Assembly (NCBI GenBank): GCA_039725955.1
Contig: CP091034.1
Location: forward strand, 310,001 to 374,000
DNA from: Sinorhizobium sp. B11
GTDB taxonomy: Bacteria > Pseudomonadota > Alphaproteobacteria > Rhizobiales > Rhizobiaceae
Length of the DNA stretch: 64,000 bases
Reading direction: 5' to 3'
The notes beneath the pieces are model-generated. The model saw only the letters and a program-made list of their open reading frames with translations, had not been told where the DNA came from and did not search any database. Made by a program: the position numbers and the translations under genes. How positions within the stretch are numbered: position 1 is the first letter of the stretch; each line of letters starts with the position of its first letter. Shown piece after piece: positions 1 through 64,000 of this stretch.

Positions 1-598
1 CGCATTCGCCGCCGGTGCCGACATCAAGGAAATGCAGCCGCTCGATTTCGCCGAAGTCTACAAGAGCGATTTCATCAGCGGCTGGGACGAGATCGCCAAG
101 GCCCGTAAGCCGATCATCGCAGCTGTCAGCGGCTTTGCGCTCGGCGGCGGATGCGAGCTTGCCATGCTTTGCGATTTCATCATCGCCTCGGAGACGGCAA
201 AGTTCGGCCAGCCGGAGATCACGCTGGGCGTCATTCCAGGCATTGGCGGCTCGCAGCGCCTGACGCGCGCGGTCGGAAAGGCCAAGGCGATGGATCTGAT
301 CCTGACCGGCCGGATGATGGACGCAGCCGAAGCCGAGCGCGCGGGACTCGTTTCGCGTGTGGTGGCACCGGAAAGGCTGCTGGATGAAGCGCTGGAGGCG
401 GCAACCAAGATCGCATCATTGTCTCGGCCGTCGGTTCTGATGGCAAAGGAGGCGGTCAGCCGCGCCTTCGAGACGACGCTGGAGGAGGGCTTGCGTTTCG
501 AACGCCGCCTCTTCCAGAGCCTCTTTGCGACCGAGGATCAGAAAGAGGGCATGGCCGCCTTCATCGAAAAGCGCAAACCTGCCTTCAAGAACAGGTGA
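1..598 (+). CDS. Enoyl-CoA hydratase (crotonase family), 5' end cut by the window
   Basis: Hydrates 2-trans-enoyl-CoA to 3-hydroxyacyl-CoA in fatty-acid beta-oxidation. The frame is open from base 2, so the N-terminal part lies outside the window; about 198 residues are visible of a family length near 257. The visible part begins with [11 protein letters not shown], the crotonase oxyanion-hole and CoA-binding segment. The two catalytic glutamates expected in hydratases are both present, in GGGCELAM and in [12 protein letters not shown], which argues for a true hydratase rather than an isomerase or inactive homologue. The usual C-terminal helix with [12 protein letters not shown] and a basic tail (EKRKPAF) ends the protein. 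Family assignment is secure; the exact substrate chain length cannot be read from sequence. Confidence 0.9.
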
Positions 599-640
599 GC
601 GGATGCGGCCGGGAAAGGCGCTTTTCCTTGAAAATGCGCG

Positions 641-669
641 TTGACGCGGGTGAGGTTTAGCGTTATATG
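641..669 (+). promoter_or_regulatory. Sigma-70 type promoter of rpsT
   Basis: TTGACG at 641-646 and TATATG at 664-669 are separated by exactly 17 bases, a near-consensus housekeeping promoter. It would start transcription near 676 and give rpsT a leader of about 115 bases. It is the only strong match in the gap between the hydratase gene and rpsT. Confidence 0.65.
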
Positions 670-791
670 CCCGCCCACGGTTCGGAAAGCCGCTCAGGTT
701 TTCCGCAAATGCTCCCGTATTGCTGAATTGAGTGGCCGCAGGGCCAGCGCGGCAATGGCGGAGTTTGTTCGAATTCTTGAGAGAGGCATCC

Positions 792-1070
792 ATGGCCAAT
801 ACAACTTCGGCGAAAAAGGCGACCCGCAAGATCGCTCGCCGTACCGCAGTCAACAAGGCTCGCCGTTCGCGCGTTCGCACTTACGTTCGCCAGGTCGAAG
901 AGGCACTCGCCGCTGGTGATGCCGCCAAGGCAAAGGAAGCCTTCATCGCAGCTGAACCCGAGCTGGCGCGTGCCGCAAGCAAGGGCGTCCTGCACGCCAA
1001 CACAGCATCCCGCAAGGTCTCGCGCCTTGCCGCTCGTGTGAAGGCCCTGTCGGCTTCTGCGACAGCGTAA
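792..1070 (+). CDS. rpsT: 30S ribosomal protein S20
   Basis: Primary 16S rRNA-binding protein of the small subunit. The 92-residue product starts [17 protein letters not shown] and is rich in Lys, Arg and Ala, as expected of S20, which folds as a three-helix bundle; length is typical. The start is fixed by GAGAGGCATCC just upstream, with the Shine-Dalgarno bases about 7 nt from the ATG, and by the conserved MAN(T/S) N-terminus. It has its own promoter (641-669) and terminator (1102-1127), so it is probably monocistronic. The position next to dnaA is conserved in many alphaproteobacteria, including Caulobacter. Confidence 0.97.
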
Positions 1071-1101
1071 ATATCTCATTAACGAATTGCTCGTTATGAT
1101 T

Positions 1102-1127
1102 AGCCCGGTAATTTTACCGGGCTTTTT
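1102..1127 (+). terminator. Rho-independent terminator of rpsT
   Basis: AGCCCGGTAA and TTACCGGGCT form a stem around a minimal loop (1102-1122), followed at once by a run of five T. It lies 31 bases after the rpsT stop codon. Confidence 0.9.
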
Positions 1128-1242
1128 CGATTCCGTCGCCCGCTCCGGCTATGGTTAATCTAACGACGATTTCGTGTCAGAGGCATGACAGGAAAAATTG
1201 TTTTAAAACAATAACTTACGCAAGGATCTTTTTAAGACTTGC

Positions 1243-1400
1243 GACTCTGGTCACCCAGCCCGGGGCACCAAATGAGTCAAGAACATTTTTTCTTTTTTCT
1301 TTTTATGCGTGTCCAAAATAGCCCACTCGGGGAATCTCCTTGATTCAAAAGCGATTCTTTTTTGACGGTGGTGTGACGCCCTAAAAGGGCAGCGGGAGTC
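1243..1400. promoter_or_regulatory. Cluster of six GANTC (CcrM-type) methylation sites upstream of dnaA
   Basis: GANTC occurs at 1243, 1274, 1332, 1342, 1353 and 1396 (first base given), six sites in 158 bases; a seventh is at 1129. By base composition roughly one per 270 bases would be expected. In alphaproteobacteria GANTC is methylated by the cell-cycle methylase CcrM, and methylation state affects dnaA transcription in Caulobacter. That the cluster controls dnaA here is inference. Confidence 0.6.
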
Positions 1401-1735
1401 AATGGCCGCATCTTAATTTTGCGTAAAATTCATCGTTGATCTTGCCATTTGATCCTGCCTAAATGGCGTCCAGCAAAGGGCGCGGACATCACCTGCAGAA
1501 GTCAGTCCAAACTGCCACGTCGGCAGGATGATGGCTCTGTGTCGCTTGCAACGGAGCGGACAGCTTCCGTTTTCTCACGCACTCGACGGCATTGTACCGT
1601 GACGTGGCTGTCACGGGACGGGGACGTTTTGTGCGCTCCGCGGCCACACGCTTTGCGCGAGGCCCGGAAAAGGGCAGGGGAAAGTGTAACATTGCGTGCG
1701 GGCTTGCGGGCGAAAAACGAGGATCGGCCGCCAGC

Positions 1736-1809
1736 CTGACACAGAGCCGTTGAGACGGTTGTCGCATGATCGCGACCACCGCAGGGTCTCTGTGTCAGTC
1801 CCGAAAGGG
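1736..1809 (+). promoter_or_regulatory. Branched inverted repeat, candidate structured dnaA leader
   Basis: CTGACACAGAG (1736-1746) and CTCTGTGTCAG (1788-1798) are a perfect 11-base inverted repeat enclosing 41 bases. Inside it are two smaller hairpins: CCGT/ACGG around TGAG (1747-1758) and GTCGC/GCGAC around ATGATC (1761-1776). Together they predict a three-way junction in RNA. A third element, CCC-GAAA-GGG with a GNRA-type loop, follows at 1800-1809. The element ends about 120 bases before the dnaA start. It could act in the dnaA mRNA leader or as a protein-binding DNA site; no T tract follows, so it is not a terminator. Confidence 0.5.
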
Positions 1810-1929
1810 GCAGTGTTTGAGTGAACCGGCATGCAGGCGGCTCATGAGGATGTCGCTGGTTTTGCCAGAGCGGGGAATGATCGGGCGGCTGTCAACGAAT
1901 GACCGCCCGAGGAAATGAAAGGCGGCATT

Positions 1930-3483
1930 ATGCAGATGAATTCGATGACGACGGGTGCGCTGGATAACGGGGAAGCTGCACCGCAGTCTTTCGGTTCCAT
2001 TCACCTGAGTGCAACGGAAGAAAAGGGCGATATGAAGCATGGCGTTCTCTTCGACCGCGTCAGCGCGCGTCTGAAGGCGCAAGTTGGTCCTGACGTCTAT
2101 GCAAGCTGGTTTGCACGGCTCAAGCTTCATTCGGTTTCCAAGAGTGTCGTCCGTCTCACCGTTCCCACGACCTTTCTGAAGTCGTGGATCAACAACCGGT
2201 ATCTCGATCTCATTGTCGGGCTGTTTCAGGCCGAAGATCCTGAAATCCTGAAGGTCGAGATCCTTGTGCGCACGGCAACGCGCACCGGCGTGAAGGCGGT
2301 CGACGAGGCGGTCGCTATCGAGCCGGCTGCCCAGCCCACCCAGCTTCGTCGTCCGGCATCTGCCCAGCCGGCGGGGCATATCGTCCAGCAGGCCGTTTCG
2401 GCCGCCGCTGCGGCGCGCCCGGCTAGTGTCGGTTCGCCGCTCTTTGGCTCGCCGCTGGATTCTCGCTTCACCTTCGACACCTTCGTTGAGGGCAGCTCCA
2501 ACCGCGTGGCGCTTGCCGCCGCGAAAACCATTGCGGAAGCAGGTCAGGGCGCTGTGCGCTTCAACCCGCTCTTCGTCCATGCGACCGTCGGTCTCGGCAA
2601 GACCCATCTCCTGCAGGCGATCGCGAATGCTGCGGTGCAGAACCCACGTGGCCTGCGCGTCGTCTATCTGACGGCCGAATACTTCATGTGGCGTTTCGCG
2701 ACGGCGATCCGTGACAATGACGCGCTGACGTTGAAGGATTCGCTGCGCAACATCGACCTTCTGATCATCGACGACATGCAGTTCCTGCAGGGCAAGATGA
2801 TCCAGCACGAGTTCTGCCACCTGCTGAACATGCTGCTCGACAGCGCCAAGCAGGTCGTCGTCGCAGCCGACCGAGCGCCGTGGGAACTGGAATCGCTCGA
2901 TCCGCGCGTCCGTTCGCGTCTGCAGGGCGGCGTTGCGATCGAACTTGATGGTCCCGACTACGAGATGCGTCTCGAAATCCTGAATCGTCGTCTCGCGGCG
3001 GCCCGTCTGGAGGATCCGTCACTGGAGATCCCGACCGACCTGTTGCAGCACGTTGCCCGCAACATCACGGCAAGCGGCCGCGAACTGGAAGGCGCGTTCA
3101 ACCAGTTGATCTTCCGTCGCTCCTTCGAGCCGAACCTGTCGATCGAGCGCGTGGATGAGCTGCTGGCCCATCTCGTCGGTTCCGGCGAGCCGCGTCGTGT
3201 GCGTATCGAGGATATCCAGCGCATCGTCGCACGTCACTACAACGTCTCGCGCCAGGAACTGGTCTCGAACCGTCGCACGCGCGTCATCGTCAAACCGCGC
3301 CAGATCGCCATGTATCTGTCGAAGACGCTGACGCCACGCTCTTTCCCGGAGATCGGTCGCCGCTTCGGCGGACGCGATCACACGACGGTTTTGCACGCCG
3401 TGCGCAAGATCGAGGAACTGATCTCGGGAGACACGAAGCTGTCGCATGAGATCGAGCTTTTGAAGCGTCTCATCAACGAATAA
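1930..3483 (+). CDS. dnaA: Chromosomal replication initiator protein DnaA
   Basis: AAA+ ATPase that binds DnaA boxes and melts oriC. The 517-residue product has domain I ([20 protein letters not shown] with conserved W residues after it), an Ala/Pro-rich linker, the Walker A loop ATVGLGKTH (residues 218-226), Walker B LIIDDMQ (278-284) and the DNA-binding signature [11 protein letters not shown] (from residue 480). I chose ATG 1930 because AAAGGCGG sits 7 bases upstream. ATG 1915, with GAGGAA close upstream, and ATG 2032 (MKHGVLFDR, where the conserved domain I begins) are alternatives. About 34 residues therefore precede the usual start of domain I. A strong terminator follows. In related Rhizobiaceae oriC lies near hemE rather than at dnaA. 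Confidence 0.97.
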
Positions 3484-3506
3484 GCGGTGCACAGCCACCA
3501 CGTTTC

Positions 3507-3537
3507 AACAGCCGGGAGCAATCCCGGCTGTTTTCTT
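3507..3537 (+). terminator. Rho-independent terminator of dnaA
   Basis: AACAGCCGGGA and TCCCGGCTGTT form an 11-base perfect stem with a GCAA loop (3518-3521), ending in TTTTCTTTT. It lies 23 bases after the dnaA stop codon. Confidence 0.9.
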
Positions 3538-3615
3538 TTATGAGCATTTTATTCTATACACCCGCAAGTGAGAAAAATACGCCGGTGACGAACGTCGGCG
3601 TTCGGGAGGACATCA

Positions 3616-4698
3616 ATGAGTTTTGAACGGATTGCCGTGATCGGCCTTGGCAAGGTCGGGCGGCTGGCGGCAACGCTTTTGCATGAGGGTGGCTTTGAGG
3701 TTGTCGGTGTCGATGCACAACTGCCCACGGACGAATTGCCCTTCCAATGCCGGGCTGGCGATATCACCGACGTCTCCGTCATCGGAGAGCTGCTGTCGAG
3801 CGTCGAGGCGGTGCTGTCCTGCCTGCCATATCATTTGAACATCGAGCTGGCACGGGCGGCCCATCTCGCCGGCATCCACTACTTCGATCTGACCGAGGAT
3901 GTGCCGACCACCAATTTCATTATCGAGCTATCCAAGACCGCCCGCGGCCTGATGGCGCCGCAATGCGGCCTGGCGCCCGGCTTCGTCGGCATCGTCGGCT
4001 CAAGCCTTGCCGATGGCTTTGATCGCTGCCGCTCGATCCGCATGCGTGTCGGCGCCCTGCCGCAGCACCCGACCGGACTTCTGGGCTATGCCTTCAACTG
4101 GTCGCCGGAAGGCGTGGTCAATGAATATCTGAACGATTGCGAAGTCATCGAGGGCGGCGTGCGTAAGCTCGTCTCGCCGATGGAATGGCACGAAACGATC
4201 TATGTCGGCGGCGTCAAGCTGGAGGCCTTCACCACCTCCGGCGGCCTCGGGACCATGTGCGACACCATGCTCGGCAAGGTCGATAACCTCGATTACAAGA
4301 CGATGCGTTATCCCGGCCATATGGAGCTGATGAACTTCTTCTTCCATGAGCTTCTGATGCGTGAGAAGCGCCATCTCGCCGGCGAAATCCTGACCAACGC
4401 CAAGCCGCCTGTCGATGACGACGTCGTCTACGTCCATGTCGCGGCCGAAGGCACGATCAACGGCTCCTTGCGCCGGAAGGAATTTGTCCGCGCCTACTAT
4501 CCGATCGAGATTGCAGGAGCCCGGCGTACCGCGATCGCCTGGACGACGTCGGCCTCTGTGGTTGCCGTCATCGAAATGGTCCGCGACGGTCTGCTGCCGG
4601 TGAGCGGCTTTCTGCATCAGGAGCATATTCCGCTCGAGATGTTCCTGAAGACGCCGACAGGCAGCCTTTTCAAGGCAGGTGCTACCAGCCACGACTAG
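3616..4698 (+). CDS. Saccharopine dehydrogenase-like NAD(P)-binding oxidoreductase
   Basis: The 360-residue product begins with a Rossmann fold, IAVIGLGKVGRLAA, followed by VVGVDAQ at the end of the second strand and VEAVLSCLPYHLN, features of the saccharopine dehydrogenase / lysine-6-dehydrogenase superfamily. The C-terminal half (LGTMCDTMLGKVDNLDYKT and later segments) matches the substrate domain of that group. In the family, members reduce or oxidise C-N bonds of amino acids or polyamines; the substrate here is unknown. GGAGG lies 8 bases before the ATG. Its TAG stop overlaps the TAG stop of the convergent LysR gene within one CTAG, so no terminator separates them. Homospermidine synthase was considered but those proteins are longer. 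Confidence 0.75.
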   Translation: MSFERIAVIGLGKVGRLAATLLHEGGFEVVGVDAQLPTDELPFQCRAGDITDVSVIGELLSSVEAVLSCLPYHLNIELARAAHLAGIHYFDLTEDVPTTNFIIELSKTARGLMAPQCGLAPGFVGIVGSSLADGFDRCRSIRMRVGALPQHPTGLLGYAFNWSPEGVVNEYLNDCEVIEGGVRKLVSPMEWHETIYVGGVKLEAFTTSGGLGTMCDTMLGKVDNLDYKTMRYPGHMELMNFFFHELLMREKRHLAGEILTNAKPPVDDDVVYVHVAAEGTINGSLRRKEFVRAYYPIEIAGARRTAIAWTTSASVVAVIEMVRDGLLPVSGFLHQEHIPLEMFLKTPTGSLFKAGATSHD

Positions 4699-5579
4699 GT
4701 TTTCGCTTCTGAAAGCAACCAGCGCCGGAAGGCCGCGACCGCCGGCCGTTCCAGCGCTGTGCCCGGATAGACGAGATGGTAGGCTAGTTTGCTTGTCAGC
4801 CCCAGTGGAAACGGCGCGATGAGTCTTCCCTCGGCAAGTTCCTTCTCAATGAAGGAGCGGCGCATCAGCGCCACGCCGAAGCCTGATTTCATCGCATCGA
4901 AGGCGCCATTGCCGTCGCTGAAGATCGGGCCGCGGGAGGCATCCACCTTGGTGGCGCCCGCCGCGGCCAACCAGAGCTGCCAGTCGCGGCGGTAGACGTC
5001 GTGGATGAGCTGATATCCCGCAAGCTGATCAGGCGAGGGATTTTCGCCGAGGATCGCGGCGATCGCCGGCGTGCAGACCGGCACCAGTTCGTCATCCACC
5101 AGCCGCTCGCTGATCAATCCCTCATAACCGCCAAGCCCGTGGCGGATGGCGAGATCGATCCCATCGCGCTCGAAATCGAACATGCGATGGGACGCGCTGA
5201 TGCGGACATCGATATCAGGATGCATGTCCTCGAAGCGCTGCAGGCGCGGCAAAAGCCAATGTGTTGCAAAACCTGCCGTACAGGTCAGCGCCAGCGCATT
5301 GCCCCGCCGCCGTGCCGTCAGTGATGCCGTCGCTTCCCGCACGAGCTGGAAGGCCGTGCGCAATGTCGCGAAATAGTCCCGGCCTTCCGGCGTCAACAGA
5401 ATTTGCCGCGTGCGCCGCTCGAACAGCGATACGCCGAGCGAGGCTTCGAGATCGCGGATCTGGAGGCTGACAGCGCCAGGCGTGACGTGCAGCTCGCGCG
5501 CCGCTTGCGTCATACTCAGATGACGCGCCGTGGCCTCAAAGGCGCGCAGGGCCGACAATGACGGCAAAGGATCTGTCAT
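4695..5579 (-). CDS. LysR-family transcriptional regulator, GcvA-like
   Basis: A 294-residue LysR regulator. The winged helix-turn-helix occupies the first 65 residues (LSALRAFEATARHLSMTQAA, then VTPGAVSLQIRDLE), and the effector-binding domain follows, with the FATHWLLPRL segment typical of the GcvA/AmpR branch. It is divergent from the EamA transporter gene at 5721 and convergent with the saccharopine-dehydrogenase-like gene. LysR proteins commonly control the divergent neighbour, so the transporter is the likely target; a perfect 6-base inverted repeat at 5602-5617 is a candidate operator. The effector cannot be inferred. Confidence 0.88.
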   Translation of the reverse strand: MTDPLPSLSALRAFEATARHLSMTQAARELHVTPGAVSLQIRDLEASLGVSLFERRTRQILLTPEGRDYFATLRTAFQLVREATASLTARRRGNALALTCTAGFATHWLLPRLQRFEDMHPDIDVRISASHRMFDFERDGIDLAIRHGLGGYEGLISERLVDDELVPVCTPAIAAILGENPSPDQLAGYQLIHDVYRRDWQLWLAAAGATKVDASRGPIFSDGNGAFDAMKSGFGVALMRRSFIEKELAEGRLIAPFPLGLTSKLAYHLVYPGTALERPAVAAFRRWLLSEAKT

Positions 5580-5601
5580 GCTTTAGCTCAGCTCAATCAT
5601 G

Positions 5602-5617
5602 CGAGCAGAAATGCTCG
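5602..5617. promoter_or_regulatory. Candidate LysR operator between divergent genes
   Basis: CGAGCA-GAAA-TGCTCG is a perfect inverted repeat in the 141-base gap between the LysR gene and the EamA transporter. It has dyad symmetry but not the T-N11-A spacing of the classical LysR box, so the assignment is tentative. Confidence 0.35.
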
Positions 5618-5720
5618 TTTGTCAGGCGGTAAGGAATACTAATAGAAACAGGTAGATCTGGCAAATCCACGCAGGTGAGCCGGAGGAAACACTTTAGCAG
5701 AACTCGGCGAGGAGATTGTC

Positions 5721-6641
5721 ATGTCCATCCAGAAGACCATGGGAGCCGCAGAATGGGGTATGCTGATCGTGCTGTCGCTTCTCTGGGGTGGCTCCTTCTT
5801 CTTCAACGGCATTCTCGTGAAGGCGCTGCCGCCGTTCACAATCGTGACCGGGCGTGTCCTGCTTGCCGCCATCGCGCTTAATCTGATCGTGCGCGCCATG
5901 GGCCATACCATGCCGCGTGACAGGCAGAGCTGGATCGCCTTTTTCGGCATGGGGCTTCTCAACAACATGATCCCCTTCTGCCTCATCGTCTGGGGCCAGA
6001 CACATATTGCGAGCGGTCTTGCCTCGATCCTCAACGCCACGACGCCACTCTTTGCTGTGGTGGTTGCTCATGTCCTGACGGCGGATGAAAAGCTGACGGC
6101 AAACCGTCTCTTCGGCGTGATCGTTGGCTTTGCAGGCGTTGCTTACATGATCGGCTTTGACGCGTTGAAGGATCTTGGCTCGAACGTGCTTGCCCAACTC
6201 GCAGTTCTCGGTGCTGCCTTCTCCTATTCGCTGGCCGGCATCTGGGGACGGCGATTCCGCCGGATGGGCCTTGCCCCGCTTATTCCTGCCGCCGGGCAGG
6301 TGACGGCATCCACCCTTCTGATGCTGCCAATCGCGCTGATTGTCGACCAGCCCTGGACGCTCGCGATGCCCTCCGTCGAGACCTGGCTGGCGCTATCAGG
6401 CCTCGCGATCCTCTCGACGGCCGTGGCCTATGTGCTCTTCTTCCGCATACTGGCGACGGCAGGTGCCACCAATCTGATGCTGGTGACCTTCCTGATCCCC
6501 GTCAGCGCGATCCTGCTTGGCGCCGGAGCACTCGGTGAGCAGTTGCAGCTCAAACATCTGGTCGGCATGGCTTTGATCGCGGTCGGCCTTGCGGCAATCG
6601 ATGGAAGGCTCGTCAATTTTGCAAGAAGACGGGCTGCTTGA
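5721..6641 (+). CDS. EamA/DMT-family transporter (drug/metabolite exporter)
   Basis: Inner-membrane protein of 306 residues with about ten hydrophobic segments in two five-helix EamA repeats. The first starts LIVLSLLWGGSFFFNGI and the second, after LGSNVLAQLAVLGAAFSYSL, ends near VGMALIAVGLAAIDGR. Both repeats carry the family's helix-capping Gly/Pro pattern. Members export amino acids, nucleotide precursors or toxic metabolites; the substrate here is not determinable. GAGGAG lies 6 bases before the ATG. The divergent LysR gene is the probable regulator. The gene ends just before a RIME-like repeat. Confidence 0.88.
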   Translation: MSIQKTMGAAEWGMLIVLSLLWGGSFFFNGILVKALPPFTIVTGRVLLAAIALNLIVRAMGHTMPRDRQSWIAFFGMGLLNNMIPFCLIVWGQTHIASGLASILNATTPLFAVVVAHVLTADEKLTANRLFGVIVGFAGVAYMIGFDALKDLGSNVLAQLAVLGAAFSYSLAGIWGRRFRRMGLAPLIPAAGQVTASTLLMLPIALIVDQPWTLAMPSVETWLALSGLAILSTAVAYVLFFRILATAGATNLMLVTFLIPVSAILLGAGALGEQLQLKHLVGMALIAVGLAAIDGRLVNFARRRAA

Positions 6642-6650
6642 GGCGGACCT

Positions 6651-6756
6651 GAAGCGATTCAGGAAAAAGTGTGAGCGGCAGGTTTGCGCCCGGAACTGAG
6701 TGAAACAAGGGAGATAGAGCTTAGCCTTGTTTCGAAGAACAATGGGAATACTCTAG
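6651..6756. repeat. RIME-like intergenic repeat element
   Basis: The sequence GATTCAGGAAAAAGTGTGAG, then a GCG/CCGG segment, AAACAAGGGAGATAGAGC and a palindromic end around TTCGAA closing with CTCTAG, follows the layout of the RIME1 element (Rhizobium intergenic mosaic element) as I remember it. Two palindromic modules are visible, including TTGTT/AACAA flanking TCGAAG at 6727-6742. It fills the whole gap between the convergent EamA and hemW genes and runs into the hemW stop codon. Divergence from the common consensus suggests an old copy. Confidence 0.6.
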
Positions 6757-7955
6757 CAGGCGAGGTCCGCCACGACGGAATCAAGGATCAGCATGCCTGC
6801 CGGCGTGCAGCGCAGGCGGGAATTGCCGATCCGCTCAATGAAGCCGTGTTCCAGTAAAAATTCCTCGCGTTTCGGATCGGGATCGCGGCCGGAAAGCTGC
6901 TGCCAGCGGGCAAGATCGACACCTTCCTTCAGGCGCAGTCCCATCAGCAGCAATTCATCGGCCTGCTCATCGAAACCGAGGCGCTCGTGCTCGGTGATAC
7001 CATGGCCGTCGCGTTCGACGAGGTCCAGCCAGGCTTCAGGCTTGCGCTCCGTAGCGGTCGCGACTTTCTCTGCGCCCCGCGTCAGGCGACCATGCGCGCC
7101 GGGGCCGATGCCGGCATAGTCGCCATAGCGCCAGTAGGTGAGGTTATGGCGGCTCTCCGCACCCGGCCGGGCATGATTGGATACCTCATAGGCCGGCAAT
7201 CCTTCGCGCTCGGTGATCTCCTGCGTGGCTTCATAGAGGGCAGCGGACTGGTCCCCATCCGGCACGATCAGCTTTCCGGCCTTATGCAGCCCGTAGAAGG
7301 GCGTGCCTTCCTCGATGGTGAGCTGATAGAGCGAGAGATGGTCCACGGCATAGGAGATGGCTTCCTTGAGCTCGCGATCCCACTCCTCGACCGTCTGGTT
7401 CGGCCGCGCATAGATCAGGTCGAAAGACATGCGCGGGAAGATGTCACGCGCGAGCCTGATCGCCTTCAGCGCATCGGCGACGTCATGCAGCCGCCCAAGG
7501 AATTTGAGGTCGCGATCATTCAGTGCCTGTACGCCGAGCGAGACACGGTTCACACCGGCGGCGCGGTAGCCACGGAAACGGTCTGCTTCGACGCTGGAAG
7601 GATTGGCCTCCATCGTGATCTCGATACCGTCAGGCACATTCCAATGCCGCGCAATGCCGTCGAGGATCGCATCGACTGTTTCCGGCTTCATCAGCGACGG
7701 CGTGCCGCCGCCGAGGAAGATGCTGGTTACCGTCTTCGGCCCGCTCATCAGGCGGGCATTGGTGATCTCTTTCAGGAAAGCGGCGACATAGCGCTCCTGA
7801 TCGACTGGCTGATGCCGGACATGGCTGTTGAAATCGCAATAGGGGCACTTCGCCGCGCAGAAAGGCCAATGCACATAGACCCCGAAACCGGGCTCGCCGG
7901 TATCGGGCAGAAGCTTTGCATCGCGCGTCAGCGCAGACGGTTCGATCATGTTCAA
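6753..7955 (-). CDS. hemW: Radical SAM heme chaperone HemW
   Basis: HemW delivers heme to respiratory enzymes and was long annotated as oxygen-independent coproporphyrinogen oxidase. The 400-residue product has the radical-SAM cluster motif CAAKCPYC near residue 35, immediately after GFGVYVHWPF. It continues with FLGGGTPSL and TMEANPSSVE, the SAM-binding strand motifs, and has a C-terminal HemN-type domain. It lacks the N-terminal extension of true HemN. It is the last gene of the minus-strand group rph - VOC - rdgB - hemW, 8 bases after rdgB. The rdgB-hemW pairing is widely conserved. Confidence 0.92.
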   Translation of the reverse strand: MNMIEPSALTRDAKLLPDTGEPGFGVYVHWPFCAAKCPYCDFNSHVRHQPVDQERYVAAFLKEITNARLMSGPKTVTSIFLGGGTPSLMKPETVDAILDGIARHWNVPDGIEITMEANPSSVEADRFRGYRAAGVNRVSLGVQALNDRDLKFLGRLHDVADALKAIRLARDIFPRMSFDLIYARPNQTVEEWDRELKEAISYAVDHLSLYQLTIEEGTPFYGLHKAGKLIVPDGDQSAALYEATQEITEREGLPAYEVSNHARPGAESRHNLTYWRYGDYAGIGPGAHGRLTRGAEKVATATERKPEAWLDLVERDGHGITEHERLGFDEQADELLLMGLRLKEGVDLARWQQLSGRDPDPKREEFLLEHGFIERIGNSRLRCTPAGMLILDSVVADLAC

Positions 7956-7963
7956 GGCTCGGC

Positions 7964-8608
7964 CTATGCTTCCAGGCAGGTTTCGACGAAGAGCTTGAAG
8001 GCGCGGGCGCGATGCGAGAGAGCCTGCGGCTTGCCGATGTTCCAGCCATGTTTTTCTTCCGCACTCATCTCGCCGAAGGTCACATCATAATCTTCAGGCT
8101 GGAAGATCGGATCATAGCCGAAACCTTGCGTCCCGCGCGGCGGCCAGACGACTTTACCTTCCACTTCGCCGCGGAAAAGCTCCGTGTGACCATCCGGCCA
8201 TGCAAGGCAGAGCACGCTGACAAAACGGGCAGAGCGCTGCTCGGGCTTGGTGGCGCCGGCCTTTTCCAATGCCTTCTCGACCTTCTCCATGGCCATGAAG
8301 AAATCGCGGGTACCGTTGCCGGTCTCCGCCCAGTCGGCGGTGTAGACGCCGGGATCGCCGCCGAGCGCATCGACGACGAGGCCGGAATCGTCGGAAAGCG
8401 CCGGCATGCCGGAGGCTTGAGCCGAGGCAAGTGCCTTGATCGTGGCATTTTCCTCGAAGGTCGTCCCGGTTTCCTCGGGTTCGATGAAATTGAGTTCGGC
8501 GGCCGATTTGGCGGTGAAACCAAGCGGACCGATCAGATCCTGGATCTCGCGGATCTTGCCTTGGTTGTGGCTGGCGACGACAATAGTTTTGGTTTCGAGC
8601 TTACGCAT
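7964..8608 (-). CDS. rdgB: Non-canonical purine NTP pyrophosphatase (dITP/XTP)
   Basis: Hydrolyses dITP, ITP and XTP to monophosphates, keeping deaminated purines out of DNA and RNA. The 214-residue protein has the HAM1 signature: [16 protein letters not shown] at the N-terminus, [13 protein letters not shown] in the middle with the catalytic Asp, and GYDPIF near residue 155. The C-terminal SHRARAF contributes to base recognition. Length is typical. It lies 9 bases downstream of the VOC gene and 8 bases upstream of hemW, so the three are probably cotranscribed. Confidence 0.95.
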
Positions 8609-8617
8609 AAAATATCC

Positions 8618-9034
8618 TTACCCCATGCCCCAGATTTTGGCCTCCGCGCATTCCAGGCTATTGCCTGAAGGGTCGCGGAAATAAATCGATCGGCCGCCCT
8701 GCGGCCATTGAACCTCGGATTCGATGCCGATGCCGGCAGCTTTCAGCTTTTGCACCATCGCATCGAGATTGTCTCCCGAAACCCTGAAGCAGGCATGGCC
8801 CCTTCCGATAGTGCCATGCGGCGGAACCTGCAGGCTGTCCGGTGCGGGCGGCTTCACGGTTTCCTCCGGGTTGAAGATCAGGAGCACGCCCGGTCCGCAG
8901 CGGAAGAATACATGGCGGTTGCCAGACCGTGCGATCTTCTCGAGGCCCAGTACACTCCCGTAAAAGGCTTCTGCCGCATCGAGATCGGTTGCGTAGAGCG
9001 CAGTTTCAAGAATGCCTTCGATGGGTTGTGCCAT
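8618..9034 (-). CDS. VOC superfamily protein (glyoxalase/bleomycin-resistance fold)
   Basis: A 138-residue single-domain protein of the vicinal oxygen chelate fold, with two beta-alpha-beta-beta-beta modules. It opens GILETALYATDLDAAEAFYG, has the VLGLEK and HVFFRCGPGVLL strands, and ends GRSIYFRDPSGNSLECAE, the usual second-module metal-ligand segment. Metal-binding His and Glu residues are plausible but the reaction is unknown; the family includes glyoxalases, dioxygenases and antibiotic-binding proteins. It sits between rph and rdgB in the same direction. The insertion within this RNA/nucleotide-repair group may hint at detoxification, but that is only context. Confidence 0.8.
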   Translation of the reverse strand: MAQPIEGILETALYATDLDAAEAFYGSVLGLEKIARSGNRHVFFRCGPGVLLIFNPEETVKPPAPDSLQVPPHGTIGRGHACFRVSGDNLDAMVQKLKAAGIGIESEVQWPQGGRSIYFRDPSGNSLECAEAKIWGMG

Positions 9035-9106
9035 TGCCCGCCCTTTCTAGGCCTTGCCCCCGTAGGCAGGGACAAGGAAATTCACTGGCGAGGCTTGAAT
9101 GAAAGC

Positions 9107-9823
9107 CTAGGCGATGGCTTGCTTCTGCAGGTCCACCAGCCCGGCAATGCCCGCCTTGGCGAGACCCATCAGCGAGGAGAACTCCTCTTCGCTGAAAGGC
9201 GTGCCTTCCGCCGTGCCCTGGATCTCGACGATGCCGCCGGCGCCCGTCATGACGAAATTGGCGTCGGTCTCGGCCGAGGAATCCTCGAGATAGTCTAGAT
9301 CGATGACCGGCTGGTTGGCGAAGATGCCGCAAGAGATCGCCGCGACATGGTCCTTCAGCACGCGGTCGGCCTTGATCATGTTGCGGGTTTCCATCCAGCG
9401 CAGGCAATCGTAAAGCGCAATCCAGCCGCCGGTGATCGAGGCCGTGCGCGTGCCGCCGTCGGCCTGGATGACGTCGCAGTCGAGCGTGATCTGCCGTTCG
9501 CCGAGGGCAGTAAGATCGACCACGGCACGCAGCGAGCGGCCGATCAGGCGCTGGATTTCCTGCGTGCGGCCGCCCTGTTTGCCGGCGGCAGCTTCGCGCT
9601 TCATGCGCTCGCCTGTCGCGCGCGGCAGCATGCCATATTCGGCTGTGACCCAGCCCTTGCCGGTGTTGCGCAGCCACGGCGGCGTCTTGTCTTCCAGGCT
9701 CGCCGTACAGAGTACGTGCGTATCGCCGAACTTCACCAGGCAGGAGCCTTCCGCATGCTTGGAAAAATTGCGCTCGAAGGAGACCTTGCGCATCTGGTCG
9801 GTTTTTCTGCCTGAAGGCCGCAT
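9107..9823 (-). CDS. rph: Ribonuclease PH
   Basis: Phosphorolytic 3'-5' exoribonuclease that trims tRNA 3' ends. The 238-residue product is full length for the family and begins [18 protein letters not shown]. It contains [32 protein letters not shown] and [16 protein letters not shown], the phosphate-binding and catalytic segments of the RNase PH fold. I chose ATG 9823 because MRPSGR is the conserved N-terminus and AGGAG lies 6 bases upstream; a longer in-frame start at 9886 is unsupported. It is divergent from hrcA, and rph-hrcA-grpE clustering is common in alphaproteobacteria. Confidence 0.95.
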
Positions 9824-9937
9824 TCTCTTCTCCTGAAACATGATGCCGAAAACGTGAGCGCTTTCAGGCAATGTCTTTGCATGCATTGTATCGTCGCCCG
9901 CTTCTACGATTGGCTGCGTGCATTTGCAAATTCCCTT

Positions 9938-9965
9938 TTGCCACGGGGGGCAGATTGGCTATATT
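9938..9965 (+). promoter_or_regulatory. Probable promoter of hrcA
   Basis: TTGCCA (9938-9943) and TATATT (9960-9965) are 16 bases apart, each five of six matches to the sigma-70 consensus. An overlapping reading, CTTTTG with CTATAT 18 bases later, resembles the RpoH pattern less well. No CIRCE element is visible here. Confidence 0.45.
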
Positions 9966-10000
9966 TCCCTGATATCATTCAGTGCGGGTGCGAAAAGTTC

Positions 10001-11089
10001 ATGAGCTACAGGTCGACATCAATTTCGGATGCCGTGGCTGCGCTGGATGAACGATCGAAGGAAATCTTCCGGCGCATCGTCGAAGGCTATCTGGAGCACG
10101 GCGAGCCGCTCGGCTCCCGCAATCTTTCGCGTCTTCTGCCGATGTCTCTGTCGCCTGCCTCCGTTCGCAATGTCATGAGCGATCTGGAAGAGCTTGGTCT
10201 GATCTATTCGCCGCATGTCAGCGCCGGGCGCCTGCCGACCCAGATCGGGCTGCGCTTCTTCGTCGATGCCTTCATGCAGGTCGGTGACCTCTCGGCAGAA
10301 GAACGTGCCAGCATCGACCGCCAGGTGCGGGCCGGAAGCCGCGACAATCCGGTGGAATCGATGATGAATGAGGCGAGTCGCATGCTCTCGGGCATTTCGC
10401 GCGGCGCCGGCCTTGTCATCACCTCAAAGAGCGACCCGGTTCTGAAGCATGTCGAGTTCATCCGCCTGGAACCTACCAAGGCGCTGGCTGTTCTTGTCGG
10501 TGATCACGATCAGGTCGAAAACCGCATTATAGAACTGCCCGCAGGTGTTACCTCGTCGCAGCTCACCGAGGCTGCCAATTTCCTCAATGCACACATGACC
10601 GGGCAGACGCTGCCGGAATTGCGCTTGCAATTGAGCCGGCTGAAAGATGAAGTTCGCCATGAGCTCGACGCACTGTCGCGCGACCTCGTGGAGCGCGGCG
10701 TCGCCGTGTGGGCCGGCAACTCGGACGAGACCAAGCCGGCACAGCTCATCATCCGCGGCCGAGCAAACCTGCTGGAAGGCGTAGGCGGGGCGGAAGACCT
10801 CGACCGGCTGCGTCTGCTATTCGATGATCTGGAGAAGAAGGACAGCTTGATCGAGCTCCTGAACCTTGCCGAAAGCGGGCCGGGCGTACGCATCTTCATC
10901 GGTTCGGAAAACAAGCTTTTCTCACTTTCCGGCTCCTCGCTCATTGTGGCGCCCTATCGCGATGACGACGACCGCATCGTTGGCGCGGTAGGAGTGATCG
11001 GTCCCACGCGGCTCAATTATTCCCGCATCGTGCCGATGGTGGACTATACGGCGCAGCTCGTGTCGCGCCTTTCGCGCGGATCTCTCTGA
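10001..11089 (+). CDS. hrcA: Heat-inducible transcription repressor HrcA
   Basis: HrcA represses chaperonin operons by binding CIRCE and is itself folded by GroEL. The 362-residue product has an N-terminal winged helix (about residues 15-75: [20 protein letters not shown], then [17 protein letters not shown]) and the HrcA sensory domain, ending [13 protein letters not shown]. The start at ATG 10001 (MSYRSTS) gives the normal family length; an upstream in-frame start at 9854 would add 49 residues of unlikely composition. It is divergent from rph and precedes grpE by 111 bases. No CIRCE repeat is present in this window, so its operator targets, such as groESL, must lie elsewhere. Confidence 0.95.
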
Positions 11090-11135
11090 TCCCTTGCGCA
11101 AAACAGGCGGAATTTTAGCTTCTTCGTAACGCAGA

Positions 11136-11164
11136 CTTGATTTTTTCCGGCCAAACATCGATAT
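11136..11164 (+). promoter_or_regulatory. RpoH-type promoter of grpE
   Basis: CTTGAT (11136-11141) and CGATAT (11159-11164) are separated by 17 bases. The alphaproteobacterial heat-shock sigma (RpoH) consensus is close to CTTGAA-N17-CCATAT. The geometry is identical to that of the hsp20 promoter at 13023-13051. Confidence 0.5.
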
Positions 11165-11200
11165 CGGGCGCATCTGAGAATACACGAACCGGAGACCGTC

Positions 11201-11836
11201 ATGACTGATGAAACGACGAAGAACGGACCTGACGCGGCTGCGGCGGAAGCCACAGCCGACGCCGCCGCAAACGTCGAGAATGAAGCCGTGAAGGAAGCAG
11301 CCGCAGGCGAACCGGATGCGCTTGAGCTTCTGAAGGCCGAGAATACGGAATTGCGCGACCGCTACCTGCGGCTCGCTGCCGAAATGGATAATCTGCGCCG
11401 CCGCACGGAGCGCGAGGTCAAGGACGCCAAGTCCTATTCCGTCGCAGGCTTCGCCCGCGACATGCTGGCCGTCTCGGACAATCTGCGCCGTGCGATCGAT
11501 GCCATTCCGCCGGAAGCCAGGGCTGCCGCCGACGCTGGCCTGACGACATTGATCGAAGGTGTCGAGATGACCGAACGCTCCATGCTCTCGGCTCTCGAGC
11601 GTCACGGCGTTCGCAAGTTGGAGCCGGTCGGCCAGAAGTTCGACCCGAATTTCCATCAGGCGATGTTCGAAGTGCCGAATACCGAAGTGCCGAACAATAC
11701 GGTCGTACAGGTCGTACAGGCCGGCTTCAGCATTGGTGAACGCGTCTTGCGCCCGGCCATGGTCGGCGTCGCCAAGGGTGGTCCGAAACTCGTCGAAGCC
11801 GAGGCCAACTCGGTGCTGGACGAGAAAGACGCCTGA
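11201..11836 (+). CDS. grpE: Nucleotide exchange factor GrpE
   Basis: Releases ADP from DnaK in the Hsp70 cycle. The 211-residue product has an Ala/Glu-rich disordered N-terminus, then the long dimerising helix ([20 protein letters not shown], continuing [14 protein letters not shown]), and the C-terminal beta domain with [14 protein letters not shown] and [17 protein letters not shown], the GrpE signature. It follows hrcA, has its own RpoH-type promoter at 11136-11164, and ends at a strong terminator. Confidence 0.97.
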
Positions 11837-11858
11837 GAGGCCAGGACATCTAACAATT

Positions 11859-11885
11859 AAAAAGGCCGCGTCAGCGGCCTTTTTG
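11859..11885. terminator. Bidirectional terminator between grpE and the nucleoside hydrolase gene
   Basis: AAAAAGGCCGC-GTCA-GCGGCCTTTTT is a perfect 11-base stem with a four-base loop. A runs on one side and T runs on the other let it work for both convergent genes. Confidence 0.92.
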
Positions 11886-11906
11886 TGTCCGTTGGAGAGT
11901 AACGGA

Positions 11907-12851
11907 TCAGATCCGCGCGAAACGCTCGATCAGAAGATCGAAGAAACCGTCGGAATCCACATAGCGCATGACCTTTGCATTACGCTTTCGGTCGGTCACA
12001 TGCCACCAGTCAACGACGGTCATGCCGACCGTCAGTTCCGATGTCACCTCGATCTCGACATTGCAGTCCCGGCCCTTGAAGAGGTCCGGTTTCAGCAGAT
12101 AGGCGACGGTCGTCGGATCATGCAGCGGACCGCCGTCCGAGCCGTATTTTTCGATGTCGAAGCGCTCGAAGAATTCCAGCATCTCGACCATCGCCTTGGC
12201 CGGCGCGGTGCCGATATCGGCCATGCGCTTCACCCGGTCCTTGCGGGTCAGCAACTGGTGCGTCACATCGAGCGGCATCATGACGACCGGCACGCCCGAG
12301 CGGAACACGATATCGGCGGCTTCCGGATCGACATAGATGTTGAATTCGGCAGCCGGCGTGATGTTGCCGCCTTCGAAGAAGCCGCCCCCCATCATGACGA
12401 GTTCGCGGATGCGCGGGACGATATCCGGCGCCTTCTGGAAGGCCAGGCCGATATTGGTCAGCGGACCGAGCGTACAGAGCGTGACGGTGCCTCCCGGCTC
12501 GCGTCGCAGCGTTTCGATGATGAAGTCGACCGAATGCTGCGCCTGCAGCGGCATCGTGGGCTCTGGAAGCGTCGGGCCATCGAGGCCTGTCTTGCCATGC
12601 ACGTGCTCGGCGGTGACGAGCTTGCGGGCGATCGGTCGGTCGGCGCCGGCAAAGACCTTGATATCGGTCCGCTCGCACAATTCGCAGATGATGCGCGCGT
12701 TGCGGCTGGTGAACGACAGCGGCACATTGCCGGCAACGGTGGTGATGCCCAACACCTCAAGCTCTTCAGGGCTACCGAAGGCCAGCATGATCGCGGCGGC
12801 ATCGTCCTGGCCGGGGTCGGTGTCGATAATGATTTTTCTCGGTTCTGCCAT
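11907..12851 (-). CDS. Inosine-uridine preferring nucleoside hydrolase
   Basis: Cleaves the N-glycosidic bond of ribonucleosides to base and ribose, in purine/pyrimidine salvage. The 314-residue product begins MAEPRKIIIDTDPGQDDAAA, which carries the Asp cluster that binds calcium and ribose (DTDPGQDDA). It also has TLGPLTNIG, MMGGGFFEGGN and NIYVDPEAADIVF, all family segments, and the C-terminal DWWHVT. ATG 12851 fits the conserved N-terminus and is preceded by AGAGGA; a longer frame to 12923 is unlikely. It is convergent with grpE and has no transporter beside it. Ribokinase (56114-57013) could use the ribose it releases, though the genes are far apart. Confidence 0.92.
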   Translation of the reverse strand: MAEPRKIIIDTDPGQDDAAAIMLAFGSPEELEVLGITTVAGNVPLSFTSRNARIICELCERTDIKVFAGADRPIARKLVTAEHVHGKTGLDGPTLPEPTMPLQAQHSVDFIIETLRREPGGTVTLCTLGPLTNIGLAFQKAPDIVPRIRELVMMGGGFFEGGNITPAAEFNIYVDPEAADIVFRSGVPVVMMPLDVTHQLLTRKDRVKRMADIGTAPAKAMVEMLEFFERFDIEKYGSDGGPLHDPTTVAYLLKPDLFKGRDCNVEIEVTSELTVGMTVVDWWHVTDRKRNAKVMRYVDSDGFFDLLIERFARI

Positions 12852-13022
12852 CCGAATCGTTCCATCCTCTGGTGCGCGACGCCTGGCATGCACCTTTTCA
12901 TTGTCTTTACGCTCCCGTCGCAAATCAACACAGCGCGCCGGAGCATGTTTTGATGCGGGGCGCTGCGCCCTTTGTCAAGGAAGCGATCAAAATGCGGGAG
13001 GCCCGGCCGGCGGCCATCATGC

Positions 13023-13051
13023 CTTGCAGCAGGCAAGCGTCGTCCCCATAT
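13023..13051 (+). promoter_or_regulatory. RpoH-type promoter of hsp20
   Basis: CTTGCA (13023-13028) and CCATAT (13046-13051), the latter within CCCCATAT, are 17 bases apart, an excellent match to the heat-shock sigma consensus (CTTGAA-N17-CCATNT). Transcription would start near 13058, just before the predicted thermometer hairpins. Confidence 0.65.
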
Positions 13052-13059
13052 TAGCGATA

Positions 13060-13109
13060 CCCGGATGCTGCATGTGAGGTCCGGGAAGGTCGCTTGCATC
13101 AAGGACTTT
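13060..13109 (+). promoter_or_regulatory. ROSE-type RNA thermometer in the hsp20 leader
   Basis: The leader can form two adjacent hairpins. The first pairs CCCGGA (13060-13065) with TCCGGG (13080-13085). The second pairs AAGGTCGCT (13086-13094) with AGGACTTT (13102-13109) around a 7-base loop. The second sequesters the Shine-Dalgarno AGGA (13102-13105), 9 bases before the ATG, by pairing it with UCGCU and leaving a bulged G. UYGCU opposite AGGA with a bulged G is the hallmark of ROSE elements, known upstream of small heat-shock genes in Bradyrhizobium and Agrobacterium. The two-hairpin form resembles the short ROSE-like type described in Agrobacterium. Confidence 0.65.
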
Positions 13110-13114
13110 GGAAG

Positions 13115-13540
13115 ATGAGCCGCATTACCCCTTTCGCCAGCCCGCTGCTTTTGGGCTTCGATGCCATGGAAAAGACGCTCGAGCGGATTTCCAAGGCCAG
13201 CGACGGTTATCCGCCCTACAATATCGAACGCATCGCCGCCGGTCACGACGCGCCCGAGCGGCTTCGCATCACGCTTGCAGTCGCTGGTTTCAGCGAAGAA
13301 GAGCTTGATGTGTCAATCGAGGAAAACCAGCTTCTGATCCGCGGCCGCCAGGTCGATCAGGGCGAGCGCGATTACCTCTATCGCGGCATTGCCGCCAGAC
13401 AGTTCCAGCGCACCTTCGTTCTCGCCGATGGCATGCAGGTCTTGGGCGCAATCCTTAAGAACGGCCTGCTTTCGGTTGATCTAATTCGCCCGGAACCGGC
13501 GCGTATGGTCAAGAAAATTAACATTTCGGTTTCACAGTAG
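13115..13540 (+). CDS. Small heat-shock protein, Hsp20/alpha-crystallin family
   Basis: ATP-independent holdase that keeps unfolding proteins soluble. The 141-residue product has a short N-terminal arm (MSRITPFASPLLLGFDAMEK) and an alpha-crystallin domain (residues 35-130, with LRITLAVAGFSEEELDVSIE, LLIRGRQ, AARQFQRTFVL and KNGLLSVDL). It belongs to the IbpA-like class found in multiple copies in rhizobia. ATG 13115 is fixed by AGGA 9 bases upstream, which is also the site masked by the predicted thermometer. A heat-shock promoter precedes it. A DUF1150 gene follows 47 bases later, a pairing seen often in this order. Confidence 0.93.
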   Translation: MSRITPFASPLLLGFDAMEKTLERISKASDGYPPYNIERIAAGHDAPERLRITLAVAGFSEEELDVSIEENQLLIRGRQVDQGERDYLYRGIAARQFQRTFVLADGMQVLGAILKNGLLSVDLIRPEPARMVKKINISVSQ

Positions 13541-13587
13541 CACAACGGTTTGTTGAACCGTTGGTCCCTTCTCTCGGAGGAACAGGA

Positions 13588-13845
13588 ATGTTGATGAAAG
13601 AAGCCACGTCGCGTCTGACCAAGTCTGAACTTGCCGGTATCGGCAATGGCGAGGTCGCCTATATCCGCAAAATTCGCAATGAAGAGGTCTCCAAATGCTT
13701 CCCCGAGGCGCCGGATATCGATCCGAGCGTTGATCTCTGGGCACTGTTTGGCGCCGATGGTACGCCGATCCTGCTGACCGACAATCGGTCCAGCACCTTC
13801 TTCAAGGCAGCTGAAGACGAACTGAAAACGGTCAGCCTGCATTGA
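13588..13845 (+). CDS. DUF1150 family protein
   Basis: An 85-residue protein of unknown function, conserved in alphaproteobacteria downstream of an Hsp20 gene. The recognisable core is VAYIRKI in the first half and VDLWALFGADGTPILLTDNR in the second. ATG 13588 has GGAGG 7 bases upstream. It has no predicted membrane segment or signal peptide and is probably a small cytoplasmic protein. Cotranscription with hsp20 (gap of 47 bases, no terminator seen) suggests a role in the heat response, but no function is established to my knowledge. Confidence 0.85.
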   Translation: MLMKEATSRLTKSELAGIGNGEVAYIRKIRNEEVSKCFPEAPDIDPSVDLWALFGADGTPILLTDNRSSTFFKAAEDELKTVSLH

Positions 13846-13909
13846 TCGAAACCGGCCTGCCGAGCACGGCCGGCCGCCGAATGGATGTGTGAAGATCGTA
13901 ATGGGCGAT

Positions 13910-13935
13910 GCAAGGGACTGACGTCAGTCCCTTGC
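13910..13935. terminator. 26-base perfect palindrome between convergent genes, probable terminator
   Basis: GCAAGGGACTGAC is followed directly by its reverse complement, GTCAGTCCCTTGC, with no unpaired centre. It lies between DUF1150 and trmB. There is no T tract, so termination would depend on the stem alone; a DNA-binding site is the alternative. Smaller hairpins flank it: CCGGCC/GGCCGG at 13852-13873 and GCTGC/GCAGC at 13946-13958. Confidence 0.5.
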
Positions 13936-14023
13936 CCATACGCTAGCTGCTTTGCAGCATTTCCCTATTCTCGAAAAATTCCACTCAGCGACAACGCCGT
14001 CGAAATTGATCCGTCTACGCGGG

Positions 14024-14725
14024 TTAGACGCGCTTGAAGGTGAGATAGGCCGAAGAGCGGCCCTCACGACGGGCCTTGGCTTCATAGCGGGTGCTCGGCC
14101 AGCCCTCATAGGGCGTCAGCCAGTCAGCCGCATTCTGCGCCATCCATTCGAAGCCGCCATGGTCGCGGCATTTCAGGAGCGTCCAGTTCACATAGGTGTC
14201 GATGTCGGAGGCGAAGCAAAATAGCCCGCCCGGCTTCAGCACGCGATGAAAACGGTCGAGATTGGTCTTGGAGACGAAGCGTCGCTTCCAGTGTTTCCGT
14301 TTCGGCCAAGGGTCCGGATAGAGCAGGTCGATCTGGTCGAGGCAATGATCGGGAAGCCAGTCGAGGAGCTGTGTGGCGTCGTCGTTGTAGACGCGCACGT
14401 TGCGGGCACCGGTCTCATCGACGCGTGCAAGCAGCTTCTGCATGGAATTGATGAATGGCTCGACGCCGATAAAGCCCGTCGAAGGCGTTTCCAGCGCGCG
14501 GTGGATCAAATGCTCGCCACCGCCGAAGCCGATCTCCAGCCGCAATCTTTCGACCCCATCGGGGAAAAGCGCCTTCAGCGGCTCCGGCGGAGCCGCCGAG
14601 AGATCGACGATGAATGCCGGGAGCAGGGTAGAGAGCCTTTCGGCCTGCTGCTCGCGCAGAGCCTTTCCCTTGCGGCGACCGAAAAAGGCTTCGGTCGCCC
14701 GACCCCGGCGTTCCATGTCCGTCAT
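14024..14725 (-). CDS. trmB: tRNA (guanine-N7-)-methyltransferase
   Basis: Methylates G46 in the tRNA variable loop using S-adenosylmethionine. The 233-residue protein has the class I fold, with the SAM-binding [15 protein letters not shown] near residue 65, VEPFINSMQ, and the TrmB signature [11 protein letters not shown] where Asp and Pro line the active site. The C-terminal KFLT-like segment appears as [13 protein letters not shown]. Its start codon overlaps the metK stop by four bases (ATGA), so translation is probably coupled to the gene that makes its cofactor. Confidence 0.95.
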
Positions 14726-15975
14726 GCAGCAGCCTTGGTCTTGACGGCTTCCTTGAGCGCCTTCACGAGGTCCGTGCGCTCCCAGGAGAACGAGCCGTCG
14801 CGACCGGCCTTGCGGCCGAAGTGACCATAAGCCGACGTCTTCGCATAGATCGGCTTGTTGAGGTCAAGGTGACGGCGGATGCCCGACGGCGACAGGTCCA
14901 TGTTCTGGCGGATCGCCGCTTCGACCTGATCCTCGGAAACGCCCTTGCCCGTGCCGTGCAGGTCGACATAGATCGACAGCGGCTGCGCGACGCCGATGGC
15001 GTAGGAGAGCTGGATCGTGCAGCGGTCGGCGAGACCGGCGGCAACGACGTTCTTGGCGAGATAGCGGGCAGCATAGGCAGCCGAACGGTCGACCTTCGTC
15101 GTGTCCTTGCCGGAGAATGCGCCACCGCCGTGGGGAGCCGCACCGCCGTAGGTGTCGACGATGATCTTGCGGCCGGTGAGGCCGGCGTCACCGTCCGGGC
15201 CGCCGATGACGAACTTGCCGGTGGGGTTGATGTACCACTTGCAATCGTCGGCGATCTTCAGGTCGCCGAGGGCTTCGCGGATATAGGGCTCGACGACGCT
15301 GCGAACCTTCTGCGAGTCCCAGCTGTCGTCGAGATGCTGGGTGGAAAGAACGATCGAAGTGGCTTCTGCCGGCTTGCCGTCGACATAGCGCACGGTCACC
15401 TGGCTCTTGGCATCGGGGCCGAGCTTGGCAACTTCGCCTTCGCCCTTCTTGCGCGCGGCCGCAAGCAGCTGCAGGATCTTGTGGGAATAGTAGATCGGCG
15501 CAGGCATGAGGTCAGGCGTTTCCTTGCAGGCGTAGCCGAACATGATGCCCTGGTCGCCGGCACCTTCATCGCCCTGCTGGTCGGCGGCGCTGTCCACGCC
15601 CTGGGCAATGTCGGCCGACTGCGAATGCAGGAGCACGTCGATCTTGGCCTTCTTCCAGTGGAAGCCGTCCTGCTCGTAACCGATGTCCTTGATGGCGCGA
15701 CGGGCCGCAGCCTTGAACTTCGAAGGGTTGATAACGTCGTTGCCGTCCTTGTCCTTCTTCATCAGGCTCGGCGGCAGGCGAACTTCACCGGCGATAACGA
15801 CGCGGTTGGTGGTCGCCAGAGTTTCGCAGGCAATGCGCACGCCCCACGGATTGATGCCGGTCTTTGCCGCTTCGCGGTAGACCAGATCGACGATCTCGTC
15901 GGAGATGCGGTCACACACCTTGTCCGGGTGACCTTCGGCAACAGATTCGCTGGTAAAGAAATAGTTCGCGCGCAT
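14722..15975 (-). CDS. metK: S-adenosylmethionine synthetase
   Basis: Makes S-adenosylmethionine from methionine and ATP. The 417-residue protein has the family hallmarks in order: [20 protein letters not shown] at the N-terminus, [12 protein letters not shown] (ATP binding, near residue 140) and [16 protein letters not shown] (phosphate loop, near residue 285). The leader between praR and metK (178 bases) contains a small hairpin, GTGCT/AGCAC at 16025-16043, but no SAM-riboswitch core that I recognise. trmB overlaps its stop codon. The order lnt-praR-metK-trmB is conserved in Rhizobiaceae. Confidence 0.98.
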
Positions 15976-16102
15976 TCCGGGATTCCCCTCAAAGAATAAA
16001 AGCGGTCTAGTAGGTACTCACTTCGTGCTCTGATGACAAGCACAGAAGGACATAAATATATCTTTATATCTGCGGCGAAATGACAAATTTTGCCCCAAAA
16101 AC

Positions 16103-16130
16103 GCAAAAAGGCGGCCTTTTGAGCCGCCTT
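16103..16130 (-). terminator. Rho-independent terminator after praR
   Basis: On the minus strand AAGGCGGC and GCCGCCTT form an 8-base stem around a 7-base loop, followed by TTTTTGCGTTTTT. It lies between praR and metK and implies that metK has its own promoter or depends on readthrough. Confidence 0.85.
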
Positions 16131-16153
16131 AAGCTTTCCGAGCGTGGAGACGC

Positions 16154-16573
16154 TCAGTCGGAATCGGCTTCCGCCGCAAGTGCCTTCACCAGTTCGACGA
16201 CTTTGCGACGAACCTTGGGATCGGTGATCTTCACAAATGCGCGGTTGAGCTGGAGTCCTTCCGAAGAGGAGAGGAAATCCACGACATAGTTCGAGCTCGA
16301 GGTTTCCGCCATGCCGGTCAAGGCACCGGAATGTTCACCGGGAGCGTCTTCGAAGAAGAAGGAAACCGGAACGTTGAGGATGCTCGAAATGTTCTGCAGG
16401 CGGCTGGCGCCAACGCGGTTGGTGCCCTTCTCGTATTTCTGGATTTGCTGAAAGGTGATGCCGAGGCTTTCGCCGAGCTTCTCCTGGCTCATGCCCAACA
16501 TGGTACGGCGAAGTCGAATGCGGCTACCGACATGGATGTCGATAGGATTCGGCTTCTTCTTATTTTCAATCAT
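16154..16573 (-). CDS. praR: XRE-family regulator, PraR/PhrR type
   Basis: A 139-residue helix-turn-helix regulator: residues 11-70 form the Cro/CI domain (IDIHVGSRIRLRRTMLGMSQ, then LGITFQQIQKYEKGTNRVGA), followed by a short C-terminal region ending VVELVKALAAEA. In Azorhizobium and Rhizobium leguminosarum PraR represses surface, quorum-sensing and symbiosis genes, and PhrR was found as a low-pH-induced gene in Sinorhizobium. Placement between lnt and metK matches the known locus. It has its own terminator downstream. GTAACG-type repeats lie upstream, at 16636-16641 and 16679-16684 (inverted), and could be autoregulatory sites; that is inference. Confidence 0.85.
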   Translation of the reverse strand: MIENKKKPNPIDIHVGSRIRLRRTMLGMSQEKLGESLGITFQQIQKYEKGTNRVGASRLQNISSILNVPVSFFFEDAPGEHSGALTGMAETSSSNYVVDFLSSSEGLQLNRAFVKITDPKVRRKVVELVKALAAEADSD

Positions 16574-16714
16574 GGTCGTGCCCTAGCAAAGAAAAATTCA
16601 ACCCTGTTCTAACCGGCATGCCCTGACCTCATTCCGTAACGCCACGTTGCAAGTCGCGATAACCCACCTTGAAGCATACGTTACTAACGCCGATTGCGAC
16701 CACTATGCAATTTT

Positions 16715-16753
16715 AGGGGTTTTTGGTCAATTCAACCTGGAAATAAAACCCCT
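16715..16753. repeat. Inverted repeat spanning the lnt stop codon
   Basis: AGGGGTTTT (16715-16723) and AAAACCCCT (16745-16753) are a perfect 9-base inverted repeat around a 21-base loop that includes the lnt stop codon. No T run follows on the minus strand, so terminator function is doubtful. Confidence 0.4.
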
Positions 16754-18331
16754 GCGTGAAATTAGCGCAATGGCCATCAGTAACGTTTCAGTCAACCAGA
16801 AGTACGTTTGGCGGGGATATGGGCTTCCGGTGTTTTTTTGCAATCCATCGAGAGTTGCATCAATAAAGCCCATTTCGTCCAATTTAAGACCTGCAACGAT
16901 TTCGCCGCGTGCGTCTACAACCGCCGAAATTCCGCTATTCGCATCGCGAATCAGCGGCAGACCGGTCTCGACCGCCCGTACGCGTGCCTGCTGAAAATGC
17001 TGGTAAGGACCCGGCGTCGAGCCGAACCAGCTGTCATTCGTGATGTTGAGAATGGCGTTCGCTTGGCCGATGTCGCCGGTCATTTCGTCCGGGAAGATGA
17101 TCTCGTAGCAGACGAGCGGATAGAATTTCAGCCCGCTCGGAAGTTCGAGCAGATGACGGCTGGCGGCTGCCGAAAAGCCGCCCGGCATCTCCACCACATT
17201 CTGGATGCCGAGTTCGTTGAGCATGTCTTCGAAGGGAAGATATTCACCGAAAGGAACGAGATGCACCTTGTCGGAGGCGGCGACGATCTGCCCCCGCCCG
17301 TCGATCACATAGATCGAATTATAGTAGCGGGTAGGATAGCCGGGGCCGAGTTCTTCAGCGCGGACGGCGCCCGCGATCAGGATCTGGTCGTCATCGAGCG
17401 TGTCGGCAATCCGGGTCAATGCATCCTGGTTGTCCGTGAGGATGAAGGGGATCGAGGTTTCCGGCCAGACGATGATGTCGGGCTTCTTGCCACCGTCCTT
17501 GGGAGGCTCACTTGAGAGCTTGAGATGGGTCTCGAAGATAGCCTCGCGATCCGCATCATTGTCCATCTTGGCCGTCTGGTCGATTGCCGGCTGGACCAGG
17601 CGTACCACAGGCCGCTTGTCCTCGGGTAATGCTTCGGGCTTCGGCGCTAGATAGAGAATGCAGGCGCCGTAACCGAGATGCACTGCAAAGAGGATCACCG
17701 CGAGGCTGACGCCGAGTTTCGCTCCCTGTCGGGTTCCGATGAGGGCAGGGGCAGCAAAGACGAAGACCGAGAGCGCGGTCACCCCCATGGTGCCGATCAC
17801 ATGCGCCGACTGCATCATGATAGGCATCGGCATCATGGCATAGCCGATGGCGTTCCATGGAAAGCCTGTGAAGATGAAGCTGCGCGCCCACTCAAGCAAG
17901 CCGAAGCTGGCAGCAAGTGCTGCAATCCGCTCCATGCCGTCGGACCAGAAGATACGCGCAAGAGCCGCGGCCAAGCCGTAGAAGACGGCAAGACAGGCCG
18001 GAAGCCCGAGGATCGCGAGCGGCAACGCCCAGGCAAATTCATCTGAATCGATCAGCAGGGCATGCCCGAGCCACCAGAGCCCGGCAACGAAATAGCCGAA
18101 GCCGAACAGCCAGCCCGTGGCGAATGCCGGCCAGAGCCTGCCGGCAAGGCTGCTTTCGGGCGAGGCGGCCGCCCCGTCGATCAGCCAGACGAGCAGCGTG
18201 AAGGAGACGAACATCGCGGCGAAGAAGCCGATCGGAGGCAGCGCCAGGACACCGAAGGCGCCGGCGGCGATCGCAAGCAATGACCGTTTGAACCCCCAGA
18301 CGAGGATAATCCTGTCCGCAAGCCGCTCCAT
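16727..18331 (-). CDS. lnt: Apolipoprotein N-acyltransferase
   Basis: Adds the third acyl chain to lipoproteins in the inner membrane. The 534-residue product has about six N-terminal membrane helices followed by a nitrilase-type domain in the periplasm. The catalytic residues sit in VWPETSIPF (Glu), DKVHLVPFGEYLPF (Lys) and VCYEIIFPDE (Cys), and a last helix near the C-terminus (FWLTETLLMAIALISRRGF) anchors the end. I chose ATG 18331 (MERLADRI) because GGGAG lies 5 bases upstream; starts at 18343 and 18346 are possible. It follows corC by 133 bases, the usual ybeY-corC-lnt arrangement. Confidence 0.95.
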   Translation of the reverse strand: MERLADRIILVWGFKRSLLAIAAGAFGVLALPPIGFFAAMFVSFTLLVWLIDGAAASPESSLAGRLWPAFATGWLFGFGYFVAGLWWLGHALLIDSDEFAWALPLAILGLPACLAVFYGLAAALARIFWSDGMERIAALAASFGLLEWARSFIFTGFPWNAIGYAMMPMPIMMQSAHVIGTMGVTALSVFVFAAPALIGTRQGAKLGVSLAVILFAVHLGYGACILYLAPKPEALPEDKRPVVRLVQPAIDQTAKMDNDADREAIFETHLKLSSEPPKDGGKKPDIIVWPETSIPFILTDNQDALTRIADTLDDDQILIAGAVRAEELGPGYPTRYYNSIYVIDGRGQIVAASDKVHLVPFGEYLPFEDMLNELGIQNVVEMPGGFSAAASRHLLELPSGLKFYPLVCYEIIFPDEMTGDIGQANAILNITNDSWFGSTPGPYQHFQQARVRAVETGLPLIRDANSGISAVVDARGEIVAGLKLDEMGFIDATLDGLQKNTGSPYPRQTYFWLTETLLMAIALISRRGFISRLN

Positions 18332-18464
18332 GCGCACTCCCATCAAAGCCGCGAATCAATCCAATCGCAGTCTTTCAAAAAAGCGCGCGCTTGTCGTCTT
18401 GCGGGATCGGACAGAAAATCGAAATCCGCTTTCGGAAAGCCCGACACTGCGTTCTTGGGAAGGG

Positions 18465-19601
18465 TCAGTTTGCAGTCGATTCCGCAGGCCGGTCGTCGTT
18501 GCCGTCGCCGATGGACGGTCCGTCACCATCTGCCTTGGCGCGACGGCGGATTGCCTGGCGCTTGCGGGTGATGCGCACCCGCTTGATGCGCCGCGGATCC
18601 GCGTCGAGGATGTGGAATTCGAAATCCGGCAAGGCCTGGACGACTTCTCCACGCACGGGGATACGCCCCAGTGCGGAGAAGATCAGGCCGCCCAGCGTAT
18701 CGACTTCATCAATCTGCTCGCTGATGTCGAAATCCGGCCCGATGGCCTCGGCAATCTCCTCGAGCTCGACGCGGGCATCGGCAACGAACATGTCTTCCGA
18801 AACACGTTTGAACATGACTTCCTCATCGTCATGCTCGTCATCGATATCGCCGATCACCATCTCGACGATGTCTTCATGCGAGGCAAGGCCGTCCGTGCCG
18901 CCATATTCGTCGATGACCAGCGCCATCTGTGTGCGGTTCACCTGCATGCGACGCAGGAGATCGGATGCCAGCATGGAAGGCGGCACGAAAAGGATCTGTC
19001 TGATAATGCCCGTCTCGGCGAGCGTCTTCTGCAGGTCGACGCGTCCGAGATCGAAATTCGGCTTGGCCGAGCGCGCCACCTTCTGGAGGTTCTCCAGAGA
19101 GACTTCGATCGTCGGCGCGCCCGCCGCCGGCTTCGTGCCGCCGCGGCGCTTGTTACGCGCCTGCTTGGCGACATAGGAAAGAAGGTCGCGGATATGCACC
19201 ATGCCGCGCGGGTCATCGAGCGTTTCGGCATAAACCGGCATGCGCGAGCGACCGCTTTCCTCGAAGAGGATCATCAGTTCGCCGATCGTGATGTTCTGGT
19301 CGACCGCCTCGATATCGGCGCGCGGCACCATGACGTCGGCAACGCGCACCTCACGGAAGCGCAGGATATTGTGGAGCATTGCCCGTTCGTCGGGCGAAAA
19401 CGCGTCCGCTGCAGCCGGGTCGGTCATCAGCGCGTCGGCAATATCTTCGCGCAGACGCGAGCCCTGTTGTGGTCTCAAGATGCGCGCGGCGCGTGACCAG
19501 AAGGATTGCGGTCGGTGTCGACTACTTCCACCCTCGTCGGAAGAGGAGGATTGGTCGGAGTCCTTGGCGTCTGACGCCGGCTTCGTTGAAAAGTCGCTCA
19601 T
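18465..19601 (-). CDS. CBS-domain protein of the CorC/HlyC (hemolysin-like) family
   Basis: The 378-residue protein lacks membrane helices. It has a charged Ser-rich start, a CBS pair (residues 85-245, with [14 protein letters not shown] and [16 protein letters not shown]) and a C-terminal CorC/HlyC domain ending in a basic tail. Between the CBS repeats is a 30-residue insertion rich in basic and Ala residues ([10 protein letters not shown]). The family is tied to magnesium/cobalt efflux (CorC) and to neighbouring ribosome and lipoprotein genes. Its start overlaps the ybeY stop by four bases, so translation is likely coupled. An ion-transport accessory role is known for relatives only. Confidence 0.88.
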
Positions 19602-20113
19602 GGTTCCATTTTAAGGTCTTGACCCTCGTAGGGGTCAGATAGGCCGAGTACTGCCAAAATGCGAGTCTCCAGCCCCTCCATAATTTCGGCTTCGTCATTA
19701 TTCATATGGTCGTAGCCGAGCAGATGCAAGAAACCATGCACCATAAGGTGGGTCAGATGATCGTCAAAGCTCTTTTCGAGCTCTTGCGCTTCGCGCTCCA
19801 CCGTTTCCAGGGCGATGATGATATCGCCGAGCATCGGGCCCGGCATTTTGCCGGGTTTGACCGGAAAAGCCGGAAACGACAGCACGTTGGTCGGCTTGTC
19901 CTTGCCGCGCCATTCCGCATTGATGTCCTGGATCGAGGCATCGTCGGTGAAGACGAGCGAAACTTCCGGCGGCATCTTCGGGAAGGGTTGTTTTTCCTCT
20001 TCCCTCAGATAAGTGACAGCCGCGCCCAACACGCGTTCGGCAAGGGCATGCAATACATCTTCGGCGGGCCAGCCCGTGTCCTCGATGCTGATCTGTATGT
20101 CGAGCTCGGCCAT
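19598..20113 (-). CDS. ybeY: Endoribonuclease YbeY
   Basis: Single-strand-specific metal-dependent RNase needed for 16S rRNA 3'-end maturation and ribosome quality control. In Sinorhizobium meliloti the homologue also affects sRNA-mediated regulation. The 171-residue product ends with the zinc motif [11 protein letters not shown] (three His) near residue 130, preceded by [15 protein letters not shown]. It overlaps the phoH stop by one base (TGATG) and the corC start by four bases. The phoH-ybeY-corC-lnt run is conserved across most Gram-negative bacteria. Confidence 0.95.
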
Positions 20114-21165
20114 CAGTCCTGCCGGCTGGCCTCTTCGTTTGCCGCAGTATAGGTCGCGTCATAGGCCTTGACGATGCGACCGACGAGCGGATGGCGAACG
20201 ACGTCGACATCCTTGAACCGCGTGATCGAGATACCCTCGACATCGTTCAACAGATGAAGGGCTTCCACAAGGCCGGATTTGACGCCGCGTGGCAGGTCGA
20301 TCTGGCTGGGGTCGCCGGTGATGATCATGCGGGAGTTTTCGCCGAGACGCGTCAGGAACATCTTCATCTGCATCGAGGTGGTATTCTGTGCCTCGTCGAG
20401 GATGATGGCGGCATTGGCAAGCGTACGGCCACGCATGAAGGCGAGCGGCGCGATTTCGATGACGCCGGCAGTGATCGCCCGTTCGACCTTGTCACCCGGG
20501 ATCATGTCGTAGAGTGCGTCATAAAGCGGGCGCAGATAGGGATCGACCTTTTCCTTCATATCGCCAGGCAGGAAGCCCAGACGTTCCCCGGCTTCGACGG
20601 CCGGTCTCGAAAGGATGATCTTTTCGACCGCGCCGCGTTCCAGAAGCTGGGCGGCCTGGGCGACGGCGAGATAGGTTTTGCCGGTACCGGCTGGGCCGAC
20701 GCCGAACACCATCTCCGAGCGCTCGAGCGCCCGCATATAGGCATCCTGTGTCGGCGTGCGCGCGATGATCGTCTTTTTGCGCGTCGAAATCTGCGCCATC
20801 GTCAATTTGGCTTTTTTCTCCATCGTCGGCAGCGTGAGCTGGTCGTCGGCGGCAACCGCCATGCGAATTGCCCCTTCAACGTCTGAACGCTCCACACTGC
20901 CGCCTTTCTGGAGTTTTTCATAGAGGTAATCGAGTGTGCGTCGCGCCTGATTGGTGGCCAGCACATCGCCGGTGATCACGACGGAGTTGCCTCGCGCTCG
21001 CGCATCGATATTGAGCCGCTGTTCCAGAAGCTTCAGGTTCTGATCGAACTGCCCGAAGAGTTCGCTGGCGAACCGGTTGTTCTCGAACGTCAGGACGAAG
21101 TGATTGGCGTCGCTCGCAATGCGTGGGTGGCGCGGTGAAGAAGAAACCAATTCCTGTCCGTTCAA
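20113..21165 (-). CDS. phoH: PhoH-like ATPase (YbeZ)
   Basis: A 350-residue P-loop protein. The N-terminal 110 residues form a KH-like RNA-binding region ([20 protein letters not shown]). The ATPase domain follows, with Walker [12 protein letters not shown] near residue 157 and Walker B IILDEAQN near residue 258, then the arginine-containing [13 protein letters not shown]. It is thought to act with YbeY in RNA metabolism, and the genes overlap here. It starts 18 bases after miaB. The PhoH label reflects homology; phosphate control is not shown by the sequence. Confidence 0.93.
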
Positions 21166-21183
21166 GCGGTCGAGCTCCCTGGG

Positions 21184-22593
21184 TTAAACCTCAGCCTCTG
21201 CGCGTTCGGCAAACAGGCTGTTGGTTCCGGTTCCTGTGATTCGCACTTTAATAATGTCACCGATTTGCGATGCTTTTGCATCAACATTCACGGACTGCAG
21301 CCACGGCGATCTGCCGATAAGCTGACCAGGCATGCGGCCCGGCTTTTCCAGGAGAAGATCGATTTCCTTGCCGATGCAGGATTCGTTGAAATCCTGCGTC
21401 TGCTTGAGAAGCAGCGCCTGCAGGCGTTCCAGCCGTTCTGCCTTGATATCTTCCGGCACCTGGTCCTTCAATTCCGCACCGGGCGTACCCGGCCGCGTCG
21501 AATATTTGAACGAGAAGGCCTGTGCATAACGAACCTCCTCAACGAGTTTTAGTGTATCCTCAAATTCCCGGTCTGTCTCCCCCGGAAAGCCGGTTATGAA
21601 GTCGCCTGAAAGCGCAATGTCAGGGCGGGCCTTGCGGATGCGCTCGATGAGCGAAAGATATTCCGCTGCCGTGTGGCGACGGTTCATGGCTTTCAGAATT
21701 CGGTCCGATCCGGCCTGAACCGGAAGGTGCAGATAGGGCATCAGCGTCCGAAGGTCGCGATGCGCCTCGATCAGCCGATCGTCCATGTCCCGCGGGTGGC
21801 TCGTCGTGTAGCGAAGCCGCGCAAGGCCGGGGATATCGGCAAGCCGATAGAGCAGGTCGCCGAGGCTCCACTCTTCGCCCTTGGGGCCGACGCCGTGCCA
21901 GGCATTGACGTTCTGACCGAGCAGTGTGATTTCGCGCACGCCGGCTTCGACAAGCTTCATCGCCTCCTCGACGATCTGCGACACCGGCCGCGACACTTCC
22001 GACCCGCGCGTATAAGGCACGACGCAGAAGGTGCAGAACTTGTCGCAGCCTTCCTGAACGGTCAGGAAGGCTGTTACGCCGCGGGCGCGGATTTTCGGTG
22101 CCTCGGCGATCGGCAGATGCTCGAACTTGTCTTCGATCGCATATTCCGTATCGACGACGCGGTGGCCTTCCTTGGCGCGGCGGAGCGCTTCCGGCAGGCG
22201 ATGATAGGTCTGCGGGCCAATGACGACATCGACCGCCGGCGCACGCCGAAGAATCTCTTCGCCTTCGGCCTGCGCGACGCAGCCGGCGACACCAATCATC
22301 ATCTCGCGGCCGTCGGCAGCCTTGCGCTTTTTCATCTCCCGAAGGCGCCCAAGCGCGGAATAGACCTTCTCGGCCGCCTTCTCGCGGATATGGCAGGTAT
22401 TGAGCAGGACGAGGTCGGCCTCTTCCATGTCCTCGGTCGGCTCATAGCCGTCGCGGGCAAGAGCATCGCTCATGCGGGTCGAGTCGTAGACGTTCATCTG
22501 ACAGCCATAGGTCTTGATGAAAACCTTGCGGCTGTTGGAGCCATCGCGGAGAGAGGTCTCCGGGGCCTGAAGAAGGGCGTTGTCCTGGGTCAT
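21184..22593 (-). CDS. miaB: tRNA-2-methylthio-N6-dimethylallyladenosine synthase
   Basis: Radical-SAM methylthiotransferase that modifies A37 of tRNAs reading UNN codons. The 469-residue product has the UPF0004 N-terminal domain with three cluster cysteines ([32 protein letters not shown]), the radical-SAM motif [12 protein letters not shown] and a C-terminal TRAM domain (from about residue 400). The leading 20 residues before FIKTYGCQ vary between species. It heads the phoH-ybeY-corC-lnt group, 47 bases after the OlsA-type gene. Confidence 0.96.
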
Positions 22594-22640
22594 GGCGGCT
22601 ATTTAGTGGTTTTTACCGCGCGAGAAAAGGGACTCTCGGT

Positions 22641-23438
22641 TCAGCCGATATTACGGCCGCGCAAGCTGCTGTTCAGCAGGTTGCGGATGCGGGCGGAGAT
22701 CGTGGTGCTGACTGTCTTGCGATTGGTCTTCTCGCCATATTCGACCGCCTCGCCAAACGAGACTTCGACATCGATAGCACCGCATTTCAGGATGTCGCTC
22801 AGATGCGGCAGAAGCTCTATATCGCCGGGCCAGGCTGCAAGTGGACGATGGTAGCGGCCCATGGCGATGCCGTGCACCTGAGTATAGGCAATCGCCACCG
22901 GCTGCACCATCACCGCGCCGGTCGGGGAATGGGGCACGGCCATGGCGGCTGCACCGAAGAGCGACGACTTGACCTCCAGCAGGCGGTTACCGTCCGACGT
23001 CGTTCCCTCGGGAAACAGCACGACGATTTCACCGTCGGCCATGCGGCCTGCGATCTCGCTCGCCTGATCGCCGGTGCGCCGTTTTTCCTCCCGCACCACG
23101 AAGACACTCTTCTGCAGCTTGGCAAGCATCCCGAAGATCGGCCAGTCGCGAACCTCGATCTTGGCGATGAAGGCAACGTCGGCTACCGCCGACATGACCA
23201 TGATATCCATCCACGAGGAATGGTTGGAGCAGAGCATCAGCGGCCGGCGGCCCTCGAGTTCGCCGCGCACGCGGATGCGGATGCCGAGACAATAGCAGAC
23301 GATACGGTGCCAGCGGCGGGGCAGGGTACGCCGGAGTTTCCAGTCGAAATGCAGCGCCAGGATCTGCAGCGGCATGAGAAGGATGCTGACGACTACGATG
23401 ATGGTAAGCGCGAAGAAGATGCGCAGCCGGACGATCAA
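22641..23438 (-). CDS. olsA: PlsC-family acyltransferase, probable lyso-ornithine lipid O-acyltransferase (OlsA)
   Basis: A 265-residue membrane-associated acyltransferase. A hydrophobic N-terminus (RLRIFFALTIIVVVSILL) is followed by the HX4D motif NHSSWMDI near residue 73 and by FPEGTTSDG near residue 145. Sequence alone fits 1-acylglycerol-3-phosphate acyltransferase as well. I favour OlsA because in Sinorhizobium meliloti the olsA gene lies beside miaB, about ten genes from olsB in the same glnD-mutS-tme neighbourhood, and OlsB is present here at 39442-40317. OlsA adds the secondary acyl chain to lyso-ornithine lipid. It lies 27 bases downstream of mur. Confidence 0.75.
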   Translation of the reverse strand: MIVRLRIFFALTIIVVVSILLMPLQILALHFDWKLRRTLPRRWHRIVCYCLGIRIRVRGELEGRRPLMLCSNHSSWMDIMVMSAVADVAFIAKIEVRDWPIFGMLAKLQKSVFVVREEKRRTGDQASEIAGRMADGEIVVLFPEGTTSDGNRLLEVKSSLFGAAAMAVPHSPTGAVMVQPVAIAYTQVHGIAMGRYHRPLAAWPGDIELLPHLSDILKCGAIDVEVSFGEAVEYGEKTNRKTVSTTISARIRNLLNSSLRGRNIG

Positions 23439-23465
23439 ATGTGGCGCTCCCGGACTGCCATGATG

Positions 23466-23894
23466 TCAGAGTTCGTCTTTCTTCAGCGGGATGCCATAGA
23501 GTTCCAGCCGGTGATCGACGAGCTTGAAGCCATGCTCGCGGGCGATCCGCTCCTGCAGCGCCTCGATTTCCGGCGACCGGAACTCGATGACGACGCCGCT
23601 CTTCAGGTCGATCAGATGGTCATGATGTTCTTCGGGCACCGTCTCGTAGCGCGAGCGGCCGTCGCGAAAATCGTGTCGGGCGATGATCCCCGCATCTTCG
23701 AACAGCTTAACCGTACGATAGACCGTCGAAATCGAAATCTTGGCGTCGACCTTCACGGAGCGGCGATAGAGCTCCTCGACATCCGGATGATCTTCGGAGT
23801 CCTCGAGGATGCGCGCGATTACCCGGCGCTGCTCGGTCATGCGCATGCCGCGTTCAGCGCAAAGCTCCTCAAGGGTTTTGGCTACCTCAGTCAT
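23466..23894 (-). CDS. mur: Fur-family metalloregulator, probably manganese-responsive Mur
   Basis: A 142-residue Fur-fold protein: winged helix (RMTEQRRVIARILEDSEDHP, then STVYRTVKLFEDAGI), then the metal site PEEHHDHLIDL and a dimerisation domain. The CXXC pairs that bind structural zinc in many Fur proteins are absent. In Rhizobium and Sinorhizobium the Fur homologue senses manganese (Mur) and represses the Mn importer genes sitABCD and mntH; iron control there is done by RirA and Irr. I therefore expect Mur function by phylogeny. It sits 34 bases after rimI in the same direction. Confidence 0.88.
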   Translation of the reverse strand: MTEVAKTLEELCAERGMRMTEQRRVIARILEDSEDHPDVEELYRRSVKVDAKISISTVYRTVKLFEDAGIIARHDFRDGRSRYETVPEEHHDHLIDLKSGVVIEFRSPEIEALQERIAREHGFKLVDHRLELYGIPLKKDEL

Positions 23895-23928
23895 GGCTGC
23901 CTTCTCGCTATTCCTGCCGAGAAGGGAA

Positions 23929-24429
23929 CTACCGAAGAACGCGCTTCATGACAAGCGCCGTGGAGGTAGCTCCGTTGGCATCCTTATAATAGCCCTTGCG
24001 CTCGCCGGCCTGCTCGAAGCCAAGCTTGCGGTAAAGGCCGAGGGCGGCGGTATTGCCGTTATCGACTTCCAGGAACATGCTCTCGCCGCCACGGAGCCGT
24101 GCTTCGCGTATGGCGGCCTGCATCAGCCGCCACCCGAGGCCGGAACGCGCGACCTTAGCCTGTACGGCAACCGTCAGGATTTCCGCCTCGCCCGCCACCT
24201 GGCGCGCAAGGATGAAGCCCGGCAGGGTCTTTTTCAGGATCGCATTGGTCTGGCGGGCGACGAAGCCGAACACAGTGTTCTGTGACAAGAGGCTGTGGAA
24301 TTCGCCGTCACCCCAGGGGCGGGCAAAGCGCTCGCCGTGCAGGACGGAAACGTCGAGGCAATCCTCCGGCTGCATGGTGACGATTTCGAATTCCGGTTTC
24401 AGCGTCAGATAGGCTTCCAGCATCGTCAT
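23929..24429 (-). CDS. rimI: Ribosomal protein S18-alanine N-acetyltransferase (GNAT)
   Basis: A 166-residue GNAT enzyme. The acetyl-CoA loop is in AKVARSGLGWRLMQAAIREA, followed by MFLEVDNGNTAALGLYRKLG, the strand and helix typical of RimI. Its start overlaps the tsaB stop by four bases (ATGA), a conserved tsaB-rimI pairing that supports RimI over other acetyltransferases. The known E. coli substrate is the N-terminus of ribosomal protein S18; other proteins may be modified here. Confidence 0.88.
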   Translation of the reverse strand: MTMLEAYLTLKPEFEIVTMQPEDCLDVSVLHGERFARPWGDGEFHSLLSQNTVFGFVARQTNAILKKTLPGFILARQVAGEAEILTVAVQAKVARSGLGWRLMQAAIREARLRGGESMFLEVDNGNTAALGLYRKLGFEQAGERKGYYKDANGATSTALVMKRVLR

Positions 24430-25085
24430 ACTCTTGCAATCGCGTATCCGGCCTGCGGTTTGGCATCGGGTCCGCGCAGATAAAGTGGCTTCGGCTTTCC
24501 GGTATTCGGGTTCGCGGCAGCACCGAGACGCGCCACGATGGAGATCGGGAAGGAGTTGGCGTATTCGCCCGTTGCATCCGGTTTCAGGATCGGGGTCGCC
24601 GAACCGGTGATCTCGCCGTTGAAACCGGCAGCAAAAGCCTGAGCCTCGGCGATGCTAACCGCGCGTGCCTCGTCGAGCGCGACGCCGTCGGCCGCAAAAG
24701 ACTGGAGATAGATTTCTTCCCTCTTGGCATCCATCGCCGCGAGCACTGCGCGGCCGGGCGTCTTTTCATGCTGGGCGGCTGCCATGACTTCGAGCGTGGT
24801 TATGCCGACGGCCGGAATATCGAGGGAAAGCGCAAAGCCGCGGGCGGCTGCAACGCCGACACGGATGCCGGTAAAGGAGCCGGGACCGATGGTGACGGCA
24901 AGGCGGTCGACAACCGAGAGTGCGACGCCCGCCTGATCCAGCGCGCGGTCGACGATACCCATCAGATGTTCAGCATGCCCCTTGCCGATCATGTCCGATG
25001 CCTCCCCCAGCACCGTATTCCTGCCGCTGTCATAAATAGCGGCAGCGCAATCCACACCTGCCGTGTCGAGCGCCAGAACGATCAT
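24426..25085 (-). CDS. tsaB: tRNA threonylcarbamoyladenosine biosynthesis protein TsaB
   Basis: Scaffold partner of TsaD in the t6A37 modification of ANN-reading tRNAs. The 219-residue product has the ASKHA-fold start VLALDTAGVDCAAAIYD and continues with IGPGSFTGIRVGVAAARGFA, the diagnostic TsaB segment, where the catalytic residues of TsaD are missing as expected. The C-terminal part is PLYLRGPDAKPQ. It is the first gene of a long minus-strand run through rimI, mur, olsA and onward, 88 bases after the NifU-family gene. Confidence 0.94.
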   Translation of the reverse strand: MIVLALDTAGVDCAAAIYDSGRNTVLGEASDMIGKGHAEHLMGIVDRALDQAGVALSVVDRLAVTIGPGSFTGIRVGVAAARGFALSLDIPAVGITTLEVMAAAQHEKTPGRAVLAAMDAKREEIYLQSFAADGVALDEARAVSIAEAQAFAAGFNGEITGSATPILKPDATGEYANSFPISIVARLGAAANPNTGKPKPLYLRGPDAKPQAGYAIARV

Positions 25086-25173
25086 GCCATCAATATCCGA
25101 ATAAACTATTGTCGCCTATCCATAAATCCGTCTGGCCGAACCTCGGATGAACGGCCCGGCGTATCCGGCTTTT

Positions 25174-25740
25174 TTAAGCGGCAATCACTTCCTGCACTTC
25201 TGGAACGAAATGGCGCAACAGGTTCTGGACGCCGTGCTTCAGCGTTGCCGTCGAAGACGGGCAACCGGAGCAGGAACCCTTCATGTTCAGGTAAACCTTG
25301 CCGTCCTTGAACCCACGGAAAGTGATGTCGCCGCCATCCTGAGCAACGGCCGGACGCACGCGGGTCTCCAGCAGTTCCTTGATGGTCAGCACGATCGATT
25401 CGTCGCCTTCATCGAAGAATTCATCGCCGGCATCGACATCTTCCGACAGGATCGAGGCGTCACCCATGACCGGCTTGCCGGACATGAAATGCTCCATGAT
25501 CGAGCCGAGAATGGCTGGCTTCAGATGCTGCCATTCGGCATTGTCTTTGGAAACGGAAATGAAGTCGTAGCCGAAATAGACGCCGGTCACGCCCGGAATC
25601 TCGAAGAGGCGGGCAGCGAGCGGCGAAGCCTGGGCTTCATCGGCATTGCGGAATTCGGCCGTACCGTTTTCCATCACGACCTTGCCGGGAAGGAACTTCT
25701 GCGTGGCGGGGTTCGGCGTGGCTTCGGTCTGAATGAACAT
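25174..25740 (-). CDS. NifU-family iron-sulfur scaffold protein
   Basis: A 188-residue Nfu-type carrier that holds and delivers Fe-S clusters. The N-terminal Nfu domain covers residues 1-90 (MFIQTEATPNPATQKFLPG), and the C-terminal NifU-like domain contains the cluster ligands in SCSGCPSS near residue 160. It lacks the IscU-type domain of full NifU. ATG 25740 has GGAGA 5 bases upstream; an in-frame ATG four codons earlier is less likely. It stands between usp and tsaB on the minus strand. It is a housekeeping scaffold, not a nitrogen-fixation gene. Confidence 0.92.
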   Translation of the reverse strand: MFIQTEATPNPATQKFLPGKVVMENGTAEFRNADEAQASPLAARLFEIPGVTGVYFGYDFISVSKDNAEWQHLKPAILGSIMEHFMSGKPVMGDASILSEDVDAGDEFFDEGDESIVLTIKELLETRVRPAVAQDGGDITFRGFKDGKVYLNMKGSCSGCPSSTATLKHGVQNLLRHFVPEVQEVIAA

Positions 25741-25847
25741 CTCGCTCTCCATGCGGCGGGCTTCAGCCTCTACCGTCTTTAGAATTCTTCAAAAGAAAAT
25801 AAGCCTATTGCCCGGCCGATTCAAGAGACTGATACTCAAGAAATGCC

Positions 25848-26339
25848 TTAGCAGAGGGCGTCTATTTCCTCGTTGGTCAGCGTGTCGGGAAGCACGGTAA
25901 CTGGAATTGGAAAGGCCGCGCCGCGTCCTGCGACAGAAGAAACCAGCGGTCCTGGTCCTTCCTTGGCCGAGCTTGCCGCAAGCACGAGGATGGCAACGTC
26001 CCGGTCTTCCTCGATCACGGCGTTGATCTGCTCGGCCGAATTGCCTTCACGGATGACGATCTCAGGCTCGATGCCTATCGTCTCGCGCACGATCTGCGCA
26101 GCCTTGGCAACTGTGGCTTCCGCCTCCTCTCGAGCTTCCGCCCGCATGATCTCCTCGACGCCAAGCCATTGCTGGAAATCGCCTTCCGGGATCACGTAGA
26201 GAAGAATGAGGCCGCCATTGGAATTCTTGGCGCGCCGCCCGGCATAATGGACGGCACGTTGGCATTCGGGTGTCCCGTCTATCACCGCCATGAATTTGCG
26301 GCGATGACCTTCGAGCCGTGAGAGTCGCTTTGATACCAT
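25848..26339 (-). CDS. Universal stress protein, UspA family
   Basis: A 163-residue single Usp domain. The core starts KFMAVIDGTPECQRAVHYAG and includes LLYVIPEGDFQQW. The ATP-binding consensus G-2X-G-9X-G(S/T) is only partly present near AASSAKEGPGPLVSSVAGRG, so nucleotide binding is uncertain. Usp proteins help survive starvation and oxidative stress; a specific role cannot be read here. It follows trpS by 75 bases, and a small hairpin (CCCGT/ACGGG at 26380-26394) lies in that gap. Confidence 0.88.
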   Translation of the reverse strand: MVSKRLSRLEGHRRKFMAVIDGTPECQRAVHYAGRRAKNSNGGLILLYVIPEGDFQQWLGVEEIMRAEAREEAEATVAKAAQIVRETIGIEPEIVIREGNSAEQINAVIEEDRDVAILVLAASSAKEGPGPLVSSVAGRGAAFPIPVTVLPDTLTNEEIDALC

Positions 26340-26414
26340 GGCGCGGACTCTGACACCTGTGACCGAAAATTTGCAAGCCCCCGTTTTGCACGGGAGCTCT
26401 GCATGTCGATGGGA

Positions 26415-27479
26415 TTAGTAGAGGAAGCCGATGATCTCGCGAAGTTCGCGCATCGTCACGTCGGCGCGTGCCCTTGCGCGTTCGTTGCCGTTACGCAGGA
26501 TCGCATCGATATGGCTCGTATCGTTCATCAGGCGGCGCATTTCGCCCGTTATCGGCGATAGCACCTGAACGGCCAGATCGATCAGCGCCGGCTTGAAGAC
26601 GGAGAACTGCTGGCCTCCGAATTCCGAGAGCACCTGCTCCTTCGTCTTGTCGGCGAGTGCAGCATAGATCGAGACGAGGTTTTCGGCTTCCGGTCGGCTT
26701 TCGAGGCCGGCCACTTCGCTCGGCAAGCCGTCCGGATCGGTCTTGGCCTTGCGGATCTTCTTGGAGATCGCGTCCTCGTCGTCCATCAGGTTGATGCGCG
26801 AAAGGTCCGACGGGTCGGACTTCGACATCTTCTTCGTGCCGTCACGCAGCGACATGACGCGCGGCGCCGGTCCGCCGATCAGCGGTTCAACCATCGGGAA
26901 ATAGGCATGCACCGGCTCGTTGCCGACGGTGATGTCGATCCCATAATCCGTCTTGCCAATATGCGAGGCGTAATCGAGGTTGAACTTCATCGCGATGTCG
27001 CGTGTCAGCTCAAGGTGCTGCTTCTGGTCCTCGCCGACGGGCACATGCGTGGCGCGGTAGACGAGAATGTCGGCAGCCATCAGGCTCGGATAGGCGTAGA
27101 GACCGAGCGAGGCCTGCTCGCGGTCCTTGCCGGCCTTGTCCTTGAACTGCGTCATGCGGTTCATCCAGCCGATGCGGGCGACGCAATTGAAGATCCAGGC
27201 GAGCTCGGCGTGCTGCGGTACGGCGGACTGGTTGAAGACGATATGCTTTTCAGCGTCGATGCCGGAAGCGATGAAGGCGGCTGCGATGGAGCGCGTCTGC
27301 GACAGCATGTCCTCGTGGACGAGCTGCGCGGTCAGTGCATGCAGGTCGACGACACAATAGATGCAATCGTTACCGTCCTGAAGCTGCACGAAGCGGCGGA
27401 TCGCGCCGAGATAATTGCCGAGATGCAGATTGCCCGTCGGCTGAACGCCGGAGAATACGAGCGGCTTGAATTCACCCAT
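26415..27479 (-). CDS. trpS: Tryptophanyl-tRNA synthetase
   Basis: Class I aminoacyl-tRNA synthetase charging tRNA-Trp. The 354-residue protein begins [20 protein letters not shown] and shows the HIGH-type motif HLGN, the KMSKS loop ([11 protein letters not shown]), and DLHALT at the substrate pocket. I chose ATG 27479, the conserved start, with GAGG 8 bases upstream, over an in-frame start 14 codons earlier. It is read toward usp and lies 91 bases downstream of a VOC gene in the same direction. Confidence 0.97.
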
Positions 27480-27570
27480 GATGCTGTCCTCGATTAGGCT
27501 GGTGGAGGGCCCCAGGGCCAAAGGCCCATGTTGCTAACGCGGGCGCTTATGCACGGGCTCCCGGTCGCAA

Positions 27571-27975
27571 TCAAGAGGCCTCGGGCGCGGCATGTTGAAT
27601 GAGATCGAAGGTGTTGCCGTAAGGATCCGAAAACACGGCCACAGTGCCGTAAACCTCATGGCGCGGCTCTTCCAGAAAGCGCACGCCGGCGGCACGCATC
27701 GCCGCATGATCACGTGCGAAATCGTCGGTCCTGAGGAAAAAGCCGACGCGCCCACCGGTCTGGTTGCCGATGGCGGCTTGCTGGCTTTCGCTGGCCGCTT
27801 GCGCGAGCAGAAAGGCCGCCCCATCTCCGCCCTTTGGCTTCACGACCACCCAGCGCTTGCCTTCGGGCTGCACTTCGTCTTGCAGGCATTCAAAGCCAAG
27901 CGCCTCACAATAGAAGGCTTTGGCGCGATCATAGTCATTGATGACGAGGGTGACGAGGAACAGGGATTGGGCCAT
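27571..27975 (-). CDS. VOC superfamily protein (glyoxalase-like)
   Basis: A 134-residue glyoxalase-fold protein. It starts MAQSLFLVTLVINDYDRAKA, has FECLQDEVQPEGKRWVVVKP and ends VYGTVAVFSDPYGNTFDLIQ, the usual closing beta-strand with a Glu/Gln ligand position. Its reaction is unknown. It lies upstream of trpS on the minus strand, in a spot where the genes of related genomes would join trpS directly to murJ. Confidence 0.82.
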   Translation of the reverse strand: MAQSLFLVTLVINDYDRAKAFYCEALGFECLQDEVQPEGKRWVVVKPKGGDGAAFLLAQAASESQQAAIGNQTGGRVGFFLRTDDFARDHAAMRAAGVRFLEEPRHEVYGTVAVFSDPYGNTFDLIQHAAPEAS

Positions 27976-28163
27976 AAGATCTCCGATTTTTGGGAATTTG
28001 TTCTCTTTTGGTGCTGCTAAACGTCCTATTTTACGCCAAATTGATCAGAAGACTTAGCTAAAATTGAGTATAAAATTTCACAGAAAAGCTTTTTTTGAAC
28101 TGAAAATCCCTCGACTGGCGTGACGGCCGCATTGAGCCGTCTGTGTAACCGATCGGAGGGACT

Positions 28164-28592
28164 ATGCAAAACGCCAGTTTGCTCGCTGTGGCGGGCCTCT
28201 TTGCCCTACAATCAGCAACCACCGCCGTCGGTCAAGATGGCCGACGGCAGACCAACAATCTTCCAAAACACGAACTGCGCGTTGCCTATACGGTTCAGAC
28301 CGTCAGCGTTCGTGCCAGCTGTTTCCCTGAGCGATTGCGAGCGGTCTTGTCGTATATCGCGGCAAAGACCGGGCGACGGCTGATGATAACCTCGGGCTTT
28401 CGCCCGCACCCCCGTCGCCATGGGTCGATGCATGGAAAATGCCTGGCGGCGGATATCCGGATCCCCGGTGTGCCGGAACGCACGATCATCGCCGCTGCGA
28501 AAAGCGCTCCCGGCATCGGTGGGATCGGCACCTATTGCAATGGCATCGTCCATGTCGATGTCGGCCCGCAGCGACGATGGGTGGATTGCTGA
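28164..28592 (+). CDS. Putative murein peptidase of the M15A (DUF882/YcbK) family
   Basis: A 142-residue predicted exported protein. The N-terminus (MQNASLLAVAGLFALQSA) looks like a weak signal peptide. The metallopeptidase ligands follow as SMHGKCLAADIRIPG (His and Asp) and GIVHVDVGPQRRW (His), matching the YcbK-type D,D- or L,D-peptidase layout; the GYRSP-like segment is SGFRPHPRRHG. The family is thought to act on peptidoglycan. GGAGGG lies just upstream of the ATG, and GACGGC/GCCGTC at 28122-28141 can form a hairpin in the leader. It is opposite in direction to the flanking genes. Confidence 0.8.
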   Translation: MQNASLLAVAGLFALQSATTAVGQDGRRQTNNLPKHELRVAYTVQTVSVRASCFPERLRAVLSYIAAKTGRRLMITSGFRPHPRRHGSMHGKCLAADIRIPGVPERTIIAAAKSAPGIGGIGTYCNGIVHVDVGPQRRWVDC

Positions 28593-28648
28593 AGCAATTC
28601 CAGCGAACATGCGCAGCGGCTTGCGTCAGTAATTGCGTAAAGAGAGCC

Positions 28649-30229
28649 TTATACGTCCTTCGCGGGTGCCGGTTTGCGATTGAGATTGCGCCGTATCATG
28701 CCGAGATCCGCGCCGCCGATCAGGAAGGCGGTCGCGAAATAGATGACTATCGAAATCGCAATCAGCAGGCCAAGCGTGCTGACCTTGGTCAGAAGCGGCG
28801 CGCCCGAGGCGAGCGAAGGCGCCCAGTAATGTTTGAGATACATGATCGCAACGCCCATTACGGCAGAGGCGACGATCAGCAGCGCGGTGCGCTTGGCAAG
28901 TGCCCATTCCCATGTCAGGTGGCCGCGGCGCAGAAGCGTGGTGAAGAGCAGCACGGTGCTGATCCAGCCTGCGGTCGCTTCCGCCACTGCAATGCCGGGT
29001 GCGCCCATATAGGGAAAGAGCGTCAGCGCGGTCGCGCAGTTGGTGGCGACCGCGATTGCCGAAAACCGCATCGGCGTCTTGGTATCTTCGCGGGCATAGA
29101 AGCCCGGCTGCAGCGCCTTGATGAGCACGAAGGCCGGCAGCCCGATGCCGTAGATCGCAAGGATCGAGCCGACGATCAGGGTATTTTGCTCATGGAAGGC
29201 GCCGCGCTCATAGAGCACGCGGATAATTTCGTCCGACAGGATCCACAGCGCGAAACCGGCGGGGATCGTCAGGAACATCACGAATTCGATCGATCTGTTC
29301 TGCAGGAAGGCGGCCTCGCGTAACGCGCCGCCCTTCAGCGCGCGGGCAAGCTCGGGCAGCAGAACCACACCGACGGCGACGCCGACGACGCCGAGTGGAA
29401 GCTGGTAGATACGGTCGGCATATTGCAGGGCGGCGATGGCGCCCTCGCGCGAGGAGGCGATCGCCTGGCCGATCAGCTGGTTGATTTGCGTAATGCCGCC
29501 GGTCACGGCCGCCGGAACGGCAAGGATCAGCAGCCGCTTGACGTTGGGTGTCATCTTCGGAAAGCGGAAGCCGATGCTGATGCCGGCATGCAGCACGCCC
29601 AGATAGACGACGGCGAGCTGCAGGACGCCCGCTGCCAGCACGCCCCATGACAGATACCAGGCGGTCGCGAGCGGTTCGGCGCCGGTATAGAGCGCATAAA
29701 AGAGCGCGCCGATCATCACCACGTTGAGGAAGACGGGCGCCACCGCTGCCGCGAAGAAATGATGCAGCGAATTCAGCATGCCGCTCATCATCGCCGTGAG
29801 CGACATGCACATGAGATAGGGGAACATCACCGCCGCCATGCGGATGGTAATGTCGAACTTCTCCGGATCGTCTGCAAAGCCCGGTGCGATCACGAAGCGC
29901 ACCAGCAATGGCATGCAAAGCTCCATCACGATGGTGATGAGCAGCAGTACGGAGAACAGAACGCCGAAGACTTCTTCCGAAAAGCGCTTTGCGCCATCAA
30001 TGCCGTTCGCCTCGATCTCCTTGGCAAAGAGCGGCACGAAGGCCGCATTGAACGCGCCCTCGGCAAACAGCCGGCGAAACAGGTTCGGGAAACGGAAGGC
30101 GGCATAGAAGACGTCGGCCATCGGTCCGGTGCCGAGCGCCGCTGCCATCAGCGTTTCGCGGGCAAAACCAAAGATGCGGCTTCCGAGCGTGGCGCCGCCG
30201 ACCGTGGCGAATTTCTTGACGAGGCTCAT
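28649..30229 (-). CDS. murJ: Lipid II flippase MurJ (MviN)
   Basis: Moves lipid II across the inner membrane for peptidoglycan synthesis. The 526-residue polytopic protein has about 14 hydrophobic segments. Its N-terminus is [20 protein letters not shown] with the conserved [13 protein letters not shown], and [19 protein letters not shown] marks the central cavity region. Its start overlaps the glnD stop by four bases, so the two are probably coupled. In related genomes the run mutS-glnD-murJ-trpS is the norm. Confidence 0.95.
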
Positions 30230-33117
30230 ACGGGGGAACCGGCTTTCTTTTCGGCGGCAGTAGCGGCAGGGGCGATGATGCCTGACGGCATGCGTTCGCG
30301 CAGTTCGTCCTGCTCCTCGGCCATGACCGCTTTCATGCGGGCAGTGATATTGGAACGCTTGCTGTCGCCGGAGATCTTCTGGCCGACGAGATCGGTGACG
30401 TAGAAGGTATCGATGACCTTCTCACCGAAGGTGGTGATGCGCGCCGACTGGATGTCGAGCGACAGATCGGACAGAACGGCAGTCATTTCCGACAGCAGGC
30501 CCGGCCGGTCGAGGCATTCTACCTCGATGACGGTGAACTTGTTCGACAGGCTGTTGGTGATGGTCACCGACGGTGGAATGACGAAGGCCTTGCTCTTCTT
30601 CCGGTTCTTCGTGCGGGTCGCGATCACTTCGGGCAGGCGTTTGCGGCCGGAAAGCACGTCCTCGATCATGCGGCCGATGGTGCCGGCGCGTCGAAGCTCG
30701 TCCTCATCGTTCGGAAACTCCCGGCTGACATGGATCGTGTCGAGTGCCCGTCCGTCGGAGGTGGTGAAGATCTGCGCATCGACGATATTGGCCCCGGCCG
30801 CAGCGCAAGCGCCGGCAATGACGGCGAGCAGGCGAGGGTGGTCGGGGGAGAGAACGGTGATTTCAGTGATGGCATGGAAGCTGTCCGTGCGCACTGACGT
30901 CGCCAACGCCTGCCCCGCCTTGTCTGCCTGGCGGATAAAATGCGCATGGCGGATCTGGTCTTCCAACGGCACGGAGAGCAGGTAAGGCTGGTAATGCAGC
31001 TTGGTATAGGTGCGGCGGTCCTTCTGGCTCCAGTCGGAAAGCGCGGCGTAGAGCGCTTCGGCCGCGGCCTGCGCGCGCTCCTTGCGCGACACTTCCGAGA
31101 AGCCGCCGGCAAGCAGCAGTTCCGTCTCGTAATAGAGCGTGCGCAGAAGCTGGCCTTTCCAGCCGTTCCAGACACCTGGTCCGACAGCGCGGATGTCGCA
31201 GATCGTCAGGATGATCAGCATTTTCAGGCGGTCGAGAGACTGAACGCGGTCGGCGAAATCGGTGATCGTCTTGCGGTCGGTCAGGTCGCGCGTCTGTGCG
31301 ACCATCGACATGGTCAGATGTTCCTCGATCAGCCAGACGACGATCTCGGTCTGCTTCTGTGACAGGCCAAATCGGGCGCAAAGCTTGCGGGCGACGCGTG
31401 CGCCGGCAATCGAATGGTCTTCCTGCCGGCCCTTGGCGATATCGTGCAGCAACACGGCGACGTAGAGGGCCTCGCGATCTTCGATATGCGGCATGAGCTT
31501 GTTGGCGAGAGGATGCAATTCCTCCGCCTTGCCCTTGTCGATCTCGGAGAGAACATCGATCGCGCGGATCAGATGCTCGTCGACCGTATAGTGATGATAC
31601 ATATTGAACTGCATCATCGCGACGATCTTGCCGAATTCGGGAATGAAGCGGCCGAGCACGCCAGCCTCGTTCATGCGCCGCAGGATCAGCGCCGGATCGC
31701 GCTTGGACGTCAGGATCGACAGGAAAAGCCGGTTGGCCTCGTCATTCTCACGCAGGTCGTTGTTGATGAGGGCGAGCGAACGGGTGACGCGCTTCAGCGC
31801 ATCGGGATGGAATTCCAGTCCGTTGATATCGGCCACATGGAACAGACGGATGATGCTGACCGGATCGCGCTTGAAGACATCGGGGTTGGCGAGCGTGATG
31901 CGGCCGCGGTCCTCCACGAACTCGACGCTGCCGGGGATCTTGCGATTACGGTGGGTAAAGCGGCTGATGACCCCCGTCAGTCCCGGGATCGATTTCGCCT
32001 GCTGGTCTTCGAGTGCCGCGCAGAGGATGCGAGTGAGATCGCCCACATCTTTCGCGACCAGGAAATAGTGCTTCATGAAGCGCTCGACGGCCGAGAGGCC
32101 GGGGCGGGAATGATAGCCGAGCGCCTCGGCGATCTCGCGCTGGATGTCGAAGGAAAGACGCTCCTCCGCTTTGCCGGTCAGGAAATGCATGTGGCAGCGC
32201 ACGGCCCAGAGAAAATCGTCGGCCTTTTTGAGAAGCCGGTACTCCTGCTTCGACAGCACGCCGAGCGGCACCAGATCGGCCGGGTCGCGGACGTGGTAGT
32301 AATATTTCGAAATCCAGAAGAGCGTATGCAGGTCGCGAAGGCCGCCCTTGCCTTCCTTCACGTTGGGTTCGACGAGGTAGCGCGTATCGCCGGCCTTGCG
32401 GTGGCGTTCGTCACGTTCGGCAAGTTTGGCGGCGATGAATTCCGGCCCCGTGCCGGTGACGATTTCCTTGTCGAAGCGGCCTTCCAGATCCGCCTCCAGC
32501 GACTTCAGGCCGCAAATGTAGCGCATCTCGAGAATGGCGGTGCGGATGGTCATGTCGGATTTGGAAAGCGCGATGCATTCCTCGACGGTACGCGTCGCGT
32601 GCCCGACCTTGAAGCCCATGTCCCAGAGCATGTAGAGCATGAACTCGACGGCTTTATGCGTCTCTTCCGCCGGCTTCGGCAGGAAGAGGAAGAGCAGGTC
32701 GATATCGGAGCCTGGCGCGAGCGTGTCACGGCCATAGCCGCCGACGGCGGTCACCGAAAACTTGTCCTTCTGCTTCGGGAAAACATGCTCGGTGGCGAAA
32801 TTATAGAGAACGGCGATGATCTGGTCCTGCAGCCAGGAAATGCGGTGGGCGCAATCAAGTCCGCCACCTTGGGCATCGAGCAGTTCGCGCGCCTTCCTGC
32901 GCCCTTCGACGCTGGCTTTCTTCAGAACGGCAAGAAGATCGTTCCGCAGCACGTCCGGACGGTTGCGGTTGGCTTCGGCAATGGCGTTACATTGCCCCTG
33001 CAGCAGTTCTACATCGAGGATTTCGGAAAAATCGATGTCGTGCGTCACCATCGGCCGGGCGGTTGTCTCTTCGGTCCGAGCCGCTTGCTCATGGCGCGCC
33101 TCTTGTTTGATCTGCAT
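30226..33117 (-). CDS. glnD: Bifunctional PII uridylyltransferase/uridylyl-removing enzyme
   Basis: Nitrogen sensor that uridylylates PII (GlnB/GlnK) when glutamine is low and removes UMP when it is high. The 963-residue protein has the nucleotidyltransferase motif GSDIDLLF (about residue 137, after [10 protein letters not shown]), a central HD domain ([14 protein letters not shown], near residue 560) and two C-terminal ACT domains that bind glutamine (with [17 protein letters not shown] and [17 protein letters not shown]). AGAGG lies 9 bases before the ATG. It precedes murJ with a four-base overlap. Confidence 0.97.
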
Positions 33118-33231
33118 GCGCTATAGCCTCTTTGCCCGCGGATTGACACGGGTCTTCATATTCCATGAACCTTTAAATTTGGCGAAATGGTGTTGGCAAG
33201 CCGCAGGTGACGGACGCTTTGCCGCAAGCCC

Positions 33232-33507
33232 TCAGGCTGATGTCTGCGTCAGCAGCGTATCGAGAACCTGCCGCGTCTCGCTCATGATGCCGTTAAGCGT
33301 CGCCTTGTCACATTCGCGGTAGCCGGCATCGACGATCGCGCCGCTGAGTTCGCCGATCTTCAGGCAGGAACCGGTGATCTTCGCCATGCCGATCGGCGTG
33401 TTCCAGCCACGCGCCTCCAGATTACCATCAGATTGCTTCATGACTTCGAGCATCGAAACGATGACGGAGAGTCGCTGGGTTTCCTGAAGCAGTTTTTCCA
33501 TGAACAC
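33232..33507 (-). CDS. Hypothetical protein, 91 residues, between mutS and glnD
   Basis: I do not recognise a family. The product is mostly helical, starts near MFMEKLLQETQRLSVIVSML and has no signal peptide or membrane segment; it contains two Cys. A GTG start at 33507 is preferred because AGGAG lies 9 bases upstream; ATG 33501 leaves a 15-base gap. It begins 12 bases after the mutS stop in the same direction, so it is probably cotranscribed with mutS. It may be a real small protein because codon use and the ribosome site look normal. Confidence 0.6.
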   Translation of the reverse strand: MFMEKLLQETQRLSVIVSMLEVMKQSDGNLEARGWNTPIGMAKITGSCLKIGELSGAIVDAGYRECDKATLNGIMSETRQVLDTLLTQTSA

Positions 33508-33519
33508 GGGGTGCTGCTC

Positions 33520-36246
33520 CTATTTCATCTTCTTTTTAAGGTCGTAAAGCGCATCGAGCGCCTCGCGCGGCGTCATGTCGTCGAGGCTCATTGCCTTGAG
33601 GGCTTCTTCGACCTTGGAAGGCCCGCGCGATGTTTCCTCGCGGCGCACTGCGACCTGGAAAAGCGGGAGGTCATCGATCAGCTGGCTCGCCGGGTTCTTG
33701 CGATCGGCATCTTCAAGCCGGGTCAGCACATCGCGCGCGCGGGCCACGACAGAGGCGGGCAGACCGGCGAGCCGCGCGACCTGAATACCATAGGAGCGGT
33801 CGGCCGCACCTGGACCGACCTCGTGCAGGAAGATGACATCGCCGTCCCATTCCTTCACGCGCATCGTCGCATTCGATAGCCGAGCAAGCTTTTCCGAAAG
33901 CACGGTCAGCTCATGGAAATGCGTGGCGAAAAGCCCGCGGCAGCGATTGGCTTCATGCAGATGCTCGACAGCCGCCCAGGCGATGGAAAGGCCGTCGAAG
34001 GTTGCAGTACCGCGGCCGATCTCGTCGAGAATGACGAGGGAACGATCGGTTGCCTGGTTGAGGATTGCAGCCGTCTCGACCATTTCCACCATGAAAGTGG
34101 AACGCCCGCGCGCCAGATCATCGGAAGCGCCGACGCGCGAAAACAGCCGGTCGACGATGCCTATATGCGCTGATGTTGCCGGCACGAAGGAACCCATCTG
34201 GGCGAGAATCGAGATCAGCGCGTTCTGCCGCAGGAAGGTCGACTTGCCGCCCATGTTCGGGCCGGTCAGCAGCCAGATCGCCCCATCCTTCCCATCGGAA
34301 ACGGGCGAGAGATCGCAATTATTGGCGACGAAGGGGCCGGTGGACTGCCGCCGCAGCGCCTGTTCGACGACGGGGTGGCGCCCGCCCTCGATTGCAAACA
34401 TCTTCGAGCCGTCGACCAGCGGTCGGCAATAGGCTTGCTCTTCAGCAAGCAGTGCCAACCCTGCCGCGACATCGATGACGGCAAGTGCGCGCGCCCCGGC
34501 CTTGATCGCTTCGGCCTCGGCCACGGTCGCTTCCGTCATTCGGTCGAAACCTTCGAGCTCGATCTGCAGCGCGCGGTCTGCGGCGTTGGCAATCCGGCTT
34601 TCGAGATCGGCAAGCTCGGTCGTAGTGAACCGCATGGCATTCGCCATCGTCTGGCGATGGATGAAGCGGGCCTTCGCCTCTGATGTATCGGTCATCGGCC
34701 CGGCATTGCCAGCGGTGACCTCGATGAAATAGCCGAGAATATTGTTGTGCTTGATCTTCAGCGATTTGATGCCGGTCTCTTCGGCATATTGCAGTTGCAG
34801 GCCGGCAATGACCCGACGCGACTGGTCGCGCAGCGCCCGAACCTCGTCGAGATCGGCATTGGCGCCGTCACGCAGGAAGCCGCCGTCGCGTTTCAGGAGC
34901 GGCAATTCTTCGGCGAGGTTTTCGGCGAGGAGTGTTTCCAGCTCGGACGGAAGAGCCTGCAGCCCCATGCGCGCCTGCTCCAGCTCCTCCGGCAGCATCG
35001 CGCTTCCCAGCAGATCGGCGATTTGAGCCGCAGCACCAAGCCCCTGCCTGATAGCCCAGAGATCCCGCGGACCGCCGCGGTCGAGCGCCAGGCGGGAGAG
35101 TGCCCGCGGCATGTCCGGAACGTGTTTCAGCGCGTCGCGTAAGTCGCCGCAGAGCGACGGTTCCTGCATCAGGAAGCCGATCGAATCCAGGCGCTGGTTG
35201 ACCCGGATGGGATCGGTCAGCGGTGACATCAGCCGCTCGGCAAGCAGTCGCGCCCCGCCGCCGGTGGTCGTGCGGTCGATCGCTCTGAGCAGGGCGCCAT
35301 TGCGATCGCCAGAGAGCGTGCGCACAAGTTCCAGATTGGCGCGTGTTGCCGGATCGATGAACAGCGTCGACGCGCCGCTTTCCCGCTCGGGCCGCCCGAG
35401 CGGCGGCCGCTCGGCAATCTGTGTCTTTTCCACATAAGCGACGGCTGCGGCGGCGGCCGCCAGCTCGGCGCGCGAAAAACTTCCAAAACCGTCGAGCGTC
35501 GAAACCTCGAAATAGCGCGCTATACGCGTTTCTGCTGTCGCGCTGTCGAAAAGCACGGCCGGCTGCGGAACGGCAGTGCGACCGAGTATGTCGAAGACCG
35601 GCTTCAGTTCGCCGTCATAAAACATCGTATCGGGAACGATGAGTTCGCGCGGATCAATGCGCAGGATATCGGCGAGCAGTCGCGATGCTTCGGTTTCCGC
35701 CAAGCGGAAGACGCCGGTGGAAATATCGATCCAGGCAAGCGCCAGTGCCGGCTCGGAAGAACCGCGGATGCGCGACAGCGTCATCAGATAGTTCGATTCC
35801 GAGGGGGAAAGCAGCTTCTCCTCGGTAATCGTGCCTGGGGTGACAAGACGGACGACATCGCGCTTGACGACGGATTTCGAGCCACGCTTTTTGGCTTCTG
35901 CCGGATCTTCCACCTGCTCGCAGACGGCAACGCGGTAGCCGAGCCCGATCAGCTTCTGCAGGTAGTCGTCGGCCGCATGCACAGGCACGCCGCACATGGC
36001 AATGTCCTGCCCCATGTGCTGGCCACGCTTGGTGAGCGTGATGCCGAGCGCGCGCGAAGCTTCGAGCGCGTCCTCGAAGAACAGCTCGTAGAAATCGCCC
36101 ATGCGATAGAAGAGCAGCGAATCCGGATTGTTCGCCTTGATCTCGATATACTGTTCCATCATCGGCGTCGCCGAGGCGCGACTTTCCTCAGTCGCGAGCT
36201 CGGCTGCCGAGAAGGCTTCGTTTCTGCTGTCTATTCGTGCGTTCAC
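33520..36246 (-). CDS. mutS: DNA mismatch repair protein MutS
   Basis: Recognises base mismatches and starts strand-specific repair. The 908-residue protein has the mismatch-binding N-terminal domain ([13 protein letters not shown], with the Phe-X-Glu pair) and the ATPase domain with Walker [14 protein letters not shown] near residue 655 and [15 protein letters not shown]. The first 28 residues before [12 protein letters not shown] are an extension typical of rhizobial MutS. It is divergent from the malic enzyme gene at 36360, 113 bases away. Confidence 0.96.
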
Positions 36247-36359
36247 GGAGGTGCAGTTTTTCCCAAAAAAACAGGTGCCAACCCTATCCGCGCGCCGCTA
36301 TAGATGACAACAGCAATTGGGAAAGAGGAAAACGTCACCCACAGACGTTTGGAGGAGGC

Positions 36360-38645
36360 ATGTCCCAGATGGAGAAGAAAGAACGGCCGGTGACCTCTGT
36401 TACCGACAAGGAAGCGCTCGAATTTCACGCGATGGGTCGGCCAGGCAAGCTGGAGATCAACCCGACCAAGCCGATGGCGACACAGCGCGACCTCTCGCTT
36501 GCCTATTCTCCCGGCGTCGCGGTGCCCGTCAAAGCCATCGCCACCGATCCTGCCACTGCCTACGACTATACGACCCGCGGCAATATGGTCGCCGTCATCT
36601 CCAACGGAACCGCCATCCTTGGCCTTGGCAATCTCGGAGCATTGGCTTCCAAGCCGGTCATGGAAGGCAAATCGGTTCTCTTCAAGCGTTTCGCTGATGT
36701 CGATTCCATCGACCTCGAGGTAGACACCGAAAACATTGACGAATTCATCAATTGCGTGCGCTTCCTCGGCCCGTCCTTCGGCGGCATCAATCTGGAAGAC
36801 ATCAAGGCGCCGGACTGTTTCGTCATCGAAAGCCGCCTGCGCGAGCTGATGGATATTCCCGTATTCCATGATGATCAGCACGGCACGGCAATCATCGCTG
36901 CCGCCGGCCTCATCAATGCGCTGGAACTCACCGGGCGTGATCTCAAGACCACCAAACTTGTCTGCAACGGTGCGGGTGCTGCCGCCATCGCGTGCGTCGA
37001 ACTCATCAAGTCGATGGGATTTGCGCCGGAAAATATCATCCTCTGTGATACCAAGGGTGTCATCTATCAGGGCCGCACCGAAGGCATGAACCAGTGGAAG
37101 TCGGCGCATGCGGCAAAGACCGATACCCGCACGCTGGAAGAAGCCATGCAGGGCGCCGATGTGGTTTTCGGCCTGTCGCAGAAGGGTGCCTTCTCCGAAG
37201 AGATGATCCACTCCATGGCCGACCGGCCGATCATCTTCGCCATGGCCAATCCCGATCCGGAAATCACGCCGGAGGAAGTCGCCCGTATCCGTGATGACGC
37301 CATCATGGCGACCGGCCGTTCGGACTATGCGAACCAGGTCAACAACGTGCTGGGCTTCCCCTATATCTTCCGCGGCGCCCTCGACGTTCGTGCTACGACC
37401 ATCAACGATGCAATGAAGATTGCCGCTGTAAACGCACTCGCCAGCCTCGCCCGTGAAGATGTGCCCGACGATGTTGCGGCTGCCTATCAGGGCAATCGTC
37501 CGCGTTTCGGCGCGCAATACATCATCCCGGTTCCCTTCGATCCGCGCCTGATCTCCGCCATTCCGGCCGCCGTTGCCGAGGCGGCGATCGAAAGCGGCGT
37601 CGCCCGCAAGATCATCACCGACATGGCTGGCTACAAGCGAGAGCTGTCGGCCCGCCGCGATCCGATCGCCTCCACGCTCGCCAGCCTTTATGAGCGTGTG
37701 CGCCGTCACCCGAAGCGGGTGGTTTTCGCCGAGGCCGAAGAGGAGCAGGTGCTGCGCGCCGCCATGTCATACGCCAATCAGCAGCTTGGCACCGCCATAC
37801 TGCTCGGCCGCGAGGACCTGATCCATGCAACGGCCGAACGCGCCGGGATTGACCTCAATCGCCCAGGCCTCGAGATCGTCAACGCCCGTATCTCGACCCG
37901 CGTCGAGGCCTATATTGACTATCTCTATGCCCGCCTTCAGCGCAAAGGCTACCTGCACCGCGACGCGCAGCGCCTGATCCATAATGACCGCAACCATTTC
38001 GCGGCCACCATGGTGGCGCTTGGCGATGCCGATGGCATGGTGACGGGCATCACCCGCAACTATTCGACGGCACTCGAAGATGTGCGCCGCTGCATCGACC
38101 ATAAGCCGGGCCATCGCGTGATCGGCGTGTCGATCGCGCTTTGTCGCGGCCGCACGGTCTTCGTTGCCGACACTGCGGTCCACGACATGCCGACGGCAGA
38201 GGAGCTTGCCGATATTGCCGAGGAGGCCGCAGGTCTGGCGCGCCGCATGGGCTACCAGCCGCGCGTCGCGTTGCTCGCCTATTCCACCTTCGGCCATCCC
38301 TCGGGGGAGCGTTCCGAGCGTGTCCGCGAAGCAGTAAAGATCCTCGACAAGCGTCGCGTCGATTTCGAGTATGATGGCGAAATGGCCGCCGATGTTGCCC
38401 TGAACCGCAAGGTGATGGAGCAATATCCCTTCTGCCGCCTCTCCGGCCCGGCCAACGTCCTCGTGATGCCGGCATTCCACTCGGCATCGATCTCGACCAA
38501 GATGCTCCAGGAACTCGGCGGCTCGACAGTCATTGGCCCTATCCTCGTCGGCCTAGACAAGGCGGTGCAGATCACCTCGATGGGCGCCAAGGACAGCGAT
38601 ATCGTCAACATGGCTGCCATCGCGGCCTACGCTGCCGGCTCCTGA
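36360..38645 (+). CDS. tme: NADP-dependent malic enzyme fused to a phosphotransacetylase-like domain
   Basis: Decarboxylates malate to pyruvate with NADP. The 761-residue protein matches the Sinorhizobium Tme/Dme layout: malic enzyme in the first 430 residues (SLAYSPGVAVPVKAI, NDAMKIAA) with the cofactor fold KLVCNGAGAAAIACVELI near residue 200, and a phosphotransacetylase-like domain from about residue 440, whose activity has not been found in the Sinorhizobium homologues. GGAGGAGG directly precedes ATG 36360; ATG 36369 is possible. I call Tme rather than the NAD form Dme because tme is the mutS neighbour in S. meliloti; cofactor choice is inferred. Confidence 0.9.
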   Translation: MSQMEKKERPVTSVTDKEALEFHAMGRPGKLEINPTKPMATQRDLSLAYSPGVAVPVKAIATDPATAYDYTTRGNMVAVISNGTAILGLGNLGALASKPVMEGKSVLFKRFADVDSIDLEVDTENIDEFINCVRFLGPSFGGINLEDIKAPDCFVIESRLRELMDIPVFHDDQHGTAIIAAAGLINALELTGRDLKTTKLVCNGAGAAAIACVELIKSMGFAPENIILCDTKGVIYQGRTEGMNQWKSAHAAKTDTRTLEEAMQGADVVFGLSQKGAFSEEMIHSMADRPIIFAMANPDPEITPEEVARIRDDAIMATGRSDYANQVNNVLGFPYIFRGALDVRATTINDAMKIAAVNALASLAREDVPDDVAAAYQGNRPRFGAQYIIPVPFDPRLISAIPAAVAEAAIESGVARKIITDMAGYKRELSARRDPIASTLASLYERVRRHPKRVVFAEAEEEQVLRAAMSYANQQLGTAILLGREDLIHATAERAGIDLNRPGLEIVNARISTRVEAYIDYLYARLQRKGYLHRDAQRLIHNDRNHFAATMVALGDADGMVTGITRNYSTALEDVRRCIDHKPGHRVIGVSIALCRGRTVFVADTAVHDMPTAEELADIAEEAAGLARRMGYQPRVALLAYSTFGHPSGERSERVREAVKILDKRRVDFEYDGEMAADVALNRKVMEQYPFCRLSGPANVLVMPAFHSASISTKMLQELGGSTVIGPILVGLDKAVQITSMGAKDSDIVNMAAIAAYAAGS

Positions 38646-38655
38646 TAGATAAAAG

Positions 38656-38682
38656 AGGCCGGATCACTGCGGTCCGGCCTCA
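38656..38682 (-). terminator. Terminator between the malic enzyme and VOC genes
   Basis: GAGGCCGGA and TCCGGCCTC form a 9-base perfect stem with a 9-base loop. On the minus strand it is followed by TTTTATC, so it best fits the VOC gene ending at 38689, though the stem could also stop the malic enzyme transcript. Confidence 0.75.
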
Positions 38683-38688
38683 CGCAGC

Positions 38689-39324
38689 CTAGCCCGCGAA
38701 GGCGATCAGGTTTCCATATGGATCGCATACGATGAATGTTCTGGCGCCCCAGGGTTCCAGCCTCAGCGGCTGATGAAACGACACGCCATTTGCGGTGTAT
38801 TCGAGAAAAAGCGCCTTCACATCATCAAGTGTGATCGTTGCTGACAGGATATCCCTCTCGCGCTGACGAAGTTCGGGATGAAAGGCAGGCATGTCGACGT
38901 GGCGAAGATTGAGCCTGGCTGCATCGCGAACGACTTGCGCATAAAAGGGCGGTTCGCCGTAGGTAAAGGCAATCGTGAAGCCGAGTTTCTGTGAGTAGAA
39001 ATCGCAGGCGGCCTGGATATCGTCCACAAAAAGCTGCGGCTGAGCGTCCAGCAATGTCGGTTGGCAAGCGGCTTTCTGTTGGTCGGTTGCACTCACCTCC
39101 GTGAGCCCTTTTTTCAGCGCCTCCCAGCTTTCAAATCCCTCCTGTGCGGCCACCAGTTCCTGTGCATCCGCAAGCTTGAACTCAAGCTCGAGGATTTGCC
39201 GGTCATTGAGATGGCGGTAGCGGGCAAGCCAATGGCGAATCTCTGCGGCGACAGGATAATAACGATCCTGATGCCAGCGCTTGAATTGCTTGGCTTTCTT
39301 CCGGAGATTTTCGAGATTCGGCAT
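38689..39324 (-). CDS. Two-domain VOC protein with N-terminal helical domain
   Basis: A 211-residue protein. Residues 1-70 form a helical domain (MPNLENLRKKAKQFKRWHQD, then LADAQELVAAQEGFESWEAL) that recurs at the N-terminus of many glyoxalase-like proteins. Residues 95-211 are a VOC domain (PQLFVDDIQAACDFYSQKLG, TFIVCDPYGNLIAFAG). Relatives are annotated as glyoxalase superfamily or bleomycin-resistance proteins; the substrate is unknown. I chose ATG 39324 because the conserved domain starts there; an in-frame ATG at 39354 would add ten residues. Confidence 0.8.
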   Translation of the reverse strand: MPNLENLRKKAKQFKRWHQDRYYPVAAEIRHWLARYRHLNDRQILELEFKLADAQELVAAQEGFESWEALKKGLTEVSATDQQKAACQPTLLDAQPQLFVDDIQAACDFYSQKLGFTIAFTYGEPPFYAQVVRDAARLNLRHVDMPAFHPELRQRERDILSATITLDDVKALFLEYTANGVSFHQPLRLEPWGARTFIVCDPYGNLIAFAG

Positions 39325-39441
39325 GGCGCAAGGTTTGATCTTGTAGGCGGGCATAGCCCAGCCGGCACCATTGCCGATGCGCCCTACTGAAAACGCCGAA
39401 TAAGAATGGATGCATGAGACATCGCCGTCAAGCGATGGCCG

Positions 39442-40317
39442 TCAGCTTGCGAAGCGACCTGCGTCTGCACCGTAATAATTGAGATACCGGTCGGAAATGC
39501 TCGATATCGGTAGCACGATCAGTACGTCGGTCGTATTGAACGCCTGATCGACGACCGCGCTGGAACCGACCATCGCGCCGAGGCGCAGGTAACCCTTGAT
39601 GAGCGGCGGCAACGCCATCAGCGCCTTTTTCGGATTGACGCCTTCAGCCGGCATCAGGTCCATGTCGCGCGCGAGATGCGGCAGGGCGCCAACGGCCCAT
39701 TCGTTCTTGGCGAGCACGCTGTGATAGAGGAAGGAGAGTGCCAGCGCATGGCTTTCCGGGTGAACGCCGGGGAAGGAGGCGCAGCCGAACATGGCGCTCA
39801 TGCCGTGCTTCAGCGCATAGGCCCAATTGCCCTGCCAGAGCAGTTCCACCGTACGCTTGGTACGGTACTCCGGCAGCACGCAGGAGCGGCCGAGTTCCAT
39901 GAAGCGCTTGTCAGGATGACGGGCAATGAGCTCGTCGATCGCAAATTCCGAAGCCGAGTAAAAACCGCCATTGGCCATGGCGACATCCTGCCTCAGCAGG
40001 CGGTAGGTCCCGACGATCTGGTCTTCAGCGTCTCCCTCGATCGAGCGGTCGAGAACGAGAAGATGATCGCAGAAGGCATCGTAGGCGTCGAAGTCCCGCT
40101 CGCGGCGCATGGCGTCTGCCGGTAGCTGGGCCTTCATTTCCTCGACGAAAACGCGGTAACGCACAGCCTGCGCGGCATCGATTTCACGCGCGCTGCGGGC
40201 AAGGCGAGTCTCCAGATTGCCGATGCGACCGAGAACATCGTCTTCCTTCGGGGCGGCAGCCGTCGACGGCCGAGCGGCCTCGGCAACAGCGTCACAATTA
40301 AGGATGTCAACAGACAT
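39442..40317 (-). CDS. olsB: L-ornithine N-alpha-acyltransferase (OlsB)
   Basis: Transfers a 3-hydroxyacyl chain from acyl carrier protein to ornithine, the first step of ornithine-lipid synthesis. The 291-residue product is a GNAT-like fold, with AAQAVRYRVFVEEMKAQLPA at the N-terminus, then CDHLLVLDR, VGTYRLLRQ and FMELGRSCVLPEYRTKRTV, all features of the OlsB/hemolysin-like family. The first 30 residues are a variable Ala-rich extension. The gene lies beside the tme-mutS-glnD block exactly as in Sinorhizobium meliloti. The partner acyltransferase OlsA is probably the gene at 22641-23438. Ornithine lipids replace phospholipids under phosphate limitation in rhizobia. Confidence 0.9.
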   Translation of the reverse strand: MSVDILNCDAVAEAARPSTAAAPKEDDVLGRIGNLETRLARSAREIDAAQAVRYRVFVEEMKAQLPADAMRRERDFDAYDAFCDHLLVLDRSIEGDAEDQIVGTYRLLRQDVAMANGGFYSASEFAIDELIARHPDKRFMELGRSCVLPEYRTKRTVELLWQGNWAYALKHGMSAMFGCASFPGVHPESHALALSFLYHSVLAKNEWAVGALPHLARDMDLMPAEGVNPKKALMALPPLIKGYLRLGAMVGSSAVVDQAFNTTDVLIVLPISSISDRYLNYYGADAGRFAS

Positions 40318-40425
40318 GGCGATTCTCCCGTCTCCGGCCTACCACACGCCATAAAACACTTATGTACGACAGGAAAGTGACATATCGAATTTGTGCACGC
40401 AAGAAACGTGCCGATTTCCCCACCT

Positions 40426-42660
40426 TCAGCGCGCCTCAGCCCGGCGTGCCGAAAGCGCAACAACCGCCTGTACTTCGGTCAACAGCCTGACTGGATCCAC
40501 CGGCTTCACCATGACGCGATTGGCGCCGTTGAGCAAGACCTGTCGCCGCGATTCGTCACTCTTGTCGGCAGTCAGGACAATGACCGGGACGGGCTGAAGA
40601 TCGAGCCGTCGTTCGTGTCCGCGCAGGCGTCCGAGCATGTCGATGCCATTGCCGCCGGGCATGGAGAGATCGCTGATGATGATATCTGGCCTGTCGTCAC
40701 CCAGCGCATAATCGAGCAGGGTTTCGAAATCATCCACGTGCCTGACGGAATGGCCGCCTTTTTCCAGCATGACGCGCACCAGCATGGCGTTGATCGGATC
40801 GTCCTCGCCGAGGAGGACAGAAAGACCGCCACCCATCGCCGTCCGTTCTGCAATGGACGGGCCGAGCCCGGGCTGGTTGTCGTTCAGCGCATCGCGCTTT
40901 TCCATGCCGCGCATACGTCCACGCAGCACGTCGATCAGCGACTGCTCGCGCAGCGGCCGGATCAGCCACGCATCGAAGAGGTCGAGCGAATAGGAGTTGC
41001 GCTCTTCCGGATTGACGAGCAGCACCTTGCGCAGGCCCAGTGCCGCGATCTCCGTGCGATCAGCGATGTGCAGCGAGAAATCGTCGGACATGCGGTGATC
41101 GACGATAATATCGGTCGGTCGGTCGCCGCTGCGGGCTAGCGACAGCAGACTTTCGCGCGCCGCCTCGCCACCGGCGACAAGGTGGCAGCGTCCGCCAAGC
41201 GTCGTGATCGTTTCGGCGATCGCCGTGCGTGCTGCGCCCGCCGGGGCGAGCAGCACGATGCTGTTTCCTGCCAGCAATGCATTCCGGGTGGCTGTATCCT
41301 CTTCCGAAAATTCGACAGGAAAGCGGATGGTGAACTGGCTGCCTTTGCCCCTCTCGCTTGCGACTGTCAGCGAACCGCCGAATTCGCGCATGATACGGGC
41401 GGAGATTGCAAGGCCGAGGCCCGTGCCGTTGCTCTTCTGGGCAAGCGAACCGCCCTGTTCGAATTCCCCAAATATGCGCGCCTGCTCCTCCGCCGTCATG
41501 CCGGGCCCGGTATCGGTCACCGATATCACCAGTTCACCGGCAGCTCGGGAGACGCGGATGAAGACACCGCCGGCCTGGGTGAACTTGACGGCATTGCCGA
41601 TGACATTGAAGAGCACCTGCCGCAGTCGCGCCGGATCGAAGTTCATGAGCTCCGGTACGTCGGAGGAAACTGTCGCGCCGATCTCGATACCCTTCTCATG
41701 GGCGCGATGGGCGAGCATCTCGACAACGCTTTCGACCAGCTTGCGCAGGGATTCCGAGCGCGGATGAAGCTGGAAGCGGCCGACCTCGATAGTGGAAAAG
41801 TCGAGCAAATCCTCAACCAGCTGCGTCAGCGCCTGACCGGACTGGCGGATACTGGTGAGGTAGTTCTGCTGCTCCTGCGTGAGCTTCGTTTCTGCGATCA
41901 GATGCGCCATGCCGAGAATGCCTGACAGAGGCGTGCGGATTTCGTGGCTGACCGTGGCAAGCAGCCGCGATTTGGCGGCGCTGTTATATTCGGCCTTCTG
42001 CCGAGCCTCCTCACGGCTTTCGGCGGCAAGCCGCTCGTCGGTCACGTCGCGCGCGATGCTCTGCAGAAGCAGGCGTCCATTTGCCGGATCGCGGGTCACC
42101 ACATCTTGCCAGAGAAAGATGCGCTGGCCGGTCGATGTCGAGATTTCGACATCATAGCGGTGCGGCTGAGGGCCGGGGCGGAAGGCAAGGCCGATCTCCT
42201 CGCAAGTCTGGCCTTCGGGTTTGACGCGCCCGGTCAGCCGGCGGAACGTCTCATTGGCGCCGATGATGCGGCGGTCCATCGTCCGGGTGACGACGATGTC
42301 GCCGAGCACGTCATGGACCTCACCGAGCAGGCCGGTAGTATCGACACGTTCAGATATATCCGGGCTTCGCCCGCCGGGCCTGACGCCGTTCTTCAAAAGC
42401 GTGGCAAGATAGCCTGCAATCGCGGCGATCAGGACAAGGCCGAGGCCTGCAACGAGTGGCCCGCCCCAGTGAGAAAGCAACAGCAGCAGGATCGCCGAAA
42501 TGAGACCTGCTCCGCCGAGCCAGTAAAAGAGCAGAGGATACAGAGAGCGCAGGGGAGGCGGCGACGATAATTCACCCGCCGTCCGGCCTCGGTAGGCCCT
42601 GACGGCGGTACCGCCGAATGCGGCGGACAATCGGTCCTGTAACTGCGCCAGACTCTGCAT
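40426..42660 (-). CDS. Hybrid sensor histidine kinase with a degenerate and an intact receiver domain
   Basis: A 744-residue membrane kinase. Two helices lie at about residues 39-87, followed by a PAS domain (120-215), a dimerisation/phosphoacceptor domain with His239 (LLATVSHEIRTPLSG), an ATPase domain (VSDTGPGMTAEEQARIFGEF, GTGLGLAI), a receiver-like domain that has lost key residues, and an intact receiver with Asp664 in IIISDLSMPG. Cytosolic sensing through PAS is likely, since the loop between helices is short. A partner response regulator is not in this window. It sits between lspA and olsB in the same direction, as in Sinorhizobium. Confidence 0.9.
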   Translation of the reverse strand: MQSLAQLQDRLSAAFGGTAVRAYRGRTAGELSSPPPLRSLYPLLFYWLGGAGLISAILLLLLSHWGGPLVAGLGLVLIAAIAGYLATLLKNGVRPGGRSPDISERVDTTGLLGEVHDVLGDIVVTRTMDRRIIGANETFRRLTGRVKPEGQTCEEIGLAFRPGPQPHRYDVEISTSTGQRIFLWQDVVTRDPANGRLLLQSIARDVTDERLAAESREEARQKAEYNSAAKSRLLATVSHEIRTPLSGILGMAHLIAETKLTQEQQNYLTSIRQSGQALTQLVEDLLDFSTIEVGRFQLHPRSESLRKLVESVVEMLAHRAHEKGIEIGATVSSDVPELMNFDPARLRQVLFNVIGNAVKFTQAGGVFIRVSRAAGELVISVTDTGPGMTAEEQARIFGEFEQGGSLAQKSNGTGLGLAISARIMREFGGSLTVASERGKGSQFTIRFPVEFSEEDTATRNALLAGNSIVLLAPAGAARTAIAETITTLGGRCHLVAGGEAARESLLSLARSGDRPTDIIVDHRMSDDFSLHIADRTEIAALGLRKVLLVNPEERNSYSLDLFDAWLIRPLREQSLIDVLRGRMRGMEKRDALNDNQPGLGPSIAERTAMGGGLSVLLGEDDPINAMLVRVMLEKGGHSVRHVDDFETLLDYALGDDRPDIIISDLSMPGGNGIDMLGRLRGHERRLDLQPVPVIVLTADKSDESRRQVLLNGANRVMVKPVDPVRLLTEVQAVVALSARRAEAR

Positions 42661-42715
42661 GCAGTCCAGCTAACATATTGCCCGTTCCGAATGTTTTCAG
42701 GAATCCGCTAAAAAT

Positions 42716-43222
42716 TTAATGATCCGTCTTTTTCGGCTTCTGCAGCATCTCATCGACAATGACGCAGCCTGCGCCAACGGTGATAAAACTGTCGGCGAGA
42801 TTGAACACGGCGAAGGACCAGGTTTCCGTGTGGAAGAGGATATAGTCGATCACATGGCCATAGGCGAAACGGTCGATGAGATTGCCGATCGCTCCTGCAA
42901 TGATCAGCGCGTAACCGAGATGCGCCAGCCAGCGGTCCTTGGCCGTGCGATGCCAGAGATAAAGAACGAAAGCGACGATGATCAGGCGCATGCCGACGAT
43001 GAACCAGCCATCCATGCCTGATAGCATCGAGAACGCGACGCCCAGATTGTAAGTGCGGTAGAGCGCCAGCATCGGAATGACGGGCACGGCTTCCTGCAGC
43101 GGAAGATAATGGTCGACGGCGATCTTGACGATCTGGTCGAGGATGACGGCGATCACGATGAAGATCAAGATCGGCAGCGGTCGTGAAAAGAGCGCCGGGC
43201 GTGCGGTCGCAAGATCGGTCAT
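42716..43222 (-). CDS. lspA: Lipoprotein signal peptidase (signal peptidase II)
   Basis: Aspartic peptidase that removes signal peptides from prolipoproteins in the inner membrane. The 168-residue protein has four hydrophobic helices; the catalytic Asp pair is in [17 protein letters not shown] and [26 protein letters not shown] and YNLGVAFSM are further family segments. Its start overlaps the stop of the upstream RNA methyltransferase gene by four bases. With lnt (16727-18331) it forms part of the lipoprotein maturation pathway. Confidence 0.96.
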
Positions 43223-44076
43223 TTGCCCTCGGATAGTGAGAGGAGATGGCGGCGTGCCTCGAAAAGCATGACGGCGGTGGCAACGCCGAGATTGAGGGAA
43301 TCGGCGCGGCCCTGCTGCGGAATGCGGGCAAGCGCGTCCGCTTCCCTGGCAAGCTGGTCCGGCAGGCCGGATTGTTCGTTGCCCATCAGAAGCACGACCG
43401 GCTTCTTCTTGTAGTCGATCGTGCGATAGTCGACCGAGCCGGCAAGATGGGTCGCGACGACGGAAACGCCCGCCTGCTTCTTCCAGGCGATGAATTCCTC
43501 CGCAGTTGCATGGGCGACCTGAACGGCAAAGACCGAGCCCATGGTGGCCCGCACCGTTTCTAGCGAGAAAGGATCGGTCGTTTCGCCGACAAGAATGACG
43601 CCGGAGGCGCCGGCCGCGTCAGCCGTCCGGATGATCGTTCCAAGATTGCCCGGATCGCGCACGCGGTCGAGCGCCACCCACGTCTCTCCATCCTTCGGCC
43701 GGATATCCCTGAGCTTTGCCCAGCGCGTTTCGAATATGCCGACCACCATCTGCGGATTGTCGCGACGCGTGATCGAGGAGATCACCTTCTCGCTGACTTC
43801 GAGCACCAGGCCGCCGGACGCTACGGTCTTTGCCGCCATCTGCTCGACCAGCGGCTTGCCCTTGGCTGCCTTGGCGTAGACGAGCGTGCGGATTGTCCAG
43901 CCGAGCTCGATCGCGTCGATGACGAGCTTCAGCCCTTCAGCCATGAAGGTGCCGCTCTCTTCACGCGACTTCTTGTTGGTCAGCGCCTTGATGTCTTTAA
44001 TGATCGGATTGGCAAGCGAGGTGACTTCCTTCACCTGCCCAACCCTGCGGGGGCCGCGATCGTGGAATTCGTTCAT
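43219..44076 (-). CDS. TrmH/SpoU-family RNA 2'-O-methyltransferase
   Basis: A 285-residue SPOUT enzyme with an N-terminal L30e-like RNA-binding part ([20 protein letters not shown]) and a knotted C-terminal domain. The latter has [20 protein letters not shown] (motif 1 with the conserved Asn and Arg), [15 protein letters not shown] (motif 2) and [20 protein letters not shown] (motif 3). Members methylate rRNA or tRNA ribose; the target cannot be assigned from sequence. It overlaps both neighbours by four bases. Confidence 0.9.
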
Positions 44077-45170
44077 TTCGGCACCCAGCGGGAAAAGAGG
44101 GAAGTGGAGAGCGCCCGACCCGGCGTCTTGCCGTCGAGGCCTGCCTCGCGGATGACGAGTTCGCCGGATTCGACCACGCCGCCGGCCCCGCGCATTGTCT
44201 CGCGCATCAATTCGTGGATCGAATAGAAGCTCGCCCGGATCGAATAGGCGGTCAGCACCAGGCCGACGGCTCTAGGCGATAGGATCTCGCGGCAGATATC
44301 CAGCATCAGCGGCAGGTGTTCGAAGAGATGCCAGACCTCGCCGTTCGGCCCGCGGCCGAATTTCGGCGGGTCGGTGAGAATGATGTCGTATTGGCTGCCG
44401 CGGCGCTCTTCGCGCAGGATGAATTTCATGGCGTCCTCGCAGATCCAGCGGATCGGCAATTTCTCCATGCGTCCCAGCGCCTGGTTTTCGCGGGCCCAAC
44501 CGATCGCCTTCTTCGACGCGTCCACATGCGTGACCTCCGCACCGGCGGCGGCGGCGACCAGTGAGGCGACGCCGGTATAACCGAAGAGGTTCAGCACCTT
44601 CAGAGGTCGCCCAGCCCGTTCCACCTGTTCTTTCATCCAGCTCCAATGCACGATCTGCTCGGGAAAAACGCCGACGTGCCGGAAGGAGGTGAAGCGACCG
44701 AAGAAATCGACGCCGAGCAGGTTGAGGGGCCAGGTCTCGCCATGCGCCTCCTTCGGAAAACGCCAGCGGCCGGTGCCTTCCTCATCCGTATCGCCGGTGA
44801 AGACAGCGTCGACCTTCTCCCAGGCATGGGCGGGCAGCGTTGGCTGCCACAGTGCCTGTCCCTCAGGGCGCACGATACGGTAGGGGCCGTACTGCTCCAG
44901 CTTTTGACCGTTGCCGCTGTCGATCAGATGGAAATCGCCGGCGCCCGTCGAATCGAGGATGACGGGGACGCGTTCAGCCGGCCGCTCGCCATTGCGCACC
45001 ATGAGCGGGCGGTCGATTGCTGCCGGAATAGCTGCCGGTGGGCGCTGTTCGCGCTGAGGTGCAGGTTTTGCGGCCGTCTTCTCCGGCATTGCAGGTCGCG
45101 CATCGGTGCGGCGTCCGCCCGAAGGGCCTGCCGACGTCTTCGCGCCGGGCCGGCGTTCTCTCTGTTTCAA
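44073..45170 (-). CDS. Class I SAM-dependent rRNA methyltransferase, RlmI-like
   Basis: The 365-residue product begins with a basic Pro/Ala/Arg-rich stretch of about 50 residues that is probably disordered. The methyltransferase domain follows, with VLNLFGYTGVASLVAAAAGA (SAM loop), VDASKKAIGWARENQAL and the catalytic-loop segment DIILTDPPKFGRG. It resembles the Cys-less RlmI/RlmK group that makes 5-methylcytidine or N7-methylguanosine in 23S rRNA. Its start and stop lie in the same unit as the SpoU gene and lspA. It is divergent from the CoxG gene. Confidence 0.85.
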   Translation of the reverse strand: MKQRERRPGAKTSAGPSGGRRTDARPAMPEKTAAKPAPQREQRPPAAIPAAIDRPLMVRNGERPAERVPVILDSTGAGDFHLIDSGNGQKLEQYGPYRIVRPEGQALWQPTLPAHAWEKVDAVFTGDTDEEGTGRWRFPKEAHGETWPLNLLGVDFFGRFTSFRHVGVFPEQIVHWSWMKEQVERAGRPLKVLNLFGYTGVASLVAAAAGAEVTHVDASKKAIGWARENQALGRMEKLPIRWICEDAMKFILREERRGSQYDIILTDPPKFGRGPNGEVWHLFEHLPLMLDICREILSPRAVGLVLTAYSIRASFYSIHELMRETMRGAGGVVESGELVIREAGLDGKTPGRALSTSLFSRWVPK

Positions 45171-45285
45171 CGTGGTCTTCCGCGTCCAAAAATCAATTGA
45201 GCCAGTGCAAATAGCATCCTGTCCGACCTTGGCAAAGCGCTTTCCCGTTATGATATGGTTCGCTCATGGAAATGGGGAATTGCTG

Positions 45286-45738
45286 ATGGAACTGATCGGG
45301 GAGGAACGCATCGCCGCGCCGCGGGATGTCGTATGGGCGGCCATGAACGATCCCGATATCATCAGGCAATGCATTCCCGGCTGCCAGAGCGTCGAAAAGC
45401 TGTCGCCGACACAATTCCTGGCAACGGTCAAAGTCGGTTTCGGACTGTTTTCCGTCACGTTCAACGGCGAGATCAGGCTTTCGAATGTCAATGTGCCGCG
45501 CAGTTACACCATCGCCGCGGAAGGGCGGGGCGGGATTGCCGGCTTTGCAAGAGGCGAAGCCGATGTGACCCTGGTGGACGAGGGCCTGCATACCTTGCTG
45601 TGTTATAAGGCGGACGGTGATACGGGTGGCCGGGTCGCCGAACTCGGCGGCAGGCTGATCCGAACGACGCTGGAAAAGCTCGCGCGACGCTTCTGGGGCA
45701 GCTTCAATGCGGCCGTCGTCGAAAAGGCTGCAGGTTAG
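45286..45738 (+). CDS. CoxG-like SRPBCC-fold protein
   Basis: A 150-residue carbon monoxide dehydrogenase subunit G-like protein (START/SRPBCC hydrophobic-pocket fold). It opens MELIGEERIAAPRDVVWAAM and contains IIRQCIPGCQSVEKLS and the conserved GRLIRTTLEKLARRFW at the C-terminus. CoxG helps attach CO dehydrogenase to the membrane in Oligotropha, but no cox genes lie nearby and the lone gene is common in rhizobia, so its partner is unknown. GGGGAATTGCTG precedes the ATG. It is 5 bases upstream of a GNAT gene. Confidence 0.85.
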   Translation: MELIGEERIAAPRDVVWAAMNDPDIIRQCIPGCQSVEKLSPTQFLATVKVGFGLFSVTFNGEIRLSNVNVPRSYTIAAEGRGGIAGFARGEADVTLVDEGLHTLLCYKADGDTGGRVAELGGRLIRTTLEKLARRFWGSFNAAVVEKAAG

Positions 45739-45743
45739 GCATC

Positions 45744-46214
45744 ATGCACAATCCCTTCCAAGCAGGATCGACGAGCTGGAAAATCCGACCGAACCGTCCC
45801 GAAGATGCGATGCAGCTCGCTGAGATCTACCTCTCCGTCCGACGCCGAACCTTCACATGGGTGGACCCCGGCAAATTTCATCGGGAGGATTTTGCCGCCC
45901 ATACCAACGGCGAAATGATCTCCGTCTGCGAGGGACCCGCTGGGAAGATAGCTGGCTTCATATCGATCTGGGCGGCGGATGATTTTATCCACATGCTCTA
46001 CATCCTGCCCGAATTCCAGGGCAAAGGCGCGGGAACTGCCTTGCTGCAATCGCTTCCTGCCTGGCCCGAGCACAGGTATCGGCTGAAATGCCTGGTCAAC
46101 AACAGCAGGGCCAAAGCCTTCTATCTGGCGCATGGCTTTCAGGTCACCGGCAGGGGCGCCTCGACGGAAGGCGACTATGAAGAACTGAGTTTCATTCCCG
46201 CCACGACGGGATAG
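45744..46214 (+). CDS. GNAT-family N-acetyltransferase
   Basis: A 156-residue acetyltransferase. The acetyl-CoA loop is in HMLYILPEFQGKGAGTALLQ, and KCLVNNSRAKAFYLAHGF is the usual motif B/C. The substrate is unknown. It starts 5 bases after the CoxG-like gene and is probably cotranscribed with it. It ends 6 bases from the stop of the convergent lapA gene, without a terminator between them. Confidence 0.85.
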   Translation: MHNPFQAGSTSWKIRPNRPEDAMQLAEIYLSVRRRTFTWVDPGKFHREDFAAHTNGEMISVCEGPAGKIAGFISIWAADDFIHMLYILPEFQGKGAGTALLQSLPAWPEHRYRLKCLVNNSRAKAFYLAHGFQVTGRGASTEGDYEELSFIPATTG

Positions 46215-46220
46215 CTGCAA

Positions 46221-46553
46221 TCACCGCGAGGGTAACTGTCCGGCGATTTCCTCCGCCCGTGTTTTGTGGCGGCCAGCTTCGCCTTGCCAGCGGATTGCTT
46301 CCTTGGCTTCGACGCGTGCGCGCTTGCGATGTTTGCCCTGATTGAACCAGGTCGCAGCAGAACCCACCAGCATGCCAATGATGAAGGCGATCAGCAGGAA
46401 GACGAAGAAAGGCGCGGCGAGGGAAAGAACCTGATCTTCCGGGCGAAACGGATTGAAGGCAAGCGTCACATTCTGTCGGTTGGCGACGCAGAAGATGATC
46501 AGGATGACGCCGAGTGGCAGCAAAATCAAAAGGTTGATGATCTTCTTGGTCAT
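46221..46553 (-). CDS. lapA: LapA-domain membrane protein (DUF1049)
   Basis: A 110-residue inner-membrane protein with two hydrophobic helices (IINLLILLPLGVILIIFCVA and FFVFLLIAFIIGMLVGSAA) and a basic cytoplasmic tail (HRKRARVEAKEAIRWQGEAG). The family's LapA partner of LapB affects LPS level control in E. coli. It ends a minus-strand group with ihfB and sppA, the same order found in many proteobacteria. LapB is not in the window. Confidence 0.82.
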   Translation of the reverse strand: MTKKIINLLILLPLGVILIIFCVANRQNVTLAFNPFRPEDQVLSLAAPFFVFLLIAFIIGMLVGSAATWFNQGKHRKRARVEAKEAIRWQGEAGRHKTRAEEIAGQLPSR

Positions 46554-46653
46554 ATGGTTCTCCGCGCCGGTCTTCCAAAGGCAAGCTTCATGGACGCCAG
46601 AATAGAAGGGCGGCGGCGAAGTTCAAGTGTGGCTTGATGCGCGATGCCGAGGA

Positions 46654-46953
46654 TCAATCCTCTTCGTCGGCCTGTCCGGGGTTCAGGCGCTCGCGCAGTT
46701 CCTTGCCGGTCTTGAAGAAGGGGACCCACTTCTCTTCGACGAATACCGTATCGCCGGTGCGCGGGTTGCGGCCGGAGCGGGATGGGCGGTTCTTGACGGA
46801 AAATGCGCCGAAGCCGCGCAGTTCGACGCGGTTGCCGGCAGCAAGCGCATCCGTGATCTCGTCGAGGACCGCATTGACGATATTTTCAACATCGCGGTGG
46901 TAGAGATGCGGATTGCGTGCCGCAACGATCTGCACCAGTTCGGACTTGATCAC
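46654..46953 (-). CDS. ihfB: Integration host factor, beta subunit
   Basis: DNA-bending protein that pairs with IhfA. The 99-residue product starts [20 protein letters not shown] and has the DNA-binding arm with [19 protein letters not shown], the HU/IHF signature with an intercalating Pro region. Length is typical. It lies between sppA and lapA. IHF often assists sigma-54 promoters; rpoN is a few kilobases away. Confidence 0.95.
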
Positions 46954-46983
46954 GATTGCCCCCTTAAATTATTGATTTCTTAT

Positions 46984-47934
46984 TCAATCCTGGCCAACCT
47001 GCCAAACTGAAAGCAGCCCGTCAAGGAGCAACTTTGGGGGTAGGATGCTGTTCATATCCTGACCTTTGACCAGATCACCATAACCAAAGATCGTAATCAA
47101 TCGCGAAACAGCTCCAGCGAGCAAAAAGGGCGTGTTGCTCTTCTTGTCCCAGTCGACGACCGGGAGCTTGTCGCTAACGTTTCGGGAGGTCAGATAGGCC
47201 TTGATTTCCGCTTCTCCACCGACGGCGTCGATGAGCTTCACCTTGAGCGCCTGGCGGCCCGTATAGATCGTGCCGTCGGCCAGTTTGAGCACCTCGTCAT
47301 GCGGCAATTTGCGCCTGTCGGCAACAAGGTTGACGAACCAGTCGTAGCTGTCGAGAACCATGTTGCGGATCATGGCCTTGGCTTCTTCACTCGTGTCGTG
47401 GAACGGCGACGGCTCGGCCTTGAGCGGCGAAGATTTGATCTCCTGCAGCGAGACGCCGAGCTTGTCGAGCAGTGGCTGGATCTGCGGGTACTGGAAGATG
47501 ACACCGATCGAGCCGGTGATCGAGCTTTCGCCGGCGATGATCGTATCGCCGGCCGTTGCAATCATGTAGCCGGCGGAAGCTGCGAGCGTCCTGACGTCGG
47601 AGACGACGGGCTTCTTCTCCGCAATCGCCCGGATCGCCTTGAAGATCTTTTCGCCGCCATAGGTCGTGCCGCCGGGCGAGGAGATCGAGACCACGACTGC
47701 CTTGACTTGATCGTTGTCCTTGATCTTTTTCAGTCGCTCGAGCAGTTCGTCATCATCGGTGATGAGGCCGGAGATCGTCACATGGGCGATATGCGGCCGC
47801 GCCGTGCTGCTTTCGCTGAAGGCAAAATTATAAAGCGCGAAGCCCAGCGCAACGAGCAGCACGACCGCAGCAAGGCGCCAGAAACCAAGCCTGCGGCGGA
47901 GCAGCCGGCGGTCTGCGATGATCGAGCTGTCCAT
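46984..47934 (-). CDS. sppA: Signal peptide peptidase SppA, 36-kDa type
   Basis: Membrane-bound S49 serine peptidase that degrades cleaved signal peptides. The 316-residue protein has one N-terminal helix (LGFWRLAAVVLLVALGFALY) and the S49 domain with ISSPGGTTYGGEKIFKAI, TLAASAGYMIATAGD (the nucleophile Ser) and ESSITGSIGVIFQY; the catalytic Lys lies in ALKVKLIDAVGGEAE. It is the short single-domain form. It heads the group with ihfB and lapA and is divergent from lptC. Confidence 0.93.
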   Translation of the reverse strand: MDSSIIADRRLLRRRLGFWRLAAVVLLVALGFALYNFAFSESSTARPHIAHVTISGLITDDDELLERLKKIKDNDQVKAVVVSISSPGGTTYGGEKIFKAIRAIAEKKPVVSDVRTLAASAGYMIATAGDTIIAGESSITGSIGVIFQYPQIQPLLDKLGVSLQEIKSSPLKAEPSPFHDTSEEAKAMIRNMVLDSYDWFVNLVADRRKLPHDEVLKLADGTIYTGRQALKVKLIDAVGGEAEIKAYLTSRNVSDKLPVVDWDKKSNTPFLLAGAVSRLITIFGYGDLVKGQDMNSILPPKLLLDGLLSVWQVGQD

Positions 47935-48154
47935 TCCAACCTCCAGAAACGAAACCCAACAGCGGTTTCCGCCGCTGGGAAATAAGGCGCAAGCTCCTTC
48001 GAGAAAATGCCCGGAAACCTGCTATTTTCGGTTTAGTTGCTTGTTGCAGAAAAAAATCCATATTGGCAAGCCAATGTAATAATGCGAAACGAACTGTGAT
48101 TGGCGCCCGGTATTGCTATATAAGCGGCACGATCATCACACACGGACCAGGCAT

Positions 48155-48820
48155 ATGCTCGATACCCTCAGGAATAACGGGAAGCCCGCATACGCAGGGC
48201 CAAAGGACAGCGCCTATGGCGTTGCCCGGTTTCATTCCGTACGTGTCCGCCGCCTGAAATTTTTGCTCCCGGTCGCAGCTCTCGTCGTTTCCCTCACCTT
48301 CATTGCCGTCTCTGTGATCCGCACTTACCTGCCTGAAACCATCAAGATCGAGGGCGCCAAGATCGAGAACGGCAAAGTCGTGATGGAAAAGCCGGCCATT
48401 GCCGGTCGTAACTCCGACGGCATCAATTATTCGATGCTGGCCGAACGCGCGCTGCAGGATATTCGCAATCCCGACTTCATCACGCTGGAGACAATCAAGG
48501 CGGCCGTGCCGATGAATGACGGCCTGATGGCTCGCGTGACGGCGGCGACCGCGGATTTCAACCGCGCCACCGACAACCTGCATATGACCGCACCGTTCAC
48601 CCTTGTCCTGAGCAGCGGTCTCGTTGCGAATTTTCAGTCCGCCCACCTTGATATCAAGGGCGGAAACTTGACGACCGACGATCCCGTCAGAATTACCAAG
48701 GACAACGCTTCGATTGTTGCGCAGACCCTCAATATAACCGATAAGGGGCGCGTGATCACATTCGAGGGGAATGTTCGCATGAATGTTGAATCATCCGCTA
48801 TCCACAAACAGGGTACCTAA
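48155..48820 (+). CDS. lptC: LPS export ABC transporter periplasmic protein LptC
   Basis: Membrane-anchored component that hands LPS from LptB2FG to LptA. The 221-residue product has one N-terminal anchor (LKFLLPVAALVVSLTFIAVS) and a beta-jellyroll with GDVR-like repeats near DNASIVAQTLNITDKGRVIT. ATG 48155 (MLDTLRNNGK) is preferred to an upstream in-frame ATG at 48113. It opens the conserved lptC-lptA-lptB-rpoN-hpf-ptsN block, 13 bases before lptA. Confidence 0.9.
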   Translation: MLDTLRNNGKPAYAGPKDSAYGVARFHSVRVRRLKFLLPVAALVVSLTFIAVSVIRTYLPETIKIEGAKIENGKVVMEKPAIAGRNSDGINYSMLAERALQDIRNPDFITLETIKAAVPMNDGLMARVTAATADFNRATDNLHMTAPFTLVLSSGLVANFQSAHLDIKGGNLTTDDPVRITKDNASIVAQTLNITDKGRVITFEGNVRMNVESSAIHKQGT

Positions 48821-48833
48821 AGAGCCGGGTCAC

Positions 48834-49475
48834 ATGACTAAAGATTGTCGCATTTCAACTTGCAAGACTGGCGTAGCTTTCATCACTGGCGCGCTTGCCT
48901 TCGTTCTGTCGGTCGCGGGGGCGGCCGCTCAGTCGACGACGATGCCTGGCATGAAGCTTTCAAGCGATCAGCCGATCCAGATCGAAAGCAACAAGCTGGA
49001 AATCCATGATCAGGAACACACGGCGCTCTTCACCGGTGACGTCAAGGTCGTTCAGGGTACGACGACCCTGCAGGCCGGCAAAATGACCGTCTATTACAAG
49101 GACAAGGCAAAGCAGCCCCAGGCAGGCGGCGCAGCAGCACCTGCAGCCCAGCCGGCGCAGGCAGCCGCTGAGCAGTCCAATTCCCTTGCCTCGGGCAGCG
49201 CAGACATCGACAAGATCCTGGTGACCGACAAGGTCTACCTCACCTCGGGGACGCAGACGGCGACAGCCGACGATGGCAATTTCGATATGACCTCGCAGGT
49301 CTTCATCCTCACCGGCAAGAAGGTCGTGCTGACGGATGGCCCGAACGTTTTTACCGGTTGCCAGCTCACCGTTCACATGACGACAGGCCAGGCAGAGCTT
49401 GAAAGCTGTGGCGGCCGTGTCCAAATTCAGCTCGATCCGAAATCGCAGCCGAGCCAGCAGCCAAAGCAGAACTGA
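48834..49475 (+). CDS. lptA: LPS transport periplasmic protein LptA (OstA-like)
   Basis: Forms the LPS-bridging filament across the periplasm. The 213-residue precursor has a signal peptide (FITGALAFVLSVAGAAAQ, cleavage after AAA-Q) and the OstA-like domain with QIESNKLEIHDQEHTALFTG. A Gln/Ala/Pro-rich insert (AGGAAAPAAQPAQAAAEQ) near residue 100 interrupts the domain, typical for rhizobia. It ends with KSQPSQQPKQN. ATG 48834 gives a proper signal peptide; an earlier ATG at 48783 overlaps lptC. Confidence 0.92.
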   Translation: MTKDCRISTCKTGVAFITGALAFVLSVAGAAAQSTTMPGMKLSSDQPIQIESNKLEIHDQEHTALFTGDVKVVQGTTTLQAGKMTVYYKDKAKQPQAGGAAAPAAQPAQAAAEQSNSLASGSADIDKILVTDKVYLTSGTQTATADDGNFDMTSQVFILTGKKVVLTDGPNVFTGCQLTVHMTTGQAELESCGGRVQIQLDPKSQPSQQPKQN

Positions 49476-49490
49476 GAGTCGGCCTTTCAC

Positions 49491-50294
49491 GTGAAGCTAT
49501 TCTCCTTATCCACCAAGTCCGGCAGAGCTGCGACGGAAGCCGCAGCTGCTCCCGTCGATAAGGCCCGTTATCAGGGAACGCTGATTGCACGCGGTCTAAC
49601 CAAGACCTATGCGACGCGGCGTGTCGTCAACGGCGTCTCGCTGGTCGTGCGACGCGGCGAGGCCGTGGGCCTGCTAGGCCCGAACGGCGCCGGCAAGACC
49701 ACCTGTTTCTACATGATCACCGGTCTTGTGCCGGTTGACGAGGGAACGATTGAAATCGACGGCAATGACGTGACGACGATGCCGATGTACCGTCGCTCCC
49801 GCCTCGGCGTCGGCTACCTGCCGCAGGAAGCCTCGATTTTTCGTGGACTGACGGTGGAGGAGAATATCCGAGCCGTTCTCGAGGTGCATGAAAAAGACAA
49901 GGCGGCGCGCGAGCGCAAGCTCGACGAACTGCTTGAGGAATTTCACATCGCGAAGCTCCGCAAGAGTGCCGCCGTGGCACTCTCGGGCGGTGAGCGCCGA
50001 CGCCTGGAAATCGCCCGCGCGCTTGCGACCGACCCGACCTTCATGCTGCTCGACGAGCCCTTTGCCGGTGTCGACCCGATCTCGGTTGCCGATATTCAGA
50101 ACCTCGTGCATCATTTGACGGCACGCGGCATCGGTGTCTTGATCACCGACCACAATGTGCGCGAGACGCTGGGATTGATCGACCGGGCCTATATCATCCA
50201 TGCAGGCGAAGTGCTGACCCACGGGCGCGCAAACGATATCGTCAACAATCCCGAAGTGCGCCGGCTTTATTTGGGCGACAATTTCAGTCTCTGA
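49491..50294 (+). CDS. lptB: LPS export ABC transporter ATP-binding protein LptB
   Basis: Cytoplasmic ATPase that powers LPS extraction. The 267-residue protein has Walker A GPNGAGKTTCFYMITG, the Q-loop GYLPQEASIFRGLTVEENIR typical of LptB, signature LSGGERRRLEIARAL and Walker B MLLDEPFAGVD. A 27-residue N-terminal extension precedes the usual start. The start codon is GTG at 49491. It lies between lptA and rpoN, an order conserved across proteobacteria. Confidence 0.96.
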   Translation: MKLFSLSTKSGRAATEAAAAPVDKARYQGTLIARGLTKTYATRRVVNGVSLVVRRGEAVGLLGPNGAGKTTCFYMITGLVPVDEGTIEIDGNDVTTMPMYRRSRLGVGYLPQEASIFRGLTVEENIRAVLEVHEKDKAARERKLDELLEEFHIAKLRKSAAVALSGGERRRLEIARALATDPTFMLLDEPFAGVDPISVADIQNLVHHLTARGIGVLITDHNVRETLGLIDRAYIIHAGEVLTHGRANDIVNNPEVRRLYLGDNFSL

Positions 50295-50450
50295 ACCAGT
50301 CCTGGACGACAGAAAATTATCGTTGCGGCATAGGTTCCGCTTGACCAAATAGGATAAAAAAGCAATTTTTGGGCCAACTCGGATTTCCGTGGCCTGAAGC
50401 CTTGATCGGACGCGGTTTCCAGGAGGAGTCGAGGGAGTTTAGCGTCCGCC

Positions 50451-52004
50451 ATGGCCCTGTCTGCAAACCTTTTTCTAAGACAGAACCAGTCCCTGGTGAT
50501 GACACCGCAACTGATGCAATCCATCCAGTTGCTGCAGATGACGCATGTCGAACTCACCCAGTTCATCGCTCAGGAAGTGGAGAAGAATCCACTGCTCGAA
50601 ATCCCGTCGAGCGATGGCGATGGCGACGCCGGCGAACGTGGTGAGGCCGCGGACGAACCATACTCCCAGCAGACAGAGGACGCGGGCGACGGCGATTATG
50701 AGGCCCGTGGCGAAACGCTGTCCGGCGACTGGTACGACAACGGCAGCCCAAGCCGGCTGAGTGACGAGCTGGACGCCAATTACAGCAATGTTTTCCCCGA
50801 TGATGGGGCGCCGCAGCGTCTCGACGCACCGGAACTCGTCAGCCAGTGGAAATCGATGCCGGGCAGCGCCGAAGGTGCTGACAATTATGATCTCGATGAT
50901 TTCGTTGCCGGCCAGGTCTCGTTGCGCGATCATCTTGCTCAGCAGATACCCTTCATATTGCCCGATATGGCCGATCGCCTGATTGCCCAGAACCTGGTCG
51001 ATCAGCTCGACGATGCCGGCTACTTGCAGGCAGATGTCGCCGAAGCCGGTGAGCGTCTCGGTACAGATGCAGAAGATATCGAGCGCGTGCTCGCAGCGTT
51101 GCAGACGCTCGATCCGCCCGGCGTCTTTGCCCGTACCCTTGCCGAATGCCTGGCTATTCAACTGCGCCAGAAGGATCGTTTCGACCCTGCCATGCAGGCA
51201 CTGGTCGAAAATCTCGAATTGCTTGCACGGCGTGACTTCGTCAGCCTGAAGCGCCTCTGCGGCGTCGATGAGGAAGACTTGCTCGACATGCTCGCCGAAA
51301 TCCGCCAGCTCAATCCGAAACCCGGCAGCGGGTTCGAGGCCGGCGTTTCAGAGGCCATCACGCCCGACGTCGTGGTCCGCCCTTCGTCGGACGGCGCCTG
51401 GCTGGTCGAACTCAATCCGGATACGCTCCCGCGGGTCCTCGTCAACCAGTCCTATTTTTCGCACATTACGAAGAACGGAGAGGATTACGCCTTCCTCTCC
51501 GAATGTCTTCAGAGCGCCAACTGGCTGACGCGCAGTCTGGATCAGCGCGCCAAGACCATCATGAAGGTGGCAAGCGAGATCGTACGCCAGCAGGATGCCT
51601 TTCTCGTACATGGCGTCGATCATCTGCGGCCGCTGAACCTCAAGACGGTTGCCGAAGCGATCAAGATGCATGAATCGACGGTCAGCCGCGTCACCTCGAA
51701 TAAATATATGCTGACGCCGCGCGGTCTTTTCGAACTCAAATATTTCTTCACGGTTTCGATCAGCGCCGTCGCGGGCGGGGACAGCCATTCGGCTGAGGCG
51801 GTTCGCCACAAGATCCGCACGCTGATCATGCAGGAAAGCCCCGACGCGGTGCTCTCCGACGACGACATCGTCGATATGCTCAAGAAAGGCGGTATCGATC
51901 TTGCGCGTCGAACGGTGGCCAAATACCGGGAGGCGATGAACATTGCCTCTTCGGTCCAGCGCCGCAGGGAAAAGCGTGCACTAGCCAAGGTCGCCGGCTT
52001 CTGA
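50451..52004 (+). CDS. rpoN: RNA polymerase sigma-54 factor
   Basis: Sigma factor for nitrogen-assimilation and other activator-dependent promoters. The 517-residue protein has the Gln-rich region I (LVMTPQLMQSIQLLQMTHVE), an acidic region II (EPYSQQTEDAGDGD), and the C-terminal DNA-binding domain with the RpoN box ARRTVAKYRE. VAEAIKMHESTVSRVTSNKY is the helix-turn-helix for the -12 element. It follows lptB by 156 bases and is followed by a 324-base gap before hpf. GlnD and PtsN genes in the window link to the same nitrogen network. Confidence 0.97.
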   Translation: MALSANLFLRQNQSLVMTPQLMQSIQLLQMTHVELTQFIAQEVEKNPLLEIPSSDGDGDAGERGEAADEPYSQQTEDAGDGDYEARGETLSGDWYDNGSPSRLSDELDANYSNVFPDDGAPQRLDAPELVSQWKSMPGSAEGADNYDLDDFVAGQVSLRDHLAQQIPFILPDMADRLIAQNLVDQLDDAGYLQADVAEAGERLGTDAEDIERVLAALQTLDPPGVFARTLAECLAIQLRQKDRFDPAMQALVENLELLARRDFVSLKRLCGVDEEDLLDMLAEIRQLNPKPGSGFEAGVSEAITPDVVVRPSSDGAWLVELNPDTLPRVLVNQSYFSHITKNGEDYAFLSECLQSANWLTRSLDQRAKTIMKVASEIVRQQDAFLVHGVDHLRPLNLKTVAEAIKMHESTVSRVTSNKYMLTPRGLFELKYFFTVSISAVAGGDSHSAEAVRHKIRTLIMQESPDAVLSDDDIVDMLKKGGIDLARRTVAKYREAMNIASSVQRRREKRALAKVAGF

Positions 52005-52328
52005 GTTGCAACGCAAGGGCGAGCAAACGCTCGTCGTTACGAACCGCAGATCGCGGATGCCTCCCCATTTCATGGGATTTTCACTGCACGTTTTCCGCGT
52101 ATACTAGGCCTCGCTGTGCCGGGCTATTGACTTTCCGGGAGCCTGTCGCTAGAAGCCCGCCGCAATCGGAGCAGCGAAGGGCATCCGGGCATTATCCCCA
52201 TCATCCTTACGGCACCAGGGACACGCAGACTTGAGCCTCATCTTGCTTGAGATTGCGCGAAGTGCTTGGATGAGCTTGAGGCTTGGCGTAAACTGATACT
52301 CGCAAACTACCATAAGAAGGGAAACTCC
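52005..52328 (+). other. Non-coding gap between rpoN and hpf
   Basis: No gene is evident. It contains a hairpin CGAGC-AAA(C)-GCTCG just after rpoN, a TATACT motif near 52100, the promoter at 52127-52155, and a leader of about 165 bases. In that leader CTTGAG is repeated three times (52229-52234, 52244-52249, 52274-52279), and AGCCTCA (52233-52239) can pair with TGAGGCT (52276-52282). Confidence 0.5.
52127..52155 (+). promoter_or_regulatory. Candidate promoter of hpf
   Basis: TTGACT (52127-52132) and TAGAAG (52150-52155) are 17 bases apart. The -35 box matches well and the -10 box moderately. No sigma-54 type GG-N10-GC element was convincing. Confidence 0.4.
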
Positions 52329-52904
52329 ATGAGTGTGCGTGTATCCGGTAAACATATGGAAATTGGTGACTCCTTCCGTCAAAAGATCGAGGACCAAATT
52401 GGTGTGGCCGTCACGAAATACTTCGACGGGGGATATTCCGGGCAGGTGATCGTGGAAAAATCGAACTCTCGGTTTTCCGCCGATTGCAAGCTTCATCTCG
52501 ACAGCGGCGTCGTGCTGCATGCGGCAGGTGAGGCGATGGACCCGCAGATTGCCTTTGATGCGGCATCCGAGCGTATCGAGAAGCGCCTGCGCCGCTACAA
52601 GCGAAAGCTCAAGGATCACCACGCTGGTAATCACCTGAACGGTTTCGCGGAAGTCGCCTACACCGTCATGGACGCGGTTCCCGATCACGAAGACGAGGTC
52701 CCGGACGATTTCGCTCCGGCCATCGTCGCTGAAAGCACCAAGCAGCTCAAGACGATGTCTGTCGCAACCGCCGTCATGGCACTCGACATGACCGATGAGC
52801 CACTTCTCCTGTTCCGCAGCCCCGGCAAGGAACAGCTCAACATCGTTTACCGTCGTCACGACGGAAATATTGGCTGGATCGATTCAGCCAATATCAAAAG
52901 CTGA
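52329..52904 (+). CDS. hpf: Ribosome hibernation promoting factor, long form
   Basis: Dimerises ribosomes to inactive 100S particles in stationary phase. The 191-residue protein has the S30AE N-terminal domain (MSVRVSGKHMEIGDSFRQKI, HLDSGVVLHAAGEAMDP), a linker and the C-terminal dimerisation domain (MDEPLLLFRSP-like segment DMTDEPLLLFRSPGKEQLNI). The long form is usual where no separate RMF/YfiA pair exists. ATG 52329 follows AAGGGAAA. In proteobacteria the gene sits between rpoN and ptsN. Confidence 0.95.
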   Translation: MSVRVSGKHMEIGDSFRQKIEDQIGVAVTKYFDGGYSGQVIVEKSNSRFSADCKLHLDSGVVLHAAGEAMDPQIAFDAASERIEKRLRRYKRKLKDHHAGNHLNGFAEVAYTVMDAVPDHEDEVPDDFAPAIVAESTKQLKTMSVATAVMALDMTDEPLLLFRSPGKEQLNIVYRRHDGNIGWIDSANIKS

Positions 52905-52976
52905 GATCCGGACGAAGGAGCGATGCGATGTACCGCTCCTTCGGACGCGTGATCTCGGTGACAGAAGGAAAAAGAA

Positions 52977-53441
52977 ATGGCATTGGCAGATTTGCTGCAC
53001 CAGGATGCGATCATTCCCGCCCTCAGGGTAAATTCCAAGAAACAGTTGCTTCAGGAATTGGCAGCAAAAGCCTCCAGGACCACGGGGCTTTCCGAGCGGG
53101 AAATCTTCGATGTGATCCTGCAGCGTGAACGCCTGGGCTCGACCGGTGTCGGCAACGGCATCGCCATTCCCCACGGCAAGCTCGTCAATATCCACTCCAT
53201 CGTCGGTATTTTCGCTCGGTTGGAACAGCCCGTTGATTTCGAAGCGCTGGATGACCAGCCGGTCGATCTGGTGTTTCTGCTTCTGGCGCCGGAAGGCGCC
53301 GGCGCTGATCACCTTAAGGCGCTTTCACGCATCGCCCGCGTCCTGCGCGACCACGATCTGGTCGCCAAGCTGCGCGCGACCGATTCCGCTTCGGCGATTT
53401 ATGCCTTCCTCAATGAAGAGCAGACGTCGAACGCTGCCTGA
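52977..53441 (+). CDS. ptsN: PTS-Ntr IIA component PtsN (EIIA-Ntr)
   Basis: Phosphoacceptor of the nitrogen-related phosphotransferase system; it regulates potassium transport and other targets. The 154-residue protein is a single EIIA domain with the phosphorylated His66 in GIAIPHGKL. LGSTGVGNG and AALDHLKAL-like segments (GADHLKALSRIARVLR) complete the fold. It lies 72 bases after hpf. The genes for EI-Ntr and NPr are not in this window. Confidence 0.95.
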   Translation: MALADLLHQDAIIPALRVNSKKQLLQELAAKASRTTGLSEREIFDVILQRERLGSTGVGNGIAIPHGKLVNIHSIVGIFARLEQPVDFEALDDQPVDLVFLLLAPEGAGADHLKALSRIARVLRDHDLVAKLRATDSASAIYAFLNEEQTSNAA

Positions 53442-53466
53442 CGCCTGACTGTCCGTCCGAATGCAA

Positions 53467-53494
53467 AAAGGCGCCTGATCGATCAGGCGCCTTT
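53467..53494. terminator. 28-base perfect palindrome between ptsN and a chemoreceptor gene
   Basis: AAAGGCGCCTGATC is followed at once by its reverse complement. On the minus strand it runs into TTTTTGCAT, and on the plus strand into TTTCC, so it is probably a bidirectional terminator for the convergent ptsN and chemoreceptor genes. Confidence 0.85.
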
Positions 53495-53513
53495 CCTGTT
53501 CGGCGATAAGCAA

Positions 53514-55874
53514 TCAGAACTCTTCCCAATTGTCCTGGGCAACAGCCGCTGAGCCGCGAGACTGAGTAACGGCCCGTCGCGGTGCAGGAGCAGCCGCACG
53601 TGGTGCCGGAGCGGCTGCGCGTGGTGTCTGAGCGGCCGGTGCGCGCATCTGTTGCCCGGTGGCTCGCAGTGCTGCCGCGGCATTTCCCTGGCCCGCGACG
53701 CGGAAGCGGCTGACCAGTGTCTTCAGCGTCTGGGCCTCGTCGTTCAGCGTCACGCTGGCGGCGGTGGTTTCTTCGACCATCGCTGCGTTCTGCTGCGTGA
53801 CCTGATCCATCTGGTTCACGGCCTGGTTGATTTCCTTCAGGCCAATAGCCTGTTCGCTCGCAGAAGCTGAGATCTGACGGATGAGGCCGTTGATGCCCAT
53901 CACCTGCTCGGCAATCTTGTGCAGCGTCTCGCCGGCCCGACCGACGAGATCGACGCCTTCCTTGACCTGGACGGCCGATGTGTTGATGAGCGTCTTGATT
54001 TCCTTGGCGGCATTTGCCGAACGCTGGGCGAGTTCGCGCACTTCCTGCGCGACGACCGCAAAGCCCTTGCCTGCTTCCCCGGCACGGGCCGCTTCGACAC
54101 CGGCGTTCAGAGCGAGAAGGTTCGTCTGGAAGGCGATCTCGTCGATGACGCCGATGATGCGCGACACTTCCGTCGAAGACTGTTCGATGCCGTGCATGGA
54201 GGCAATCGCCTTCTGCACCACTTCACCTGATTTCTCGGCGTCTTCGCAGGCGAGATTGACGTTGTCAGCCGCCGTACGGGCATTCTCGGCGCTGGAATTG
54301 ACCTGGGCAGTCAGCTCGTTGAGTGCCGCTGCCGTCTCTTCCAGGCTCGCCGCCTGCTGCTCGGTGCGCTTGGCAAGGTCGGACGCGCTGTTGCTGATTT
54401 CGCCGGTGCCAGAGCCGATATTGACGACGCTGAGGCTCATCGTATTGATGGTTTCCTCGAGGCTCGCCAGAGCGGCATTGAAGTCCTGCTTCAGCTTGCC
54501 GTATTCGCCGGGGAATTCCTCCGTAATGCGGTGGCCGAGATTGCCCTGCGACAGTTCGGAAAGGCCCGCGCCGACGATCGACACGATATGACGCTGCAGG
54601 TTGACCGATTGCTGGCGTTCCGATTCCGAGCGGCCGCGTTCGGTTTCGGCGGCGAGGCGCTGATTGTCCGCCTCGGCTTCGAGACGCCGTGTATCGGCAA
54701 GGGCAAAGCGGAAACCTTCGAGAGCCTTGGCGACCGATCCGATTTCGTCGGCGCGGTTCTGGCCGGCGACCGTTTCGTCGTATTTACCGTCGCTCAGCGC
54801 CTTGACGCTGGAGACAAGGCCAGCGAGCGGACGCTGAACGAACGAGCGGACGGCGAAGTAGAGGGCGAGCAGTACAGCGCCGAGCACGATGATGCCGTTG
54901 ACGATCATCATGAAGGTCTGGTCCTGAACCGGCGCATTCATCGCCGCATGCGGAACGTCGACCAGCACGACCCAGTTGGCATTCAGGCCAGGAACTGGGA
55001 AGGGATAGACGACGCGGTCGAACGGATCGAGCCCATCGAAGCTGAGATTCTTGACGAGGCCGACCTTCATGGACGAAAGCGCAGCCTTTACGTCAGCCGA
55101 GCCAGGATTGTCGCCGTAGGGTTTGGACATGAGCTCGGGGCTCGGGGCAACGATCCAATTGCCGTTCTGGGCAATCAGCGTCACGCGACCGGAGCCGAAG
55201 GGGCGCAATGCCTGCACCTTGTCGGTGAGCGACTTCAACGAAATATCGACGCCTTCCACACCGATCATCTTGCCACCGGACATGACGGGATAGGCAATCG
55301 ACGTCAGCAAGGTCGGAACGTCGGTACCCTCGGCGAGGTACGGCGCAGTGATCGCGCCCTTGCCGCTATCGGCAGCAAGTTTCCACCATTCGGCAGTATA
55401 ATCGTTGTCGAAGGTCGAGAACTGGATGTCACCGGTCCTGGTCTTCGACCAGTAGGGCGTAAAGGCGCCGACTTTGTTGGTGCCTTGGTCGTTGTTGTTG
55501 GCGATCTCAGTGGTCTTGCCGTCGAATGCGCCGAGCTGCTCGCAGAACCAGCTGCCAAAGGCGAAAGCATTCTGTTCGAGGTTGGCTTTCAGAATATTGA
55601 TGATGCCCTTGCGGTCGAGGATCTTGCCCTCGTGTCCGCGCCCGACGACGCCCGACATGGTACGGGCAGCACTCGCAAGCTCGCCGACATTGGCGGCAAT
55701 CTCGTTGGCGATCGACTTGGCTTCCGAATTGGCCTGATCCAGCGTGAGGGTCTGAACGCGGCTACGGGTCTGGTCGATGAGGAAGAGGTTTGAAACGACG
55801 AGCACCAGTGCGATGGCGGCACCGGTAATGACAATGAGTTTCGCCGCAAGCGATTTCATTCTGAAAATGAACAT
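53514..55874 (-). CDS. Methyl-accepting chemotaxis protein with double Cache-type sensor and C-terminal pentapeptide
   Basis: A 786-residue transmembrane chemoreceptor. After the first helix (VITGAAIALVLVVSNLFLI) comes a periplasmic Cache-like domain of about 280 residues (PYWSKTRTGDIQFSTFDN, VPTLLTSIAYPVMSGGKMIG), a second helix (MIVNGIIVLGAVLLALYFAV), HAMP, and the signalling tip with [20 protein letters not shown]. The end is Pro/Ala-rich and then NWEEF, the pentapeptide tether that docks CheR and CheB. I chose ATG 55874, with GAGG 5 bases upstream. It is convergent with ptsN. The ligand is unknown; Cache sensors often bind amino or organic acids. Confidence 0.9.
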   Translation of the reverse strand: MFIFRMKSLAAKLIVITGAAIALVLVVSNLFLIDQTRSRVQTLTLDQANSEAKSIANEIAANVGELASAARTMSGVVGRGHEGKILDRKGIINILKANLEQNAFAFGSWFCEQLGAFDGKTTEIANNNDQGTNKVGAFTPYWSKTRTGDIQFSTFDNDYTAEWWKLAADSGKGAITAPYLAEGTDVPTLLTSIAYPVMSGGKMIGVEGVDISLKSLTDKVQALRPFGSGRVTLIAQNGNWIVAPSPELMSKPYGDNPGSADVKAALSSMKVGLVKNLSFDGLDPFDRVVYPFPVPGLNANWVVLVDVPHAAMNAPVQDQTFMMIVNGIIVLGAVLLALYFAVRSFVQRPLAGLVSSVKALSDGKYDETVAGQNRADEIGSVAKALEGFRFALADTRRLEAEADNQRLAAETERGRSESERQQSVNLQRHIVSIVGAGLSELSQGNLGHRITEEFPGEYGKLKQDFNAALASLEETINTMSLSVVNIGSGTGEISNSASDLAKRTEQQAASLEETAAALNELTAQVNSSAENARTAADNVNLACEDAEKSGEVVQKAIASMHGIEQSSTEVSRIIGVIDEIAFQTNLLALNAGVEAARAGEAGKGFAVVAQEVRELAQRSANAAKEIKTLINTSAVQVKEGVDLVGRAGETLHKIAEQVMGINGLIRQISASASEQAIGLKEINQAVNQMDQVTQQNAAMVEETTAASVTLNDEAQTLKTLVSRFRVAGQGNAAAALRATGQQMRAPAAQTPRAAAPAPRAAAPAPRRAVTQSRGSAAVAQDNWEEF

Positions 55875-56058
55875 GTGTTCCTCGGGCAGGACGCGCCGAA
55901 GGGCCATTCTTCGGCACAGCGGGTAAGGCATGCTTCGTCATGGAGCAGCCACAGGGGTTGAACCGCCTCGAAGATGGACGAGGTGCGATCTCGAGAAAGA
56001 TCGCCAGAAACCTCTTAAATTTGAATGAAATTTGCTATGTTTCGGCCGCAAAACCGGA

Positions 56059-56085
56059 ACGCCGCCCCAAAACTAGGGGTGGCGT
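56059..56085 (-). terminator. Probable terminator of rbsK
   Basis: ACGCCGCCCC and GGGGTGGCGT pair over 10 bases with one G-T step around AAAACTA. On the minus strand the tail is only weakly T-rich (TTCCGGTTTT). Confidence 0.55.
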
Positions 56086-56113
56086 TTCAAGAGTTATTCG
56101 CAGTTGGACTGGA

Positions 56114-57013
56114 CTATATTCTGTCTGCGACTTCGGCCGCGAGCGGTATAGACGGTTGTGCACCCGGCTTCAGGCAGGCGAGCGAGCCGGCGACCGCTGC
56201 GCGGCGGAGCGCCGAGTTGAAATCCAGCCCTTCATCAAGGCTTGCGGCGAAGTAACCGCAGAACGTATCGCCGGCGCCGACAGTATCGACGGGTTCGATG
56301 ACGAGGCCTTGCGCGCGGGCGATCTGACCATCCCGGATCGCGATGACGCCATCACCGCCGAGTGTGACGATCAGGGTCTGGCCGGTCTCCGCGTGAAGAC
56401 GCTCCAAAGCAGCCTCACGGTCCCCGGCACTCATGTTTTCCCGTCCCGCCAGCCGCTCGAATTCGGTCTCGTTGGCAATGACGATATCGGCGAGCCGCCC
56501 AAGGCGCGGTGCATCTGGAATGAGTGGAGCGAGATTGAGAATGCTCGTGACGCCTTTGGCGCGAGAGGTAGCAAGCGCACGCTCGACCGCTTCAACCGGA
56601 ATCTCGAGCTGCAGCATCAGGATATCGCCCTCATTCATGGCATTGACGGCAGCCTCGGCATTGGCGCCGTCGACCTTGCCATTTGCGCCGGGAATAACGG
56701 CAATCATGTTCTCACCATCGCCGCCGACGAGAATGAGGGCAGTGCCAGTCGGTCCCTCGACACGCCTGACGCGGGTAAGATCGGTGCCGGCGCCGTCGAG
56801 AAGTTCAAGCGCACCTTCGGCAAACGCGTCCTTGCCGACAGCACCCGCCATATGGACATAACGTCCTGCCCGCCGGGCGGCGAGCGCCTGGTTGGCGCCC
56901 TTGCCGCCGGCAGCCGTTGCAAAACTGTTGCCGGCAACCGTTTCGCCGGGCTTCGGCAGGCGTTCGGTCGTGGCGATGAGGTCCATGTTGATGGAGCCGA
57001 AAACTGTAATCAT
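56114..57013 (-). CDS. rbsK: Ribokinase
   Basis: Phosphorylates D-ribose to ribose-5-phosphate. The 299-residue PfkB-family protein begins MITVFGSINMDLIATTERLP, carries GGKGANQALAARRAG and the C-terminal catalytic motif VDTVGAGDTFCGYFAA. I chose ATG 57013, the conserved start; an upstream ATG at 57061 overlaps the rmuC stop by four bases. No ribose transporter lies nearby, so ribose may come from nucleoside breakdown by the hydrolase at 11907-12851. Confidence 0.92.
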   Translation of the reverse strand: MITVFGSINMDLIATTERLPKPGETVAGNSFATAAGGKGANQALAARRAGRYVHMAGAVGKDAFAEGALELLDGAGTDLTRVRRVEGPTGTALILVGGDGENMIAVIPGANGKVDGANAEAAVNAMNEGDILMLQLEIPVEAVERALATSRAKGVTSILNLAPLIPDAPRLGRLADIVIANETEFERLAGRENMSAGDREAALERLHAETGQTLIVTLGGDGVIAIRDGQIARAQGLVIEPVDTVGAGDTFCGYFAASLDEGLDFNSALRRAAVAGSLACLKPGAQPSIPLAAEVADRI

Positions 57014-57057
57014 GGCATGTCCGTCCCTTGCTTCGGGCCGCGACACTGCCGAAGCGA

Positions 57058-58281
57058 TCATTCCTCGTCAACTACCCTGAGCTTGAGCAGTCCAGTACGG
57101 CTTTCGACAGATTTGGCCGGCACCTCGTTCTCGCGCGCCGGCTTGCCGTCGCCGCCTGCCTCAAATTCCAGCGCTTCGATCTTCGCACCCCGCTTGGTGA
57201 GCTTGTCCGCCGAGGTGATGATCTGGTCCACGTCGCGCTGCGTCTGGGAAAAATGTCCCTGCAGCTTGCGTACGCGTTCGTCGAGCCGGCCGAGATCGTC
57301 CATGAGGAGGGCCACTTCTCCCTGGATGACATGCGCCTGCGCCCGCATGCGCTGGTCTTTCAGTACGGCCTGAATGACCTGGATTGACAGCATCAGGAGC
57401 GAGGGCGAGACGATGACGACCCGCGCGCGGTGAGCCTTCTGCACGATTGCCTCGAAATTTTCGTGAATTTCGGCAAAGATCGATTCCGAGGGAACGAAGA
57501 GGAAAGCCGTATCCTGTGTTTCCCCCTGAATCAGATATTTCTCGGAAATATCCTTGATATGGACTTCCATGTCGCGGCGAAACTGCTGTGCGGCGAGCTT
57601 GCCCGCATCCGGCCCGCCGGCATCGCGAATCGCATTCCAGGCTTCGAGCGGAAATTTCGCGTCGATCACCAGCGGCGGTGCACCGTTCGGCATCCGGATC
57701 GTGCAGTCCGGTCGCGAGCCATTCGAAAGCGTCTGCTGGAAAGCATAGGCGCCCATGGGCAGGCCGTCGGCGACGATCGTCTCCATGCGCGACTGGCCGA
57801 AGGCTCCACGCGTCTGCTTGTTGGAAAGAATGGCCTGCAGCCCGACGACATCCTTGGCGAGTGTCTGGATATTGCTTTGGGCGGCATCGATGACAGCCAG
57901 CCGTTCCTGTAGTTTCTGCAGGTTGTCATGCGTCGATTTCGTCTGCTCGGTCAGCGTCGAGCTCATGCGCTGCGTCATGCCATCGAGCCGCTGGTTGATC
58001 GCATGGTTGAGCTCTGCCTGCCTTGAACCGAAAACCTCGGCCATCGTCGAAATGCGTCCCTGCATCTCCGCCTGGATTTTCAGAAGCTCGGCCATACGGG
58101 CGTCGCTTTCGGCAGCACGAAGATTGGCCTCTTCGGCCTCTTCGCGGCGTATGCCGGCATTGCGCAACGCAAACACGATCGTCACGAGAATGAAGACGGC
58201 GAGCGTGCCACCGGCAAACGCAAGCACGCCAGGGCTCAGCACGGGCAGGGAAATGGTGAGTGAGTCGGATGTCATGGTCAT
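57058..58281 (-). CDS. rmuC: DNA recombination protein RmuC
   Basis: Limits inversions at short inverted repeats; it has a nuclease-like fold. The 407-residue protein has an N-terminal helix (GVLAFAGGTLAVFILVTIVF), a long coiled coil and a C-terminal RmuC domain with MPNGAPPLVIDAKFPLEAW and TQDTAFLFVPSESIFAEI. ATG 58281 or 58275 can serve as start. It precedes rbsK by 44 bases in the same direction and is divergent from the globin-coupled receptor gene. Confidence 0.9.
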   Translation of the reverse strand: MTMTSDSLTISLPVLSPGVLAFAGGTLAVFILVTIVFALRNAGIRREEAEEANLRAAESDARMAELLKIQAEMQGRISTMAEVFGSRQAELNHAINQRLDGMTQRMSSTLTEQTKSTHDNLQKLQERLAVIDAAQSNIQTLAKDVVGLQAILSNKQTRGAFGQSRMETIVADGLPMGAYAFQQTLSNGSRPDCTIRMPNGAPPLVIDAKFPLEAWNAIRDAGGPDAGKLAAQQFRRDMEVHIKDISEKYLIQGETQDTAFLFVPSESIFAEIHENFEAIVQKAHRARVVIVSPSLLMLSIQVIQAVLKDQRMRAQAHVIQGEVALLMDDLGRLDERVRKLQGHFSQTQRDVDQIITSADKLTKRGAKIEALEFEAGGDGKPARENEVPAKSVESRTGLLKLRVVDEE

Positions 58282-58398
58282 GCCGCACCATAACAAAATA
58301 ACCGTCGATATCTAGATCAAAACGTGAACAATCCCCGTTGTCCTCTGGGATGTTGTCGGGCTACCCCACTGGAATGGAAGAAAAATTAGCGACTACAC

Positions 58399-58414
58399 TT
58401 AACCATTGCTAAAC
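58399..58414 (+). promoter_or_regulatory. Candidate CtrA box upstream of the globin-coupled receptor
   Basis: TTAA-N7-TAAAC occurs here as TTAACCATTGCTAAAC, 8 of 9 matches to the CtrA consensus TTAA-N7-TTAAC and containing the half-site TTAACCAT. It lies 60 bases before the start codon. CtrA controls motility genes in Caulobacter and related bacteria. Confidence 0.5.
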
Positions 58415-58474
58415 CATATTCGCCAAATCTGGCGCGGCAATTTCCCTCCGCATCCCCGCCAGATAGAGATCCCC

Positions 58475-59974
58475 ATGACTTCCCAGCAGACCGATAATGC
58501 CCTCAGGCAGCGCCTTGACTTCATTGAGCTCGACGATGAGGCACGCAAGAACCTGCGGGAACTGCGCCCGGCAATCTCGGAGCTGCTCGGCGGCGCGCTG
58601 GACAAGTTCTATGGCAAGCTCGCCAAGACCCCGGCCGTCGCGAGCTTCTTTTCTGACAAGGCCCACATGGGTCATGCCAAGAAGCGCCAGCAGGAACATT
58701 GGGGCAATCTCTCCGGCGGCAATTTCGACCAGAGCTATGTGAATGGCGTCACAGCCGTCGGCCGCACCCATGCCCGCATCGGCCTCGAGCCGCGCTGGTA
58801 TATAGGCGGCTATGCGCTTGTCATGTCCGAGCTCGTCCGTGGTCTGATGGAAAAGCAGTGGCCTTCGCTCTTTGCCCGCCAGCAGGGAAAGACGCTCGCC
58901 GAAAAACTGACCGCCGTCATCAAGGCGGCGATGCTCGATATGGACTATTCGATTTCGGTCTATCTGGAAGCGCTTGATGAGAAGCGCCGTGTTCTGGAAG
59001 AAGAACGCGCCCGGGCCGAAGCCGATCAGGCACTGGCGCTGGAGCATTTGCGTCGTGGCCTCGAAGCTCTTTCGCGTGGTGACCTTGAAGCGACGCTTCC
59101 TTCCGATCTGCCCGGCAATTTTCGCGGGATGGCCGAGGATTACAACAGGGCCGTCAGCGCACTGCGCGATTCCTTCACCTCCGTTCGCACGACGTCCCGC
59201 CACATTCTCGAAGGCGCCGATGTGATCTCCAGGGCGGGCGACGACCTCGCCCTGCGCACTGCTCAGCAGGCCGCAGGTGTTGAGGAAAGCTCGGCCGCCC
59301 TCCAGCAGCTCTCCGTCAGCGTCAGCCAGACCGCCGCCAATGCCGAAAAGGCATCTGGCGCCGTGCGCGAAACGCAGCAGAAGGCCAAGAATTCCGGCGA
59401 ACTCGTCACCAGCGCCGTTTCGGCCATGGCAGGTATCGAGAAGTCCTCTACCGAAATCGCCAAGATTATCGGCGTCATCGACGAGATCGCTTTCCAGACC
59501 AACCTGCTGGCACTGAATGCCGGCGTCGAGGCTGCGCGTGCCGGTGATGCCGGCAAGGGCTTCGCGGTCGTCGCTCAGGAAGTCCGTCAGCTTGCCCAGC
59601 GCACGGCCGATGCCGCCAAGGAGATCAAGAACCTGATCTCCGAAAGCTCGACGCAGGTGAACGAGGGCGTCAACATTGTCAGCAGCACCGGTGAAGCGCT
59701 GAGCGACATGATCAGCCGCATCGACATCATCAACAGTTTCGTCGCCGATATCGCCGCCGCCGCCCGCGATCAGGCAACCGGCGTCAATGAGGTGAGCATC
59801 GCAATCCGCAATATGGACACGATCACGCAGCAGAATTCCGGCATGGTGGAGCGTACGTCTGCCGAAACCCGCAGGCTGAAGGATGAGGTCGAGAACCTCA
59901 TCGAGCTTCTGCAGCGTTTCCGTGCACGTGCCGAAGGCCGTCAGGCTGCCCCTGCCGCTCGCCGCGCAGCCTGA
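58475..59974 (+). CDS. Soluble globin-coupled chemoreceptor
   Basis: A 499-residue cytoplasmic receptor. Residues 10-165 form a globin-coupled sensor (protoglobin-like) domain with the proximal His99 in [19 protein letters not shown], matching the HemAT heme-binding pattern. The rest is a HAMP-like linker and a chemotaxis signalling domain with [20 protein letters not shown]; it has no membrane segment. HemAT-type receptors sense oxygen, and Sinorhizobium IcpA has the same layout. It ends [11 protein letters not shown], without a CheR/CheB pentapeptide. ATG 58475 (MTSQQTDN) gives the usual length; a longer start at 58406 is unlikely. A CtrA-like box lies upstream. Confidence 0.9.
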
Positions 59975-59989
59975 TAATCTCGACGAAAA

Positions 59990-60026
59990 CCGGGCAGGCG
60001 CTGCAAAAAACGCAATCCCTGCCCGG
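59990..60026 (+). terminator. Stem-loop after the globin-coupled receptor gene
   Basis: CCGGGCAGG (59990-59998) and CCTGCCCGG (60018-60026) form a 9-base perfect stem around a 19-base loop. There is no T tract, so it may be a stabilising or factor-dependent terminator. Confidence 0.5.
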
Positions 60027-60068
60027 CGGATGATTCCCTAGTGTGAAAAGATGCGTTATGGGAACGCC

Positions 60069-60584
60069 ATGACCATCAAGCCACTCATCATTCTTCCCGA
60101 CCCCCTTCTCCGTCAGGTTTCCCAGCCGATCGAGCGGGTCGACGCCGACCTGCAGCGCCTTTCCGACGACATGTTGGAAACCATGTATGATGCGCCGGGC
60201 ATCGGCCTTGCCGCGATCCAGATCGGCGTGCCGCGCCGCATGCTCGTTATCGATCTGTCGAAGGAAGGCGAGGAAAAGCAGCCGCTCATCTTCATCAATC
60301 CGGAGATCGTCCGCTCTTCGGACGAACGCTCCGTCTATGAGGAAGGTTGCCTTTCCATTCCCGACTATTATGCGGAAGTCGAGCGCCCCGCGAATGTCAC
60401 GGTCAAGTATCTTGATCGCGAAGGCAAGGAGCAGAGCGTCGAGGCTGATGGTCTTTTGGCGACATGCCTCCAGCACGAGATCGATCACTTGAATGGGGTG
60501 CTCTTCATCGATCATATTTCGCGGTTGAAGCGCGAAATGGTGATCAAGAAGTTCACCAAGGCTGCAAAGTCGAAGGTGCTCTGA
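60069..60584 (+). CDS. def: Peptide deformylase
   Basis: Removes the N-formyl group from nascent proteins. The 171-residue metalloenzyme has all three motifs: [10 protein letters not shown] (residues 45-54), EEGCLSIP (Cys ligand) and QHEIDHLNG (HEXXH ligands). It starts [20 protein letters not shown]. It forms a unit with fmt, whose product it acts on, separated by 98 bases that contain a hairpin. Confidence 0.97.
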
Positions 60585-60618
60585 GAGGACCGACAGCAGC
60601 GACAAACGAAAGATTCGA

Positions 60619-60640
60619 GCGGGCTTGCTGGTGAGCCCGC
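60619..60640 (+). repeat. Hairpin between def and fmt
   Basis: GCGGGCT (60619-60625) and AGCCCGC (60634-60640) form a 7-base stem with an 8-base loop and no T tract. It may modulate readthrough into fmt. Confidence 0.4.
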
Positions 60641-60682
60641 AAACCCGTTTGAAGACGGTTGATCCTCATTTGGCGAGATAGA

Positions 60683-61618
60683 ATGTCTCTTCGTATCGTT
60701 TTCATGGGAACGCCCGACTTTTCCGTCCCGACGCTGCGCCTGCTCGTCGAGGCTGGCCATCAGATCATCGCCGTCTATACCCAGCCGCCACGGCCGGGCG
60801 GACGGCGCGGGCTTGATCTTCAGAAGTCGCCGGTGCACCAGGCGGCCGAGCTGCTCGGTCTGCCGGTCTTCACACCGATCAATTTTAAGGATCCCGAAGA
60901 ACGTGAGCGCTTCCGCGCCTTGGGTGCCGATGTCGGCGTCGTCGTTGCCTATGGCTTGCTGCTGCCCGAGGCTATCCTGACCGGCACGCTTTATGGCTGC
61001 TACAATGGCCATGCCTCGCTGCTGCCGCGCTGGCGGGGTGCTGCTCCCATCCAGCGGGCGATTATGGCTGGCGATGCCAAGACCGGCATGATGGTCATGA
61101 AGATGGATAAGGGCCTCGATACCGGCGATGTGGCGCTGACCCGTGAAGTTGAAATCGGCCCGAACATGACGGCAGGCGTATTGCACGACCGCCTGATGCA
61201 TGTCGGCGCCAAAGCGATGGCCGAGGCCATGGTCAAGCTGGAGATGGACGATTTACCACTTACGCCGCAGCCGGCCGAAGGCGTGCTCTATGCCGCCAAG
61301 ATCGACAAGGCGGAAACGCGCATCGATTTCGCCCGCGATGCCAAGGACGTTCACAACCATATCCGCGGCCTCGCACCTTTCCCAGGCGCCTGGTTCGAGC
61401 TCGTCAGCCAAGGCAAGGCGGAGCGCGTGAAGGTGCTGGGCTCGGAACTTGCGACGGGCGAGGGTATGGTTGGAACGCTTGTGACGGATGATCTCGTCGT
61501 CGCCTGCGGTATCGGTGCGGTTCGCCTCACGAAACTTCAGAAGGCCGGGGGCAAACCGCTCGCCGCGTCCGACTTCCTGCGCGGCACGCCTCTTGTTGCC
61601 GGCACAAGGCTCGCCTGA
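60683..61618 (+). CDS. fmt: Methionyl-tRNA formyltransferase
   Basis: Formylates initiator Met-tRNA. The 311-residue protein starts [20 protein letters not shown] and has the formyltransferase core [20 protein letters not shown] with catalytic Asn-His, then [17 protein letters not shown]. The C-terminal domain binds tRNA. ATG 60683 gives the conserved start. The stop codon shares one base with the truA start (TGATG), so translation is coupled. Confidence 0.97.
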
Positions 61619-62424
61619 TGCCGCGATACCGTATGATCGTCGAATATGACGGCGGCCCCTATGTCGGCTGGCAGAGGCAGGACAACGGACCATCGGTTCA
61701 GGGCGCAATCGAAAAGGCGATCTTCTCGGCATCGGGCGATGCCGTATCCATCCGCGGCGCGGGACGCACCGATTCCGGCGTCCACGCTATGGGGCAGGTC
61801 GTCCATGCTGACCTTTCGAAGGACTGGTCCCCCTTCAAGCTGCAGAATGCGCTGAACGCCCATCTGAGGCTCGCCGGCGAGAAAGTGGCGATCCTCGACG
61901 TGGAGGCCACGAGCGAATTCTTCGATGCCCGCTTCTCGGCGCTGCGCCGGCACTATCTCTACCGCATCATCAGCCGGCGCGCGCCGCTGGCGCTGGAGGC
62001 GGGCAAGGCATGGTGGGTGCCGAAGCTGCTCGATCACGAGCTCATGCATGCGGCCGCCCAGACGCTTGTCGGCAAACATGATTTTTCCACCTTTCGTTCG
62101 GCACACTGCCAGGCAAACAGCCCTGTGCGCACGCTCGACCGACTGGATGTGACCCGCAATGGCGAGCTGATCGAAATCCGCGCCACGGCCCAGAGCTTCC
62201 TGCACAACCAGATCCGCTCATTCGCTGGAACGCTGAAGCTTGCAGGCGAGGGCAAGTGGACGCCTGAGGACGTGCGGGCAGCACTTGAGGCGCGTGATCG
62301 CAAGGCTTGTGGCCCCGTGGCCCCGCCCGATGGGCTCTATTTCATGCAGGTGGACTATCCGGAAGTGATCATCGACCGGCGCAAACACGCGGATGAAAAC
62401 GATAACGACGACGATCTATCATGA
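61618..62424 (+). CDS. truA: tRNA pseudouridine synthase A
   Basis: Makes pseudouridine at positions 38-40 of tRNA. The 268-residue protein has the catalytic Asp in [12 protein letters not shown], and the N-terminal [20 protein letters not shown] is diagnostic. The segment [16 protein letters not shown] is the second conserved block. It is coupled to fmt and followed by a convergent hypothetical gene. Confidence 0.96.
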
Positions 62425-62489
62425 TCCGGCCTGTGGCGCGCATCGGGACCTTCGTCAAAGAAGACGGTGGACTCGTCAACCCGTGCTGA

Positions 62490-63086
62490 TTACCCCGCAG
62501 AGATGCCGAGGAAGCTGAACAGATATTCTGACACTATCATCGGCGGCACCATAAGCGCCAAGGTGAGACCGCCGACCGTTAGAACTTGTCCGGGGCAGAT
62601 CATCCGCAGAACACGCGCCAGCGCGAAGATTTGTGCGAGTGCACTAACTAGGAGCAGCAATCGTACGATGTCGATTGAACCTGGCATGAAAAAGACAAGC
62701 GCCAGCAGCAATCCGTTGATGTAAGCGAGTGGCACGTTGAGCCAATTGACACCCACGATGAGAGGCGCGAAACGCTCCCCCATGCGCAAGGCATACAATA
62801 GCAGGCCAGCAATGATCAGCGGCACGATCCAGCTGCTGAGTTCGATCAGCCCTAGGCGGAAATAGAAGGTAAAACCGACATCAGCCTCTGGCGGCATCGA
62901 TCTGAGATAGCCGTCGCGCAACGTAAGCCAGGTGATTCCCGTTGGCGGCAGGCACCAGAGGATCGCCCAGAAGGAACGGTTGACACCGCGATCCGATATG
63001 TCGAGGAAGCGGAATCCGCGCGGATCGAGCTTGATCAGCAGCCAGATGCCGGCGAGATAATATTGAACCTCTCTAAAGCCCGGCAT
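62490..63086 (-). CDS. Hypothetical membrane protein, 198 residues
   Basis: I do not recognise a characterised family. The protein has about five hydrophobic segments ([76 protein letters not shown] and a shorter one near the N-terminus), so it is an inner-membrane protein. ATG 63086 lies inside the dapE frame, overlapping its stop by 14 bases; TTG 63092 is an alternative. Coupling to dapE is likely by position, and it lies just downstream of it on the minus strand. Confidence 0.7.
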
Positions 63087-64000
63087 TCGCAAACCATCGT
63101 TCGATGAAGGTCTCGTAGATCGCCGTCAGCGTCTCCAGATCTGCAACGGCGACGCGTTCGTCGACCATGTGCATGGTCTGGCCGACAAGGCCGAATTCCA
63201 CGACCGGGCAATAGTCCTTGATGAAGCGCGCGTCCGAAGTGCCGCCCGTTGTCGAGAGCGCCGGCGATGCGCCGGTGATGGCTTCGACTGCGGAGGAAAG
63301 CGAGGCGATCAGCGCATTGTTGCGTGTCAGGAAGACATGGCTCGGGCGATCCGCCCATATGATCTCGTATTTCACCGGCTCGCGGCCCGGCCGCAATGCA
63401 CCGTCTGCGGCTGCCACATTGAGCCGCCTGATGATCTCGGCCTGCAGCGTATCGGCCGTCCACGTATCGTTGAAGCGGATATTGAAGCTCGCGGAAGCCT
63501 TGGCCGGAATGACGTTGGTCGCCGGATTGCCGACATCGATGGTCGTCACTTCGAGGTTGGACGGCTGGAAATCGTCGGTCCCGGCGTCGAACGGTGGGTC
63601 CATCAGCGCCTGCGTCAGCTGCAGCATCCCTCGCACCGGATTGTCAGCAAGATGTGGATAGGCGGCATGGCCCTGCACGCCATGCACGATGATCTTGCCG
63701 GAGAGGGAGCCGCGTCGGCCGATCTTGATCATGTCGCCAAGTTTGTTGGGATTGGTCGGCTCGCCGACCACGCAGGCATCCCAGGTCTCGCCGCGTTCGG
63801 CTGCCCATTGCAGAAGCTTGATCGTACCGTTGATCGACGGGCCTTCCTCGTCGCCTGTGATCAGGAAGGAAATCGAGCCCTTCGGCGGGCCATGTCTTTC
63901 GACATGGCGGGCAACGGCTGCTGCAAAGCAGGCAACGCCTCCCTTCATGTCCACTGCGCCACGGCCGAAAAGCTCGCCATCGGCGATCTCGGCGGCAAAG
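63073..64000 (-). CDS. dapE: Succinyl-diaminopimelate desuccinylase, 5' end cut by the window
   Basis: Zinc-dependent M20 peptidase-family enzyme that makes LL-diaminopimelate for lysine and cell-wall synthesis. About 309 residues are visible; the N-terminal part lies beyond base 64000. The visible part runs from [20 protein letters not shown] (metal-ligand Asp) through [20 protein letters not shown] (catalytic Glu pair) and the dimerisation domain to a final [11 protein letters not shown] with MHMVDERV (His ligand). The order of ligands matches DapE rather than ArgE. It is on the minus strand next to the hypothetical membrane gene. Confidence 0.93.

Follow-up and report, generated by a model that had tools for sequence, protein, structure and literature searches.

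The 64,000-nucleotide stretch of Sinorhizobium sp. B11 DNA analysed here (the window) raises the question of how the short leader of its hsp20 gene acts, which a first-pass annotation had read as a compact ROSE-type RNA thermometer in front of a small heat-shock gene. Our analysis indicates that the leader is very probably a short RNA thermometer of the ROSE-like type, with an RpoH-type promoter in front of it, a reading that draws on sequence, predicted fold, conservation and covariation, while we infer the transcription start and the temperature response. At growth temperature, the UCGCU of a 3' hairpin (hairpin II) would pair with the Shine-Dalgarno sequence AAGGA, and a bulged G at 13092 would make this pairing easy to melt. 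Heat would then open hairpin II and give the ribosome access, in addition to the heat-induced transcription by RpoH.

For the downstream gene (13115..13540, + strand, ATG at 13115), which encodes a small heat-shock protein of 141 aa, the identification as hsp20 is borne out by a match to PF00011 (E 7.1e-18). An in-frame UUG at window position 13094, seven codons before the ATG, would make the protein 148 aa long; it sits within hairpin II, and the loop lengths that vary among relatives argue against its use. Upstream of the gene we find CTTGCA (13023-28) and CCCCATAT (13044-51), which we take to be the boxes of an RpoH promoter (13023..13051, + strand, from reading the sequence). Because of the position of this RpoH-like promoter, transcription would start near 13058 and give a leader of 57 nt, in agreement with the roughly 57 bases that had been predicted before. 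A CTTG..CATAT promoter also precedes 93/98 orthologous leaders. The element therefore stands where a ROSE-like thermometer is expected, in the leader of a heat-shock gene with a PF00011 product and a heat-shock promoter, the latter recognised by sequence alone.

Hairpin II (13086..13109, + strand) is predicted to mask the Shine-Dalgarno sequence (AAGGA, 13101..13105, + strand, 9 nt from the ATG). Its arms, AAGGUC-G-CUUG (13086-13096) and CAAGGACUUU (13100-13109), place the ROSE motif UCGCU (13090..13094, + strand), which is supported by sequence and conservation, opposite the Shine-Dalgarno sequence with G13092 bulged, and the fold thereby reproduces the central claim of the first-pass annotation. 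The four extra pairs that it had described are likewise present (G13089-C13106, G13088.U13107, A13087-U13108 and A13086-U13109), and two inner pairs, U13095-A13101 and G13096-C13100, are predicted towards the loop. The structural hallmarks of ROSE, U(U/C)GCU facing the Shine-Dalgarno sequence and a bulged G in the 3'-proximal hairpin, are thus found in both fold and alignment. The bulged G is kept in all 64 aligned rows that have a letter there, the rows being fitted to the model, which favours G. Since hairpin II is mostly invariant (97.8% paired in the alignment), it is supported by conservation and not by covariation. The spacing between AGGR and ATG ranges from 4 to 13 nt and is 6-10 nt in 84/98 leaders. 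With a folding energy of -6.9 kcal/mol at 37 °C, hairpin II lies inside the range of -4.1 to -7.6 quoted for thermosensing hairpins of Pseudomonas (PMC3669281).

The transcription start also bears on a two-state switch, in which AGCGA at 13053-57 would pair with UCGCU and free the Shine-Dalgarno site. For an RNA starting at 13050 this pairing is the best fold, with the Shine-Dalgarno sequence unpaired at 0.28 at 30 °C, and a start near 13050 would let AGCGA/UCGCU compete with the thermometer fold; AGCGA precedes the start deduced from the promoter, however, and we regard such a switch as very unlikely. The alternative fold was rejected on this ground and on its distribution, as AGCGA follows the CATAT box in 2/95 leaders and AGCG in 12/95.

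The 5' half of the thermometer fold is formed by hairpin I (13060..13085, + strand), which is supported by fold and covariation and consists of 7 bp, a bulged G13067, 2 bp and a 7-nt loop. The first-pass annotation had described a perfect 6-base hairpin; its six outer pairs stand (CCCGGA, 13060-65, with UCCGGG, 13080-85), but the stem continues beyond them with U13066.G13079, the bulged G13067, which had been missed, C13068-G13078 and U13069-A13077. CCCGGAU hence pairs with GUCCGGG and, past G13067, CU pairs with AG. A strict search for bulged-G hairpins returned nine occurrences in the 128,000 nt of window strand, two of which lie here, 25 nt apart. Among the orthologs, the bulged G of hairpin I is present in 62/62 rows with a letter, in an alignment that was fitted to the structure and favours G. 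In a scan free of such fitting, 80/95 ortholog leaders had a Y[G]C hairpin ahead of the core vs 53/1900 shuffles, and when the stretch before the core was folded at 30 °C, the Y[G]C hairpin appeared in 79/94 vs 30/1880 shuffles. ROSE elements are quoted as having 2-4 hairpins (PMC10474464, PMC9450479), and hairpin I supplies, by fold and covariation, the further 5' hairpin that this requires.

To compare the two hairpins among relatives, orthologous leaders were collected; Hsp20 was matched in 99/100 relatives at E 0.001 and in 266/297 family members at E 1e-40. The sample comprised 237 leaders, 200 of them distinct over 80 nt, and 192/200 distinct leaders retain T[CT]GCT..AGG[AG] within their final 50 nt. 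Of the eight leaders without the core, seven are order-level ones, including one that sits at a contig edge, and the eighth has a doubtful start. From this sample a set of 98 leaders with pairwise similarity below 0.86 was formed by keeping one per group at ≥0.86, the coreless leaders having been left out beforehand (L071-L073, L075-L078 and L161, where L075 is the contig edge and L161 the doubtful start). In L161, model R1 has a match at 82-148 (20.0 bits, E 0.0016), and because this match exists although the tblastn-derived leader has no core, we consider its start codon doubtful. A parse by NUGCY/RGGN left out 48/203 distinct leaders, namely 8 coreless ones and 40 others, in many of which a C-G or U-A pair adjoins the bulge.

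Covariation was counted with the covariance model R2, built from 14 leaders, which aligns 64/98 leaders at E up to 0.06; the 34/98 that it does not reach at this threshold are outside the count. In these 64 aligned leaders, 9/10 pairs of hairpin I are changed on both sides, and the second pair inside its bulge is split almost evenly (CG:29, UA:28). Over the whole structure, both-side changes amount to 130 cells vs 38.9 in shuffles, and 0/500 shuffles reach 130. Paired cells make up 94.1% of the alignment vs 54.7-60.7% after a slide by one column. These data also speak to a reading of hairpin I as a DNA operator palindrome without RNA structure. As an inverted repeat just past the deduced start it could pass for one, but the pair beside its bulge is U.G in 45/59 rows with letters, and only an RNA strand can form U.G; besides, the bulge is asymmetric, and we hold an operator to be highly improbable.

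Within the genome (7.37 Mb, three contigs), model R1 has one strong place, with 69.1 bits, and no second one among the best 150 of 4660 candidates that were scored, where the next reaches 18.1 bits (E 0.32). Both the strict core pattern and its backward control are found a single time in the genome; the core pattern alone therefore proves nothing. Whole-leader minimum-energy folds at 30 °C contain the hairpin-II core pairing in 64/98 leaders and lack it in 34/98. The folding energy of the window leader is unexceptional against shuffles (z -0.92 and -0.69, with folds as good in 28/200 and 49/200 shuffles), and for this reason the case rests on comparison.

The predicted melting behaviour has to be weighed against a rival, namely that hairpin II merely dampens translation whatever the temperature, or that some factor besides heat opens it. 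Its predicted stability is indeed nearly unchanged up to 42 °C, with the Shine-Dalgarno sequence unpaired at 0.02 and 0.08 at 42 °C in two ViennaRNA runs, a calculation that brings out no known ROSE leader clearly. At 42 °C the window sequence is held tighter than the ROSE leaders run alongside: the Rfam-matched leaders L006, L007, L008, L246 and L247 are unpaired at 0.2-0.6 at every temperature with small rises, and in the E. coli ibpA leader the unpaired fraction falls with heat. Since the same calculation gives no clear opening for these ROSE leaders, it decides nothing, and the window element, which has kept the ROSE core, stands before a gene whose promoter is of RpoH type. We therefore think it improbable that heat leaves hairpin II closed, and keep to the reading as a thermometer. 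L008 matches the alphaproteobacterial sRNA family ar15 at 327-439 (minus strand), below threshold (29.7 bits, cut-off 40).

How this element relates to the known ROSE families is less straightforward. An Rfam scan of the window at gathering and at permissive thresholds (E up to 10) returned no family match, so that the check with the Rfam ROSE and ROSE_2 models, as proposed in the first-pass annotation, turned out negative; the window has no match at the curated scores of RF00435 or RF01832, nor at that of RF02523 (ROSE_3). Among 23 orthologous leaders submitted to Rfam, 8 match ROSE_3. In a group of 14, no ROSE match fell below E 8.1, and a further nine included all 8 matches (E 8.6e-6 to 0.027) and one leader without a match, the 8 having been chosen beforehand for a Pseudomonas-like hairpin I. 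The best of them is L095 with 42.4 bits (E 8.6e-6), against a cut-off of 43, and L090 has 39.2 bits (E 5.6e-5). In the other direction, R2 matches the Pseudomonas-type leaders L246 (E 0.0087) and L248 (E 0.02), both weakly, and matches neither L247 nor the E. coli ibpA leader. The ROSE-type assignment is thus well supported by conservation, covariation, promoter and the ROSE_3 matches in those 8/23 leaders selected for hairpin I, but not by Rfam on the window itself: the leader is ROSE-like by structure and belongs to no Rfam ROSE family by score.

The closest parallel is the Pseudomonas ibpA thermometer (RF02523), which shares the two hairpins, a length of about 60 nt, the sHsp gene, a sigma-32-type promoter and the UYGCU/Shine-Dalgarno core in hairpin II (PMC3669281). 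The ROSE_3 model shows the same bulged-G motif in hairpin I as the window, and L095, an ortholog leader from alphaproteobacteria, has 24 consecutive hairpin-I bases identical to those of the Pseudomonas-type L246. From this identity and the ROSE_3 matches we conclude that the two-hairpin design is the one studied in Pseudomonas. In contrast to the Pseudomonas element, the window element is alphaproteobacterial, has a longer hairpin II stem and does not match ROSE_3 in sequence. Classical ROSE (RF00435) has the same Shine-Dalgarno core, and the first hairpin of its model contains an unpaired G (<<<<<<-<<), but it comprises three hairpins over 94 positions, the middle one of which is absent in the window. 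Enterobacterial ibpA (RF01832, ROSE_2) also has the UYGCU core, with a bulged-G hairpin just upstream of the RF01832 stretch (overlapping it by a few bases) in 5/5 loci and E. coli ibpA, and differs by an extra hairpin between the two. In E. coli ibpA, the ROSE_2 match begins at the end of the bulged-G hairpin. ROSE-like elements of ABC-transporter genes share U(U/C)GCU and the bulged G opposite the Shine-Dalgarno sequence, in a stem with a crystal structure; they differ in the genes that they precede, and no first-hairpin bulged G is mentioned in the accessible text (PMC11342760).

The compactness emphasised in the first-pass annotation is therefore real in comparison with the three hairpins of RF00435, but not new, as two-hairpin ROSE has been described in Pseudomonas (PMC3669281), which makes the window element an Rfam-unlisted case of a known kind. 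In Mesorhizobium loti, all class A sHsp genes, four of them named, are reported to have a ROSE element, and orthologs of the window hsp20 may already be among them (PMC3989490). For Sinorhizobium meliloti, two ROSE candidates are named, before ibpA and SMb21295 (PMC2873474). The switch is of an ordinary kind in an Rfam-unlisted, compact and widely conserved form, a predicted thermometer that is widespread in alphaproteobacteria and goes unrecognised by the Rfam models in the window. Its noteworthy part is the recurring first hairpin with a bulged G.

What this first hairpin does is the second question of the locus. In Pseudomonas, temperature is sensed by hairpin II alone while hairpin I stays closed, and the function of the ROSE 5' hairpin is called not fully understood (PMC3669281). 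Hairpin I is itself stable and conserved, with a bulged G of its own; it probably aids folding or message stability, and it may serve a second regulator. By analogy with the self-repression of IbpA, free Hsp20 might bind the bulged-G hairpin I and block translation until it is titrated away by its clients. This proposal is compatible with the thermometer, and we put it forward tentatively, as one that we lean against. ibpA and ibpB of E. coli are repressed by IbpA through their leaders, for which R93 is needed, and ibpB is so repressed although IbpB, by its sequence, has no such Arg; moreover, the RNAs bound by IbpA seem to be structured ones like thermometers, with conservation in alphaproteobacteria suggested (PMC10474464). 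The accessible text of that paper gives no mapped IbpA site on its own message. By-eye comparison with E. coli ibpA DNA shows that the window Hsp20 keeps both critical residues, R95 (GIAARQF) being the equivalent of IbpA R93 and Y32 (GYPPYN) that of Y34, and among ortholog loci covering the respective site they are kept in 177/177 (R95) and 237/237 (Y32).

The distribution of the hairpin-I motif, defined as Y[G]CY opposite RG, is in line with such a role. It occurs in 5/5 hsp20 leaders of the genome. The four besides that of the window are ROSE-type too, three of them by RF00435 (two copies over the cut-off and one below) and one by eye and scan. The latter is the fifth hsp20 (L002, 1880-2030, minus strand), whose leader has GUCGCU..AGGAGGAC and the bulged-G hairpin GCGGAC[G]CC without a match to an Rfam ROSE family. 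Among alphaproteobacterial paralogue leaders, 33/40 carry the bulged-G hairpin I, and 39/40 proteins have the Arg; these leaders were taken in list order with one skipped, and all contain, within their final 150 nt, a UYGCY..GGR core by a loose definition. When the bulged base was required to be A, C or U instead, a hairpin of this geometry was found in 0/40. In 60 gammaproteobacterial sHsp loci, the motif precedes 21/37 genes that encode the R93-type Arg vs 0/23 that do not, an association uncorrected for shared ancestry; as the loci are related by descent, its Fisher value (2.5e-6) should not be taken as a true probability. The background is 19 in 159,297 nt (0.024 per 200 nt). Classical RF00435 leaders of other genomes have the motif in 6/8, at a high shuffle rate (147/800), and RF02523 leaders in 3/7 (15/700 shuffles), the misses being L249, which has a bulged U, and L250-L252, in which the model is placed on a hairpin further along. 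Both the ibpA and the ibpB leader of E. coli carry a bulged-G hairpin; that of ibpB (AUGCUC[G]CC guca GG|GAGCAU; L253, 4440-5600, ibpAB) resembles that of ibpA.

Against a chaperone-binding hairpin I stands the confounding by ancestry, as R93-type sHsps may just be the lineage with ROSE leaders. By the strict rule, the motif is absent in 16/37 R-type gamma leaders, 13 of which are among the 20 of the E. coli order (7/20 with the motif, compared with 14/17 in the Pseudomonas family). E. coli rpoH, which IbpA is reported to target, lacks the bulged-G hairpin, and so do the two rpoH-type genes of the genome. In Pseudomonas, hairpin II alone is still temperature-responsive, and a broken hairpin I opened the Shine-Dalgarno site with no protein needed (PMC3669281). 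The wider proposal that the ROSE first hairpin is a regulatory box conserved in both alpha- and gammaproteobacteria, and that the sHsp itself would read its bulged G (Y[G]CY vs RG), remains speculative and a shade less likely to us than the binding of Hsp20 to hairpin I. If true, ROSE leaders would be two-input devices that sense temperature through the 3' bulged-G hairpin and free chaperone through the 5' one, and the window leader would be their minimal form, both of its bulged-G hairpins sharing one motif within 50 nt. Occurring with R93-type sHsps and before E. coli ibpA and ibpB, the bulged-G hairpin would be one candidate both for the 5'-hairpin function and for the IbpA site. A conserved bulged G in hairpin I found no mention in the accessible literature, from which subscription ROSE papers are excluded, and the word "bulge" is absent from the main text of PMC3669281; we do not claim novelty.

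Among named records, the closest proteins are those of Rhizobium and of Rhizobiales isolates. metK (TIGR01034) is the third gene downstream of hsp20, and the gene numbering of R. leguminosarum UPM791 places the sHsp RLV_2751 near RLV_2756, a methionine adenosyltransferase (PMC11784457); given this closeness, the window hsp20 is probably the ortholog of RLV_2751. ROSE elements are reported for lentil-specific sHsps of that strain, and the accessible text holds no such statement for RLV_2751 (PMC11784457). Directly 3' of hsp20 lies a DUF1150 gene (13588..13845, + strand), which is probably in the same operon and is a strictly kept partner, following hsp20 in 137/137 loci that have flanks.
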